Positions 1 to 48,890 of a stretch of DNA of 48,890 nucleotides are shown in pieces. A model generated the notes under the pieces. That model worked only from the letters and a program-made list of their open reading frames with translations. It ran no database searches and was not told the DNA's origin. Origin of the DNA: Herpetosiphonaceae bacterium (lineage in GTDB: Bacteria > Chloroflexota > Chloroflexia > Chloroflexales > Kallotenuaceae). The DNA lies in NCBI GenBank assembly GCA_036374795.1, contig DASUTC010000303.1, positions 1-48,890 of the forward strand. Direction: 5' to 3'. The translations under genes were made by a program, and so were the position numbers. Numbering within the stretch: the stretch's first letter is position 1; the number at the start of each line of letters is the position of its first letter.

Positions 1-2643
1 CTCCAGCTCGTGGCCGTCGATGGTCCCGGCACCGTGACGCTGAGCGGCACAGGCCTCAAGCTGATGCAGAGCGGAGGCTTCAACGGCAGCCTGATCGTCG
101 ACGGGCTGCGCTTCTCGACCAGCAACGACGATGCTATTCGGCTCACCAGCGTCACGAACCTGCTGCTCGTCAACAGCACCTTCGATCCGATCGGCTCGGA
201 TAATCTGGCACATAACGCCTTGGAGTTGACGATGAGTAGTGGCGTGCGGCACGTGGTGCTCTACAACAACACGTTCCGCAACATCGCCAACGATGCGATC
301 CTGCTGATCGGGGAGGGCACCGCGCAGCCGACGATCACGATCGTCGGCAACACCATCACCGACAGCGGCACCCATGCCAACACCACCGATCAGGGAATCT
401 CGGTGGAGATGCGCGGCAGTGCCAGCGCCAGCGCGACGATCGCCGACAACAGCCTGACGCAGTTGGAGAGCCGCGCGGTGGTCGTCGCCGCTGACGACAC
501 AGCGCAGTTCCAGGCGATGATCGCGCGCAACACGATCAACACGATCACCACCCAGGATCAGGCGATCATCGCCGAGACGCTGAACGGCTCGACGACGGCG
601 CTGCTGGATGTGACGATCGCCGAGAACACGATCAGCAACGTCAGCAGCGGCAGCGGCATGGTGGTCAGCCTGGGCGGTGTCGTCGCGACACCCAGCACGC
701 CGCGCATCGTCGCCCGCATCGTGCGCAACACGCTGACGAATATCGGCGGCAACGACTTCGACCGGGGCATCGCGATCATCCCAGGTATCAGCAATAACAC
801 CAATCTGAACGGGACCATGAGCCTCCTTGTCGCAGAAAACCAGATCAACACCAGCGCGGCGTCGGGCTTGTATCTCTTCGCCGACGATAGCATTGACATC
901 GATGCGACGGTGCGCAACAACAGCTTCCTCAACACGGTAGCGTTCCCCAGTGCCAACGAGGCCGGCTTCCTGTTCCGCACCAACAATGCAAGCGCGCAGC
1001 TACGGCTGGCGCTCACCAACAACACGGCGACAACGGCGACTCCCGCTACCAACCGGGCGATCCGGCTGCTCCATCAGACGGGAACCTTCCAGCTAGAGGG
1101 CAATTCGGCGCTGACACCGGAGCAGAATGTCGCGGCGGATAATCCCGGCTCCGCTGGGTCGATTCTGGTAGGAGGAACGATCGGGATTATTCCTCGCGGC
1201 ACGGTCGTCCCGCCCAGTGACAAGGACCCGCCCGTCGCCCAAGACGACACCGCGACGGCGTTTTCTGGCACGCCCACGACGATCAATGTGCTGCCGAACG
1301 ATCTCGATCCAAACGAGGATCTGGTCAGGCTTAACTTCTTCAGCTTCACCTCGTTCCGGGGCGGCACGGTCACTCGCAACGATAACGGCACACCCGCCAA
1401 TCTGACCGACGATCGGCTGGTCTATACGTCGCCCGCTGGCTACGTCGGCACCGATACGCTCTACTACACCGGCTCCGACGGCCAAGCGACCGATGTGGCG
1501 AAGGTGACGATCAACGTCATCCCGTTGCCCACCAGCACGCCCACCCCGACGGCCACCAATACGCCGACGCCGACCAATACGGCTACTCCAACGAATACGG
1601 CGACACCGACCACCACACCGACCAACACACCGACCAATACACCGACCAATACACCGACCAATACACCGACCAACACGCCGACCAATACACCGACCAACAC
1701 GCCAACCAACACGCCAACTAACACACCGACTAACACACCGACCAATACACCAACCAATACACCAACCAACACGCCGACTAACACGCCGACCAACACGCCG
1801 ACGATCACGCCAACTAACACGCCGACCAATACGCCGACCAATACGCCAACCAATACGCCGACGATCACGCCAACCAATACGCCGACTAACACGCCGACGA
1901 TCACGCCAACCAATACGCCAACCAACACACCGACCAATACACCGACTAACACGCCAACCAATACGCCCACGGCGACCAATACGCCCACGGCGACCAGTAC
2001 ACCGACGCCGACCAATACGCCGACGCCGACTAACACGCCGACGATCACGCCCACGGCGACCAATACGCCCACGGCGACCAGCACGCCGACGATCACGCCG
2101 ACGACCACGCCGACGAGCTACAAACAGTACATTCCGATCGCCGCAGCCTGGCCTGAGCTAGTTGCGTCGATCCGTCTTGAGCCGAGCAAATCCACGTTCG
2201 CCGCCGGAGAGCCAGTCAGGATCATCGCGACGATCACGAACCTTGGCACGACGCGGTCGGCGCCGGCATGGGCGGACCTGTTCATCAATCCTTCGTCGCC
2301 GCCAACCAGCGCCAACATTCGCTGGAACGATGTCTGCGGCATGTATCCGTGCTTCGGGATCGCCTGGCGCGTACCCGCGCTAGCACCCGGCCAGAGCGTC
2401 GTGCTCACCTCCGATCCGGGCAGCTACGCTGCCGACTACTCGGTCTGGCCGGGCTGGTTCGCATCGGGAACGTCGGATCTGTACCTCTACGTCGATAGCT
2501 GGAATCCAGGCGTCGCGACGGGTGCGAATCCCGAAGAGACGGAGGCGAATAACCGCGCCGAGCTACATGGGTTACAGGTGACAGGATCGAATCCGCAAAG
2601 CACACGCGACACGGGTGACGTACAGCAGCGTCCGGCTCGCTAG
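1..2643 (+). CDS. Secreted parallel beta-helix protein with Ig-like domain and Thr/Pro stalk (5' partial)
   Basis: The frame is open to the left edge (CTC CAG CTC before the first GTG at 10), so the N-terminus and any signal peptide lie outside the window. Counting from base 1, residues 1 to about 400 are Asn-rich repeats of the type NNTF, RNTI, ENTI and NNSF, the pattern of right-handed beta-helix (pectate-lyase-like) folds. Residues about 407-507 form a cadherin/Big-like domain ([24 protein letters not shown]-like end). Residues about 512-706 are an almost pure (TNTP)n stalk. The last 170 residues form a CARDB-like beta-sandwich starting [19 protein letters not shown]. This order suits an extracellular or surface-displayed carbohydrate-active or adhesive protein. 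No catalytic residues can be assigned and the substrate is unknown. No sorting signal is visible at the C-terminus. Confidence 0.85.
1534..2118 (+). repeat. 12-bp tandem repeat encoding the (TNTP)n stalk
   Basis: A long run of the 12-bp unit ACCAAYACRCCR, with variants ACGATCACGCC and ACGGCGACC, encodes TNTP with occasional TITP and TATN. Wobble positions differ between units, but many neighbours are identical, so slippage or recombination could change the length in steps of four residues without breaking the frame. Confidence 0.9.
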
Positions 2644-2773
2644 CGAAGTTCCCCGATGGGTGCGCTGCATGCCAGCGCGCCCATCAACATCGTGTGTTAG
2701 GATAGACGCTTAAGATCGCCTAAGCCCCCCTGCGTTTGCATGAGGATGGAGTATTTCGGAGGAATAGCGACGC

Positions 2774-3439
2774 ATGATCCAACACTACACCCGTGCCCTG
2801 CTTCTGCGTACAGGATTGCTGCTGATGATCGGTCTGGTGCTTCAGATCGCCATCGCCCGACCGGCACTGGCCCAGGAGCCGCCGCGACCAACCCTGGAAC
2901 CGACCGCAACCCCGACGATCACGCCAACCGGCACGGCAACGCCAACGCCGGTTCCTCCAGATGACACGTTGCCCAGCCCAACCGAGGCTCCTGCCGGGCG
3001 GATCATCGGCACGGTGATCGATCTGACCACCAACGCTCCCGCGCCGGGCATCCGCGTCGCAGTGGGCGATATCACCGTCACTACCGATGGCAACGGCAAC
3101 TACGAGCGCGCGGGCCTACCCGCAGGCAGCTATCAGGTTGCGCTGGTCCTGACCGCCGCGCAGGGCGTTGCGGAGCAGGGGCCGATCACGGTGGATCTGG
3201 CCGTGGGCGCCACTGTGGTGCAGCACCTTGCATTCCGCAGCCCCCTCGCAGCCACGGCTGTTCCCAGCACGCCGACGCCGACACCGACTGGACCGGCAAC
3301 GCTGCCCGATACGGGCGATAGCAGCGGAAACGCCGCGCTGTTCCAGGGCGGGCTGCTCGCAGCGCTGATCGTGCTGCTCGGCCTGAGCGTCTGGGGCATG
3401 ACCGAACGGTCGCGCCGAACCGCGATCAGGCGAAGATAG
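2774..3439 (+). CDS. Small surface protein with signal peptide, carboxypeptidase-regulatory-like domain and LPDTG sorting-type tail
   Basis: 221 residues. The start ATG follows a strong GGAGGA at 2758-2763. Residues 1-34 are a signal peptide (hydrophobic core, cleavage after ALA). Residues 35-75 are Thr/Pro rich (TPTITPTGTATPTP). Residues about 75-155 resemble a carboxypeptidase-regulatory-like beta-sandwich (GRIIGTVIDLTTNAPAPGI, TTDGNGNYERAGLPAGSYQV). A second TP linker leads to LPDTG at residues 177-181, a hydrophobic segment at about 190-208 and an Arg-rich tail. LPxTG plus membrane segment plus basic tail is the sortase-substrate arrangement, so the protein is probably wall- or membrane-anchored. 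No sortase gene lies in the window. It follows the beta-helix gene by 130 bases and may be co-expressed with it. Confidence 0.85.
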   Translation: MIQHYTRALLLRTGLLLMIGLVLQIAIARPALAQEPPRPTLEPTATPTITPTGTATPTPVPPDDTLPSPTEAPAGRIIGTVIDLTTNAPAPGIRVAVGDITVTTDGNGNYERAGLPAGSYQVALVLTAAQGVAEQGPITVDLAVGATVVQHLAFRSPLAATAVPSTPTPTPTGPATLPDTGDSSGNAALFQGGLLAALIVLLGLSVWGMTERSRRTAIRRR

Positions 3440-3474
3440 ATCCGGGCCAGCGCGACCGCTCTATGAGCAACAGA

Positions 3475-3511
3475 ACAGCACCCGCCGGGATGACCTCCTG
3501 GCGGGTGCTGT
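3475..3511. terminator. Hairpin between convergent genes
   Basis: Perfect 12-bp inverted repeat ACAGCACCCGCC / GGCGGGTGCTGT with a 13-nt loop, lying 36 bases after the LPDTG gene and facing the convergent membrane-protein gene. There is no T-run, so it may act in both directions or as an RNA-stabilising hairpin. Confidence 0.6.
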
Positions 3512-3568
3512 ATGTTCGAGCGGGGTGCGGAATCGCGGTCACGGCCTGTGCTGCTGCGCCGCCAGCGA

Positions 3569-4000
3569 TCACCCGACCGACGTACGACGACTCAGCGCGG
3601 CGATCCAGCCTGCGATCAAGAGCAGCTCACCCAGCGCATCCAGCAGATAGATCGGCGAGATCCTGCGCTTTGCCACGTACACCACGTCGCCCGCCGCCAG
3701 CACGCCAGCGCTCCCGATAGCCAGCAACGTGGCCTCCGGCCCAGGACGGCGACGCAGACCGGCCACCATCAGCACTCCCCCGACCACGGTGATCAGCGCT
3801 CCAACAATTTTGACCAGCCAGCGATCGACTTTCGGGCCGGTCACTTTCTGGAAGGTATCGATGCTCACCAGCGGCCAGATGCCGGTGATGATGTAGTAGA
3901 GCGCCTGTGCCAGCGCGACGAGCCGCAGCCAAAGCGATGCGCTGCGCGCTTCCGGCGTATCCCCGGCGATTGAGTGACGGCACATCGTCTGTTCGTCCAT
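3569..4000 (-). CDS. Small multi-pass membrane protein, function unknown
   Basis: 143 residues with about four hydrophobic segments (WLRLVALAQALYYIITGIW; LVKIVGALITVVGGVLMVAG; ATLLAIGSAGVLAAGDVVYV; SPIYLLDALGELLLIAGWI). The N-terminal 20 residues are hydrophilic and contain two Met that could serve as starts. I do not recognise a family with catalytic residues. The ISPIYLLDALGELLL segment and the regular helix spacing argue that it is real. It is convergent with the LPDTG gene and separate from the next minus-strand gene. Confidence 0.7.
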   Translation of the reverse strand: MDEQTMCRHSIAGDTPEARSASLWLRLVALAQALYYIITGIWPLVSIDTFQKVTGPKVDRWLVKIVGALITVVGGVLMVAGLRRRPGPEATLLAIGSAGVLAAGDVVYVAKRRISPIYLLDALGELLLIAGWIAALSRRTSVG

Positions 4001-4135
4001 GCCTCTCCCTCACGCAGTTCACAGCCTGTCCGCCCAAGGTAAAGCGGTCGGAATACGCTCCCCTTGTTTCCGACCGCTCTCAGGAGGCCCACATGGCGTG
4101 GTTAGCGCCGTAGTGTTAGCAAGCTCTATGCCAGC

Positions 4136-4160
4136 CAAGTTCAAAGTTTCGAGGTTATTC
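4136..4160 (-). repeat. Short fragment of the dispersed GTTCAA/TTTCGA repeat
   Basis: AAGTTCAAAGTTTCGAGGTT overlaps the stop codon of the HExxH gene. It resembles the repeat family at 26635, 28681, 34984 and 38334 but is short and could be chance. Confidence 0.3.
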
Positions 4161-4673
4161 CCTATGTTCTCCGTCCGGGCGCAGCCAGCAGATCATATGT
4201 GGATAGGGCGCGACGCCGCGCGACGCCGCCTGCGTGGCGTCATAGGTCATACCCGCCCATTGCAGCATCGGCACGCCGAAGGTATGGCCCTGCTGAAAAT
4301 TCTCGACGATCGAGCGCGCGCCGCCCTGATATCCGGCCTCGTGAAAGACGACCGCCGGGTCGATCCTGAGATGCAGCGCCGCCGCATACGACCACGCAAT
4401 CGCCATCATCTCCTCGGCGGCATCCGGCCCTACATCGCCGCTGATCGTCGTGCGGCGCGCGGGAGCCGCCACTGCCAGATGCCCGGCCTCATGCAGCAGG
4501 TCGCCGGGATAGCGCAGCCGCGCCTCGTCGATCAGCAGCGCGCCGTGGTCGATCCAGATGCCGGGTAAGAACGTCTCCGCCGGGATCTGCCCCGCTCGGA
4601 CGTCGAGGCCGATCGCCTGGAGGAAGCTCACGATCGTCCGGGTCAGGGGGTCGGTAAAGGTTGGTCGGGTCAT
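4155..4673 (-). CDS. Conserved hypothetical protein with HEAGH (HExxH) motif
   Basis: 172 residues from the start MTRPTFTDPL. The frame is open further upstream, but this ATG has GGAG nine bases before it and the upstream residues have no protein-like character. Residues about 20-75 read FLQAIGLDVRAG, FLPGIWIDHGALLID and RLRYPGDLLHEAGHLAV. The HEAGH motif after a predicted helix start is the zinc-binding HExxH of many small metallopeptidase-like proteins. A downstream Glu in VFHEAGYQGGA or EEMMAIAWSYA could be a third ligand, but that is a guess. No signal peptide is visible, so it is probably cytoplasmic. Peptidase activity is unproven. Confidence 0.7.
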   Translation of the reverse strand: MTRPTFTDPLTRTIVSFLQAIGLDVRAGQIPAETFLPGIWIDHGALLIDEARLRYPGDLLHEAGHLAVAAPARRTTISGDVGPDAAEEMMAIAWSYAAALHLRIDPAVVFHEAGYQGGARSIVENFQQGHTFGVPMLQWAGMTYDATQAASRGVAPYPHMICWLRPDGEHRE

Positions 4674-4833
4674 GCCTATCTCCACATGCTGATGGTTGGA
4701 TGGGATCGGGGGATCGACGCAGACGATCATAGCATAGATCAGCGCACGGGCGAAGTGGCATTGCGCAGACGATGCCGCCGACGGTAGCTCAGGCGCAGCG
4801 GGCAGGGATGTTGCCGACACGCTGCCCGTAACA

Positions 4834-5265
4834 CTAGGCCGGTAGCAAGCCTTTGTCGCGCATGATCGTCTGCTCATCCTGATGGGCGATAAACAAGATC
4901 ACTTTCGGCTGCTCGGCATCCCTGGAGACAACGTATGTCACCTCGAACGCGATCGGCTCGTCGCCGGTCTTGCGGAAGAACGCAGCCCATTTCACCTTGA
5001 CCAACGCATAATGATCGTCCAGCGCCGTCTCACTCAGCGCCAGAATCCTGACCGACTCCAGCTCGACACGCCGATAGAACTCGTAGATCTGGGTCACGGC
5101 AGCCCGCAGCTCATCCTCGCTCGTGGTGCAGCCGACGAAATGAGGCGCGGCGGCCATGCAGCACTCGGCAAATACGCCGATGGCCGCCTCGACATCAAGC
5201 GCACTAAACGCTGCCTCATACGTCGCAAACAGCCGCGCCAGGTCGCTGTCCATGGAGTTGCTCAT
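4834..5265 (-). CDS. NTF2-like / SnoaL-like domain protein
   Basis: 143 residues. The N-terminus (DLARLFATYEAAFSALDVEAAIGVF) and the alternating strand pattern LVKVKWAAFFRK and AFEVTYVVSRDA fit the cone-shaped NTF2-like (DUF4440/SnoaL-like) fold of about 130 residues. Such proteins are stress- or detoxification-associated or ligand-binding, and no specific substrate can be read. The start is supported by GGGAGGA seven bases upstream; a second Met at residue 5 is possible. The next minus-strand gene starts 160 bases further on, so an operon is possible. Confidence 0.75.
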   Translation of the reverse strand: MSNSMDSDLARLFATYEAAFSALDVEAAIGVFAECCMAAAPHFVGCTTSEDELRAAVTQIYEFYRRVELESVRILALSETALDDHYALVKVKWAAFFRKTGDEPIAFEVTYVVSRDAEQPKVILFIAHQDEQTIMRDKGLLPA

Positions 5266-5355
5266 GGAAGTCCTCCCGCTGTAGAAACAGACGCAGCTCT
5301 GCTCGTGTGCAGGCGTCTTTCAACCGCAAGCCTCGTCTCAAGCGTATCTTAGCAC

Positions 5356-5374
5356 GTCCGACTATAACACGGAC
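5356..5374. promoter_or_regulatory. Small inverted repeat around a TATAAC box
   Basis: GTCCG-ACTATAACA-CGGAC in the 190-bp divergent gap between the NTF2-like gene and the FHA gene. The loop holds TATAAC, close to a -10 hexamer, but no good -35 lies at the right distance. It may be an operator over a promoter. Confidence 0.3.
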
Positions 5375-5455
5375 AATCAGGCGCAGGCTGCAACACTCGA
5401 TCGGCTGTGAGCGTCTTTGTAGGCGTAGCAGTGCGCCTGGTACGATGGAGGAGCT

Positions 5456-6202
5456 ATGTTAGATAAAGGAACGCTGGAGCAGGAGAGCAACGATCTCAAG
5501 CGCGAGATCGGCAACCTGGAAACCCAGATCAAAAGCGTTCGCGACTATATCGCCGCGCAAGAGCGCAACTTACGAAGCGCGGCAGAGTCGGTTCGCGCAA
5601 TCACCGAGCGCAGCCTGGCCGAGGCGCGCGGCGATCTCTACCTCAAGGAGCTGCGGCTGCAACAGGTGCGTCAGGAATTCCAGATCAAGCAAGAGCATCT
5701 CGCCAAGATCGGCGCTATCGCGCGCAAGCAGCAGGATATTCAGACCTTGGAGCTGGAGCGCGACAGGATCACCGGCATGCTTCAGCGCGCGCAGGTCGAG
5801 CTTCAGCAGCTCATGCATGAGTATCAATCGTCGAGCAGCCCCAGCGCCACCGCTGAGTATGCCCTGATCTTCAGCGGCGGCGAGCGCTTTGTGCTGCCTG
5901 CCAGCGCATCCGAGATGCTGGTCGGCTGCGCCGACACGGGCGTGTTTCCCGACATCGATCTGGCACCGCTCGGCGGCACGGCGCAGGGTGTCAGTCGCAG
6001 GCACGCGGCGCTGCGTCACAGCAATGGAGCGTGGTCGATCGTGGACTTGAACAGCACCAACGGCACGTACGTCAACACGATCAAGATCGCGCCGAACATG
6101 CCGACGCCGTTGCAGGATCAGACCAGGCTGCGCTTCGGCAATCTGGATGCGGTCTTCGGCCAGCAGCCAGCACCGGCACATAAGACCGTGCGCCTGACCT
6201 AG
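5456..6202 (+). CDS. Coiled-coil protein with C-terminal FHA domain
   Basis: 248 residues. GGAGGAG lies just before the ATG. Residues about 5-125 are highly charged heptads without Pro (ESNDLKREIGNLETQIKSV; RDRITGMLQRAQVELQQL), a long coiled coil. Residues about 135-235 are an FHA phosphothreonine-binding domain with the diagnostic SRRH (180-183) and NSTNGTYVN (199-207) motifs. It is likely a cytoplasmic phospho-dependent scaffold for a Ser/Thr kinase. No kinase gene lies nearby, so the partner is unknown. It is followed by a strong hairpin. Confidence 0.9.
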   Translation: MLDKGTLEQESNDLKREIGNLETQIKSVRDYIAAQERNLRSAAESVRAITERSLAEARGDLYLKELRLQQVRQEFQIKQEHLAKIGAIARKQQDIQTLELERDRITGMLQRAQVELQQLMHEYQSSSSPSATAEYALIFSGGERFVLPASASEMLVGCADTGVFPDIDLAPLGGTAQGVSRRHAALRHSNGAWSIVDLNSTNGTYVNTIKIAPNMPTPLQDQTRLRFGNLDAVFGQQPAPAHKTVRLT

Positions 6203-6252
6203 CGCGGCAGCCGCCCGTGCCGATAGCGTTCTCAGCAGCCATGCGGATCGAT

Positions 6253-6286
6253 GTGCAGGACTGGCGCTCAATCGCCAGTCCTGCAC
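6253..6286. terminator. Strong hairpin after the FHA gene
   Basis: Perfect 14-bp inverted repeat GTGCAGGACTGGCG / CGCCAGTCCTGCAC with a 6-nt loop (CTCAAT), 50 bases after the FHA stop codon. It lacks a U-tract but is the best termination candidate for this transcript. Confidence 0.65.
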
Positions 6287-6400
6287 GTGCGTTATCGCCT
6301 CCTGCTCGATCGCCGCCTGCTACTGCCGACGCTCCACCCTTTTCACGGCAGCACATGCTCTTTGAGCGCCTGCATAGCACGCAACCGATGGATCAACTTG

Positions 6401-6409
6401 TGCTAGAAT
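6401..6409 (+). promoter_or_regulatory. Possible extended -10 element upstream of the kinase operon
   Basis: TGCTAGAAT matches the extended -10 form TGnTANAAT. No clear -35 precedes it. The distance to the kinase start is about 275 bases. Confidence 0.3.
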
Positions 6410-6683
6410 CCATTGAGAATCCGCTGCCGTTGCGTCGAGAGCAGAGCTATGTCACCCACCTCAAGCGCTCGCGATGGTGGACGATCGCAGGTCAGCATCC
6501 TCCTACGACCAGCAAGAAATCGTGACCTCACGGAAGCACATCTCTACCTGCGACGGATACCACGTACACTACAATGCGTCAATCTGGCGCTGCGATACCG
6601 GTACAGCCTAACCACCGGGCAAAAGGACATGAGCGGCGGTGTGGATCAGCCGATGAGTACATCCGCCCGCAAGAGGTATCGCC

Positions 6684-9182
6684 GTGCGTAAAGATGCCCT
6701 AGCTCAGGAAATTGAGGCGCTGCAACAACGGATCACCGATCTCCAACAGCGCATGACCGAGGCGACGCCGGAGCTGCTCCAGCAGATGCTCGACGAGCTG
6801 CACACGGCGCTGGAAGAGCTGCTGGTGGCCGAAGAGCAGCTACACGAGCAGAGCGCGGTGCTCCTTGCCACCCAGGAGGAGCTGGAGCTCGAGCGCCGAC
6901 GATTCGCTGACCTGTTCGAGTCTGCGCCCAACGGCTACCTGATCACCAGCGCGCGCGGCGTCATTGTGGAAACCAACCGGGCCGCCAGCGACCTGCTGCA
7001 CCATCCAAAGGCATTCCTGGTGGGCAAGCCGCTTGCTCTGTTCGTCGTAAAGCACGAGCGGCAGCATTTTTGGGCGCTCCTCAAGCGGCTCCACACATCG
7101 CCGAACGTTCAGGAGTGGGAGGGTCAGTTGCAGCGACGTCGCGATACGTCTATCGAAGTGAGCGTGCGCGTGGCTCCCGTGCGCGATCAAGCCGGTACCG
7201 TCATCGAGCTGCGCTGGCTGATGCACGATATGACGGCGCGCAAGCAGGCCGAGGAGCAGATCCGGCATCTGAACGCGGAGCTTGAGCAGCGAGTTGCCGA
7301 GCGGACCACGGAGCTTGTACAGGCGAATCAGATCAAAGATGCGCTGCTGCTGCGTGAGCAGGCGGCAAGGCGCGAGGCCGAGGCGGCACGGCAGGCGCTC
7401 CAGCTCAGCGAGGAGCGCTTTCGTATCGCGCTGGCTAGCTCGCCCGTCACGGTGTTTCATCAGGATCGGAATCTGCGCTACACCTGGATCTACAATCCGT
7501 ATCCTCCCGCGCAGCCGGAAGAGATCGTCGGCAGGAGCGATGCCGAACTCTTCCAGCCCGACGATGCCGCACGCCTGACGGCGATCAAACGCGGCGTGAT
7601 CGAAACCGGAGTGGGCGTCGAGACGGAGGTGCAGCTCTTCACGCCAGCCACGCCGATGTGGTTCAACCTGCGCGCGGAGCCGCTGCGCGACGCGGCGGTC
7701 GCGGTCGTCGGGATCGCCTGTGCTGCGACCAATATCACGGCGATCAAGCAGGCCGAGTTTACGATCCGGCGGCAGGCGCAGCTTCTGGAAGCGACCTTCG
7801 ACGCGATCCTGGTTCGCGAGGTTACGGGACGGATCATCTACTGGAACCGCAGCGCCGAGACGCTGTACGGCTTCTCGAAGGACGAGGCGATCGGCGAGTT
7901 CTGCTACGAGCTGCTGCGCATGGCCGGCAGCGAGAGCATGACGGCGATACAGCGCGCGCTGAATGAGAGCGGGCGCTGGGAAGGCGAGCTTCAGCATACC
8001 ACACGCGACGGTCGCACGATCGTCGTCTCCAGCCGCCAGGTGCTGGTGCGTGAGGACGACGGCAGCGAGCACGTGATCGAGTCCAACTACGACATCACCG
8101 AGCGCAAGCGCGTCGAAGAGCAGTTGCGCGAAAGCGAGGCCCGCTTCCGCACCCTGGCCGACAGCGCGCCCGTGCTGATCTGGATGAGCGGCCCCGATAA
8201 GCAGTACACATACGTCAACAAGATCTGGCTGTCGTTTACCGATCGCCGCCTTGAGCAGGAGCTAGGCACCGGCTGGCTGGAAGGCATCCACCCCGACGAT
8301 CGCGCGCGGTCTGTGGTGCTCTACAACGCGGCCTTCGACGCGCGCGAGGCGTTGCGGATCGAGCACCGGCTGCGACGCGCCGACGGCGAGTATCGCTGGA
8401 TGCTGAACTGCGGCATTCCGCGTCTCGCGCCCGACGGCGCGTTTGAAGGCTATATCGGCTCGTGCATCGACATTACCGACCGCAAACATATGGAGCGGGT
8501 GCGCCATACGCTGCTTGAGCGGATGGTAGCGGCGCAGGAGGACGAGCGCCGCCGCCTCTCGTACGAGCTGCACGATGAGTTGGGACCCTACCTGACGGCG
8601 CTCCAACTGGGCCTTAGCTCGCTCCAGGAGCTTGCCCCGGCGGATACCGCCGGTGAGCAGCACATCAAACAGTTGCAGGAGTTGACAACCAGGCTTGGCC
8701 GCGATCTGCACGCGCTCGCCCGGCAGCTTCGCCCGGCTGCCCTCGACGATCTTGGGCTGCGCGCCGCGCTCGAAAACCTCGTCGAGGAGTGGTCCAATCG
8801 CTACGCCATCGCCGCCGAGGTTCAGTCGATCGGCCTCGACACACAGCGGCTACCTGCGCCGCTAGAGACGGCGATCTACCGCGTGGTGCAGGAAGCGCTG
8901 ACCAACGTCGCGCGCCATGCCCAGGCCCGACACGTGAGTGTGATCCTGGAGCGGCGGAGCCAGCACGCGCAGCTTATCGTCGAAGACGACGGGCGGGGCT
9001 TCGAGGCCGAGACGCTGCTGCATATGCCCGATACCGAGCGCGGGCTTGGCCTGATCGGGATGCAGGAGCGCGTGGCCGCCCTTGGCGGCAGGCTGACGAT
9101 CGAGTCGTTTCCTGGGCGCGGCACCGCGATCTTCGTGCGGATTCCGATCTCCAGTAAGCCGGAGGTGACGACCGATGACTAA
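6684..9182 (+). CDS. Multi-PAS sensor histidine kinase (NarL/DesK-type HisKA_3)
   Basis: 832 residues from a GTG start with AGAGG seven bases upstream. Residues 1-72 form a coiled coil. Four PAS/PAC units follow at about 73-190, 243-365, 366-490 and 490-612 (FESAPNGYLITSARG; SSPVTVFHQDRN; ATFDAILVREVTGRIIYWNR; DSAPVLIWMSGPDKQYTYVN). A HisKA_3 helix pair holds the phospho-acceptor His630 in SYELHDELGPYLTALQLGL. The HATPase domain (about 725-825) has EALTNVARHAQ, EDDGRGF and GLGLIGMQER. There is no membrane segment, so signals are sensed in the cytoplasm, perhaps through a cofactor or ligand in a PAS pocket. It overlaps the response-regulator gene by 8 bases (ATGACTAA), so the two form a translationally coupled two-component system. 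The stimulus cannot be read. Confidence 0.95.
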   Translation: MRKDALAQEIEALQQRITDLQQRMTEATPELLQQMLDELHTALEELLVAEEQLHEQSAVLLATQEELELERRRFADLFESAPNGYLITSARGVIVETNRAASDLLHHPKAFLVGKPLALFVVKHERQHFWALLKRLHTSPNVQEWEGQLQRRRDTSIEVSVRVAPVRDQAGTVIELRWLMHDMTARKQAEEQIRHLNAELEQRVAERTTELVQANQIKDALLLREQAARREAEAARQALQLSEERFRIALASSPVTVFHQDRNLRYTWIYNPYPPAQPEEIVGRSDAELFQPDDAARLTAIKRGVIETGVGVETEVQLFTPATPMWFNLRAEPLRDAAVAVVGIACAATNITAIKQAEFTIRRQAQLLEATFDAILVREVTGRIIYWNRSAETLYGFSKDEAIGEFCYELLRMAGSESMTAIQRALNESGRWEGELQHTTRDGRTIVVSSRQVLVREDDGSEHVIESNYDITERKRVEEQLRESEARFRTLADSAPVLIWMSGPDKQYTYVNKIWLSFTDRRLEQELGTGWLEGIHPDDRARSVVLYNAAFDAREALRIEHRLRRADGEYRWMLNCGIPRLAPDGAFEGYIGSCIDITDRKHMERVRHTLLERMVAAQEDERRRLSYELHDELGPYLTALQLGLSSLQELAPADTAGEQHIKQLQELTTRLGRDLHALARQLRPAALDDLGLRAALENLVEEWSNRYAIAAEVQSIGLDTQRLPAPLETAIYRVVQEALTNVARHAQARHVSVILERRSQHAQLIVEDDGRGFEAETLLHMPDTERGLGLIGMQERVAALGGRLTIESFPGRGTAIFVRIPISSKPEVTTDD

Positions 9183-9828
9183 GCTGCGTATTTTCCTTGC
9201 CGAGGATCATGGTATCGTCCGCCAGGGATTGAAGACCTTGATCAATGTCCAAGCCGATATGGAAGTCATCGGCGAGGCGGGCGATGGCCTATCGGCCATC
9301 CAGCAGGTCCAGACCTACCTGCCGGATGTGGTGGTGATGGACATCTCGATGCCGATGCTCAACGGCGTGCGCGCCACGCGCCAGATCAAGCTGTGCTGCC
9401 CCGACATCAAAATCCTGGTGCTGAGCGCCCACGAGGAGAAGAGCTACCTGCGCGAGATGTTGGCGGCGGGCGCGACTGGCTACGTGCTGAAGCGCGCCGT
9501 GGCCGACGATCTGATCCAGGCGATTCGCGTGGTCGCCGCCGGTGGCGTCTACCTGGACTCGTCGCTCGCCAGCACGGTGATGAGGAGCTTTGTCCAGGGC
9601 ACCAGCCGCAAGCGCGAGGCGCAGCGTATGGCCTTGAGCGAGCGCGAAGAAGATGTTGCCCGGCTGATTGCGCAGGGCTATACCATCAAAGAGATCGCGA
9701 CACAGCTCAATCTGAGCATCAAGACCGTTGATACCTACAAAACGCGGGCGATGGAAAAATTGGGCCTGGATAGCCGCGTTGCGCTGGTGCGCTATGCCTT
9801 GCAGCACGGCTGGCTCCAGCCTGAGTGA
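9175..9828 (+). CDS. NarL/FixJ-family response regulator
   Basis: 217 residues. The receiver domain (about 1-120) has acidic EDH near the N-terminus, the phospho-acceptor Asp56 in VVVMDISMP, a Ser/Thr switch region (LVLSAH) and the conserved Lys in VLKRA. The C-terminal LuxR-type HTH (about 150-210) reads SEREEDVARLIAQGYTIKEI and TVDTYKTRAMEKLGL. It is the cognate partner of the overlapping PAS kinase and binds DNA when phosphorylated. Targets are unknown. Three TGTCAG/CTGACA half-sites follow within 80 bases of the stop codon and could mark autoregulation of a downstream unit. Confidence 0.95.
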   Translation: MTKLRIFLAEDHGIVRQGLKTLINVQADMEVIGEAGDGLSAIQQVQTYLPDVVVMDISMPMLNGVRATRQIKLCCPDIKILVLSAHEEKSYLREMLAAGATGYVLKRAVADDLIQAIRVVAAGGVYLDSSLASTVMRSFVQGTSRKREAQRMALSEREEDVARLIAQGYTIKEIATQLNLSIKTVDTYKTRAMEKLGLDSRVALVRYALQHGWLQPE

Positions 9829-10230
9829 CGCCGCGCTTGTGGTATCCGTCGCACTGTCAGAATTTTCCTGACACAGCCTCCGAACTCTTCGTGTTTGTCT
9901 GACACAGATTACGCTTTTTGCCCCTATCAGCATCTGACCCCTGGTTGCTACACTATAGAGACAATCAGATTCAGCAGTTGTCGATAGCCGATACTCCCAC
10001 GGTATATCCGCTGCCCCTCAACGCTGCCTACGCTTTTAGCATCACGCCCGACGGGCACCCATGCTGGTACCTGCACCGGCGGTAGACACTAATTAATACA
10101 TATCCAACGCAGCTCTCAGCCCGTGGACCGAGACCATTGGATATAGCGGCGGATCATGGCGATCCGCCAGAGCCGGTTCCAGGCTGAGGCCAATGCCGGA
10201 GCCGGGCTGGAGCGATGATATGGCGATGAT
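9829..10230. other. Intergenic stretch after the two-component operon
   Basis: About 400 bases without a supported gene. It contains TGTCAG/CTGACA repeats at 9855-9907, an extended -10-like TGCTACACT at 9946-9954, and an AT-rich patch (CTAATTAATACATATCC) near 10090. These fit a regulatory region for the short gene at 10231. Confidence 0.5.
9855..9907. promoter_or_regulatory. TGTCAG / CTGACA half-site cluster
   Basis: TGTCAG (9855-9860) and CTGACA (9868-9873) form an inverted repeat with a 7-bp spacer. A second CTGACACAG copy starts at 9899, 31 bases after the first (9868), close to three helical turns. This is consistent with cooperative dimer binding, perhaps by the adjacent response regulator. 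The first pair could also simply be a weak terminator hairpin. Confidence 0.35.
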
Positions 10231-10524
10231 ATGCACACAACATCAACGAGCCAGCGTCTTGTTGCACGCGCCGTGCTCAAATGCGGCAACCTCGGCTGGA
10301 TCTGGGCGGTACTAAGCTGCCCCTGCTGCGGGGGTGAGCACTGGCACTCTGGTGGCCCGCTCTACGGCGATCCGTATCGCTTCGTCGGGCCGGACATTTG
10401 CCATGTATGCCCAGGCGTCACCGAGCTGGCGGATGACCTTGAGCAGACGCCCGTGATCCGCCGATCGATGATCTATGTGCTCGAGCCTGATGGCTCGGTT
10501 GCCGCTGATCACGTGCGAGAATAA
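10231..10524 (+). CDS. Small zinc-ribbon-like protein
   Basis: 97 residues. Cys30-x2-Cys33 (CPCCGGEHWH) and Cys57-x2-Cys60 (CHVC) are spaced like a zinc ribbon, with His37 and His39 nearby. The rest has a compact beta-like pattern and a Leu/Val C-terminus. Similar short Cys4 proteins in actinobacteria and phages are uncharacterised. No good Shine-Dalgarno lies at the right distance from the ATG, so the exact start is uncertain. It stands alone, 94 bases before the SnoaL-like gene. Confidence 0.55.
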   Translation: MHTTSTSQRLVARAVLKCGNLGWIWAVLSCPCCGGEHWHSGGPLYGDPYRFVGPDICHVCPGVTELADDLEQTPVIRRSMIYVLEPDGSVAADHVRE

Positions 10525-10618
10525 TACTGTGTCGGAAGCAGATCCGGTCGGCGCTGTCCCGTGATCTGCATGTTCATGTCAACATATTCCCTGCGATCTA
10601 CCGCCAGGAGGCTCGGTC

Positions 10619-11110
10619 ATGTCAGCCACCGCTAATCAAGCGCTTGTGCGCACGTTCTTTGACGCCGTTTGGAATCAGGGTGATGAGACGATCCTGGATA
10701 ATCTGCTCGCACCACGATCCGGGCGCTCCATCGCCACAAGGCTATCCCGCGACACCGCCTATATTCGCGCGAATGTCCGCATCTTACGCGCCGCGTTCCC
10801 CGACTGGCGCGTCACGATCGAAGAGATGATCGCGATGCCCGATCGAGTGCTGACGCGCTGGTGTGCCGAGGGCACGCATCTGGGCTCGTTCATGGGCTTC
10901 GCGCCGACAGGCCGACGGATCAGTGCCACCGGAATCAGCATCTTCTATATCACCGGGGGCCGCATTCAGGACGCGCGGGTGAGCCGCGACAGCCTGAGTA
11001 TGCTCCGGCAAGTCTGCGCCGGGTTGAGCAAGGGGCCGACGGCTCAGCGAGCGATCAGCACCGTTACCGACGGCGAGCAGGGCGAGGCGCTCGCGCTGGG
11101 CGGCGGATAA
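10619..11110 (+). CDS. SnoaL-like ester-cyclase-family protein
   Basis: 163 residues with AGGAGG seven bases before the ATG. The core (LVRTFFDAVWNQGD; ILRAAFPDWRVTIEEMIA; DRVLTRWCAEGTHLGSFMG; TGRRISATGISIFYITGGRI) is the pattern of the SnoaL/ester-cyclase NTF2-like family. Relatives range from polyketide cyclases to uncharacterised stress proteins, so the reaction cannot be specified. There are no polyketide genes nearby. The last 25 residues (TAQRAISTVTDGEQGEALA) extend past the domain and look disordered. Confidence 0.85.
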   Translation: MSATANQALVRTFFDAVWNQGDETILDNLLAPRSGRSIATRLSRDTAYIRANVRILRAAFPDWRVTIEEMIAMPDRVLTRWCAEGTHLGSFMGFAPTGRRISATGISIFYITGGRIQDARVSRDSLSMLRQVCAGLSKGPTAQRAISTVTDGEQGEALALGGG

Positions 11111-11131
11111 ACCGGCACCGGGACGAACACG

Positions 11132-11161
11132 AGACGAGGAGATCGCATGATCTCCTCGTCT
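11132..11161. terminator. Bidirectional hairpin between SnoaL-like and subtilisin genes
   Basis: Perfect 13-bp stem AGACGAGGAGATC / GATCTCCTCGTCT with a 4-nt loop GCAT, placed between two convergent genes. Confidence 0.8.
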
Positions 11162-11267
11162 GAGTATACGCCCGTCGATCGGCTCGATGGGCTGCCGGGA
11201 CGCACCTGATCTTGCCCAGCATGGAGCGGCACCTGGATCTCGGAGCCACTCCACGGCAGCGCCGGGC

Positions 11268-14200
11268 TTAGCGATCCGGTCGATCGGTCACGCGGATCGC
11301 GTTGATGATCGGCTCGCCAAAGCCACGCCGCGTCAGGAAGCGGATGTTGAGCTGTCCATCGGTGACGGTCACGAAGAAGCTGCGGTCGTCAGCCGTCAGG
11401 CCCGGCACCTTGCTCCTGATGTCAAAGCCCGTCAGCACCGCCTTGTCCTCCATGGCAACATCAAAGACCCGCTGACCGGGACGCAAGCCCTGGATCTCGG
11501 CGAAGCGTAGCTCGACCTGATACGTGCCTTGCGGCAGCCCGTCGAAGCGATACTCAACCTGACCACGGCGCGCATCCTGGTAGAGCGCGTCATCGTCGGT
11601 TCCCGCGATGCTCGAACGTGTGTTGACGGTGCTCGACCGGTTGAAGTAGCCGTAGCTGCCAGCCGTGTATGCCTGATCGGCTGCCCAGGGATCGGTAGCT
11701 TGATCGGTGTAGGCATTGCCGCCGGTATTCACCGCCACGCGGTAGCGCGGCACAATCAGCCGCACGGGGATCGTGATCCAGTTCATCCGTCCGCTGTTGC
11801 TACCCACATAGAGGTAGGCGTAGTTGGACCATCCGGGCTGCATGCCGCTCGAATTAGCCGTGACGTGGACGATCTGCGTCGCTCCCGCCGCCAGATCGCC
11901 GTTCATCGGCTCCTCCGAGAGCCATGGTACATCGTAGTCTTCGTAGAGCCACCACGGCGTAGACTCGGTTCCCGTATTCCGCAGCGTCAGCGCTATCGTG
12001 CGGGTCTGATTTGGCGGCATGATGAACTCAAGCTCAGACCGGCTGACCTCCACGCGAGCGGTACGCAGGGCAAAGTCTTGCTGCACAAACCGATCCTCGG
12101 CAACCGTGAGCTGCGCCGACTCGGCGGTGTAGTTGTACTGGGACGCCTCCACGGTGTAGGTTCCGACCGGAAGCTGCAACTGGTAGAAGCCCTGATCGTC
12201 GGCCCATGTTGCCTGGACCTGGCTTCCGTCCTTGATCGCCTGCACGAACGCCGATGGCATCGGCTGGTGGTCGTTGTTGTCGGTGACGTAGCCGCGCACG
12301 AAGCCGGACGGCGGCAAGCGGTACAGCACCGCCGTGTCCTCGCGCAGCGTGGGCTGATCGAAGGAGTACTGGAGGCCGACCCACCCGTTCTCGTCCTCGA
12401 TGCCCATGGTCGCGGAGTTGCCCTGCTCGCGCTGTTCGGCGTCGATCGAGGTGTACTGCATCAGGATGCGACCATTCTCATAGAGCACGACCTCGAAGCG
12501 CACCCGCTCCTGGCTCACGCAGCAGAAGGCAACGTCGCGCCATTCGATCACGAAGCGGCGATTCGGCGCGGTGCCCAGCAGCTCAGACCGCACGCTGGAC
12601 GCCTCATCCACGTACAGATCATCCCAGAACGGGTAGATCGCGGCGTTGGGAGAATACGGGTTGGGGATCGACACGTTGCCGAGATTCGAGTCGAGCCTCT
12701 GGAAGTTCAGGAAGCCGTTGGTGCTGACATAGGCGTAGTTGTAGATCTGTCCGTAGAAGATGAATGGGAACGGAAGCGCGACCGTGGTCGCGCTGTCGTC
12801 GCCGTAGAGCGGCACGACCGTGTTGGCGTCGATGAAGCTGAACGGAACTGCCTCGCACGAGTAGCCAAAGGCGTCCACGCGCTGCCGCAGCGCAAAGTCG
12901 AGCGTCACGTCGCCACTCACCACCAGCGATTGCGTGAGCGAGTCGTTACAGCCCTGACCAACAGCCTGAACATCATAGGTCCCTGCGGGAACATTGGCAA
13001 AGCTGTAGAAGCCGTCGGCGTCGGTGGTCGCCGGCGGGATCGGCACTCCGAGTATCGTCAGCGTCGTATTGGCAACCGGAGCATTATGGAAGTCTCGCAC
13101 GTAGCCGGACACCGTATACCTCGGAGCGGAAGTCAGCGCGAAGTTCTGGGTCGTCGTTGCATCCTGGCTGATACTCACGCCGCTCACGGTCTGCGGCAGG
13201 TACCCGAAGGCAGCGATGCTGACATCATAGACTCCGACCGGCAGCCGCATGCTGTAGAAGCCGTTGGCGTCGGTGGTCGTGTGGCGGCTGGCAGGGCCGC
13301 TCATCTGGACGCTCGCGCCGACGATCGGCGCCTGGGTGCTGGCATCGACGACGGTGCCCTGAAGCATACCCATCGGGCCACGCGGTGACAGATCGACGGC
13401 GGCGAAGGCGTCGAGGCGACCCTCGCCCCAGACGTTGTTGGCGTTGCCCGCGTCGGCAGGCCCAGGATAGGAGCCGTCACAGCTCGTATCCTGCACATCG
13501 ATCGCCGTTTGATCCAGTAGCTCGCGTGTGGCCGCCACATCGCCGATCAGCGACGGAGCCGCCGACCACATCAGCGCCACGGCGGCGGCGACGTGCGGTG
13601 AGGCCATCGACGTGCCGCTGTTCGACCCATAGCCATTGCCCGGTACGGAGCTGCGCACATCAACGCCGGGTGCAGCAACATTCGGCTTCACGCCGCCAAA
13701 GGCCGAAGGCCCACGGCTGGAGAACCAGGCGATGTTGTTGCCAATATCGAAGGCACCTGCCGCGTAGCTCTCAGGATAATCGCCGGGAGAGCCCGCTGTG
13801 CGGCAGCCTGGTCCGGCATTGCCGATCGAAAAGGCCGGGAAGATACCGGCGGCAACCCACGCCTGCACGACATCGCGGAAGGTCGAGTCTCCTGGGCCAT
13901 CTCCCCACGAGTTATTCACGATGTTGGGCCGCAGATCGGGCCGTGGATTATTGCCGTTCAGGTCGGTAGGCGCGAGCATCCACTGCATCGAGGCCATCAG
14001 CGCACCGAGCGAGCAGCCATTCGTCTCGCAGCCTTTGGCCGTAATCCAGGTCGCGCCGGGTGCCACGCCGATCTGGTTCGTGCCGTCATCGCCGACCATC
14101 GTGCCCATCGTATGCGTCCCATGGCTTTCGTTATCGCAGGGAACCGTCGACGGGACGCCGCAGATGTTGGACGGGTCAAACCAGTTGTAGTTATGGTCGA

Positions 14201-14840
14201 AGCTGCCGTCAGGCTGCCGACCACGATACTGGTTCACCAGCGCCGGGTGGTCGAACTGCACGCCCGTATCGATGCTGGCGACAACGATGCTCTCGCCGCG
14301 CACGCCGAAGGTCGACCAGACCTCAGGGGCGCGGATGCGATCGATATTCCACTCGACGCCGTTGACCGCCGGATACTGTCTGCCGGGTGTCGGCTCTGGT
14401 ATCTGGTACGGGCGATCAGCCACGATCTTTTCGACCTCAGGCAGCCTGGACACCTCCTTGATCGTCGCTGCATCGGCAGTCGCCTCGATGGCATTGACGA
14501 TGAAGAACGGTCGGTGCTTAGCACCACGGCTTTGGAGCAGCCCACGGACACCCGCCTGGCTTGCATTCGCCATTGCCTGGAGCCGATTGTAAACAAACTG
14601 ACCGCGCGCCTCCCAGTTCTTGATCGCAAAGGCTGGCTCCAGGTTCGCCTTACCATGCAGGATAATCCAGACGGTGGACTCCTGGTTGGCCGCAAGCTGG
14701 GTGTAGACGCTCGGTTCGATCTTCGCCTCTGAGGCCACAGATGGACCCGCGAAGGCGATCAGGGGCAAGCTAACCGATAACATGAAGAGCGTTGCAACGA
14801 TAGCTCTGCCCCAGCGGAAGGATCTATGCGTATTCATCAT
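11268..14840 (-). CDS. Large secreted subtilisin-like serine protease (S8) with CnaB-like and malectin-like domains
   Basis: 1190 residues with AAGGGGG upstream of the ATG. A signal peptide (about 1-37, ending SVASEA) is followed by a propeptide-like region (about 40-145) and an S8 domain (about 160-490). The triad is Asp191 (VASIDTGVQFDHPAL), His240 (ESHGTHTMG) and Ser411 (GTSMASPHVAAA), with the oxyanion Asn341 in SIGNAGP. Carboxypeptidase-regulatory-like domains follow at about 488-565 and 570-650 (TTDANGFYSMRLPVGVYDVS; TTDADGFYSFANVPAGTYDV). Next come a nidogen/PA14-like beta region with VSTNGFLNF (about 655-815), a third regulatory-like domain (about 818-905), a CARDB/ASPM-like beta-sandwich (about 910-1010), and a malectin-like C-terminus (AVNTGGNAY, RFAEIQGLRPGQRVFDV). 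The layout suggests an extracellular protease kept near surface glycans. All catalytic residues are present. Confidence 0.95.
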   Translation of the reverse strand: MMNTHRSFRWGRAIVATLFMLSVSLPLIAFAGPSVASEAKIEPSVYTQLAANQESTVWIILHGKANLEPAFAIKNWEARGQFVYNRLQAMANASQAGVRGLLQSRGAKHRPFFIVNAIEATADAATIKEVSRLPEVEKIVADRPYQIPEPTPGRQYPAVNGVEWNIDRIRAPEVWSTFGVRGESIVVASIDTGVQFDHPALVNQYRGRQPDGSFDHNYNWFDPSNICGVPSTVPCDNESHGTHTMGTMVGDDGTNQIGVAPGATWITAKGCETNGCSLGALMASMQWMLAPTDLNGNNPRPDLRPNIVNNSWGDGPGDSTFRDVVQAWVAAGIFPAFSIGNAGPGCRTAGSPGDYPESYAAGAFDIGNNIAWFSSRGPSAFGGVKPNVAAPGVDVRSSVPGNGYGSNSGTSMASPHVAAAVALMWSAAPSLIGDVAATRELLDQTAIDVQDTSCDGSYPGPADAGNANNVWGEGRLDAFAAVDLSPRGPMGMLQGTVVDASTQAPIVGASVQMSGPASRHTTTDANGFYSMRLPVGVYDVSIAAFGYLPQTVSGVSISQDATTTQNFALTSAPRYTVSGYVRDFHNAPVANTTLTILGVPIPPATTDADGFYSFANVPAGTYDVQAVGQGCNDSLTQSLVVSGDVTLDFALRQRVDAFGYSCEAVPFSFIDANTVVPLYGDDSATTVALPFPFIFYGQIYNYAYVSTNGFLNFQRLDSNLGNVSIPNPYSPNAAIYPFWDDLYVDEASSVRSELLGTAPNRRFVIEWRDVAFCCVSQERVRFEVVLYENGRILMQYTSIDAEQREQGNSATMGIEDENGWVGLQYSFDQPTLREDTAVLYRLPPSGFVRGYVTDNNDHQPMPSAFVQAIKDGSQVQATWADDQGFYQLQLPVGTYTVEASQYNYTAESAQLTVAEDRFVQQDFALRTARVEVSRSELEFIMPPNQTRTIALTLRNTGTESTPWWLYEDYDVPWLSEEPMNGDLAAGATQIVHVTANSSGMQPGWSNYAYLYVGSNSGRMNWITIPVRLIVPRYRVAVNTGGNAYTDQATDPWAADQAYTAGSYGYFNRSSTVNTRSSIAGTDDDALYQDARRGQVEYRFDGLPQGTYQVELRFAEIQGLRPGQRVFDVAMEDKAVLTGFDIRSKVPGLTADDRSFFVTVTDGQLNIRFLTRRGFGEPIINAIRVTDRPDR

Positions 14841-15610
14841 CGTTCCCCCTTACTAGCGCTAGAACTCCGACAGGACTGTCTGGCAGCAGCAAGATGAGAT
14901 AGCGCGGCAAGCAGTACTCACATGCCGCCAAAACAATGATCATTAGGTATTGCACAAGAGAACATGATCACCTCCCTTGTTTGTGCCATGCAGAGAGGAG
15001 ATTGCACCGAAGTAGCACATAGCACGAAGCCATGTTGTGCAGTCGCTATTCGATCGTGGATCGCGATCTACGACAACAGAGGTTGAGCTACAGATTGAGA
15101 GCGGAGGTGGGGGAACACCACCGTATGGTTGAGCCGAAGCATCGGCTCACGATCTCGTGAGGCATGGCCCCCGACGGTGTACGCTGGCGCTCATGCTTGT
15201 TATTTGCTCCGTACCACGGATACTAGATCAAAATACTGCGCGTGTATCAGAAGAGGCCGCCACGACGAGTAGAGAACTCACCACACGACGCAGATGCGGC
15301 GACAGTAGCGAGCTTAATACACATCGTGCCCGGATCATAACGCCACGCGCGCGCGCTGACAGCTACACTGCGCTTAATCGGGCATACGGCACCGAGCACC
15401 AGCCCTGGCCCTCCTGCAATGGGCAGAGCGGGACGTGGGCGATCCCGCTTGATCGCGCCCTCGCAGCGCAGCTCTCGCACCACACCTACCGCACAGAATC
15501 TCACGAGCCGCGCTGCTCCACGCAGCCGCCGCAGTGGGCCAGCCGGTGCCGCTCGAACGATGCAGACGGGAAGATGCGATGCCGAGGCGTTCCATCGGCA
15601 GGAGGGGCAG
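14841..15610. other. Long intergenic region upstream of the subtilisin and universal-stress genes
   Basis: About 770 bases between two divergent genes. I see the palindromes CTAGCGCTAG (14853-14862), GACAG-GA-CTGTC (14869-14880), AATGATCATT (14935-14944) and GATCGCGATC (near 15060), but no convincing sigma-70 promoter and no gene. Open frames on both strands here lack protein-like composition, and the longest overlap the universal-stress gene in other frames. Confidence 0.5.
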
Positions 15611-16546
15611 ATGACAGACGCTTTTTGCGAAGCCGGTGCGACGCTCCTTGTCGCCCTGGATGGCTCGCCCGCCGCAGCGACGGCCCTGCCGATAGCCCTC
15701 GCTCTGGCGGCGCAGCTTCGGGCCACGCTTGAGATCTTGCACGTGGTTCCCGCGGCGCAGGCCGCTGCCGCTGCGCGGGCCACGCAGCCCACGATCACGC
15801 GCTGGGGCGAAATCAAGCTGCGGCTGGAGGTCGGCGATCCGGTCACGCAGATTTTGCTCGCCATCGCCGATCCCAAGGTTGTGCTCGTGATCCTGACAAC
15901 GCACGGGCGGGTGATTGAGCCGGGGCGCAGCCTGGGACGAGTGGCGGAGGCCGTCGTCGCTGCCACGACCCGTCCAATCGTGCTGGTACGCCCGGAGGCG
16001 GCTACCTACTTCCTCATGAATGGCGGGATGATCCACCGTCTGCTGCTGCCGCTCGACGGCACGCCGACGACCACATCGCTGCTGCTGCCTGCGACGGGAT
16101 TGGCGCAACAGCTTGGCGCAAGCATCGATCTGCTGTATGTTGCCAGCGCCGATGCCGCGCCCCCAGATGAGCCGGGCAGCCTGGGCGTGCCAGCGTATAT
16201 CGATCAGCCGCAGCATGAGTGGCCCGCCTGGGCAGATGAGATGCGCGCACGGCTTTGTGCGATCTGTGACAACTGTCCGGCGGACGTGCCCATCCAGGTA
16301 TTTCTGGCGGAGGGCGAGATTGGTGAGGAGATCGCGCAGTTTGCCGCCGAGCGCCATGTCGATGCGGTTGTGCTCGTGCGCCGCAGCCATTTCGAGGCCG
16401 GGCATGCCCATGTGCTGCGCTCGGTGCTGAACCTCACGCCCTGCCCGCTGCTGCTCATCGGCAGTGACGGGGAAGATCGTCGATCAGACGGATGGGAGCG
16501 GGCAGCTCGCCCAGCTCAGACCAGCGTCCAGGATCGAGAAAGATGA
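15611..16546 (+). CDS. Tandem universal stress protein (two Usp domains)
   Basis: 311 residues from MTDAFCEAG. GGAGGGG at 15601-15607 fixes this start although the frame is open 64 codons upstream. Domain 1 (about 9-140) starts LLVALDGSPAAA and has THGRVIEPGRSLGRVAE, a variant of the GxxGxS ATP-binding loop. Domain 2 (about 140-285) starts RLLLPLDGTPTTT and ends CPLLLIGS with a less conserved loop (RRSHFEAGHAHVLRSVL). Tandem Usp proteins bind ATP or AMP and act in stress survival. The last 25 residues after LLIGS look like read-through into unrelated sequence, and the stop overlaps the ATG of a PEP-synthase fragment. A deletion or rearrangement may have joined the two. Confidence 0.9.
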   Translation: MTDAFCEAGATLLVALDGSPAAATALPIALALAAQLRATLEILHVVPAAQAAAAARATQPTITRWGEIKLRLEVGDPVTQILLAIADPKVVLVILTTHGRVIEPGRSLGRVAEAVVAATTRPIVLVRPEAATYFLMNGGMIHRLLLPLDGTPTTTSLLLPATGLAQQLGASIDLLYVASADAAPPDEPGSLGVPAYIDQPQHEWPAWADEMRARLCAICDNCPADVPIQVFLAEGEIGEEIAQFAAERHVDAVVLVRRSHFEAGHAHVLRSVLNLTPCPLLLIGSDGEDRRSDGWERAARPAQTSVQDRER

Positions 16547-16785
16547 TGTCTATCTTCTCACCGATCTCCATCGTCTCCGGCGGCATTGGCGCAAGGGCCG
16601 AGCTGATCCAGACGGCACATCGCGCCGGACGCAAGATCGGCATCTGCGGGCAAGCGCCGTCCGACTACCCGGAGTTTGCGGCGTTCCTGGTGGAGCAGGG
16701 CATCGACTCGATCAGACTGAGCCCCAATGCCGTAGTTCGCACCCGGCTACGAATCCTTGAGGTCGAGCGCGCCCTGGTTGTGTGA
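16543..16785 (+). pseudogene. C-terminal fragment of phosphoenolpyruvate synthase
   Basis: From about base 16597 the frame reads AELIQTAHRAGRKIGICGQ, then APSDYPEFAAFLVEQGID and SIRLSPNAVVRTRLRILEVE. This is the terminal part of the PEP-utilising barrel of PEP synthase (GICGQAPSDYPEFA is diagnostic of the Chloroflexota/archaeal type). The remaining several hundred residues, with the phospho-His and ATP-grasp domains, are absent. A start (ATGATG at 16543) overlaps the preceding TGA, so an 81-residue product could be made by coupling, but no enzyme activity is possible. The first 18 residues do not match the family. Best read as a gene remnant. Confidence 0.75.
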
Positions 16786-16885
16786 GCGTGCATGAGCAAA
16801 GGAACAAGGGCCGCATCATGAATCTGCGCGCTGCAGCCAGGATTCAGGGCGGCATGCCATAGATTCAGAATTGAGGAGGAAAGCG

Positions 16886-18328
16886 ATGAACACACGCTAT
16901 CGAAGCTTCCGCGTGCTGATCGCCGGTATCATCGCGGCAGCTTTCTTACCACTCGCTGCAACGCCGCTCGCGGCCAGGCCAACTGCCGACGTCGCCGAGC
17001 CGTTCCGCGACTACTACAACCGGCACCAGGGCATCCGCGTGCTGGGCTATCCGCTCACCGATCTGGTTGAGGTCGACGGCTATGCCGCGCAGTACTTCGA
17101 GAAGGGCCGGATCGAAGATCATCGCTGGGAGACGACCGATCCCAACTGGGCGTTTTTGTACGGGCGTCTGACCGCCGACTTGATGGAGCGCGCGCCGAAC
17201 AGCTCGGCCAATACGACGAATATGACCTACGGCGATCTGCGGCGCGCAAACGATCCGCGTCTGCGCCACGCGCCGCCGGCCGGCTTCAAAGGCGGTGTCG
17301 CCTCGGTCCATGACGGTATGTTCGTGCCGTACGATTCGCAACTGCGCGCGGCTCCCGGCTATCATGTCGCGCCGTACTTCTGGGCCTACATCAACCGCAG
17401 CGATCTCTTCCCCGGCGGCTGGCTCCACGACATCGGCCTGCCGATGACCGATCCGTTCACCGCAGAGACGGTCAAGCAGGGCCAGCGTCGGACCATCTTT
17501 ATGCAGGCGTTCGAGCGCACGGTCCTGTCCTACGACATGCGTAATCCGGCGGGCTGGCAGGTCGAGCGCGGCAACATCGGCACCGATATGGTGCGGACGC
17601 TCACAACCTTTGGCGCGGTTGAGGTTCCCACGACTGGCGCGCGAGCGACGCTGCCGCTGCACATGCTGATTCGTGGCGGACAGCCCAATGAGCGCGTCAC
17701 GGCGACGCTGCGCTGGCGTGATGGCACGGAGCTATCGCAAGCCTATACGCTGCTGCGCGGCGAAGATGGTCGCGGCCTGCTGATCGATAGCCTCAACTGG
17801 ATGGGCTCCGGCCCGCCGCCACAGCCACGCACGCAGACGGCAACGCTGGAGATCCGCAGCCAGACCGGCGATCTGCTGGCCCGGCAAACGCTGACGATCC
17901 TGAGCGCCAGCGATCCTGATACGCAGGTGATCGATCTCTACTGGGTGCTGGGCGATAACCTGCAAGCGATGCCGCGCCGTATCCCGAAGACCGTCCGCGT
18001 CGGCTCGGCGGCGCTGGAAGAGCTGCTGTGGGGGCCTGGGCCGCCCAACTTCGCCGGGTTCGAGACGGGGCTGCCAACGCCGCGGCAGGTGTTGACGTAC
18101 CCAGGCCGCACGTCGAGCTGGGGGCCGCGCGTCACGCTCCGCAAGCTGACGATCGTGGATGGCGTGGCGACGGCGGATTTCTCGCGTGAGATGGCGGCGT
18201 ATGGCGGCGGCTCGACGCGCGTGATGTTTATCCGCCAGCAGATTACCCGCACGCTGATGCAATTCCCAAGCGTGCGTGAGGTCCGCATCGCGATTGAGGG
18301 GCAGACGGAGGCGGTGCTCGAACCCTGA
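16886..18328 (+). CDS. Secreted protein with Chloroflexota-type N-terminal domain and C-terminal GerMN domain
   Basis: 480 residues. GAGGAGGA at 16873-16880 supports the ATG at 16886 over a TTG at 16871. Residues 1-31 are a signal peptide (VLIAGIIAAAFLPLAATPLAA). Residues about 36-250 contain FRDYYNRHQGIRVLGYPLTD and AAQYFEKGRIEDH, a repeat typical of uncharacterised Chloroflexota secreted proteins (LGYP and QYFE signatures). Residues about 340-475 are a GerMN domain (DLYWVLGDNLQAMPRRIPKT; AALEELLWGP; VATADFSREMAAYGGGSTR; RTLMQFPSVREVRIAIEG), known from GerM of spore formers and from lipoproteins such as LpqB. GerMN is thought to bind envelope components; no sporulation role should be assumed. 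Confidence 0.85.
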   Translation: MNTRYRSFRVLIAGIIAAAFLPLAATPLAARPTADVAEPFRDYYNRHQGIRVLGYPLTDLVEVDGYAAQYFEKGRIEDHRWETTDPNWAFLYGRLTADLMERAPNSSANTTNMTYGDLRRANDPRLRHAPPAGFKGGVASVHDGMFVPYDSQLRAAPGYHVAPYFWAYINRSDLFPGGWLHDIGLPMTDPFTAETVKQGQRRTIFMQAFERTVLSYDMRNPAGWQVERGNIGTDMVRTLTTFGAVEVPTTGARATLPLHMLIRGGQPNERVTATLRWRDGTELSQAYTLLRGEDGRGLLIDSLNWMGSGPPPQPRTQTATLEIRSQTGDLLARQTLTILSASDPDTQVIDLYWVLGDNLQAMPRRIPKTVRVGSAALEELLWGPGPPNFAGFETGLPTPRQVLTYPGRTSSWGPRVTLRKLTIVDGVATADFSREMAAYGGGSTRVMFIRQQITRTLMQFPSVREVRIAIEGQTEAVLEP

Positions 18329-18500
18329 TGCATCATCGGAGATACCGGCGCACTGTCCACAGATCTTCACCTGGGGTTGCGAGATCGCAACACACAGACG
18401 GGGCATATGTGCTATGCTCGTAGCACGCGGTTGAGCAGACAAGTAGATAATCCACATCGGACATCGAACGAATGCTCAGCCGCCTCAACTTCGTCACCAT

Positions 18501-18550
18501 AGCCGGGAAAACTCGGCTGATACCTGAGTAGGGTGTCAGGCTACCCGGCT
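18501..18550 (+). ncRNA. Candidate structured RNA (alternative-pairing element upstream of a terminator)
   Basis: AGCCGGG (18501-18507) can pair either locally, AGCCG with CGGCT (18514-18518), or distally with CCCGGCT (18544-18550). The distal pairing encloses a CCTGA/TCAGG hairpin (18523-18540). Eleven bases later a strong terminator begins. Mutually exclusive pairings before a terminator are the layout of a riboswitch or attenuator, but no plus-strand gene follows closely. I could not match a known class. The CGGCTGAT stretch faintly recalls the crcB (fluoride) motif, which is not enough for a call. Confidence 0.35.
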
Positions 18551-18560
18551 AGGATGAATA

Positions 18561-18621
18561 GCCGCAGCTACGCAGTTTATCGCCTGAGAGGGTGGAGAAA
18601 CGTAGCTGCGGCATCTTTTGT
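18561..18621 (+). terminator. Intrinsic terminator
   Basis: Perfect 12-bp stem GCCGCAGCTACG / CGTAGCTGCGGC with a 28-nt loop, followed by ATCTTTTGTTT. The T-rich tail gives plus-strand polarity. Confidence 0.75.
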
Positions 18622-18698
18622 TTGCGGCGCGGCTTTGGTCAGCGTCGAGCAGGCGCTTCGGCTCGTAACTCGGCCCACCACCCCATCGGCTGCGCGCA

Positions 18699-19403
18699 TC
18701 ACCCCCCACGAGCCGCCTCGCGGAGCAGATCGCCCTCCGCATCAGCCGGTCGCAGGTAGCTGCTAAACCAGCGGGCCGCGAGCTGCGCGACGCGCTCCAG
18801 CGCGCCCGGCTCCTCGAAGAGATGGGTCGCGCCGGGGATGATCTCAAGCTGCCTGACGGCGTGGAGCCGTCTCGCTGCCGCTTCGTTGAGCGCGATCACC
18901 GGTGTATCCGCCCCGCCGACGACCAGCAGCGTCGGCGCTTGGACCAGATCGAGCGCCGCGCCTGCCAGATCCGGACGACCACCCCGCGAGACGATCGCGC
19001 CGACCACGGATGAGCGCTCGGCTGCGGCGACCAGCGCCGCGCCCGCGCCGGTGCTTGAGCCAAAGTAGCCGATCCGCAGCATGGCGGTGGCTGGCTGCTC
19101 GCCAAGCCAGTCGGTTGCCCCGACGAGCCGACGCGCCAGCAGGCCAATGTCGAAGCGCAGCTTCGCGGTCTGCCGATCGATCGCCTCTTCGTCCTGCGTG
19201 AGCAGATCGAACAGCAGCGTGGCGAGCCCTGCCTCCTGCAACGTCCGCGCGACCGCCCGATTGCGCGGGCTGTGGCGGCTGCTGCCGCTGCCGTGCGCAA
19301 ACACGACGATCCCTTGAGGGTGATCTGGAATACTCAACGTACCATCGAGCACAACCGAGTCGGCGCGCACCCGCACTTCACGTTGTTGCGCTGATGCCTC
19401 CAT
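18699..19403 (-). CDS. Dienelactone-hydrolase-like alpha/beta hydrolase
   Basis: 234 residues from MEASAQQREV, supported by AAGGAGG upstream (the frame is open 11 codons further). The fold is an alpha/beta hydrolase: oxyanion strand GIVVFAHGSGSS, nucleophile Ser117 in GSSTG, Asp166 in VVGGADTPV and His194 in GATHLFEEPG. It follows a phosphoribosyltransferase gene by 51 bases on the same strand. In mycobacteria and other bacteria these two domains occur fused in one protein, so the pair probably works together. The substrate is not known. Confidence 0.9.
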   Translation of the reverse strand: MEASAQQREVRVRADSVVLDGTLSIPDHPQGIVVFAHGSGSSRHSPRNRAVARTLQEAGLATLLFDLLTQDEEAIDRQTAKLRFDIGLLARRLVGATDWLGEQPATAMLRIGYFGSSTGAGAALVAAAERSSVVGAIVSRGGRPDLAGAALDLVQAPTLLVVGGADTPVIALNEAAARRLHAVRQLEIIPGATHLFEEPGALERVAQLAARWFSSYLRPADAEGDLLREAARGG

Positions 19404-19454
19404 GGTCAAACCTCCTTGATCCGCTTCATGCGGCACGGGGCATACGCGGGGCGT

Positions 19455-20153
19455 TCACTGACTCCTGGCCCCCGATCCCGGCCCCCCGACCTCGTTGTGT
19501 TGCGCGTGCTCAGCGCGATCCAGCAGGCTGCGTACCTCGTCATCCGTGACCTGGTGGAAATCGGCGTACCACAGCCCGACGCCGTAGAACAGCTCAGGCG
19601 TCAGCAGACAGACGATCTCGTCCACTTCACGACGGATCGTGCTGACCGTGCTCGGCGGCGCCACCGGCACGCCGACCACGATCCCGGCGGGATGGCGCGC
19701 GCGTAACGCCTTGATCGCCGCCAGCATCGTCGTTCCGGTCGCCAGCCCGTCGTCGACGAGCAGCACAATCCGATCATGCACCTCAAGCACGGGCCGGTGA
19801 TCGCGATAGACGTGTTCGCGTCGCTCGAGCTCGCGTCGCTCGCGTGCGGCGACAGCCTCGATCGCTTTGTCGGCGATGCCAAGGTCCTGAATGACCTCGT
19901 TGTAGAGCACGCGCACGCCGCCCGACGCAATCGCTCCCATCGCCAGCTCCTCGTGGCCGGGCACGCCCAGCTTGCGCACGATCAGAACATCCAGCGGCAG
20001 TGCCAGCGCCCTGGCGATCTCATAGCCCACCGGCACACCGCCGCGCGGCAGCGCCAGAACGACAGCATTCGGGCGGTTGGCGTAGTGGATGAGCGCGCGC
20101 GCGAGCAGTTGCCCAGCCTCGACTCGATCGCCGAATGGTGGTCTGTTGATCAT
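19455..20153 (-). CDS. Phosphoribosyltransferase-family protein
   Basis: 232 residues from MINRPPFGDR. AAGGAGGAGG upstream fixes this start although the frame is open 41 codons earlier. Features: VVLALPRGGVPVGYEIA, LDVLIVRKLGVPGHEELAMG, a long charged helix (ERRELERREHVYRD), and the PRPP-binding loop VLLVDDGLATGTT (about 130-142). This is the type I PRTase subgroup found next to or fused with a dienelactone-hydrolase domain, as here with the downstream gene. Its base substrate is unknown; it is distinct from the de novo or salvage enzymes named pyrE or hpt. Confidence 0.9.
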   Translation of the reverse strand: MINRPPFGDRVEAGQLLARALIHYANRPNAVVLALPRGGVPVGYEIARALALPLDVLIVRKLGVPGHEELAMGAIASGGVRVLYNEVIQDLGIADKAIEAVAARERRELERREHVYRDHRPVLEVHDRIVLLVDDGLATGTTMLAAIKALRARHPAGIVVGVPVAPPSTVSTIRREVDEIVCLLTPELFYGVGLWYADFHQVTDDEVRSLLDRAEHAQHNEVGGPGSGARSQ

Positions 20154-20416
20154 GAGCCTCCTCCTTCGATGATCATCCTGGTGCCGGGCAGCAAGCAGTA
20201 GGCAGAGCATGATGCAGGGTCGTGGGGCGAGGTCGATGTGTGGAGGCCCGAACTGGTAGTACGGGCTGCGCGGCATGATGTGTCGCCTACCGTGCGATGC
20301 GTCCCAACACCAGGCGGCGAAGCCTGCTGCACCCCTGTGTCGCTATCATAACTGATCCCCACAACCCAAAAGTCCTACACAGGAATACTACAGGTACTAG
20401 GCTTAAAATAGTACTT

Positions 20417-20445
20417 TTGAACAGGCTGTATTAATTTATTTTAAT
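20417..20445 (+). promoter_or_regulatory. Putative sigma-70 promoter
   Basis: TTGAAC, a 17-bp spacer, then TTTAAT, in the most AT-rich part of the window. It matches four of six -35 bases and five of six -10 bases. No start codon follows for about 580 bases, so the transcript would have a long leader or be a non-coding RNA. Confidence 0.5.
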
Positions 20446-20480
20446 GTTATCGTATAGGCATCCGCTACTGTATGTTACTC

Positions 20481-20729
20481 GACCGACTGGGGGGTGGGCC
20501 GAGCACCATATCGTAGCGGGTATTTATTTTCCCCGAATTTCTCCGAGCACCTCAAAACACCCAGGCGGCATCTGCGCGCGGGCAGCGCTACAACCGGGCA
20601 GCAACCAATTGGCCTCATCGGCTCAGCAGATGCTGGGTTAAACAAAGAACGTACCGCTGGGGGGTGTCAGTGCGATACGTTCAAGGCCGCCGAGCACAGG
20701 ACGTATCGTTGGAGGGTGTAGGCCGACAC
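20481..20729 (+). repeat. Three degenerate G-rich repeats
   Basis: Copies: GACCGACTGGGGGGTGGGCC (20481), GTACCGCTGGGGGGTGTCAG (20651) and GTATCGTTGGAGGGTGTAGG (20703). The last two continue with a related end (TGCGATACG versus CCGACACG). The shared core is CCGNTGGNGGGTG. Spacings are about 170 and 52 bases. The G-runs could bind a protein or form G-quadruplex-like structure in RNA. Confidence 0.45.
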
Positions 20730-20756
20730 GTTGGGCTGTAGTACAGCGGTGGTGAT

Positions 20757-20834
20757 AAGGTAAGTTGTTCAAGTGGGGTGTTCTCACCGGAACTGATGAC
20801 AGTGTAGCACCGGCACCTTACCAACAACCTTACC
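20757..20834 (+). other. Imperfect long-range hairpin in the leader
   Basis: AAGGTAAGTTGTT (20757-20769) can pair with AACAACCTTACC (20823-20834) with one bulged base, enclosing about 53 nt. It sits between the G-rich repeats and the small gene at 21028. Confidence 0.35.
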
Positions 20835-21027
20835 TGTTCGCCGTGTTTGCTACGTCATTCCAGGGATGCTCATCAGCCGCCACGTCGTCCCGATCTGTAT
20901 GTGTAGCGTATAGGCAATGTCGCTCGATCGAGCCGCGAGCCGAGGAAAAAATCTTCCAGCCTGCATTTATTGTAGGTGCATTATGAGCACGTGACCTACA
21001 TCGCTTAGCTTGGTATCGGAGCAAACA

Positions 21028-21273
21028 ATGCAGCAGACCGAGTGGCTTCCCACAGACGAAGAATGGTGCGAACTCTGCTTTGCATTCATGGAGCTGAGCC
21101 AGGCCCATGATCACCTGCAAACGCTCTTGCTGGCCGACAGCCCGCCATCCCTCCAGCAGCTTTGGCAGGCCACCAGCGCCTATCGCAATCACTCGCAAAC
21201 CTTCTTCCAATCGCTCGCCGCCCAAGTTCGCGCCCGCGTCAATCTTTCTGAGCATTCGCTGCCCCGCTCGTAG
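21028..21273 (+). CDS. Small hypothetical protein
   Basis: 81 residues from MQQTEWLPTDEEW. GGAG six bases upstream of this ATG makes it better than a TTG 18 bases earlier. It is acidic at the N-terminus and all-helical in appearance (CELCFAFMELSQAHDHLQTL; SYRNHSQTFFQSLAAQVRAR-like). I do not recognise the family. Fairly high Gln/Leu content without low complexity suggests a genuine small cytoplasmic protein. It follows a very long structured leader, which suggests post-transcriptional control. Confidence 0.55.
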   Translation: MQQTEWLPTDEEWCELCFAFMELSQAHDHLQTLLLADSPPSLQQLWQATSAYRNHSQTFFQSLAAQVRARVNLSEHSLPRS

Positions 21274-21370
21274 CTCATCTCCGGCAGCTATAAAGACGCA
21301 CTGCCGCCCAGGACAGCACTGTTCTGGGTCATGGGCGTTTGGGCTGGCGGTATGTCCGGGTGCTCCTGCG

Positions 21371-21389
21371 CTGACGCCCTCGGCGTCAG
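21371..21389. terminator. Short GC hairpin
   Basis: CTGACGCC-CTC-GGCGTCAG, an 8-bp perfect stem with a triloop, about 100 bases after the small gene and before the secreted-peptide gene. No T-run. Confidence 0.45.
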
Positions 21390-21503
21390 GAAGGGTCTAC
21401 GGTGTACTCAGGACTAATGGCTGCGTGGTCGCTATCTCAGCCTATACGTATAATCTTCTTAACTATTGACAATCCTGCACAAGATTGCACAAGGAGCACG
21501 ATA

Positions 21504-21782
21504 TTGAGGCCCATGCTTCAACACCTCATTACATGGAAACAGGCGGTTGTCTCAGCGGTCATTGTTTTTCTAGTCGGCGCTGCGCTGATTATTCCAGCCC
21601 GGTACGTGTTCGCAGATACCACGTGCGAGCACTATGATCATGGGCACTTCCCTGGAACGAGCGGCAAGAACGAGCGCTATATCTACTGGGAGCAGTGGTA
21701 CGTCAGTACCTACCATTACCACAAGTATTGGCACGAATACACCGATCTGACTCATGGCGATTGGCATACACGGGTCTGCTAA
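21504..21782 (+). CDS. Secreted His/Tyr/Trp-rich small protein
   Basis: 92 residues from a TTG start seven bases after AAGGAG (21491-21496); an in-frame ATG at 21513 would give 89 residues. Residues about 12-37 are a signal peptide (AVVSAVIVFLVGAALIIPAR, cleavage near VFA-DTT). The mature part of about 55 residues contains 8 His, 8 Tyr and 4 Trp in motifs such as EHYDHGHF, YIYWEQWY, YHYHKYWHEY and HGDWH, with one Cys near each end (41 and the last residue, 92). Possible roles are metal or heme binding, or a surface peptide closed by a disulphide. No family is recognised. A hairpin terminator follows. Confidence 0.7.
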   Translation: MRPMLQHLITWKQAVVSAVIVFLVGAALIIPARYVFADTTCEHYDHGHFPGTSGKNERYIYWEQWYVSTYHYHKYWHEYTDLTHGDWHTRVC

Positions 21783-21818
21783 ACGTGCAGCACGGCGGTA
21801 TTTGTGAAACATCGTTAT

Positions 21819-21867
21819 GAAGCGGGAAGGTCGTCGGCATCAACAGTGCGGTCAGCCTTCCCGCTTC
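21819..21867 (+). terminator. Hairpin after the His/Tyr/Trp-rich gene
   Basis: Perfect 12-bp stem GAAGCGGGAAGG / CCTTCCCGCTTC with a 25-nt loop, 36 bases after the stop codon. Confidence 0.65.
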
Positions 21868-22226
21868 AGCGATCCAGATCGTCACATACGATCGTACAAG
21901 CCCGCCGGACTAACGACGACTCGGCCCGCAACCTCCAGTGGATCAGTTGACGCAGCAAGAATTAATTATGTCAATATCCCTTCTGCCACAAAGGTAATGA
22001 TTGGCCTGTAGAGCCGCTTCCGGTCATCCACTGTAAAATCATCCACCCCAGAACGCAATCCATTATTGTCAATTAGACTAAAAGGACGACGAGTCATGAT
22101 TCTGTCAGATCCAGACCTGGCGTACCTTGACAGTCCTTTTACAATTAGATCGTACAAGTTTATGTCCCCCCATCCAACCGGCCTGGGTGGCACCTGCCAC
22201 GATCGTAGTCAAGGATGAGAGAATCC
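21868..22226. other. Intergenic region upstream of the lipase gene
   Basis: About 360 bases, more AT-rich than its surroundings, with no gene. GATCGTACAAG occurs twice (21890-21900 and 22148-22158), and AAAAGGAC (22080-22087) is inverted as GTCCTTTT (22133-22140). These could be operator sites for the lipase gene or remnants of a mobile element; nothing decides between the two. Confidence 0.4.
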
Positions 22227-24329
22227 ATGAGAGTTCGGACGCAGCGAACGATGTTGTCGCTCATGAGCGTGTGTGCGCTCCTCACCGCCCTGTTGGTCCC
22301 GTTCGTCAGTCGGTCAGCGTACGCGGCAACGGGTCGTGAGCCGGTCATTGTGATCCCCGGCGTCGCCGGATCGGAGCTTACCGCGACATCGGCATTTACG
22401 CTCAGCGTAGACAACGGCCACGGCGGCACCTACACCCGCAGCTACAGCGCGGGCGAGAAAGTCTGGGTCAACACCTGGGAGGCCGCGCTGTCCGGCGATG
22501 ACGATTATTTCGACGCGCTCAAGATGCGCCCCGACGGCGTCACGCCGGTCGCTCCGGCGCTCCGGCCCAGTGATATCTATCACTCAGCCTATGACGATCT
22601 GATCGGCTACCTTGAGCGCCAGGGCTACGTCCAGAACGTGGATCTGTGGGTCTTCCCCTACGATTGGCGGCGCGACCTGCGCACGACGGCCAGCCAGTTG
22701 GATGCGCTGATCACGCGGGCGCTGACGGCGACCAACGGCGGACGCACCGATCGCTCCACCTGGACGATCACCCGCGCCGACATCGTCGCGCACTCGATGG
22801 GCGGCCTGGTGAGCCGCTACTATATCTCCGACGCAGCACGCGCCTCGCGGGTCGACCAGTTGATCACGCTTGGCTCGCCGCAGTTGGGCTCGGTCAAATT
22901 CCTCAAAACGCTGATGTACGGCGATCAGTTCGGCCCGTCCTTCCTGGGCATCGGGCTAAACCCCGACGAGATCAAGGATGTTGTGCAGAACATGCCGGGC
23001 GGTATGCAACTGCTCCCCTCGCGCGGCTACTACACCTACTACGATAACAGCGACTCGGGTCGGCTGCGTCCATACATCGAAGACCGTGATGTCGACGGCA
23101 ACGGCACGATTGGCCGCGTGCTCTCGTACAGCGGCGTCAAGCAACTGCTGCTCAACCTGGGCAAGAATAGCACGGTGCTGAACATTGCCGAGGCGACCCA
23201 CGATGCGCTCGACGGGCAGCGCCACGGCGGCATCAACGGCGTGCGCTGGGTCGCGCTGACCGGCTACGGCTCCGGCACGCTGGGACAGCTTCGCGAGTAC
23301 ACCGGCTCGTGCCTGACCTGGACCGGCTACAAGCCGTGTCCCAAGCGCGACGAGCTGCCCGTCGACGGCGATGGCACCGTCTCGATCATGTCCGCCGCGA
23401 TGGGCGATCCCTGGCGCAACACGCTGATCAACAGCGGCGCGCAGCTCTGGTACGTCGAGCGCGAGCACGGCGCGCTGGTCCAGCGCGATTATGTGATGGG
23501 CGTTGCCGTCAGCGATGGGCCGGTGCTGCCCTGGATCGGCGATCTGCTGCGCGGCGCGATCCCGATGTCGGCCTCGGCGACGACGACCTCACAGTCTTCG
23601 ACCAGGCCCACTCGCGCCCCGCTGGAGCAGTTGAGCGGCGCGTGGATCAGCGCGCTTGGCCCGGTTGCGCTGCAAGCAACCGACGCCGATGGCCGCGCGA
23701 CGGGCCGCCGACCGGGCGATGTGGATGCCCAGCCGCCCGCGATCCCCGGCTCCCACTACGAGCGGCTGCCGGAGGGCGAGTTCGCCTTTGTCAAGCCCGA
23801 TCGCGACTACACCTTCAACCTCGCCGCCGAGCGTGAGGGCAGCGTCGATCTCAAGGTGCGCGTGCTCGGCAATGGTCGCGTGGAGCGCACCGCGCTCTAC
23901 CTGGGCGTGCTGCTCGGCACGAATGGACGCGCGCAACTGGCGCTTCAGCCGGGTGCCGGTCGGGCGGCAGCGCCGCAGGGCTGGCCCGCGTTGCAGGTGG
24001 ACGCCGACGGCGACGGCATCTTTGAGAGCAGCGTACAAGCCTCAGCGGTGCTCGACGCCCGCGAGAGCGCCGACGCGAGCGCGCCCGATCTGAACGTCGC
24101 AGCGCCGGTGGCGCAGGCCGGTAGCGTGACCATTCGCTGGCAGGCGGCGGATAAGGACGCGGGTATGCTGCTTGAGCAGGCCACGATCGATCCCGACACG
24201 GCCAATGCGCGCCAGGTGCAGAACGGCGAGACGCTCAGCCTGCGCCCTGGACAGCACCGGCTGCTCGTCGTGGCGCAGGACCGCGCAGGCAACACCCGCA
24301 GCCGCGAGGTCGTCTTCACCGTTCGCTAA
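22227..24329 (+). CDS. Secreted LCAT-like lipase/acyltransferase
   Basis: 700 residues from MRVRTQRTML. An ATG 12 bases upstream is possible, but AAGG would then touch it. A signal peptide (about 1-35, ending AYAA) precedes an alpha/beta-hydrolase domain of the lecithin:cholesterol acyltransferase family. Signatures are PVIVIPGVAGSEL, VFPYDWRRDL, the nucleophile Ser190 in VAHSMGGLVSRYY, and GDGTVS and EREHGALVQ for the Asp and His of the triad. A C-terminal beta-rich region of about 230 residues (DADGDGIFESSVQ and an Ig-like end with AQDRAGNTR) may be a calcium-binding or carbohydrate-binding module. Probably an extracellular phospholipase or esterase. A strong terminator follows. Confidence 0.9.
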   Translation: MRVRTQRTMLSLMSVCALLTALLVPFVSRSAYAATGREPVIVIPGVAGSELTATSAFTLSVDNGHGGTYTRSYSAGEKVWVNTWEAALSGDDDYFDALKMRPDGVTPVAPALRPSDIYHSAYDDLIGYLERQGYVQNVDLWVFPYDWRRDLRTTASQLDALITRALTATNGGRTDRSTWTITRADIVAHSMGGLVSRYYISDAARASRVDQLITLGSPQLGSVKFLKTLMYGDQFGPSFLGIGLNPDEIKDVVQNMPGGMQLLPSRGYYTYYDNSDSGRLRPYIEDRDVDGNGTIGRVLSYSGVKQLLLNLGKNSTVLNIAEATHDALDGQRHGGINGVRWVALTGYGSGTLGQLREYTGSCLTWTGYKPCPKRDELPVDGDGTVSIMSAAMGDPWRNTLINSGAQLWYVEREHGALVQRDYVMGVAVSDGPVLPWIGDLLRGAIPMSASATTTSQSSTRPTRAPLEQLSGAWISALGPVALQATDADGRATGRRPGDVDAQPPAIPGSHYERLPEGEFAFVKPDRDYTFNLAAEREGSVDLKVRVLGNGRVERTALYLGVLLGTNGRAQLALQPGAGRAAAPQGWPALQVDADGDGIFESSVQASAVLDARESADASAPDLNVAAPVAQAGSVTIRWQAADKDAGMLLEQATIDPDTANARQVQNGETLSLRPGQHRLLVVAQDRAGNTRSREVVFTVR

Positions 24330-24348
24330 AACACATTGCCGATCGCAG

Positions 24349-24382
24349 ATGCGCGCCAGGCTGGTTTCAGCCTGGCGCGCAT
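24349..24382 (+). terminator. Terminator of the lipase gene
   Basis: Perfect 15-bp stem ATGCGCGCCAGGCTG / CAGCCTGGCGCGCAT with loop GTTT, 20 bases after the stop, then GTTGT. Confidence 0.8.
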
Positions 24383-24435
24383 GTTGTCACCACGATCATT
24401 TCCCGATCGCTCCTCCGTAGAGTTGGCCGGCCTTC

Positions 24436-24585
24436 CATGCATTTTTGTGGGAGCCTGCCGTGGGCATGCGCGATCTGGGGACGCTCGGTGGGGAGATAAG
24501 CTTTGCGCATGCCATCAATAATCAGGGCCAGGTGACGGGCTCAAGTGAGGATGCGGCGAACAAGGATCATGCCTTCCGGTGGACG
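24436..24585 (+). pseudogene. Remnant of an HAF-repeat (extracellular repeat) gene
   Basis: The frame reads HAFLWEPAVGMRDLGTLGG, then EISFAHAINNQGQVTGSSE and DAANKDHAFRWT. This is one full HAF repeat flanked by the HAF(L/R)W signature at both ends, as in long extracellular HAF-family proteins. A stop codon (TAG at 24418) lies upstream in frame, and the sequence after HAFRWT is unrelated. No start or Shine-Dalgarno is present, so this is an isolated fragment of a decayed or recombined gene. Confidence 0.8.
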
Positions 24586-24639
24586 AGGTGCCACAGCGCT
24601 GCCACGGGCAACCCGTCAGTCGTCCCAGCCGCAGCAACA

Positions 24640-24666
24640 ACGCCTGAGCAATCGATGCTCAGGCGT
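24640..24666 (-). terminator. Terminator at the end of the glycosidase/transport operon
   Basis: Perfect 11-bp stem ACGCCTGAGCA / TGCTCAGGCGT with a 5-nt loop (ATCGA), 28 bases past the last gene on the minus strand. Confidence 0.7.
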
Positions 24667-24693
24667 CGTCGCGTCAACGATCGTCGGAGGAGG

Positions 24694-26601
24694 CTAGCGG
24701 AACATCGCGGGCATCCAGATGCGCGAGTGGACCAACTGGTACACCCGCACGTAGTCGAAGTTGGCGGTAAAGCCGGTGCCGCCCATCGACACCAGGCCGA
24801 TGCGCGCGCTGGTGCCCAGGCTATGCGTCCACGTGCCGCCGCGCACCCACTGCGCGCCGGGAGCGTCGCGCTTGGTGTAGGCGGTGTAGTGCTCAGCGCC
24901 GGCGTGCGTGCGCTTGACGATCCGCAGATAGGTCCACTCGTCGGGCGGGCCGATCAGCGTGCTGCCGTAGAACGGGCCTTTGCTGACATCGACGTACTCG
25001 CGGGCAAACTCGGTCTGGCGCGTCTCCCAGATCGAGGCATGCACCAGCTTGAGATACCGATCGTCGTCGCCGTAGATCACCAGACCGGCCTGGACGTAGT
25101 TGAAGCAGCAGCCCTCGGCAGGCAGACTCAGCCTGACCCGCGTCTCGACCACATAGTTGCCGCTGGGCGCGGCCTCGGTCAGCACCGACGCGCTGTTGTT
25201 GGTCTGGTACAGATCCGCTCCCTGCGTCTCGAAGCGGAACGACTCGCCGGTCAGCCCGAACTGGTCGGCGGCTGGCTCGCGTACCCAGCTCCAGCGCGGG
25301 CTAAGCGACGCACCGTTGAACTCGTCGGAGAACGCTTCGAGCAACGGCCCGGGCTCGTCCATCGGCGCGGGCGGCGTGCGATAGGCCGTCGTGTCGCCGG
25401 GCTGGGCTGCGGGCGCTGGCTGTGGCGTATCGGAGATCCAGTGGCCGCCGCGCACTGTCGGCCAGCCGTCGATCCAATCGAGCGCATCCAGCAGCACGGG
25501 CCGCTTGGTGAAGTTATCGGTTCCGGCAAAATACGGATCGTTCTGGTCGATCGCGTGATAGATCGTCCAGTCCTGGCCCTCGAAGTCGGTGAAAACGGTG
25601 TTATGGCCCGGCCCGACCCAGCGGTTGCCGTTCAGGCTGAGCACGGGCGTGCCCCCGACGCGACCGGCCAGCAGCGAAACGCCCTCGCGATCGACGAACG
25701 GGCCGGTCGGGCTGGCCGCTCGGCCAGCGTAGACGCTGTAGCCGGTCTGCGGGCCGTTGCAGCAGTTCGACGCCGACACAAACAGGTAGTAGTAGTCATC
25801 GTGCCGGACGACCTCCGCGCCCTCGTAACGGTTGGCGATCGTCACCTGCACGGCGCTCTCGGCGGGCGCGGTAAATCCATCGGCGGAGAGCATACGCACC
25901 TGAATGCCGCCGTAGTAGCTGCCGTAGTAGATGTACTTCTGTGGCTCGCTGTACTCATCGACCGGCTCAGCCACGATCACTTCGGGGTCGAAGGTCCAGA
26001 AGAAGTTGCAGCCGGGGCCGTTGCGGCGTGGCTCGACCACCGGACGACCGATGTCGTCCCAGGGGCCGAGCGGGCTGCTGCTCGTGGCGACGCCGATCGC
26101 GTTATCGCCGCCGCAGTTGGGCTCGCCGCTGACCTCGGTCTTGACATCGGTGATGCCGTAGTAGAGATAATACTTGCCGTTGAAATAATCGATTTCGGGA
26201 GCCCACACGCCCGCCGTCGGCTCGCCCCACGAGGGCACGGCGGCGAACGCATCGCCCATATAGGTCCAGTTGACCAGATCGAGCGAGCGCAGCATCGGGA
26301 TCTTATGGAAATTGAAGTTATCGCCGGTCTTATCCTCGTCGTTGAGCGGATCGGTCGTGCAGTACATGTACCAGTAGGTATCGCCCGGCTGCTGGCCGCG
26401 AATGACCGAGGGATCGGCGCAGCTTTCGACCAGACCGTCGCCGGGGATCTGGACCGGCAGCGGGTTGGTGTAGGTTCCGGCGCTGACGCGGACCTCGGCG
26501 GATGACACCCGCGCGCCAGCGGCCAGCCCGACGATCAGCAGCAGAGACAGCAGGTGGACGAGTAGACGCGGCGGTCGTCGCCGCAAGATACGCCCTTGCA
26601 T
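24694..26601 (-). CDS. Secreted GH43 glycoside hydrolase with C-terminal beta-sandwich
   Basis: 635 residues. A signal peptide (about 1-35) precedes a five-bladed beta-propeller of GH43 (about 45-400): candidate general base Asp63 (ESCADPSVI), candidate modulator Asp205 (TFDPEVIV) and candidate acid Glu263 (RYEGAEVV), with APEIDYFNGKYYLYYG. Residues about 430-620 form a concanavalin-like module (DEFNGASLSPRWSW; FNYVQAGLVIYGDDDRYLKL) of the type that follows GH43 xylosidases and arabinofuranosidases. Family knowledge suggests activity on arabinan, arabinoxylan or xylan oligomers; the exact bond cannot be read. It is last in the operon and has a copy of the dispersed leader repeat before its start. 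Confidence 0.92.
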   Translation of the reverse strand: MQGRILRRRPPRLLVHLLSLLLIVGLAAGARVSSAEVRVSAGTYTNPLPVQIPGDGLVESCADPSVIRGQQPGDTYWYMYCTTDPLNDEDKTGDNFNFHKIPMLRSLDLVNWTYMGDAFAAVPSWGEPTAGVWAPEIDYFNGKYYLYYGITDVKTEVSGEPNCGGDNAIGVATSSSPLGPWDDIGRPVVEPRRNGPGCNFFWTFDPEVIVAEPVDEYSEPQKYIYYGSYYGGIQVRMLSADGFTAPAESAVQVTIANRYEGAEVVRHDDYYYLFVSASNCCNGPQTGYSVYAGRAASPTGPFVDREGVSLLAGRVGGTPVLSLNGNRWVGPGHNTVFTDFEGQDWTIYHAIDQNDPYFAGTDNFTKRPVLLDALDWIDGWPTVRGGHWISDTPQPAPAAQPGDTTAYRTPPAPMDEPGPLLEAFSDEFNGASLSPRWSWVREPAADQFGLTGESFRFETQGADLYQTNNSASVLTEAAPSGNYVVETRVRLSLPAEGCCFNYVQAGLVIYGDDDRYLKLVHASIWETRQTEFAREYVDVSKGPFYGSTLIGPPDEWTYLRIVKRTHAGAEHYTAYTKRDAPGAQWVRGGTWTHSLGTSARIGLVSMGGTGFTANFDYVRVYQLVHSRIWMPAMFR

Positions 26602-26634
26602 CGTTCTTCCCCTTTCCGAGCCCCTACATCGATG

Positions 26635-26688
26635 TTCCAGGTTTCAAGCTTCGAGTTTGGAGTTTCGTCGAACGTTGAACTTGGTTCT
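26635..26688 (-). repeat. Dispersed leader repeat, copy A
   Basis: Read on the minus strand it contains AAGTTCAACGTTCGACGAAA and, further on, AACTCGAAGCTTGAAACC. It fills the gap between the two GH43 genes, upstream of the second start and in the same orientation as that gene. GGAAAGGGGAAGAAC next to the start recurs beside copy D. Confidence 0.7.
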
Positions 26689-26689
26689 C

Positions 26690-27790
26690 TTATGGAAGCG
26701 CCTGCGGCACGTTATCCGGCCCTTTCACCACCGGAGTATCGCCCTCCCAGACCAACTCATCGATCATCATGCGCCGATAGGTGACGGTCGGGTCCCACGA
26801 GTGATAGATCATCCAGGCCTCGCCGTCCTTATCCAGCACAATATCCTGACCGCCCGGACCAAGCGCAGCGGCATTGTTGAGGTCGCTCCTGAGAACCGGG
26901 TTTTTTTCGGGCTTGGTGTACGGGCCGAGGATCTGATCCGCCACAGCATGCCCGACCGTGTAGTCGATCCCGGCGTAATTGTTGGCCGAGTAGAACAGGT
27001 GGTACTTGCCCGCGTGCTTCCACAGCGTCGGCGCTTCGACCACAATCCCTTCCCAGGGCTGATCGTTCTCGATCAGCTTCGTCGGCTCGCTTTCGAGCGT
27101 CAGGCCATCGGCGGAAACCTTCTGGAGATAGATGCGCGTCGACGAGCCGCAGCAGTTGCCGTCGTTCTTCCACAGCAGATAGCGCGTGCCGTCGTCGTCG
27201 ACAAACGAGCCTGCATCGATCGCGCCGCCCTCCTCCATCGGACAGATAAAGGGCTTGTCGGCAGTTGACTGGAACGGGCCTTCCGGCTTGTCGCTGGTTG
27301 CCACGCCGATGCACTGGCGCGTCGTCTCGGCGACGCGCGCGGTAAAGTACATCACATAGCCCTTCCCGTCGGCGGTCGTCGTGACCTCAGGTGCCCAGGT
27401 AAAGCCGCCGCTGGCCCAGCCCGGCAAGGCTGGAAGCGCCTCACCCACAACCTGCCAGTGGGCGAGATCGGTGGACGTGGCGGTCTGCACGTTGGTCCCG
27501 CCGGTATTCGTCGCGTAGGCGTAGTAGGTATCGCCGACTTTCAGCGTGTCGGGATCTGGAAAATCCTGGTCGAGGATCGGATTGGCAAACTCGTTCGGGC
27601 CGGGCGTTGGGATCGGCGTCGGGCCAGTGGTGGGCGTGGGCGGGCTGCTGGCTTGCGCCACCGGACTCGCCGCGCTCGACGGAGCCGCGCTGGACTCGGC
27701 GCTCGGCTGCGCGCCGCCCTGCGTATTGCCACACGCGGCCAGCAGCAGCGCAGCGATCAGCAGCAAGCTGCGCACAATCACATGTCTCAT
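26690..27790 (-). CDS. GH43 glycoside hydrolase lipoprotein
   Basis: 366 residues. A lipoprotein signal (LIAALLLAAC, Cys20) is followed by a Ser/Ala/Pro linker (about 21-66) and a compact GH43 propeller. Catalytic candidates are Asp79 (QDFPDPDT), Asp192 (AIDAGSFVDDDG) and Glu252 (IVVEAPTLW), with TWAPEV. This arrangement is typical of arabinan-endo-1,5-arabinosidase/arabinofuranosidase-like GH43. It starts three bases after the stop of the upstream permease gene, so it is translated from the transport operon and anchored near the transporter. Like its neighbour it has a double-Cys loop (NDGNCCGSST). Confidence 0.92.
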   Translation of the reverse strand: MRHVIVRSLLLIAALLLAACGNTQGGAQPSAESSAAPSSAASPVAQASSPPTPTTGPTPIPTPGPNEFANPILDQDFPDPDTLKVGDTYYAYATNTGGTNVQTATSTDLAHWQVVGEALPALPGWASGGFTWAPEVTTTADGKGYVMYFTARVAETTRQCIGVATSDKPEGPFQSTADKPFICPMEEGGAIDAGSFVDDDGTRYLLWKNDGNCCGSSTRIYLQKVSADGLTLESEPTKLIENDQPWEGIVVEAPTLWKHAGKYHLFYSANNYAGIDYTVGHAVADQILGPYTKPEKNPVLRSDLNNAAALGPGGQDIVLDKDGEAWMIYHSWDPTVTYRRMMIDELVWEGDTPVVKGPDNVPQALP

Positions 27791-27793
27791 GCG

Positions 27794-28663
27794 CTAGCCC
27801 TTCAATCCGCTCATCGCCACGCTCTGGACGATGTAGCGTTGCAGCAACATGTACAGGAGCAGCACCGGCACGGCGGTCACGGCAGCGCCGGCCATCAGCT
27901 TGCCGTAGTCGAAGGTATACTGGCCCTGGATCGTCGCCAGGCCCACCGGCAGCGTTTGCATCGTCCGGTCGTTCAGCACCAGCAGCGGCCAGAGAAAATC
28001 GTTCCACGAGGCCATAAACGTAATCACGGCCAGCGTTGCCAGCGCGCCTTTCGCCAGCGGCAGCACCACACGATAGAAGGTCGTCCAGGTACCGGCCCCA
28101 TCGATGCGCGCGGCCTCCTCCAACTCCTTGGGAACGCCCTGGAAGAACTGGCGCATAAAGAACACACCGAAGACACCGGCCAGGCCAGGAGCCATCACGC
28201 CCTGATACGTATTCAGCCAGTTGAGCCGGTTGATCGTCAGATAGTTTGGAATCAGGAACATCAGGCCGGGCATGACAAGTGTCGCCAGCAGCAGCCCAAA
28301 GAGCACATTCCGGCCCGGAAATTCCATGCGCGCGTAGGCGTAGCCCGCCAGCGAGTCGATGATCAGGACCAGCGTGGTAAACACACTGGCGATACCCAGG
28401 CTGTTGGCAAACCAGCGCAGCGCCGGTAACGTCGGGTCGGAGAAGATCGAGCGGAAGTTATCAAGCGTCGGATTATTTGGAATCCAGTTCGGCTGTACCC
28501 ACTCCTCGAACGGCTTGATCGCCGTCACGAACATCCACAGCAGAGGCAACAAAAAAAAGAGCGTACAGAGAATCAGCACGGCATACAAGAGAGCTCTCGA
28601 TAGAACACGAGTGCCCGCTGGGCCGCTGCTTACACGCTCGGCTGGTACACTGGCTGAAGCCAT
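27794..28663 (-). CDS. Carbohydrate ABC transporter permease (MalG type)
   Basis: 289 residues from MASASVPAE. AAAAGGAGG upstream fits this ATG, whereas a GTG nine bases earlier overlaps the Shine-Dalgarno. Six membrane segments and the cytoplasmic EAA loop (ELEEAARIDGAGTWTTFYRV) define a binding-protein-dependent transport permease of the CUT1 MalG class. It pairs with the upstream permease and the binding protein. The ATPase (MsmX/MalK type) is not in the window and is probably shared from elsewhere. Confidence 0.95.
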   Translation of the reverse strand: MASASVPAERVSSGPAGTRVLSRALLYAVLILCTLFFLLPLLWMFVTAIKPFEEWVQPNWIPNNPTLDNFRSIFSDPTLPALRWFANSLGIASVFTTLVLIIDSLAGYAYARMEFPGRNVLFGLLLATLVMPGLMFLIPNYLTINRLNWLNTYQGVMAPGLAGVFGVFFMRQFFQGVPKELEEAARIDGAGTWTTFYRVVLPLAKGALATLAVITFMASWNDFLWPLLVLNDRTMQTLPVGLATIQGQYTFDYGKLMAGAAVTAVPVLLLYMLLQRYIVQSVAMSGLKG

Positions 28664-28680
28664 GGCAGACACCTCCTTTT

Positions 28681-28749
28681 TCGAGTTTCGGGTGTCGAGT
28701 TCATCGAACGTTGAACCTGGAACGCTGAACGTTGAGCCTCGTCCCCCGA
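28681..28749 (-). repeat. Dispersed leader repeat, copy B
   Basis: On the minus strand: a GGGGGACGAGG head, then CTCAACGTTCAGCGTTCC, GGTTCAACGTTCGATGAACT and CGACACCCGAAACTCGA, ending directly at the AAAAGGAGG of the permease gene. Same orientation as the gene. Confidence 0.75.
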
Positions 28750-29682
28750 CTAGCGCTCCTCGGTGCGACCAAAGATGCGGAAGTTCAGCGTCGTGAGCAC
28801 CAGCAGGATGGCGGCGAAGAACACCGACATCGCGGCGGCGCTGCCCATGCGGTTTTGCAGGATGCCCTCATTGTAGATCCGCATCATGACTGGCTCGGTC
28901 GGCAGATATTGCGACCCGGTCATAATCCAGGGCTGTCCGAAGAGATTGGCCGAGGCGATCAGCGTGATCGTGATCACGAAAATCAGCACGGGTCGCAGCA
29001 TCGGCACGGTGATGCCGAAGAACTGCTGGATGCTATTCGCGCCGTCGATCGATGCGGCCTCGTAGAGCGACTCTGGAATATCCTGCAACGCGGCCAGAAA
29101 GATAATCGTGTTGAAGCCGATCGTCCACCACACGGTGCAGATCGTGATCGCGATCCAGGACCACGGGATCGCGCTGAGCCACGGCGGCTGGACCAGACCG
29201 AGCGTGCCCATGTAGGAGTTGATCAAGCCGCCCTGATCGAAGATCCAGCGCCAGAGCACCGCAGCGACCGTCACCGACAGCGCGTAGGGCGCGAAGTAGA
29301 TTCCGCGAAACAGGTTGCGGCCCCGGTAGTTGCCGTTCAGCAGCACAGCCAGCAGCAGCGCCAGGATCACCAGCGGCGGCACGCTGTACAGCAGAAACCA
29401 GCCCGTATTGCCCATCGAGCGCCAGAAATCGCTGAACTGGATGCTATTGCGGTTGATCAGCAGATCGGCGTAGTTTTGCAGACCGACGAAGGGCCGGTAC
29501 TCAGGCCGTAGAAAGTCGAAGTTGAACAAACTGATATAGATGCCGTAGAAAAACGGCCAGGCCAGAAACGCGAGGAAGAAAACAAGATGAGGCAAGATAA
29601 ACAAGTAGGGAGCCCAGCTAAAGCGTTGTCTCATTCTTTCGCGGGGGATCGTCGCCGCCCGCGCCTGGTTGACTGTAGCCAT
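28750..29682 (-). CDS. Carbohydrate ABC transporter permease (MalF/UgpA type)
   Basis: 310 residues from MATVNQARAAT, with AGAGGATC before the ATG (the frame is open 25 codons earlier). Six hydrophobic segments; the EAA loop reads SLYEAASIDGANSIQQFFGI. CUT1 permeases of this kind import oligosaccharides with a periplasmic or tethered binding protein. It lies 95 bases after the binding-protein gene, and the gap holds a 24-bp palindrome that may reduce its transcription relative to the binding protein. Confidence 0.95.
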   Translation of the reverse strand: MATVNQARAATIPRERMRQRFSWAPYLFILPHLVFFLAFLAWPFFYGIYISLFNFDFLRPEYRPFVGLQNYADLLINRNSIQFSDFWRSMGNTGWFLLYSVPPLVILALLLAVLLNGNYRGRNLFRGIYFAPYALSVTVAAVLWRWIFDQGGLINSYMGTLGLVQPPWLSAIPWSWIAITICTVWWTIGFNTIIFLAALQDIPESLYEAASIDGANSIQQFFGITVPMLRPVLIFVITITLIASANLFGQPWIMTGSQYLPTEPVMMRIYNEGILQNRMGSAAAMSVFFAAILLVLTTLNFRIFGRTEER

Positions 29683-29731
29683 GATCCTCTGCCTTTCTAC
29701 CTCGAAAGGTGCTCGCCGCCGCAGAAGGTGC

Positions 29732-29755
29732 GGGAGTCCGAGCGCTCGGACTCCC
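29732..29755 (-). terminator. Perfect 24-bp palindrome between binding-protein and permease genes
   Basis: GGGAGTCCGAGC / GCTCGGACTCCC with no spacer, a very stable RNA hairpin just after the binding-protein stop codon. In ABC sugar operons such hairpins protect the upstream mRNA and attenuate the permease genes. Confidence 0.75.
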
Positions 29756-29777
29756 ACACATCGATCAAGACAGCGTA

Positions 29778-31196
29778 CTAGCCGCCGCCGTACTGCTGTG
29801 CGTTCTGCTTCAGCAGTTGGTTCGAGCGCTGGGCCGCCTGATCCAGCGCGGCCTTGATGTCGCTCTGCTGACCGAGCAAAATCGGGTTGACGGCTCGACC
29901 GAAGCCCTCAGGGCCGAGCGCACCGCTGATGCCGGGGATCGAGGGCGGGAACTGCATCGACTCGGCTTCCTTGGCGAATGCCGCAACCGGCGCAGCGATA
30001 GTTGCCAGCTCAGGGCTATTGCGGGCAGAGTTGCGCGCCGGAACCTGGCCGGCCTTGGCCCACTGCACCGAGTTCTCGGAGAGCCAGGCGATCCAGCAGG
30101 CTGCCGCCGCCGCCTTAGCCGGGTCTTCTGTGGTCAGGGCAAGCTGGTGCGAGCCGCCGATCGCCACATATTCGTCGCCGATCTGCGGCACCATCGCAAA
30201 GCCGGTGAACGGCAGCTTCTGAAGGTTGCTGATGTGCCACGGGCCGTGGATCACCATCGCCGCCTTGCCCTGCTGGAACTGCGTCACCTCAGGATCGCCC
30301 TGGCCCTGGATCGTCGGCGAGTACTTCTGCTTCAGATCGCGCAGGTAGGTCATCGCCTGCACGCCCGCCTCGCTGTTATAGGTCGCCTCGGTGCCTTCCT
30401 CGTTCGAGAGCGCGCCGCCAAACTGCCGGATCAGCATGTCGAAGAAGGTTTCGCCGCTGTAGAGCGTGCCGATCGCGATGCCCGCGACGCCGTTGGCGTT
30501 GAGCTTCTCCGCCGCCGCCTCAAACTCCTGCCGATTCATTGGCCGGTCGGTCGGCATAGTGATGCCAGCCTGCTGGAAGAGATCTTTGTTGTAGTACAGC
30601 ACTTGCGGGTTGACATCCAGCGGCACCGAGAAGCGCTGATCCTTGTACGTGCCGCCGTTCCACACCGCTTCGGGGAAGTCCGCATCGTCGGCGGCGATGA
30701 TGCCAAGCGCCTCGTCGGACATCGGCTTGAGCACGTTGCGCGCGGCCATCTCCGGAACATCGGTGACGCGCACCACGGTCATATCGGGCAGGTTCTTGCC
30801 TGCCGCCGCCGTGTTCAGCTTCTGGAGGTATTCGGGCTGCGGCACATGCTGAACCTTGATCCCGCGCTGGTTCTCCTGGCTGAACTGGTTCGCCAGAGCA
30901 GTCATCTCGTCGCCATCGGGTCCGGTGAGCGGGCTCCACATCGTAATCTGCTGGCCTTGCGCCGCATCCGGGCACGCTCCCGCGCTCGCCGTACCGCCTG
31001 CCGCGCCGCTAGCCGCTGGCGATCCACTCGCCGCCGGGCTCGTCGCCGGGCTAGCGCCCGTGCCGCCTGCCGTCGCCGCCGGGCTAGCACCTGTGCCCCC
31101 GGTCGTCCCTGCGTCGCCGCCACATGCTGCAAGCAGCAGGGCCAGCACACTCATCACTGCGATGAGCGCCACCATTCTGTGCAATCGATTCGACAT
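29778..31196 (-). CDS. Extracellular solute-binding lipoprotein (family 1)
   Basis: 472 residues. Lipobox LALLLAAC (Cys25), then a low-complexity Gly/Ala/Ser/Pro linker (about 26-75; GASPATSPAAS) and a type 1 (MalE-like) binding domain: QQITMWSPLTGPDG, ALANQFSQENQRGIKVQHV, DVNPQVLYYNKDLFQQAGI, FQQGKAAMVIHGPWHISNL. It captures sugars for the two downstream permeases. The ligand is presumably the product of the co-encoded GH43 enzymes, arabino- or xylo-oligosaccharides (inference). Confidence 0.95.
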   Translation of the reverse strand: MSNRLHRMVALIAVMSVLALLLAACGGDAGTTGGTGASPAATAGGTGASPATSPAASGSPAASGAAGGTASAGACPDAAQGQQITMWSPLTGPDGDEMTALANQFSQENQRGIKVQHVPQPEYLQKLNTAAAGKNLPDMTVVRVTDVPEMAARNVLKPMSDEALGIIAADDADFPEAVWNGGTYKDQRFSVPLDVNPQVLYYNKDLFQQAGITMPTDRPMNRQEFEAAAEKLNANGVAGIAIGTLYSGETFFDMLIRQFGGALSNEEGTEATYNSEAGVQAMTYLRDLKQKYSPTIQGQGDPEVTQFQQGKAAMVIHGPWHISNLQKLPFTGFAMVPQIGDEYVAIGGSHQLALTTEDPAKAAAAACWIAWLSENSVQWAKAGQVPARNSARNSPELATIAAPVAAFAKEAESMQFPPSIPGISGALGPEGFGRAVNPILLGQQSDIKAALDQAAQRSNQLLKQNAQQYGGG

Positions 31197-31271
31197 CGTG
31201 ATCCTCCTTGATCTAGCCTGACCGCCAACTCAAGACGAAACGTAGATCGTGCTGAAGCTGCCTCCTGACCG

Positions 31272-31288
31272 TGATAGCTGATCTATCA
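31272..31288. promoter_or_regulatory. Operator-like palindrome upstream of the binding-protein gene
   Basis: TGATAG-CTGAT-CTATCA, 6-bp arms, overlapping the stop codon of the regulator gene and lying 76 bases before the binding-protein start. The TATCA/TGATA half-sites recur in the divergent promoter region at 32345 and 32397, which suggests a common regulator. Confidence 0.45.
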
Positions 31289-32284
31289 GCCGCCGATGAT
31301 CGGCGGGGTTAGGGTTTCGGGATCGGCGCGCTTGCCCGGCACGTATTCCAGGCGCAGCACTAAGTCCTGCGGATAATTGCCAAACGATTGACCAAACAGG
31401 TTGACTCCGCCGACATGCAGCGCATCTGCTTTCACGCCCAGGCGTATCTTGATCACTCGCTGCTGCTCGACGCCCAGGCCGTGAGTCGTCACCTCCGAGA
31501 GCGGACGACCATCAATACACGTGCCGTCGCTGTTGACCAGCCAGCGCTTCAGCAGGCCGTACTGCGTATCTTTCTCGTCCCACCAGTCGGGCGTGAGCAC
31601 ACCGCGCTGGCCGCCAAAATCCGCCGGACAGGTCCAGGTGCCGACCTCGTGGCCGTTGATCCACATCGTAATGTCCGACGGCCAGTGGCTATGGTGCAGC
31701 GGAGCCTCCGAGCAGATCTCCATGCTCAGTTGCAGGCTCAGCAGCTTCGCGCCGGTCGGCAGGCGATTGGGAAAGACATACTCGACAAAGCCGCTGCGAA
31801 ACCAGAGCAGCCCGGCGTGAATGCGATCCGGCTCGTAGAAGCAGAGCGGATCGTCCAGATAGCCGATCAGCCCGGTCGAGCTGGCAAGGCCGCAGGTTGG
31901 CTGCACCTCAAAGGCCGCATACGCGCCGATCGGCATTGTCACCTCGACGCTGTTGCGCGCGATGGCGGGCGCGAACGGCAGTTGGATGCTGACGTTATCG
32001 TAGGTGCGGGTGCAGATCTTTTGGAGGCCATGCGTTGCCGCTTGCAGCTCGCTATAGACCAGCCCGGCCTCTTCGAGCACCTTGATATGCGCCGCTGCGG
32101 TCGACGGCGGCAGCTCAAGCGCGTCTGACACCTCGTTAACCGAGTGACCACCGCTGGCGAGGTACTGCAAAATACGCCAGCGCGGAGCCGATGCCAGCGC
32201 CTTGAGCATCGTAACTGCTGTCTCCGCCGGAATATTGGCATCTATGTGCAACGTTTTGCCGTGCAACACCGCAGCTTCTTTCAC
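31286..32284 (-). CDS. ArsR-type HTH regulator with C-terminal beta-sandwich sensor domain
   Basis: 332 residues from a GTG start with no strong Shine-Dalgarno. Residues about 20-95 are a winged HTH (TMLKALASAPRWRILQYLAS; LPPSTAAAHIKVLEEAGLV), ArsR/HTH_20-like, but without the metal-binding Cys pattern of true ArsR. Residues about 105-320 are beta-rich with many aromatics (DITMWINGHEVGTWTCPADF; VLTPDWWDEKDTQYGLLKRW; GGVNLFGQSFGNYPQDLVLR), like a galactose-binding or jelly-roll domain. This suggests a one-component sugar sensor. It sits between the divergent transport/GH43 operon and the 811-residue and GH2 genes and is the obvious local regulator. Confidence 0.85.
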   Translation of the reverse strand: MKEAAVLHGKTLHIDANIPAETAVTMLKALASAPRWRILQYLASGGHSVNEVSDALELPPSTAAAHIKVLEEAGLVYSELQAATHGLQKICTRTYDNVSIQLPFAPAIARNSVEVTMPIGAYAAFEVQPTCGLASSTGLIGYLDDPLCFYEPDRIHAGLLWFRSGFVEYVFPNRLPTGAKLLSLQLSMEICSEAPLHHSHWPSDITMWINGHEVGTWTCPADFGGQRGVLTPDWWDEKDTQYGLLKRWLVNSDGTCIDGRPLSEVTTHGLGVEQQRVIKIRLGVKADALHVGGVNLFGQSFGNYPQDLVLRLEYVPGKRADPETLTPPIIGG

Positions 32285-32536
32285 TCATGCCGATGAGAGT
32301 GTGATGAGGATCGTAGTTGACAATTCTGCTTTGACACAGCAATATATCAATCGACGCAAAAGAGTATAATTTAGTCGGCTTTTTTCGTCAATTGTGTATC
32401 AGTGATAAGCACGCCTAGCATTTCGTATGCCAGCAGCGCTCCGCAACGTCGTCGTCAACTCATGATCATACGTGAGTCACACTCAAGCTTCGATGCCACC
32501 TTGTCGTAATGCAGGCGAATTACAACAGGAAAAGCT
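32285..32536. promoter_or_regulatory. Divergent control region of the polysaccharide locus
   Basis: An AT-rich 250-bp gap. It contains TTGACA at 32317 and 32331, a perfect TATAAT at 32365-32370, TATCA at 32345, and the palindrome TATCA-G-TGATA at 32397-32407. No single pair gives 17-bp spacing, so the exact promoters are uncertain. TATCA/TGATA half-sites are shared with 31272-31288. Confidence 0.5.
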
Positions 32537-34972
32537 GTGTCGATGCAAGACTCTTCCACAGTGCGGTACCTGAACAACGAGGCCGGGACGACTCTCAGCG
32601 CTACGCGGGGGCCGGATGGCTGGTCGCTGTACGTCGCGCGCGAGCAGGAGGCGCGCGCGACGATCGAGCCGCCGCATCTGCAACTGCCTGATGGCACGCT
32701 CGTCGGCGGGCGCTGGGAGACGCTGACGAGCGTCGAGGGCGGGCTGCTGGCGCAGGGCACCGTCGCGCACGCGGCAGGGCGGGTACAGTGCGACCTCCGG
32801 CTGGTCTTCGATTCCAGCCCTGAGCAGCCGCTTGCGCTCGACTGGCAGATCGATTTTGTCGACGGCCCGTTTACCGGCGCGCTGGTGTACGGCTGGACGC
32901 TGCACGGTGTCGAGCGCGATCCGGGGCGGCTCGATCTGCCGAGCCTGCACTACGGCTGCGCGACCTACGGCACGGGCATGTTCCCGCACCCCGATCCGCG
33001 CAGCGGCTTTGCCTTTCGGGCCGACCGCATGGCCCAGGCGGCGCTCCACTACAGCGCGGCCACAGCAACCTGGAGCATCTTCGCGCCCAGCGAAACGCCG
33101 GAGCCGGTCGTTGCCGAGCAGATGTATGCGATCGGCGCGACGCCGACCGAGCAGGAGACGGGGCTGCGCGTGTTTTTCCGCTATCCGCAGCAGGAGTTCG
33201 GCCATCGGGGAGACGGCAGCGACGAGGCGTATATCGGCAAAGAGACGTTCGCGCCGGGCGAGCAGGTCTACCGCGAGTTCGACGCGGGCAGCACGCTGCG
33301 CTCAACGTTCTTTGTGCTGTGCCGCCCGCCTGCCGCCGCCCACGATCATGCCACGGCGATGCGCTTTCTGTGGCGGCGCTACGCGGGACCGCGCGCGGCG
33401 CGGCCTGAGCAAACGCTGCTCAGCCAGGCCGGGCGGCATATCCGCTGGTTCAACCGGCGGCTCTATAATCCGAGCGTCGGCGGCGGCCAGTACGAGTCGC
33501 CCGAAGGATCGGGCACGGCCATGCTCGGCTTTGTCGAGCAATCGCTGCTGATGGCAAGCACGACGCTGCGCTACGCCGCGCTCTGCGCCGCAGCCGCGCC
33601 GCTGCCCCCCGACGAGCTGCGCCACTACTGCGAGCAGGCCGCCGGAGCGCTGACGCGCTGGGCGACGGAGGGCCGCACGCCTGAGGGCCTGCTCTATCCC
33701 GCCTGCGATCGAAGCGGCTATCACTTCGGCTACCGCAACTACGGCGACTACGAAAACCTGACGATCGTGCGCGATGAGAGCCTCGACACGATCCGCCTGG
33801 CAAGCGAGGCCCGCAGCCTGCTTGCCGCCGCGTGGAGCGCGCAGCTTGCGCAGCCGCGCGCCAGCGAGGAGCCGCAGATCTGGGCCGAGGCCGCGCTGTC
33901 GGTGGCGCGGTGGATCGTCGAGCACCGCCTGCCAAAGGGCGGCTATGCCGGACGCTATCACCGGACGGGCCAGCCGCTTGATCCGTATCCCAGCGGCACG
34001 TCAGCGGTGATCGGGCTGTTCGCCGAGTGTGCCCGCTGGCTGGACGAGCGCGATCCCGCCACAAGCCAGCGCTACCGCGAGCTAGCCGTCCAGGCATACG
34101 ACGATGCGCTTGGCGCGCTGATCGCGGCGGGCGTCTTCGGCGGCGGCACGCTGGACGCCTCCTGTCCCGACCGCGAGGCGGCGATTGCGGCGCTGGACGC
34201 CTGCATCACGCTCTACGAGCTGACCGACGATCCGCGCTTTCTGGAGGCCGGTCGCGGCGCTGCCGACAATATTCTGAGCTATACGTTCGTCTATCCGATC
34301 ACGACGTTTGGAGCCGATAGCGATGCCAGCCGCCGCCGGATCTCAACCTTCGGCGCGTCGACGGTATCGCCGGAGAACCAGCACCTCGATCCGGTATCGA
34401 CCGCGCCGTGCCTGCTGCTGTACGGCCTCTACACCGGCGACGACGTGGCGGTCCACGCGGCGGTCGAGACGCTGCACTGGACGCTCGATGGACGCTGGGC
34501 TTTCGATGAGCCTGACGGCCTGAAGCAATCCGAGCAACTGCTGCACACGCGCTGGTACTACAATACCTTCTTCTCGCGGCGCGGCGATGTGCGCGTCGGG
34601 ATGCCGCTGTGGGGCCGCAGCGACAGCGAGCATGGCTGGCCGCAGGTGGTGCCGACGGCGGCATTCTTAGGCACCGGCCAGGTGGTGCTGGACTGGCGCA
34701 CCGGGCGCGCGGTGGGCGTGGACGGCTGGCAGGTGTCGCAGAGCCAGCAGCCATCGGAGCGCGAGGTGGTCCTGAAGCTGGCCCCGACTGATAGCGCCGC
34801 CGATCAGGGCCATGCGGCTATGTGCTTAAAAGTGCTGCGTTTGCCACAATCCAGGCTGCAATTAGATCTGAACGGCGAGCGCTCGATCGTTCAGTCGTCG
34901 CAACTGGAACACGGCTACCTGCTCGACGTGCCACTTTCCCACAACAGTACACTACGCCTGAGCCAACAGTAA
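32537..34972 (+). CDS. Unclassified protein, probable cytoplasmic glycosidase with (alpha/alpha)-barrel
   Basis: 811 residues from GTG (AGGA six bases upstream; ATG 6 bases later is an alternative). No signal peptide. Residues about 1-260 are beta-rich (WQIDFVDGPFTGALVYGWTL; GLRVFFRYPQQEFG). Residues about 290-670 are a string of amphipathic helices with DESLDTIRLASEARSLLAAA, YRELAVQAYDDALGALIAAG and TAPCLLLYGLYTGDD, the look of an (alpha/alpha)6 barrel as in GH family clans of rhamnosidases and arabinofuranosidases (GH78/GH127-like). The C-terminus is again beta-rich. No GH family signature is certain. Its position beside GH2 and opposite GH43 and ABC genes makes a glycosidase likely. Candidate acids include the E and D in PEGSGTAM, RDESLD and ENQHLD. 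Confidence 0.75.
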   Translation: MSMQDSSTVRYLNNEAGTTLSATRGPDGWSLYVAREQEARATIEPPHLQLPDGTLVGGRWETLTSVEGGLLAQGTVAHAAGRVQCDLRLVFDSSPEQPLALDWQIDFVDGPFTGALVYGWTLHGVERDPGRLDLPSLHYGCATYGTGMFPHPDPRSGFAFRADRMAQAALHYSAATATWSIFAPSETPEPVVAEQMYAIGATPTEQETGLRVFFRYPQQEFGHRGDGSDEAYIGKETFAPGEQVYREFDAGSTLRSTFFVLCRPPAAAHDHATAMRFLWRRYAGPRAARPEQTLLSQAGRHIRWFNRRLYNPSVGGGQYESPEGSGTAMLGFVEQSLLMASTTLRYAALCAAAAPLPPDELRHYCEQAAGALTRWATEGRTPEGLLYPACDRSGYHFGYRNYGDYENLTIVRDESLDTIRLASEARSLLAAAWSAQLAQPRASEEPQIWAEAALSVARWIVEHRLPKGGYAGRYHRTGQPLDPYPSGTSAVIGLFAECARWLDERDPATSQRYRELAVQAYDDALGALIAAGVFGGGTLDASCPDREAAIAALDACITLYELTDDPRFLEAGRGAADNILSYTFVYPITTFGADSDASRRRISTFGASTVSPENQHLDPVSTAPCLLLYGLYTGDDVAVHAAVETLHWTLDGRWAFDEPDGLKQSEQLLHTRWYYNTFFSRRGDVRVGMPLWGRSDSEHGWPQVVPTAAFLGTGQVVLDWRTGRAVGVDGWQVSQSQQPSEREVVLKLAPTDSAADQGHAAMCLKVLRLPQSRLQLDLNGERSIVQSSQLEHGYLLDVPLSHNSTLRLSQQ

Positions 34973-34983
34973 TGCGCCGATAG

Positions 34984-35070
34984 GCCGGGGGACGAACGTT
35001 CAAAGTTCAACGTTCAACGTTCGATGAACTCGAAACGTGAAACTTGAAGCTTGAAACTCAACGCTCGAAG
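34984..35070 (+). repeat. Dispersed leader repeat, copy C (best copy)
   Basis: GCCGGGGGACGAACGTTC head, then runs of GTTCAA/GTTCAACGTTC, GATGAACTCGAAACGTGAAA and CTTGAAGCTTGAAACTCAAC, ending at the AAAGGA of the GH2 gene. Same orientation as that gene. It has internal direct and inverted repeats (AACGTT cores, TTCGA). Confidence 0.8.
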
Positions 35071-35087
35071 CCAAAGGAATGAATATA

Positions 35088-36932
35088 GTGAATCACGCTC
35101 ATGCTTATCCGCGTCCACAGCTTGAACGCAAAAACTGGACATCGCTCAACGGCACGTGGGATTTTGCCCTCGACCCCGCCGCCGCCTGGGTGCGGCCCGA
35201 TCAGGTCGCGTGGAACGCTTCGATCGCCGTGCCGTTCTCGCCCGAAGCCGAGGCTAGCGGCATCGGCGATACCGGATTTTATCGCGCCTGCTGGTATCGC
35301 CGCAGCTTCGACGCGCCGGAGCTCGACACCAATCGGCTGATCCTGCACTTCGGGGCGGTCGACTATGCGGCGACCGTCTGGCTCAACGGCAGGATGATCG
35401 CGCGGCATGAGGGCGGCTATACGCCCTTCAAGATCGACATCACCGACTATCTGGTGACGAACAGGTCGCAGACGCTGGTCGTGCGCGCCGAGGACGATCC
35501 CCAGGATCTGGCAAAGCCGCGCGGCAAGCAGGACTGGCATTTGCACCCGCACGCGATCTGGTATCCGCGCACCACCGGCATCTGGCAGACGGTCTGGCTT
35601 GAGCAGGTGCCCAGAATCTCGATCGGCGGCCTGCGCTGGACGCCAAATCTGGCTCACTGGGAGCTGGGGCTTGAGGCGCATATCGACGGCGAGCCAAGCG
35701 AGCATCTGCGGCTGCATGTGACGCTTGAGGCTAACGGCAAGCTGCTGGCCGACGATACCTATCGCGTGATCGATGGGGACGTCTTCCGGCGGATCGCGCT
35801 CTCCGATCCCGGCATCGACGATTACCGCAACGAGCTGCTGTGGAGCCCGCAGCAGCCGACGCTGATCCAGGCGCATCTCCAGCTCTGGGCCGGTCGCGGA
35901 CAATTGATCGACGAGGTTTTCAGCTACACGGCGCTGCGGCAGATCGAGGTGCAGGGCGATCGATTTTTGCTGAATGGACGCCCGTTCACGCTGCGGATGG
36001 TGCTCGACCAGGGCTACTGGCCCGCAACCGGCCTGACCGCGCCCAACGATGACGCGCTCCGGCGCGATGTGCTGCTGGCAAAGGCGATGGGCTTCAACGG
36101 CGTGCGCAAGCATCAGAAGATCGAAGATCCACGCTACCTGTACTGGGCCGATACGCTCGGCCTGCTGGTCTGGGAAGAGATGCCCAGCGCCTACCGCTTC
36201 ACGCGGCGCTCCGTCGAGCGCCTGATCCGCGAGTGGACCGACGCGATCGAGCGTGATTACAGCCATCCGTGTATCGTCGCCTGGGTGCCGTTCAACGAGT
36301 CCTGGGGCATTCCCGATCTGCCGGACATTCTTGAGCAGCGCCATTATGTCCAGACGCTCTATCACCTGACCAAGACGCTCGATCCGACTCGTCCGGTGAT
36401 CGGCAACGACGGCTGGGAGAGCGTTGCGACCGACATCATCGGCATCCACGACTACGATCAGCAGCCCGATCAGCTTGCGCTGCGCTACCGCTCCGACGAG
36501 GTCGTCGGGCGGCTGTTTACCCGCGAGCGTCCCGCAGGCCGTCTGCTGACGCTCGAAGGACATCCCCACACCGGCCAGCCAATCATGCTGACCGAGTTCG
36601 GCGGCATTGCGCTCTCTGCCGATACGTCGACCACCTGGGGCTATACCCGCAGCGACGACGGCGAGGATCTGGGACGGCAGTACACTGCGCTGCTCGAAGG
36701 CGTGCGCGCCGCGCGGATGCTGGCGGGCTTCTGTTACACGCAGTTCGCCGACACCTATCAGGAGGCGAACGGGCTGCTCTACGCCGACCGAAGGCCGAAG
36801 TTTCCGTTTGAGCAGATGCGCGATGCCACGCGCGGGCCGCGCGGCGAGCAGCAGAAGCAGCTAGAGCGCCACTGGCAGGATCAGGTCATGGAGCTTCAGC
36901 GCATCGCTGAGCTGGATAACATCCGCGAGTAG
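35088..36932 (+). CDS. GH2-family glycoside hydrolase
   Basis: 614 residues. AAGGA lies nine bases before the GTG at 35088; an ATG nine bases earlier abuts the Shine-Dalgarno. The N-terminal sugar-binding domain (WTSLNGTWDFALDP; GFYRACWYRRSF; AATVWLNGRMIARHEGGYTP), an Ig-like domain and a TIM barrel follow the GH2 order. The acid/base is Glu404 in WVPFNESWG and the nucleophile Glu503 in MLTEFGG. No signal peptide, so it is intracellular. GH2 includes beta-galactosidase, beta-glucuronidase and others; the exact sugar is undetermined. It lies downstream of the 811-residue gene and probably in its operon. A strong terminator follows. Confidence 0.95.
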   Translation: MNHAHAYPRPQLERKNWTSLNGTWDFALDPAAAWVRPDQVAWNASIAVPFSPEAEASGIGDTGFYRACWYRRSFDAPELDTNRLILHFGAVDYAATVWLNGRMIARHEGGYTPFKIDITDYLVTNRSQTLVVRAEDDPQDLAKPRGKQDWHLHPHAIWYPRTTGIWQTVWLEQVPRISIGGLRWTPNLAHWELGLEAHIDGEPSEHLRLHVTLEANGKLLADDTYRVIDGDVFRRIALSDPGIDDYRNELLWSPQQPTLIQAHLQLWAGRGQLIDEVFSYTALRQIEVQGDRFLLNGRPFTLRMVLDQGYWPATGLTAPNDDALRRDVLLAKAMGFNGVRKHQKIEDPRYLYWADTLGLLVWEEMPSAYRFTRRSVERLIREWTDAIERDYSHPCIVAWVPFNESWGIPDLPDILEQRHYVQTLYHLTKTLDPTRPVIGNDGWESVATDIIGIHDYDQQPDQLALRYRSDEVVGRLFTRERPAGRLLTLEGHPHTGQPIMLTEFGGIALSADTSTTWGYTRSDDGEDLGRQYTALLEGVRAARMLAGFCYTQFADTYQEANGLLYADRRPKFPFEQMRDATRGPRGEQQKQLERHWQDQVMELQRIAELDNIRE

Positions 36933-36968
36933 CCGAGCCTGCGCATTAATTCGGCTGCGCTCACAGCG

Positions 36969-37006
36969 CCAGGCTGCCCAATCCTAACGCGGATTGAGCA
37001 GCCTGG
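36969..37006 (+). terminator. Terminator of the GH2 gene
   Basis: CCAGGCTGC...GCAGCCTGG with an inner AATCC/GGATT helix, followed by TCTTCG. It lies 37 bases after the stop codon. Confidence 0.75.
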
Positions 37007-37173
37007 TCTTCGATCGGTTACGAAATCTTCACCACGGGTAGCCCTCCTCTCTCCACCCGTGGCTCCTGGGCGACTATACTCACGCTACAGTTCCCGTCAG
37101 CGCTGCACCATCAGCCACCCATCATAGCCCCGTTGCGCCTGTGGTGCATCCCGCGATCCTCAGGAGGTGACTC

Positions 37174-38052
37174 ATGCCAACGTTTGTCCTGCAACACGAG
37201 CCGGAACACCTCGCCCTTTGCGATCGGGCAGGGTGGGTTTCCGCCACGGATGGAGACACGCCGACGATTCAGCTGCCTGTGCGTATGCTTGGGATCGACG
37301 CCCCGGAGCTTCATTTTGGCGGTGCCGACGAGGAGCATCCCGGCAAGTACGACGAGCCATTTGCGAACTTTCTCGCAACACACGGCGCGAATCTGGATGA
37401 TGGCCTGAAGCAGCATCTCGCGCCACGGCTCATGAGTCAGGCATCGACAAGGCATATTCATGCGGGCAAAGCTGCCCACAGCCACTATCTCAAGATCGTT
37501 CGCGAGCGGTTGGATCGTGGCATGAGCCAGAACGGAAAGCCGCGTCCACCGCGTAAGCTTTTTGTCATGGTCGCCGAGCAAATCTTCGACCACAACGGGC
37601 GCTTGCTGGCCTACGTCAACGCCAACTATACCAAAGCCGAGCGAGCACAGATACCGCCAGCGCAGCGTCCGACCTTCAACCTCCAGATGATGCAGGACGG
37701 TCATGCTACCAGCCTGCTGATCTATCCGAACATCCCCAAGCGCGCCGACCTGAAGCTGGTGCAAGACGCCGTGAGATCTGCCCGTGAAAACGGTAAAGGC
37801 ATCTGGGCACAGGGCGACCTTGTATTACAGGCCTTTGAGTTCCGCTGGATTATCGATACGATCACTGGAACGCGCCAGGGACCGGATCGGTTCTGCGGCG
37901 ATGTAACGACCGGCAAGCTGTTTCCCCCGCAGCAATACTACCGCGTCGAGCCGGAGAATCGGCTGTTCTTCTTTGAGGCCGACGTACATCAGGCGCTCAT
38001 GATGGGGTTCAGCCAGGCAACCACAGCCGAGATCGCGCATGTGCTGGGATAG
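37174..38052 (+). CDS. Staphylococcal-nuclease-like (thermonuclease-family) protein
   Basis: 292 residues with AGGAGG seven bases upstream of the ATG. SNase landmarks are all present: DGDT (26-29), VRMLGIDAPE with Arg37, Asp42 and Glu45, and a third Arg at 143 in NGRLLAYVNAN. These match the catalytic Arg35/Asp40/Glu43/Arg87 of the S. aureus enzyme. LQMMQDGHATSLLIY and ENGKGIWA complete the OB-fold signature. An insertion of about 55 residues separates Glu45 and Arg143 relative to the classic nuclease, and the C-terminus (about 210-292) is extra. No signal peptide, so it is a cytoplasmic or non-classically exported nuclease. The insertion is Lys/Arg/His rich and might bind nucleic acid. Confidence 0.85.
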   Translation: MPTFVLQHEPEHLALCDRAGWVSATDGDTPTIQLPVRMLGIDAPELHFGGADEEHPGKYDEPFANFLATHGANLDDGLKQHLAPRLMSQASTRHIHAGKAAHSHYLKIVRERLDRGMSQNGKPRPPRKLFVMVAEQIFDHNGRLLAYVNANYTKAERAQIPPAQRPTFNLQMMQDGHATSLLIYPNIPKRADLKLVQDAVRSARENGKGIWAQGDLVLQAFEFRWIIDTITGTRQGPDRFCGDVTTGKLFPPQQYYRVEPENRLFFFEADVHQALMMGFSQATTAEIAHVLG

Positions 38053-38101
38053 CGCCTCATCGGAGGTCGTCTTACACGCGGGCCTCTGATCGACCGGATA
38101 C

Positions 38102-38230
38102 GTGCCCCTCAGGCACGACCAACTTGGCCTTTTCAGCAAGATACGTGTCTTAGAGGCACGTATCTTGTAGGTTTGAGCCAATTCCACTTCTCAAAGGTCC
38201 AAATCCCCGCCCTTTGTGCCGCTCAGGCAC
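38102..38230 (+). repeat. Three short GTGCC...GGCAC hairpins
   Basis: GTGCCCCTCAGGCAC (38102-38116), GTGTCTTAGAGGCAC (38145-38159) and GTGCCGCTCAGGCAC (38216-38230). Each can form a 5-bp stem (one has a G-T pair). The first and third differ by one base. Spacings are 43 and 71 bases. Confidence 0.55.
38137..38167 (+). terminator. Terminator-like stem after the nuclease gene
   Basis: CAAGATACGTG / CACGTATCTTG, 11-bp perfect stem with a 9-nt loop, containing the second GTGYC-GGCAC hairpin at its tip. It lies 85 bases after the nuclease stop codon. Confidence 0.65.
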
Positions 38231-38333
38231 CTACAACCTGCTCAACAACCGGCTGAACGTGACTCTCCGGCATACCGGTGTTTGACAAAGCGCATACAGC
38301 CGTGCTAGGGTACTTGCACGAGTGTGCCGTCAG

Positions 38334-38445
38334 GCCGGGGACGAGAGCACAAAGCACAGAGCACAGAGCACAAAGGAACAAAGGGGAAGAACCAACGTTG
38401 AACTTGAAACTTTGAACTCGCAACTTTGAACTCGAAACGCGGTTG
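38334..38445 (+). repeat. Dispersed leader repeat, copy D, with GAGCACA tandem
   Basis: A GCCGGGGACGAGAGCAC head, AGCACAGAGCACAGAGCACA tandem units, AAAGGGGAAGAACC, then AACGTTGAACTTGAAAC and two copies of ACTTTGAACTCG. It ends 12 bases before the ATG of the antirepressor gene, in the same orientation. Confidence 0.7.
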
Positions 38446-38457
38446 TAGGAGCAGACC

Positions 38458-39303
38458 ATGAGCGAGCAGAAGTCAGGATCGCCGCCAAGCGGCCTGACTC
38501 GATACAAGCAAGTCGAGTTCGACGGCGATGAGCTGTTGGCGGTGTTCGTGGACGATGGCATCGCGGTGCCCGTGCGCGCGATCTGCCAGGCGCTAGGGCT
38601 AGACCTTGACAGCCAGAGCGCCAAGCTGCGCGAGCATGAGGTTCTGGCGCAGGGCGTGCGCCTGGTACGAGTGCCGCAGGGCGGGCGGGTGCGCTCCGTC
38701 GTCGCGCTGCTGCACCGCTTCATCCCGTTCTGGCTGGCGACGATCGTGCCCAGCCAGGTCAGCGAGGCGGTGCGGCCTAAGCTGGTGCGCTACCAGATCG
38801 AGCTGGTCGATCTGCTGGCGGCACTCTACGGCAACGAGCTACGGCCCGCGCCAGCGCCATCGGTCGATACCACGCAGGCCGCGCTGGCCCAGCGCCTCGC
38901 CGAAGCGCTGGTCGAGGTGCGGCTGGCACGCGAGGCGCTGCTGAGCGCTCAGCAGCGCACGGAGGAGCAGCTTCAGGCGCATGAGGAGCGTATCGGCACG
39001 ATCGAGGGCGTGATGGACGAGCTCCAGCAGCAGCTTGCCAGCCACACCACCATCACGGGGCCGCAGCAAGAGGTGATCAAGCGAGCGATCACCCGCATCG
39101 CCAGCCGCCACAAGCGCCGCACCGGGCAGGAGATCTTCGGCAAGCTCTTCGCGCAGTTCTGCATCGACCTGGGCACGCCCAAGTATGCGCTGCTGCCGGC
39201 GGGCAAGTACGAGGCCGCGCTGAGCTGGATTCGTGCCAAAGCCGCCGAGCTCCTGCCCGACGATCCCGACGCGGTGCCGCCGCTGCAAGAAACGCTGCTA
39301 TGA
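38458..39303 (+). CDS. P22-type antirepressor-like protein
   Basis: 281 residues. The N-terminal P22_AR_N domain (about 15-125) reads VEFDGDELLAVFVDDGIAVP, VRAICQALGLDLDSQSAKLR, FWLATIVPSQVSE and VRPKLVRYQIELVDLLAALY. A coiled coil (about 150-195; AEALVEVRLAREALLSAQQR) leads to a C-terminal ORF6C-like domain (IKRAITRIASRHKRRTG; FCIDLGTPKYALLPAGKYE). Phage antirepressors inactivate repressors by direct binding. Here the gene overlaps the XRE gene by four bases (ATGA), so it probably controls that regulator. No other phage genes lie nearby, so this is a domesticated or stand-alone module. TAGGAGC upstream is a fair Shine-Dalgarno. Confidence 0.9.
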   Translation: MSEQKSGSPPSGLTRYKQVEFDGDELLAVFVDDGIAVPVRAICQALGLDLDSQSAKLREHEVLAQGVRLVRVPQGGRVRSVVALLHRFIPFWLATIVPSQVSEAVRPKLVRYQIELVDLLAALYGNELRPAPAPSVDTTQAALAQRLAEALVEVRLAREALLSAQQRTEEQLQAHEERIGTIEGVMDELQQQLASHTTITGPQQEVIKRAITRIASRHKRRTGQEIFGKLFAQFCIDLGTPKYALLPAGKYEAALSWIRAKAAELLPDDPDAVPPLQETLL

Positions 39304-39665
39304 CGATCGATCAAGAGCTGAACGCGCGGATCGGCGCGGCGATTCGTAATGCCCGGCTCGCGCGCGGCGTCACGCAGGACGATCTGGCCGCGCTGCTTCA
39401 GGTCGATCGGACGATGATCTCGCGCTACGAGCGCGGCTCGCGCACGATCTCCGCTCCGGCGCTGCTGCGGATGTTCCACTACCTCGAATACTCGCTCAAC
39501 ACGCTGGATCTCGGCGCAGCCTCGGAGGACGCGAGCAGCACGAGCCTGGCAGCCATGCCGGAGCCGATCCAGCGGATCGTCACGATGCTTCAGCAGCGTC
39601 CTGAGCTGATCGGGACGGTCGAGGATGTGCTGGAGACGTTTCTCGGCGCGGATGAGACGACGTGA
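39300..39665 (+). CDS. XRE-family helix-turn-helix repressor
   Basis: 121 residues. The HTH (about 8-62) reads IGAAIRNARLARGVTQDDLA, then DRTMISRYERGSRTISA. The C-terminus is short and acidic (VEDVLETFLGADETT), with no peptidase domain. It starts inside the stop of the antirepressor gene and is co-translated with it. The pair looks like a switch in which the first protein relieves repression by the second. Targets are not visible in the window. Confidence 0.9.
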   Translation: MTIDQELNARIGAAIRNARLARGVTQDDLAALLQVDRTMISRYERGSRTISAPALLRMFHYLEYSLNTLDLGAASEDASSTSLAAMPEPIQRIVTMLQQRPELIGTVEDVLETFLGADETT

Positions 39666-39737
39666 GGATCGCATGTCGCCCGCGCATATCACGGGTTCAA
39701 TCAGCCGACTCCTGCGCGCGCAGGAAGGAGCGCAATC

Positions 39738-40559
39738 ATGAACGGAACCAACCGACCAAGCAGCGGATTTGCGGATGTCCACGGCGCGCGGCTCTACTAT
39801 GAGGTTGCAGGCAGCGGCGCGGCGCTGGTGATGGTCCACGCCGGGATCGCCGATCACCGCATGTGGAACGACCAGTGGCCCATCTTCGCCGAGCGCTACA
39901 CCGTCGTGCGCTACGATATGCGCGGCTTCGGCAAGTCGGCGATGGTGGACGGCCCGTACTCCCACCGCGACGATCTGTATGGGCTGCTGCGCTGCCTGGG
40001 CATCGAGTGCGCGTACCTGATGGGCTGCTCGCGTGGCGGCGCGACGATCGTCGACCTCACGCTGGAGCATCCTGAGATGGCCCAGGGATTGATTCTGGTA
40101 GGAGCCGGGCTGAGCGGCAATCCGGCTGCGGGAGAGCCGCCCAGGCAGTGGGAGGAAGTCGTTTCGAGCTTCGAGCAGGGCGAGCTGGAGCGGACAGCGG
40201 AGCTTGAGGTGCAGATCTGGGTGGACGGCCCGCAGCGCACGCCCGATCAGGTCACGCCGCAGGTGCGCGATCTTGTCCGCGAGATGAACCTGATCGCGCT
40301 CAAGAACGATAGCCTGAAGCTGGGCAGCGAGCAGCAGCCGGAGCGGCCCGCGATCGAGCGGCTGGACGAGATTCGGGTGCCTACGCTGGTGATCGTCGGC
40401 GATCAGGACCAGCCGTATGTGGTCGAGACAGCCGAGCTATTGGAGCGGCGCATCACGGGCGCGCGCCGCGTGGTGATGCGCGACACCGCGCACGTGCCCA
40501 ACATGGAGCAGCCTGATCAATTCAATCAGATCGTGCTCGATTTCTTGAGCGCGCTGTAG
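39738..40559 (+). CDS. Alpha/beta hydrolase
   Basis: 273 residues, with AAGGAGCG eight bases before the ATG. Nucleophile Ser98 in MGCSRGGA, acid Asp224 in IVGDQDQPYV, and His252 in RDTAHVPNMEQP; the oxyanion strand is LVMVHAGIADHRMW. The lid region (about 130-190) is short. Relatives include epoxide-hydrolase- and esterase-like enzymes; the substrate is not readable. It stands alone, 72 bases after the XRE gene, and ends at a bidirectional terminator. Confidence 0.9.
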   Translation: MNGTNRPSSGFADVHGARLYYEVAGSGAALVMVHAGIADHRMWNDQWPIFAERYTVVRYDMRGFGKSAMVDGPYSHRDDLYGLLRCLGIECAYLMGCSRGGATIVDLTLEHPEMAQGLILVGAGLSGNPAAGEPPRQWEEVVSSFEQGELERTAELEVQIWVDGPQRTPDQVTPQVRDLVREMNLIALKNDSLKLGSEQQPERPAIERLDEIRVPTLVIVGDQDQPYVVETAELLERRITGARRVVMRDTAHVPNMEQPDQFNQIVLDFLSAL

Positions 40560-40591
40560 CCCACCCCTCACAGCGTCATACCACTATCAAG

Positions 40592-40622
40592 AAGCCACCG
40601 ATGCAGCTAACATCGGTGGCTT
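40592..40622. terminator. Bidirectional terminator
   Basis: AAGCCACCGATG / CATCGGTGGCTT, 12-bp perfect stem with a 7-nt loop (CAGCTAA), between the convergent hydrolase and cyanophycinase-like genes. Confidence 0.8.
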
Positions 40623-40644
40623 GGTCATTGGTCTTCACTCCGAC

Positions 40645-42489
40645 CTACGGCATCACGCTCTCGCCCGCGACGAACGAGTCGAGCAGGACGTAGCGCGCGC
40701 CCAGCGCCCCGTTCGCGCCGACCGCGAAGCTGGCGTAGCGTCCATCCAGCGCGACCACCGCGCTGGTGCCGTGGACGGTCGCGCCGCTCTGGGTGATCTC
40801 GACGGCGGTGCCGACATCGATGCCCAGTCCAAGCAATGCCCGATCGCGGTACAGCAGGTTGTAGAGACGGCCCCAGTGACGATCAGGCAGCATGCGCGGC
40901 TCGACCGCCAGGCCATCCACAAAGCCCAGGCCGGAGCGCACCGTCACGCCATCAGGCCGGAAGTCGATGATCGACGCTTCTTCCAGGCCGCTGGAAGTCG
41001 GCGTGGCGTCGGCGGTCATCAGTTGGCCGAGCGCCGCAGCCGCCGCGTTATCGGCCAGCAGCGTCGTGCCGCCCTGCCATGCGCTGCGCAGCACATCGAC
41101 GACCGACGCGGCAGAGTCGAGCGCCGCCAGCACCTGGGACTGATCGGGCGCGGTCAGGAACACGCCGGTCGCTCCGCCGATCGCGCTCTGGATCGCCGCC
41201 TGATCGGCGTGCGAGTCGAGGACGAACCACTGGACCGGCGCGGCCACCTTGGTCTGGAAGGCGGCGGCATAAGCTTTCGCATCGGCCTGCGCGTCGCTGT
41301 TCTTGGCGTAGCCCGTGGCGATCACGACCAGCCGCGCGCCAGCACCGCCGCTGCGCTCCACGAAGCGATCCGCGACCAAGCCCGCTTTGTCGCCGCTGAT
41401 GTCGCCGCCGAGCAGCAGCGCACCGGCACCCACCGGAAGCTGTAGCCCGCCGAAGCTGCGTCCGGCAATGTCCGGCGCGGGCTGCGGACGACCATCGACC
41501 ATCGGACGCAGCAGCTTGAGATCGTAGCCGTAGCCGCCGCTAGGCAGCAGATGCGTCGCGACGTTGCGAATCGAGAGGCTGTTGGTCGGGCCGGCAAAGC
41601 GGCCAGCCGCGCCGTAGGTCTTGGCATCGACTACAATCGCCGCCGAGCGGCCCGTCACATCGGTCAGCCGCGTCTCGTTCTCGATCGCTGCGCCCGTTTC
41701 GGCATCCACGCCAATCCCCAGCAGCGAGGTCGTCCACGTGGCGTTGATCAGCCGCCCGATCCGGCCACGCTGCATGACGTGCTGATCGAGCAGCGCGTTG
41801 GACAGGCCAAAGATCAGGCCGCGCGTCTGATCGCTGACGCCCTCCGACAGCCACAGATCGACGCTGCCCTGTTGCAGCCCGTTTTCTGGCCCGTTGTTGC
41901 CGGTGTAGCCCCCGATCATATTGAGCGACTCGACGGCAGCGCCCGCGCTGTTGCCGCCTACGGCAGCGCCCGCGTAGTAGGCTGCGGCCATACGCTGCTC
42001 GGTGGGCGTATCCGCCACGACGCGCATCGCCACGGTCTGATCGCCGCCCAGGATGTACATGCCGTCGAGATCGGCGGTGAAGAGATCCAGGTTGCTTTGC
42101 AGATACGCATCGTCGCGGACCAGAATCGGAGCCAGCACGACGCGGCAGCTCTGCTCAGGCCGCTTAACCGCGTTACAGGCCGCCTCGACCTGGCCCCGGC
42201 GGGTATTGGCGAGATCAAGATTTTCTTTGCGCTCCTTGCTCGAAATCACATAGGCATCGGTCGCAAAGGTGATCGGCAGCACCAGCAGATAGACGTTGCC
42301 GGTCGTATCGCGCTGGGCGGCGGCCCGGGCAAAGCGCTGGAGCGTGACGGCGCTGTATCCACTGCCGATCGGAACGAGCGTCCGTCGGCTCTGCTGCGCG
42401 TCGGCGGCGGGCGCGCTCATGCCCGCCAGCAGCACGAGCAGCGCCAGCAGCGACACCAAGATCCGGTTCGGGCGAGGGAATCGAGACAT
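40645..42489 (-). CDS. Secreted duplicated cyanophycinase-like (S51) protein
   Basis: 614 residues from MSRFPRPNRIL; AAGGAGGAAGT upstream decides this start (the frame is open 46 codons earlier). A signal peptide (about 1-31, PAADA) precedes a peptidase S51-like domain with YILGGDQTVA (about 145-154), the nucleophile Ser181 in GGNSAGAAV, and LDQHVMQRGRIGRL (His237). A second half (about 350-600) repeats the fold: ALLLGGDISGDKAG, LVVIATGYAKNS, GVFLTAPDQS, then LLADNAAAAALG where the serine loop should be. The second domain therefore lacks the nucleophile. S51 enzymes are cyanophycinase and alpha-aspartyl dipeptidase; secreted homologues have unknown substrates. Confidence 0.9.
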   Translation of the reverse strand: MSRFPRPNRILVSLLALLVLLAGMSAPAADAQQSRRTLVPIGSGYSAVTLQRFARAAAQRDTTGNVYLLVLPITFATDAYVISSKERKENLDLANTRRGQVEAACNAVKRPEQSCRVVLAPILVRDDAYLQSNLDLFTADLDGMYILGGDQTVAMRVVADTPTEQRMAAAYYAGAAVGGNSAGAAVESLNMIGGYTGNNGPENGLQQGSVDLWLSEGVSDQTRGLIFGLSNALLDQHVMQRGRIGRLINATWTTSLLGIGVDAETGAAIENETRLTDVTGRSAAIVVDAKTYGAAGRFAGPTNSLSIRNVATHLLPSGGYGYDLKLLRPMVDGRPQPAPDIAGRSFGGLQLPVGAGALLLGGDISGDKAGLVADRFVERSGGAGARLVVIATGYAKNSDAQADAKAYAAAFQTKVAAPVQWFVLDSHADQAAIQSAIGGATGVFLTAPDQSQVLAALDSAASVVDVLRSAWQGGTTLLADNAAAAALGQLMTADATPTSSGLEEASIIDFRPDGVTVRSGLGFVDGLAVEPRMLPDRHWGRLYNLLYRDRALLGLGIDVGTAVEITQSGATVHGTSAVVALDGRYASFAVGANGALGARYVLLDSFVAGESVMP

Positions 42490-42727
42490 ACTTCCTCCTT
42501 GAAACCTGTCTGTTGCGGGAATTGCAGCGGCAGAGGAGTACAGCTTGCCGCGCTTGGTCGTGTGTATGATAAACGACCGCGAGACGTTCCGCAATGCTTT
42601 TTCACGATTCCCGATCGTCAACGGCAATGTGTGCGGATCATCACAACATGCTGCTCGACCGCCGGATCGCGGAGCCGGATTGTGCTACGATGAACACAAG
42701 GACTAAACGATTGAATCAAAGGCTGTT

Positions 42728-43900
42728 ATGCATCGTAAAACGTGGATGCTGCTCGTGGGGAGCATAACGATCGTGAGCCTGCTTGCGCTCGGCTGGCGCT
42801 TGATCGGCGCGCGGCTGACGACTCCGGCGGCGGCGCAGGCCGATTGGGCCGTGGCGCGGGCGGTCAACGGGCCTGCGCTCGGCAACTTCAAGCGCGTCAC
42901 CGAGGTCCGCCCGCTGGTCTTCCCCAACGATCACGGCCCGCACCGCGAGTACCAAACCGAGTGGTGGTATTACACCGGCAACCTCCAGGGCGCAAGCGGC
43001 GAGCGCTGGGGCTACCAGCTTACCTTTTTCCGCAGCGGCCTTACGCCCGACACGCCGCAGCGCGAGTCGCAGTGGGCCACGAGCGAGGTGTATCTGGCGC
43101 ACTTCGCGGTGACAGATGCGGCGGGCAGGCGCTTCGCCGCCGATGCGCAGCTTGCGCGGGGCGGATCGATCGATCTTGCTGGCGCGCAGGCCCGGCCCTA
43201 CCGCGTCTTCGTCAAGAACTGGTCGGCTGAGGGCAGCGGTGACACTGCGCGGCTGCGGGCGGCGACCGAGCAGGTGAGCATCGATCTCAATCTCCGATCG
43301 CTGAAGCCCGCGACGTTGCAGGGCAACCAGGGGCTATCGCAGAAGAGCGCCGAGGTCGGCAATGCCTCGTACTACTACTCGCTCACGCGCATGCAGACGA
43401 CCGGGACGATCGCGTTCGGAGGCAAGACGGCCAGCGTGGAGGGCTTGAGCTGGATGGATCACGAGTGGGGCACCAGCGCGCTGGGCGCGGATCAGGTCGG
43501 CTGGGACTGGCTCGGCATGCAGGTGAGCGACGGCAGCGATCTGATGTGGGGCCAGCTTCGCCGCACCGACGGCACGGCGGAGAGCATCGACGGCTCGCTG
43601 ACCGACGCCGACAGCACGGTCACTCCGCTTCAGCAGGGCGATGTGCGGTGGACGCCGCTGGCTACCTGGCGCAGCCCGCATACCGGCGTGGAGTATCCGG
43701 CCCGCTGGCGCTTGCAGATCCCCAAGGTCGGCCTCGACGCCGAGGTGACGCCTCTAATTCCCGATCAGGAGCTGCGCGTGGGCCTGACCTACTGGGAGGG
43801 CGCGGTGCGAGTCCAGGGCACGCGCGGCGGCCAGCCGATCGACGGCTACGGCTACGTGGAGCTGACCGGCTACGGCGCGGGCGCGCAGCAGACTCGATAG
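42728..43900 (+). CDS. CrtC/AttH-type lipocalin-domain protein
   Basis: 390 residues. An N-terminal hydrophobic signal or anchor (LLVGSITIVSLLALGWRLI) is followed by the CrtC-like (PF07143) lipocalin region: EYQTEWWYYTGNLQG, GYQLTFFRSGL, EVYLAHFAVTDA, SWMDHEWGTSALG, WDWLGMQVSDGSDLMW, and at the end YVELTGYGAG. The family includes carotenoid 1,2-hydratase and the less specific AttH. Conserved Trp, His and Asp residues of the family are present. With no carotenoid genes nearby, a role in carotenoid synthesis is not supported; a secreted lipocalin or hydratase is the safer call. No strong Shine-Dalgarno is seen, and the start is inferred from the signal sequence. Confidence 0.85.
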   Translation: MHRKTWMLLVGSITIVSLLALGWRLIGARLTTPAAAQADWAVARAVNGPALGNFKRVTEVRPLVFPNDHGPHREYQTEWWYYTGNLQGASGERWGYQLTFFRSGLTPDTPQRESQWATSEVYLAHFAVTDAAGRRFAADAQLARGGSIDLAGAQARPYRVFVKNWSAEGSGDTARLRAATEQVSIDLNLRSLKPATLQGNQGLSQKSAEVGNASYYYSLTRMQTTGTIAFGGKTASVEGLSWMDHEWGTSALGADQVGWDWLGMQVSDGSDLMWGQLRRTDGTAESIDGSLTDADSTVTPLQQGDVRWTPLATWRSPHTGVEYPARWRLQIPKVGLDAEVTPLIPDQELRVGLTYWEGAVRVQGTRGGQPIDGYGYVELTGYGAGAQQTR

Positions 43901-43933
43901 CAGCCGATGGTTGAGGCGGTTGCGACACGAAAT

Positions 43934-44164
43934 TTAGGCAGCTTTGCCAAGCGTTGTCTTGGCGATATTCATGAGCAATCGTAGCGCCTCGTTAACAGCT
44001 TCTTCATTCGGAAAGGCCGCTGCGACATCTGGCGCAAGCACCACAACATTCGTCCCTGCCCGATACCGTTCAGCATACTTCCCACGGACACCACCCTTAA
44101 GCGTTGATAAATCGTACTCAGGGCGGAGTTCATCGTTCAGGTCGTTCTCAGGTTCGTTCTTCAT
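43934..44164 (-). CDS. Antitoxin partner of BrnT-type toxin
   Basis: 76 residues from MKNEPENDLNDE, with GAGG six bases upstream. The motif EYDLSTLKGGVRGKYAERYR, followed by GTNVVVLAPDVAAAFPNEEA and VNEALRLLMNIA, is the standard partner of DUF497 (BrnT) toxins in cyanobacteria and Chloroflexota; it differs from the BrnA of Brucella. It would bind the toxin and repress the operon. It starts inside the (frameshifted) end of the toxin gene. Confidence 0.85.
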   Translation of the reverse strand: MKNEPENDLNDELRPEYDLSTLKGGVRGKYAERYRAGTNVVVLAPDVAAAFPNEEAVNEALRLLMNIAKTTLGKAA

Positions 44165-44421
44165 AGAATCCTCGCTCACTCCGGGTTGCCTCACGCACTA
44201 ATGATCCGCGTACGGCTGCCACGATCGGTATGCGCAACCATGAGCAGACGACCGCCTGCGGATGTCCCGATAATAATAAAGCGATCTTCGTCCTCGGAAT
44301 GATCGGGATCATCAAACGTAATCGAGAGCGGGTCACGAAACACGGTTGCCGCTTCGTGGAACGACACCTTCTGCTTAGCGAGATTCGATGCCGCTTTGTT
44401 TGGATCCCATGCAAATTCCAT
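44148..44421 (-). pseudogene. brnT: BrnT-type toxin (DUF497), frameshifted near the C-terminus
   Basis: The frame from the ATG at 44421 reads MEFAWDPNKAASNLAKQKVS, FHEAATVFRDPLSITFDD and so on to RTRIISA, then stops (76 residues). The missing C-terminus REATRSERGFYEERT is present immediately after it in another frame, ending at 44148. A two-base loss in GCGCGT (now GCGT) would explain this. BrnT is a ribonuclease of the RelE fold; the lost end carries the conserved Arg and Tyr of the family. The toxin is probably inactive or altered, while the antitoxin is intact. A sequencing error cannot be excluded. Confidence 0.8.
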
Positions 44422-44573
44422 CGACGTTCAGTATATCATCAAATTTTTAGGGTGCTACCCATTCCTCGTAAGGGGGCCTAGTAGAGATTGGGACATAATT
44501 CCTATTGGTCGCTTTGGTACAATAAGACAACCTTCCTCATCCTACACACCATCGCAGAAAGGAGGTGAGCACC

Positions 44574-44801
44574 ATGTTGGCCTGGTTCGTCCTACGCTTC
44601 GTTCGACTGGGAGAGGCCAGCTTCGCAGCAAAGCGGCGGGTCGCGGCGCAAGGTCTTGTTGAATATGCGCTTATTATTATGCTGATCGCGATCGTCGTGA
44701 TCGGGATCATGACCACACTCGGCCAGACACTCTGTACCGGCTGGTACCTGAGTCTCGTCGGCCCAGGCAGCCCATTCGAGGTACCAGGAGCAAGCTGCTA
44801 G
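44574..44801 (+). CDS. Orphan Flp-type (class IVb) pilin-like protein
   Basis: 75 residues from ATG 44574, with AGGAGG eight bases upstream (a GTG at 44565 overlaps the Shine-Dalgarno). A basic N-terminus (FAAKRRV) precedes AAQGLVEYALIIMLIAIVVI, the Flp/pilin hydrophobic helix with the conserved Glu-Tyr at 30-31. The prepilin-peptidase site is usually Gly at -1 with Glu at +5; here the residue at -1 is Ala25. Two Cys lie in the C-terminal region (54 and the last residue). No tad/pil genes are in the window, so assembly genes must be elsewhere. The terminator at 44829 follows. Confidence 0.8.
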   Translation: MLAWFVLRFVRLGEASFAAKRRVAAQGLVEYALIIMLIAIVVIGIMTTLGQTLCTGWYLSLVGPGSPFEVPGASC

Positions 44802-44828
44802 TTGTTTTCTTCGCAATTGTTTTGCGCG

Positions 44829-44858
44829 CCGCCCGATCAGATTTGATCGGGCGGTTCG
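44829..44858 (+). terminator. Intrinsic terminator of the pilin gene
   Basis: CCGCCCGATCA-GATT-TGATCGGGCGG followed by TTCGTTTT. It overlaps the last codons of the convergent rqcH-like gene, whose C-terminal PPDQI is encoded by this stem. Confidence 0.85.
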
Positions 44859-46606
44859 TTTTGCGCCGCTTGCAGCGCCGCCGGAGCCAGCGGCGCGGCG
44901 CGCACCGTCTGCTCGTTGCGGTAGCTGACGAGGCCGGGCGGACCACCGGCGACCTTGCGCACGTGGCGGCGCTGCGTCATCACCACCTCGACCGAGGTCG
45001 ACTCGCGGGCTGCCGAGAAGTACGCGGCCAGGCCCGCCGCCTCCTCGATCGTCCGGGCGGGCGGCTCGTCCTCCGCCTGCACGATCACATGCGCGCCCGG
45101 TATCTCGCGCACATGGAACCAGCGATCGTCGGGCCGCGCCAGCCGGAACGTGACCTCCTCGTTCTGCCCCGCCGAGCGCCCGACATAGATCGTCAGGCCG
45201 TCGCTGGAGCGCAGCCGGAGCGGCCTGGAGCGCGGCCCGCGCGCCTGGGCCTTGCCGGAGGGCGGCTTCAACACGCCCTGCTCGTACACCTCGCGCTCGA
45301 TCCCGGCGATAGCCTCGTAGCTATCGGCGAGCTTCAGCAGCGTCAGCGTCTCGTCGAGATAGGCAAGCTGCGCATCGGTCGCGCCCAGACGTTCGGGCAC
45401 TCCGGCGAGCGCGCCCTTGGCCTTATCGTACTCGCGGAAGCGCGCCTGCGCATTCTCGACCGGCGTCTTACCAGGATCGAGCTTGATCGCCCGCCCTTCG
45501 ACGCGCAGCTCGGTCTGGCCCGGCTCCACGGTATGCAGATAGCCGAAGATCATCTCGCCCTCCCAGCGCAGCCGCTCCAGGGCATTGGCCCGCTCCAGCT
45601 CACGACCAAGCGCGTCGCGCTGGCGCTGCTGGCGCTCGCGCACGTCGAGCAGCCGCTGGACGAGCGCGTCGCGGCGCTGGGCATGAGCAGTGATCTGCTC
45701 GGCCTCGGCGTAGAACGTATCCAGCGCGGCGCTGATGCTGGCGACAGCTCGCACGTCCTCGAACTGCGTCATGCGGTAGGGCGCAAAGGCGATCGGACGC
45801 GCGCCCTGGTAGGCCAGCGAGGGCTGAAACGACTCGGTCCAGAGCGCGCGCAGGGCATCGGCGATGGCGGCGAAGGGCAGCGTCGGATCGAGCGCGACGC
45901 CTGGCTGGCCGGTCGCGCGCATGATCGCCTCACGGGCCTGCTGCGGCGACACGCCGCCATACGCGGCGGTAAGCGCCTTGCCGAGATCAGTCTCAGTGCC
46001 GTCGAGCAGCGCGGCCACGCCTGCCGCCGTGATCGTGCGCGGATCACGGCGATGCGGACGCGGCGGCGCGATATAGACCTCGCGCGGCATGATCGTGCGG
46101 CGCGTGCCCTCGGATGGAATGCGCTTCACCGCGTCGAGGATCAGATTATCGTCGTCGACCAGAATAATATTCGAGCGCTGGCCCATGATCTCCAGAATCA
46201 GCTCGCAGCGCTGCTCGTCGTCGACATCATCGTCCTCGTCGCCAATCGCGTCCTCGTCGCGCTCGTCCTTGCGTGGCGATGGATGTTTGATTATACTCAA
46301 GACCAGGATGCGCTCAAGATCGGGCTGCTCGACGGCGGCGATAAAGCCGTTGCGCACATATTTGCGCAGCAGCAGCAGCAGCGGCGTCTCGCGCTCGATG
46401 CCGCGCGTGGGCCTGGCCGACAGCAGATGCGCGCGGGCGCTGGTGGGATTGGCCGAGGCCAGAAGCTGGTAGCGCTGCCCGGCATGGTACACTTCCAGGC
46501 CAATGCTCAGGGGCGTCGGCAGCACCACACGCTGGATTCGCCCGCCGACGATCGTGCTGCGCAGCTCATCGGCAACGGCCTTGACGGTCAGGGCATCATA
46601 ATTCAT
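44837..46606 (-). CDS. rqcH: RqcH/NFACT-family ribosome quality-control protein
   Basis: 589 residues. The NFACT-N domain (MNYDALTVKAVADELRSTIV) is followed by a helix-hairpin-helix/coiled-coil region (about 290-350; RRDALVQRLLDVRERQQRQR) and an NFACT-R domain (RLRSSDGLTIYVGRSAGQNE; DDRWFHVREIPGAHVIVQAE). RqcH binds stalled 50S subunits and adds C-terminal alanine tails. The usual Asp-Arg pair of the N-domain is Glu98-Arg99 here (PDLERILVL). An acidic insertion (about 110-131; DERDEDAIGDEDDDVDD) replaces a short loop. The gene is divergent from gmk, with a palindromic gap between. Confidence 0.92.
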   Translation of the reverse strand: MNYDALTVKAVADELRSTIVGGRIQRVVLPTPLSIGLEVYHAGQRYQLLASANPTSARAHLLSARPTRGIERETPLLLLLRKYVRNGFIAAVEQPDLERILVLSIIKHPSPRKDERDEDAIGDEDDDVDDEQRCELILEIMGQRSNIILVDDDNLILDAVKRIPSEGTRRTIMPREVYIAPPRPHRRDPRTITAAGVAALLDGTETDLGKALTAAYGGVSPQQAREAIMRATGQPGVALDPTLPFAAIADALRALWTESFQPSLAYQGARPIAFAPYRMTQFEDVRAVASISAALDTFYAEAEQITAHAQRRDALVQRLLDVRERQQRQRDALGRELERANALERLRWEGEMIFGYLHTVEPGQTELRVEGRAIKLDPGKTPVENAQARFREYDKAKGALAGVPERLGATDAQLAYLDETLTLLKLADSYEAIAGIEREVYEQGVLKPPSGKAQARGPRSRPLRLRSSDGLTIYVGRSAGQNEEVTFRLARPDDRWFHVREIPGAHVIVQAEDEPPARTIEEAAGLAAYFSAARESTSVEVVMTQRRHVRKVAGGPPGLVSYRNEQTVRAAPLAPAALQAAQNEPPDQI

Positions 46607-46620
46607 AGTTCAGGCCACAC

Positions 46621-46645
46621 CCCTGAAGTGGGCTGCACTTCAGGG
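46621..46645. promoter_or_regulatory. Hairpin in the rqcH-gmk divergent gap
   Basis: CCCTGAAGTG-GGCTG-CACTTCAGGG, 10-bp perfect stem. In the 5' leader of either gene it could regulate translation or serve as an operator. Confidence 0.45.
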
Positions 46646-46655
46646 ATCATAAAGA

Positions 46656-46675
46656 GCGTACGATGCATTGTACGC
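46656..46675. promoter_or_regulatory. Near-perfect palindrome GCGTAC...GTACGC
   Basis: GCGTAC-GATGCATT-GTACGC, an inverted repeat with a central TGCA, 34 bases before the gmk start. Placement in a divergent promoter suggests an operator. Confidence 0.4.
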
Positions 46676-46709
46676 AAGCCTGAGGCAGAACGCCAACTGC
46701 AAGGAATGT

Positions 46710-47348
46710 ATGAACCGACAACACACCGAAATCAATCCGATCATCTTTGGACAACCGCCGGAGCCGCTGCTGGTGATCCTATCGGGTCCGTCCGGCGTCG
46801 GCAAGGATAGCGCGCTCATGCGCATGCGCGAGCTGGGCTTTCCGTTTCATTTCGTGGTGACGGCAACCGACCGTCCGCAGCGACCGGGCGAGATCAACGG
46901 CGTGGACTACCACTTCGTCACGACGGCTGATTTCGAGCAGATGATCGCCGATCAGGAGTTGTTGGAGTGGGCGCGCGTCTATAACGATTATAAGGGCATT
47001 CCCAAGTGGGACGTGCGCAACGCGCTGAGCAGCGGCAGAGATGTGATCCTGCGCATCGATGTGCAGGGCGTGGCGACGGTGAAGAAGCTCGCGCCGGAGG
47101 CGGTGACGATCTTTATGGCTCCCAGCACGATCGGCGATCTGCGCCAGCGCCTCCAGTGGCGGCGCACCGACACGCCCAATCAGATCGAGCAGCGCCTGGC
47201 AAAGGCCGAGTGGGAGATGGAGCAGATCCACCTCTTCGATTACGTCGTGGTCAACCATGCCGATCGGCTCGACACGGCGGTCGGGCAGATTCGCTCGATC
47301 ATTTTCGCCGAGAAGCAGCGGGTCTATCCGCGCCGCGTGAAGCTCTAG
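46710..47348 (+). CDS. gmk: Guanylate-kinase-like protein
   Basis: 212 residues from MNRQHTEINP; AAGGA five bases upstream decides this start over an ATG 42 bases earlier. P-loop GPSGVGKD (26-33); the GMP site has TATDRPQRPGE and INGVDYHFV. ELLEWARVYNDYKGIPK replaces the usual EWA...YGTPK, and LRIDVQG is intact. Arg residues of the lid (RLQWRRTDTPNQIEQRL) are conserved. It should phosphorylate GMP to GDP, but the GKD (instead of GKS/GKT) P-loop and the changed YGT motif mark a divergent subgroup. It is followed 10 bases later by the TPR membrane gene. Confidence 0.88.
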   Translation: MNRQHTEINPIIFGQPPEPLLVILSGPSGVGKDSALMRMRELGFPFHFVVTATDRPQRPGEINGVDYHFVTTADFEQMIADQELLEWARVYNDYKGIPKWDVRNALSSGRDVILRIDVQGVATVKKLAPEAVTIFMAPSTIGDLRQRLQWRRTDTPNQIEQRLAKAEWEMEQIHLFDYVVVNHADRLDTAVGQIRSIIFAEKQRVYPRRVKL

Positions 47349-47358
47349 CCGCCCGCCG

Positions 47359-48282
47359 ATGAGCTCGACGATCGATCACACGCGGCACGATACGCTGATT
47401 GCCGAAGGACGCGAGGCGCTGCTGGCGGGCGATAAGGCGCAGGCGCAGGCGCTACTGGCCCAGGCGGTTCAGCTCGATCCGCGCAGCGAAGAGGCGTGGA
47501 TGTGGCTCAGCGGCGCGTACACGCAGCCCGCAGACATGGCGGCCTGTCTCCAGCAGGTGCTCGCGATCAATCCCCACAACGAGCAGGCCCAGGAAGGGCT
47601 GCGCTGGCTATCGGCGGAGTACGGCATCACACCGCCGCAGCCTCCTGTGGCTTCCACCGCCGATCCCGCTCCGATTGCCGAGGCCGTGCGCCTGCACCCA
47701 CCGCCGATCAGCAGCTACAGCAGCCAGCTCCTACTTGAGTCGGCGCTGCATCCCGTGGCGGCTGGCGTGTGGCTGGGCCTGCTCCGGCTGATCGGCTGGC
47801 TGCGTCCAGAGACGCTGGCGCTGCTGCGGAGCAATCAAGGGCCGCTCGGCTGGTCGGGATCGCTGGGAGTAGCGGGCGCTGCCGTGGTGTTTCATGGCCT
47901 GGCACTGCTGCTGCTCTGGCTCATCCTGGGCTGGCAGCTCAGCCGCGTGCGCGCGGAGGGACGCGGCGATCTCTTCGATAGCCTGGTGCGCGCCGGGCAT
48001 CTATGGCTGCCCGCCCACCTCTGGCTGGGCGCGGCGATCGTCGCGGGGCTGGGGCTGGATCTCAGCGCCGGGCTGTGGCGCGTTGTTGTGATCGTCTGCT
48101 GGCTGCTGCTGCTGGCGGGCGCGGCGCTGATCGGGCGGGGGCTGTGGCTGCTGCTGGATCGCGTCGTCGGGACGCAGCCCAACCGCACGCGCATCGCGGC
48201 CCGGCTGGTGCTGATCCTGGTGCTCGGCGGCGTGCTTGGCCTGGGGCTGGCGGGCATCGCGACGGCGGCGCTGCTGCGGTAA
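47359..48282 (+). CDS. TPR-containing membrane protein
   Basis: 307 residues. The N-terminal 95 residues form TPR-like helices (ALLAGDKAQAQALLAQAVQL; DPRSEEAWMWLSGAYTQPAD; CLQQVLAINPHNEQAQEGLR). A Pro-rich linker is followed by about four membrane segments (VAGAAVVFHGLALLLLWLIL; LWLGAAIVAGLGLDL; VVVIVCWLLLLAGAALIG; ARLVLILVLGGVLGLGLAGI). This resembles the Yip1-like domain seen in Chloroflexota TPR proteins. It is likely co-transcribed with gmk. Function unknown. Confidence 0.75.
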   Translation: MSSTIDHTRHDTLIAEGREALLAGDKAQAQALLAQAVQLDPRSEEAWMWLSGAYTQPADMAACLQQVLAINPHNEQAQEGLRWLSAEYGITPPQPPVASTADPAPIAEAVRLHPPPISSYSSQLLLESALHPVAAGVWLGLLRLIGWLRPETLALLRSNQGPLGWSGSLGVAGAAVVFHGLALLLLWLILGWQLSRVRAEGRGDLFDSLVRAGHLWLPAHLWLGAAIVAGLGLDLSAGLWRVVVIVCWLLLLAGAALIGRGLWLLLDRVVGTQPNRTRIAARLVLILVLGGVLGLGLAGIATAALLR

Positions 48283-48333
48283 TCTCGCAGCGTTTGGTAG
48301 TGGCTTAAGAAATTGCGTGTATTCGTCGGGTAC

Positions 48334-48765
48334 TTATGGCGTTAAATCAGTAAGAGCATCTGCGGGTGTACGAGTCGGCACAATCCCTATCAGTCGCGTC
48401 AAGTGCTCATGATCGAGGGTGATTAAGGTACAACTGGCTTGCAGCGCGACCGCACCATAGACGGCATCTGCTCCACGGAGTCCATGCTGAGCAGCTAACT
48501 GTGACGCTTGCTGAGCCACAGTAGCGTCGAGTGGAACAAATGTGACGTTGGGAAGATTACTAATCGCTGCTGCAAATGCCAATGCTTGTGCTGGATTATT
48601 CCGGCTACGGCTAACCGCTCCCGCAACTTCGGTAAGTACCAGAAATGGCACAATAACCGGCACGGCTTGATCTCTTAGGTATTCAAGCACGCGGCGGCTA
48701 ATCTCATGTCCGGCTTCTCGCTGGTCGAAGCTATTCACCCAGACGCTTGCATCAACCGTGTACAT
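48334..48765 (-). CDS. vapC: VapC-type PIN-domain ribonuclease toxin
   Basis: 143 residues. The PIN-domain acidic residues are Asp5 (MYTVDASVWVNS), Glu46 (LVLTEVAGAV), Asp100 (GLRGADAVYGAVA) and Asp118 (LITLDHEHL). This is the Mg-dependent RNase active site. Its start lies four bases after the stop codon of an upstream antitoxin (TGA ACTG ATG), a normal VapBC spacing. No damage is visible. Confidence 0.88.
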   Translation of the reverse strand: MYTVDASVWVNSFDQREAGHEISRRVLEYLRDQAVPVIVPFLVLTEVAGAVSRSRNNPAQALAFAAAISNLPNVTFVPLDATVAQQASQLAAQHGLRGADAVYGAVALQASCTLITLDHEHLTRLIGIVPTRTPADALTDLTP

Positions 48766-48769
48766 CAGT

Positions 48770-48890
48770 TCACCGGCGCATCGATACGACCGCAGCGGTC
48801 AGTGTGGCTGATCCAGGTGTATCACTCGCCGCGATCGTATCACCAAGCCGAAACAGCTCTGTCCATGCCCGGTCGTACTCTGAGGATGAA
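48770..48890 (-). CDS. C-terminal part of a VapB-like antitoxin (5' partial)
   Basis: Read from the right edge, the frame gives SSSEYDRAWTELFRLGDTIA, then ASDTPGSATLTAAVVSMRR and stop (TGA at 48770-48772). It immediately precedes vapC in the same direction, so it is most likely the antitoxin whose N-terminus lies outside the window. The family cannot be fixed from the tail alone. Confidence 0.7.
   Translation of the reverse strand, partial: SSSEYDRAWTELFRLGDTIAASDTPGSATLTAAVVSMRR

Follow-up and report, generated by a model that had tools for sequence, protein, structure and literature searches.

Degenerate heptanucleotide arrays in the intergenic spacers of a Herpetosiphonaceae bacterium

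The four repeat copies found ahead of genes in the window (the whole stretch of DNA analysed, 48,890 nt, which is all of contig C303), together with a fragment near position 4136, are degenerate tandem arrays of heptanucleotides with a period of 7 nt. These arrays look like tolerated, fast-evolving spacer DNA and not like a dedicated gene-control element. In kind they are heptameric intergenic repeats, which are already known (PMC4692102, PMC4679880, PMC6749651). The explanation that we favour, with a probability of about one half, is a lineage-specific spread of heptads into tolerant spacers, with the vocabulary homogenised within each genome and an orientation filter acting on the transcript or the protein. 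The interpretation given in the preliminary description, that of a leader element, is partly supported.

Repeat copies in the window and their vocabularies

The genome that includes the window (G000, hereafter this genome) consists of 7.75 Mb in 373 contigs. Its strongly over-represented intergenic 9-mers split into two purine-strand vocabularies, type I (AGAACAA, AGAACCA, GGAACAA, AGCACAA) and type II (GAACTTT, GAAACTT, GAACGTT, GAACTCG). In the notation used here, > stands for the purine strand in gene sense. The copies and their parts are the following.

4135..4157, minus strand: fragment with three II> units, CTCGAAACTTTGAACTTGG, directly past the stop of a minus-strand ORF
26603..26617, minus strand: GGAAAGGGGAAGAAC, adjoining the start of a GH43 gene; 13 nt of it reappear within copy D (38380-38392)
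26630..26688, minus strand: copy A, between two GH43 genes, order II<II>; a short type I start GAACCAAG, then II< AAGTTCAACGTTC, then II> CGAAACTCCAAACTCGAAGCTTGAAACC
28679..28749, minus strand: copy B, located between two sugar ABC permease genes (BPD_transp_1) whose gap it fills, order II<II>; head (TCGGGGGACGA), II< CAACGTTCAGCGTTCCAGGTTCAACGTTC, GATGAACTCG, II> GAAACTCGAAA
28739..28749, minus strand: head module of copy B, TCGGGGGACGA
34982..34995, plus strand: head module of copy C, AGGCCGGGGGACGA
34984..35070, plus strand: copy C (the reported copy), filling the gap ahead of a GH2 gene, order II<II>; head GGCCGGGGGACGA, II< AACGTTCAAAGTTCAACGTTCAACGTTC, GATGAACTCG, II> AAACGTGAAACTTGAAGCTTGAAACT
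38332..38344, plus strand: head module of copy D, AGGCCGGGGACGA
38334..38445, plus strand: copy D, 5' of a P22_AR_N gene, order I>II>; head GCCGGGGACGA, I> (AGAGCACAAAGCACAGAGCAC...GAACAAAGGGGAAGAACC), II> AACGTTGAACTTGAAACTTTGAACTCGCAACTTTGAACTCGAAAC

All four copies and the fragment were present at the sites first reported. In gene sense, copy C reads AACGTTC AAAGTTC AACGTTC AACGTTC GATGAACTCG AAACGTG AAACTTG AAGCTTG AAACTC, and copy D reads AGAGCAC AAAGCAC AGAGCAC AGAGCAC AAAGGAAC ... AACGTTG AACTTGA AACTTTG AACTCGC AACTTTG. The common head described for three copies, of GGGGACGA type, was recovered in B, C, and D, and it is a separate recurrent module. The string noticed in both A and D is 13 nt long (AAAGGGGAAGAAC) and is found in A as GGAAAGGGGAAGAAC. 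Copies B and C share an inverted match of 54 nt (85%).

It had been proposed that every full copy ends just before the Shine-Dalgarno sequence (SD) or ATG of the next gene and points the same way. Copies A to D do lie near the next start and in gene sense, all of them in gaps between same-strand genes, but this position is not specific to starts. Copy B begins at the upstream stop and copy C 12 nt past it and, because their gaps are short, both are as close to the upstream stop as to the next start.

The window also contains GH43, GH43, sugar ABC transporter, and GH2 genes (24694-36932), probably a cluster for hemicellulose use, and copies A to C lie between them. A two-unit type I piece, CAAAGGAACAAGGG (16797-16810), sits in sense in a codirectional gap and may be a further fragment. 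A long ACACCGACCAAT-type repeat with a period of 12 nt occupies 1483-2128, within the Thr/Pro/Asn-rich linker of an 877-aa ORF.

Genome-wide position, order, and orientation of the arrays

About 1.37 Mb of this genome was examined, including some contigs picked because they carry matches; genes were called with a home-made coding model that gives approximate start positions. A strict detector, requiring chains of at least three heptads, found 155 chains compared with 4 in shuffled sequence, and GTTCAACGTTC occurred 50 times in the 7.75 Mb against once for its reversed control, which confirms that the family is dispersed. Another reversed-word control was uninformative because reversed words resemble reverse complements. 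The word detector gave 149 gaps with arrays: 119 of 588 codirectional gaps (20%), 21 of 116 convergent gaps (18%), and 9 of 110 divergent gaps (8%; p 0.002 for divergent versus codirectional). Extrapolated to the whole genome, this amounts to around 800 gaps, a figure on the high side owing to the choice of contigs.

The tandem 7-nt units, present above chance, and their bias to non-coding DNA place the arrays with intergenic heptameric repeats of the STRR/LSSR type. Near-perfect arrays of a single unit, typical of classic SSRs, were not found in this genome. Adjacent units were identical in 36% (type I) and 21% (type II) of cases, and units of different arrays in 14% and 12%, so the arrays are a degenerate variant and not a classic SSR.

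The median array begins 16 nt past the upstream stop and ends 23 nt ahead of the next start. In gaps of at least 150 nt, 35 arrays were closer to the stop and 19 to the start, contrary to what a leader element would predict. Divergent gaps are where most true 5' leaders lie, and the depletion of arrays there also argues against such an element. Arrays are not confined to 5' untranslated regions, as a leader RNA would be; they occupy convergent gaps and in-frame coding linkers. The idea of a shared regulatory RNA fared no better, for there is no single conserved RNA and no common core among the copies, and no Rfam family matches the window.

Arrays inside genes are in frame, mostly in sense, and mostly located in a linker of NRPS adenylation domains (named from the motif, without a profile search) just before ELRAFL/ALRAYV...YMVP. 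The residues encoded there are hydrophilic, as in ELETRNVE or EQRTKNKEQ, and an array at the 3' end of another gene (C3:66389) forms the C-terminal tail of its product. Such arrays in coding linkers and gene tails are expected of a tolerance filter and not of a leader element. On contigs C242, C4, C130, C170, and C319, one NRPS linker site (VAYVV-array-ELRAFL..YMVP) was hit repeatedly, and in NRPS-like genes different modules carry different heptad words at that linker.

The order of neighbouring blocks is strongly restricted. Among 98 pairs we counted 39 I>II>, 33 I>I<, 11 II<I<, and 9 II<II>, and 6 of all other kinds. These four arrangements account for 92 of the 98 pairs, against 0.35 expected (maximum 0.54 in 2000 label shuffles), a count made with words taken from the same data; with the separate strict chain detector, 25 of 27 pairs obeyed the order. 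Read inward from either flank, each end is I> or II<, and left and right ends are independent of each other (39/33/9/11, Fisher p 0.61).

The earlier claim that orientation is not random holds genome-wide, since in codirectional gaps I>II> occurs 30 times and II<I< 7 times (p 2e-4), a bias toward gene sense. Recurrent GC modules lie between or ahead of the arrays, namely GGTGAGGGCC, CGGGTGCC..., and the AGGCCGGGG(ACGA) head. In codirectional gaps, the head module AGGC[C/T]GGGG was in sense in 30 cases and antisense in 6, and it preceded the heptads in 12 of 12 cases. Lack of bias in strand or position, or a mostly intragenic location, had been named as fatal to the leader interpretation; we found bias, and 18 of the 155 strict chains were intragenic, though genes cover about 83% of the sequence.

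Two sources of the sense bias were considered and rejected. Array-free gaps are 0.51 purine, and composition after stops therefore does not explain it. A replication-strand cause is contradicted by type II arrays that alternate strand along the chromosome of G048, a single-contig genome, and by array orientation in codirectional gaps, which goes with the gene strand; this is not a replichore effect.

Related genomes and known heptameric repeats

In the rplB-rpsS gap of this genome, an II<II> array of about 80 nt separates a conserved leader hairpin from the SD. The array site measures only about 18 nt in the same-genus genomes G100 and G123, and in G046, a member of the family, it is taken up by a short, unrelated stretch. 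The array is an addition between the conserved leader and the SD that is absent in these three genomes; no target-site duplication was seen there by eye. The hairpin-like leader itself (GGAGCGGGGCTGATGCTCC...CTGCCTTCTCCCC, contig C37) is conserved 5' of rpsS in the family and is a possible ribosomal-protein leader RNA. In another ribosomal-operon gap (C37:13828), the motif CGCAGTTCTCAATTCCCAATCCACAAGTGGAGCGCCC ... GACGAGATTTGTGAATTGTGAATTGCG is conserved across the family and looks like a structured RNA around a heptad array.

Other ribosomal-operon gaps with arrays in this genome are likewise occupied by period-7 arrays in G100 or G123, spelled in other words (ATCAGCA/AGCTGAT/GCTGAAA and AAGGATG). 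The words of the g4-g5 gap are fully different: GAACAAA/TTTGTTC in this genome, ATCAGCA/GCTGAAA in G100, and ATAGCTG in G123. At some homologous gaps of the sister species the arrays are missing. Of the lags 4-12 tested in the ribosomal-operon gaps of three same-genus species, lag 7 was the sole enriched one, with 6 gaps per species at z of at least 3 compared with 0-0.5 for other lags. Word counts show the same turnover: AGAACAAAGAACAAAG occurs 98 times in this genome, 69 in G144, once in G123, and not at all in G100, and AGCTGAWRGCTGA occurs 19 times in G100 and once here. Across 150 genomes of the class, the distribution of array words is very patchy.

The complete genome G048, of Roseiflexus type, has both vocabularies but in the order II>I<, with II> past stops and I< directly 5' of ATG, so that, immediately ahead of start codons, type I faces the mRNA with its pyrimidine-rich strand. 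It also has long near-perfect heptad runs. G140 carries I>I< together with hairpins of GGGGCTA heptads and of the octamer AAGATGAC; in these intergenic hairpins the purine arm comes first, the same architecture in other vocabularies. Some words are shared with distant phyla (Prevotella, Verrucomicrobiota, Geomonas), and the 20-mer TTGAACGTTGAACGTTGAAC was present in many phyla, in at least 120 stretches and often over ORFs. Since many type II arrays of the distant phyla overlap ORFs, we regard them as the same word class and not the same system.

Tandem heptamers dispersed between genes, as here, are also found as STRR heptamers in Calothrix and heterocystous cyanobacteria (cited in PMC4692102), a likeness by description only, and we know of no two-vocabulary grammar in them. 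The GGGAATC and GGGGA(C/T)T heptads of Xanthomonas and Nostoc resemble our arrays in having heterogeneous 7-nt units at many intergenic loci, nearer to the upstream ORF (28 nt on average in their case) and under-represented between divergent ORFs; they are transcribed in Xanthomonas, and their neighbour genes belong to no functional class (PMC4692102). Their words, however, are of the G-quadruplex type and show no strand preference (30% vs 35%), whereas our arrays have a sense bias, two co-occurring vocabularies, a block grammar, and a different wording at homologous gaps in sister species. No GGG tract or G-quadruplex motif was present in the common units here.

The TAACTGA repeats of Beggiatoaceae are likewise short intergenic heptamer arrays with a patchy phylogeny and unrelated downstream genes, but they consist of a single perfect word in 2-6 copies just 5' of starts (PMC4679880), unlike the degenerate, composite arrays of this genome, which are proximal to both stops and starts. 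Within Chloroflexota, the (GATAGRA)n family of Chloroflexus aurantiacus (Fam_1_14_23) is species-specific, scattered over the genome, and derived from one heptamer, as here; its word differs and it was described as satellites only (PMC6749651).

A search of the literature, which included few subscription journals, turned up neither the two-vocabulary grammar nor the independent ends, the sense bias, or the change of words at homologous gaps, and this is not proof of absence. These four properties turn the seven-base unit, and the filling of hundreds of loci by one word family, into testable questions, in particular whether copying between arrays homogenises the vocabulary and what determines polarity. 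Heptad repeats also supply proteins with new linkers (NRPS) and give rise to intercistronic RNA hairpins.

Origin of the arrays

Under the reading that we favour, arrays would be seeded and extended when replication slips or switches template at microhomologies. Where an end within an array is broken or stalled, it would copy heptads of other arrays in the 7-base register. Such copying would hold one vocabulary per genome and yield mosaics. Heptads would spread to sites that tolerate them: gaps of co-oriented genes, which are probably co-transcribed, convergent gaps, the 3' tails of genes, and linkers between NRPS domains. A filter would then remove unfavourable orientations, and single arrays need not be regulatory. 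In mRNA, pyrimidine-rich strands would expose a YC dimer (UC in this genome) about every 7 nt, much like a Rho site, and in coding sequence antisense arrays would give hydrophobic stretches. Rho is present in this genome; since G048 tolerates type I in pyrimidine sense, avoidance of Rho sites alone cannot account for the filter in every genome.

Exact matches between gaps reach 45 nt at most, the longest lying in the GC module GGTGAGGGCC. Together with the low identity of neighbouring units, this indicates mosaics of shared words and not recent copies. Growth by replication error with exchange of heptads is favoured by that low identity, by the lack of long shared copies and of reverse transcriptase or intact Y1 genes, and by the near independence of the arms. 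Of the three origins offered in the preliminary description, a by-product of recombination (or replication) comes closer than a regulatory RNA or a mobile leader. Plain slippage or copying would predict neither the strict polarity nor the independence of the ends.

Slippage acting locally, with every gap producing an ordinary heptamer microsatellite on its own, would agree with reports cited in PMC4679880 and PMC4692102 that in many bacteria no class of long SSR is more abundant than heptamers and that the 7-nt unit is linked to slippage (Mrazek 2007), with the near-perfect runs of G048, and with neighbouring units being somewhat more alike than distant ones. Independent slippage would, however, leave each locus with a single word and produce no grammar, whereas about six words recur across many gaps in fixed order and polarity and adjacent units mostly differ (64-79%); we consider it quite improbable. 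A two-ended miniature element of REPIN or MITE type, mobilised in trans by a transposase and since decayed, is very unlikely. Its two-ended grammar, its lack at some orthologous sites of sister species, and the patchy presence among near relatives would fit, and REP/REPIN elements too are hundreds of short intergenic elements with inverted pairs. The ends of our arrays, however, are variable heptads, no near-identical REP core was found in inverted pairs, no core common to gaps exceeds 45 nt, and the rplB-rpsS gap lacks a visible duplication. The only Y1 transposase (RAYT) sequence in this genome is a 35-residue fragment with a stop, and reverse transcriptase (PF00078) is absent here and present in 7 of the 15 genomes searched; REPIN/RAYT and reverse-transcriptase writers were rejected for want of these genes. 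More broadly, a dedicated writer would extend every 3' end exposed at a break or gap in one of the two heptad languages, by a telomerase-like enzyme or by hairpin elongation with a DNA polymerase, and the ends would then be joined. The statistically independent ends, the arms that resemble separate draws from a vocabulary, and the other vocabularies of related genomes are as it would predict; with neither a candidate enzyme nor a template RNA identified, and with the order II>I< of G048 breaking the end rule of this genome, we rate it as highly improbable. A wider version, unlikely though less so, is a species-specific heptad language in intercistronic spacers, kept by an active writing or homogenising process, with two independently chosen ends from two vocabularies; its words would change completely from one sister species to the next at constant period 7 and position.

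The arrays might instead be a functional intercistronic RNA module in which words drift and structure is conserved, so that neighbouring cistrons are insulated, processed, or tuned in translation; I>I< and II<II> would form hairpins, and purine-rich II> an unstructured segment for the approach of the ribosome before the SD. Closeness to stop and start alike, the gene-sense bias, and the inverted pairs (33 I>I<, 9 II<II>) speak for it, as does folding beyond shuffles in more than one species (z -3.9/-5.3/-3.8 for the g11-g12 gap and -4.5/-4.1/-3.0 for g22-g23), and MacGregor proposed translational control for the TAACTGA heptamers (PMC4679880). Against this, arms of I>I< barely fit their own partner better than a swapped one (p about 0.04), those of II<II> are not matched above chance, 469 of 588 codirectional gaps have no array, many homologous gaps lack one, arrays also occur within NRPS coding sequence, and the downstream genes are unrelated. 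We therefore hold a module of this kind to be rather unlikely. I>II> arms scored better with their own than with a swapped partner, in a comparison where arm length was uncontrolled, and we give this score no weight.

A fold-back origin of the I>I< hairpins was rejected because their arms are little better matched than swapped arms. The occurrence of I>I< within ribosomal-protein operons argues against intrinsic terminators, and integron-like cassettes were dismissed by reasoning, as arrays sit within these operons. Some gaps fold as RNA in excess of shuffles (z to -5.9), and part of the arrays may therefore be functional.
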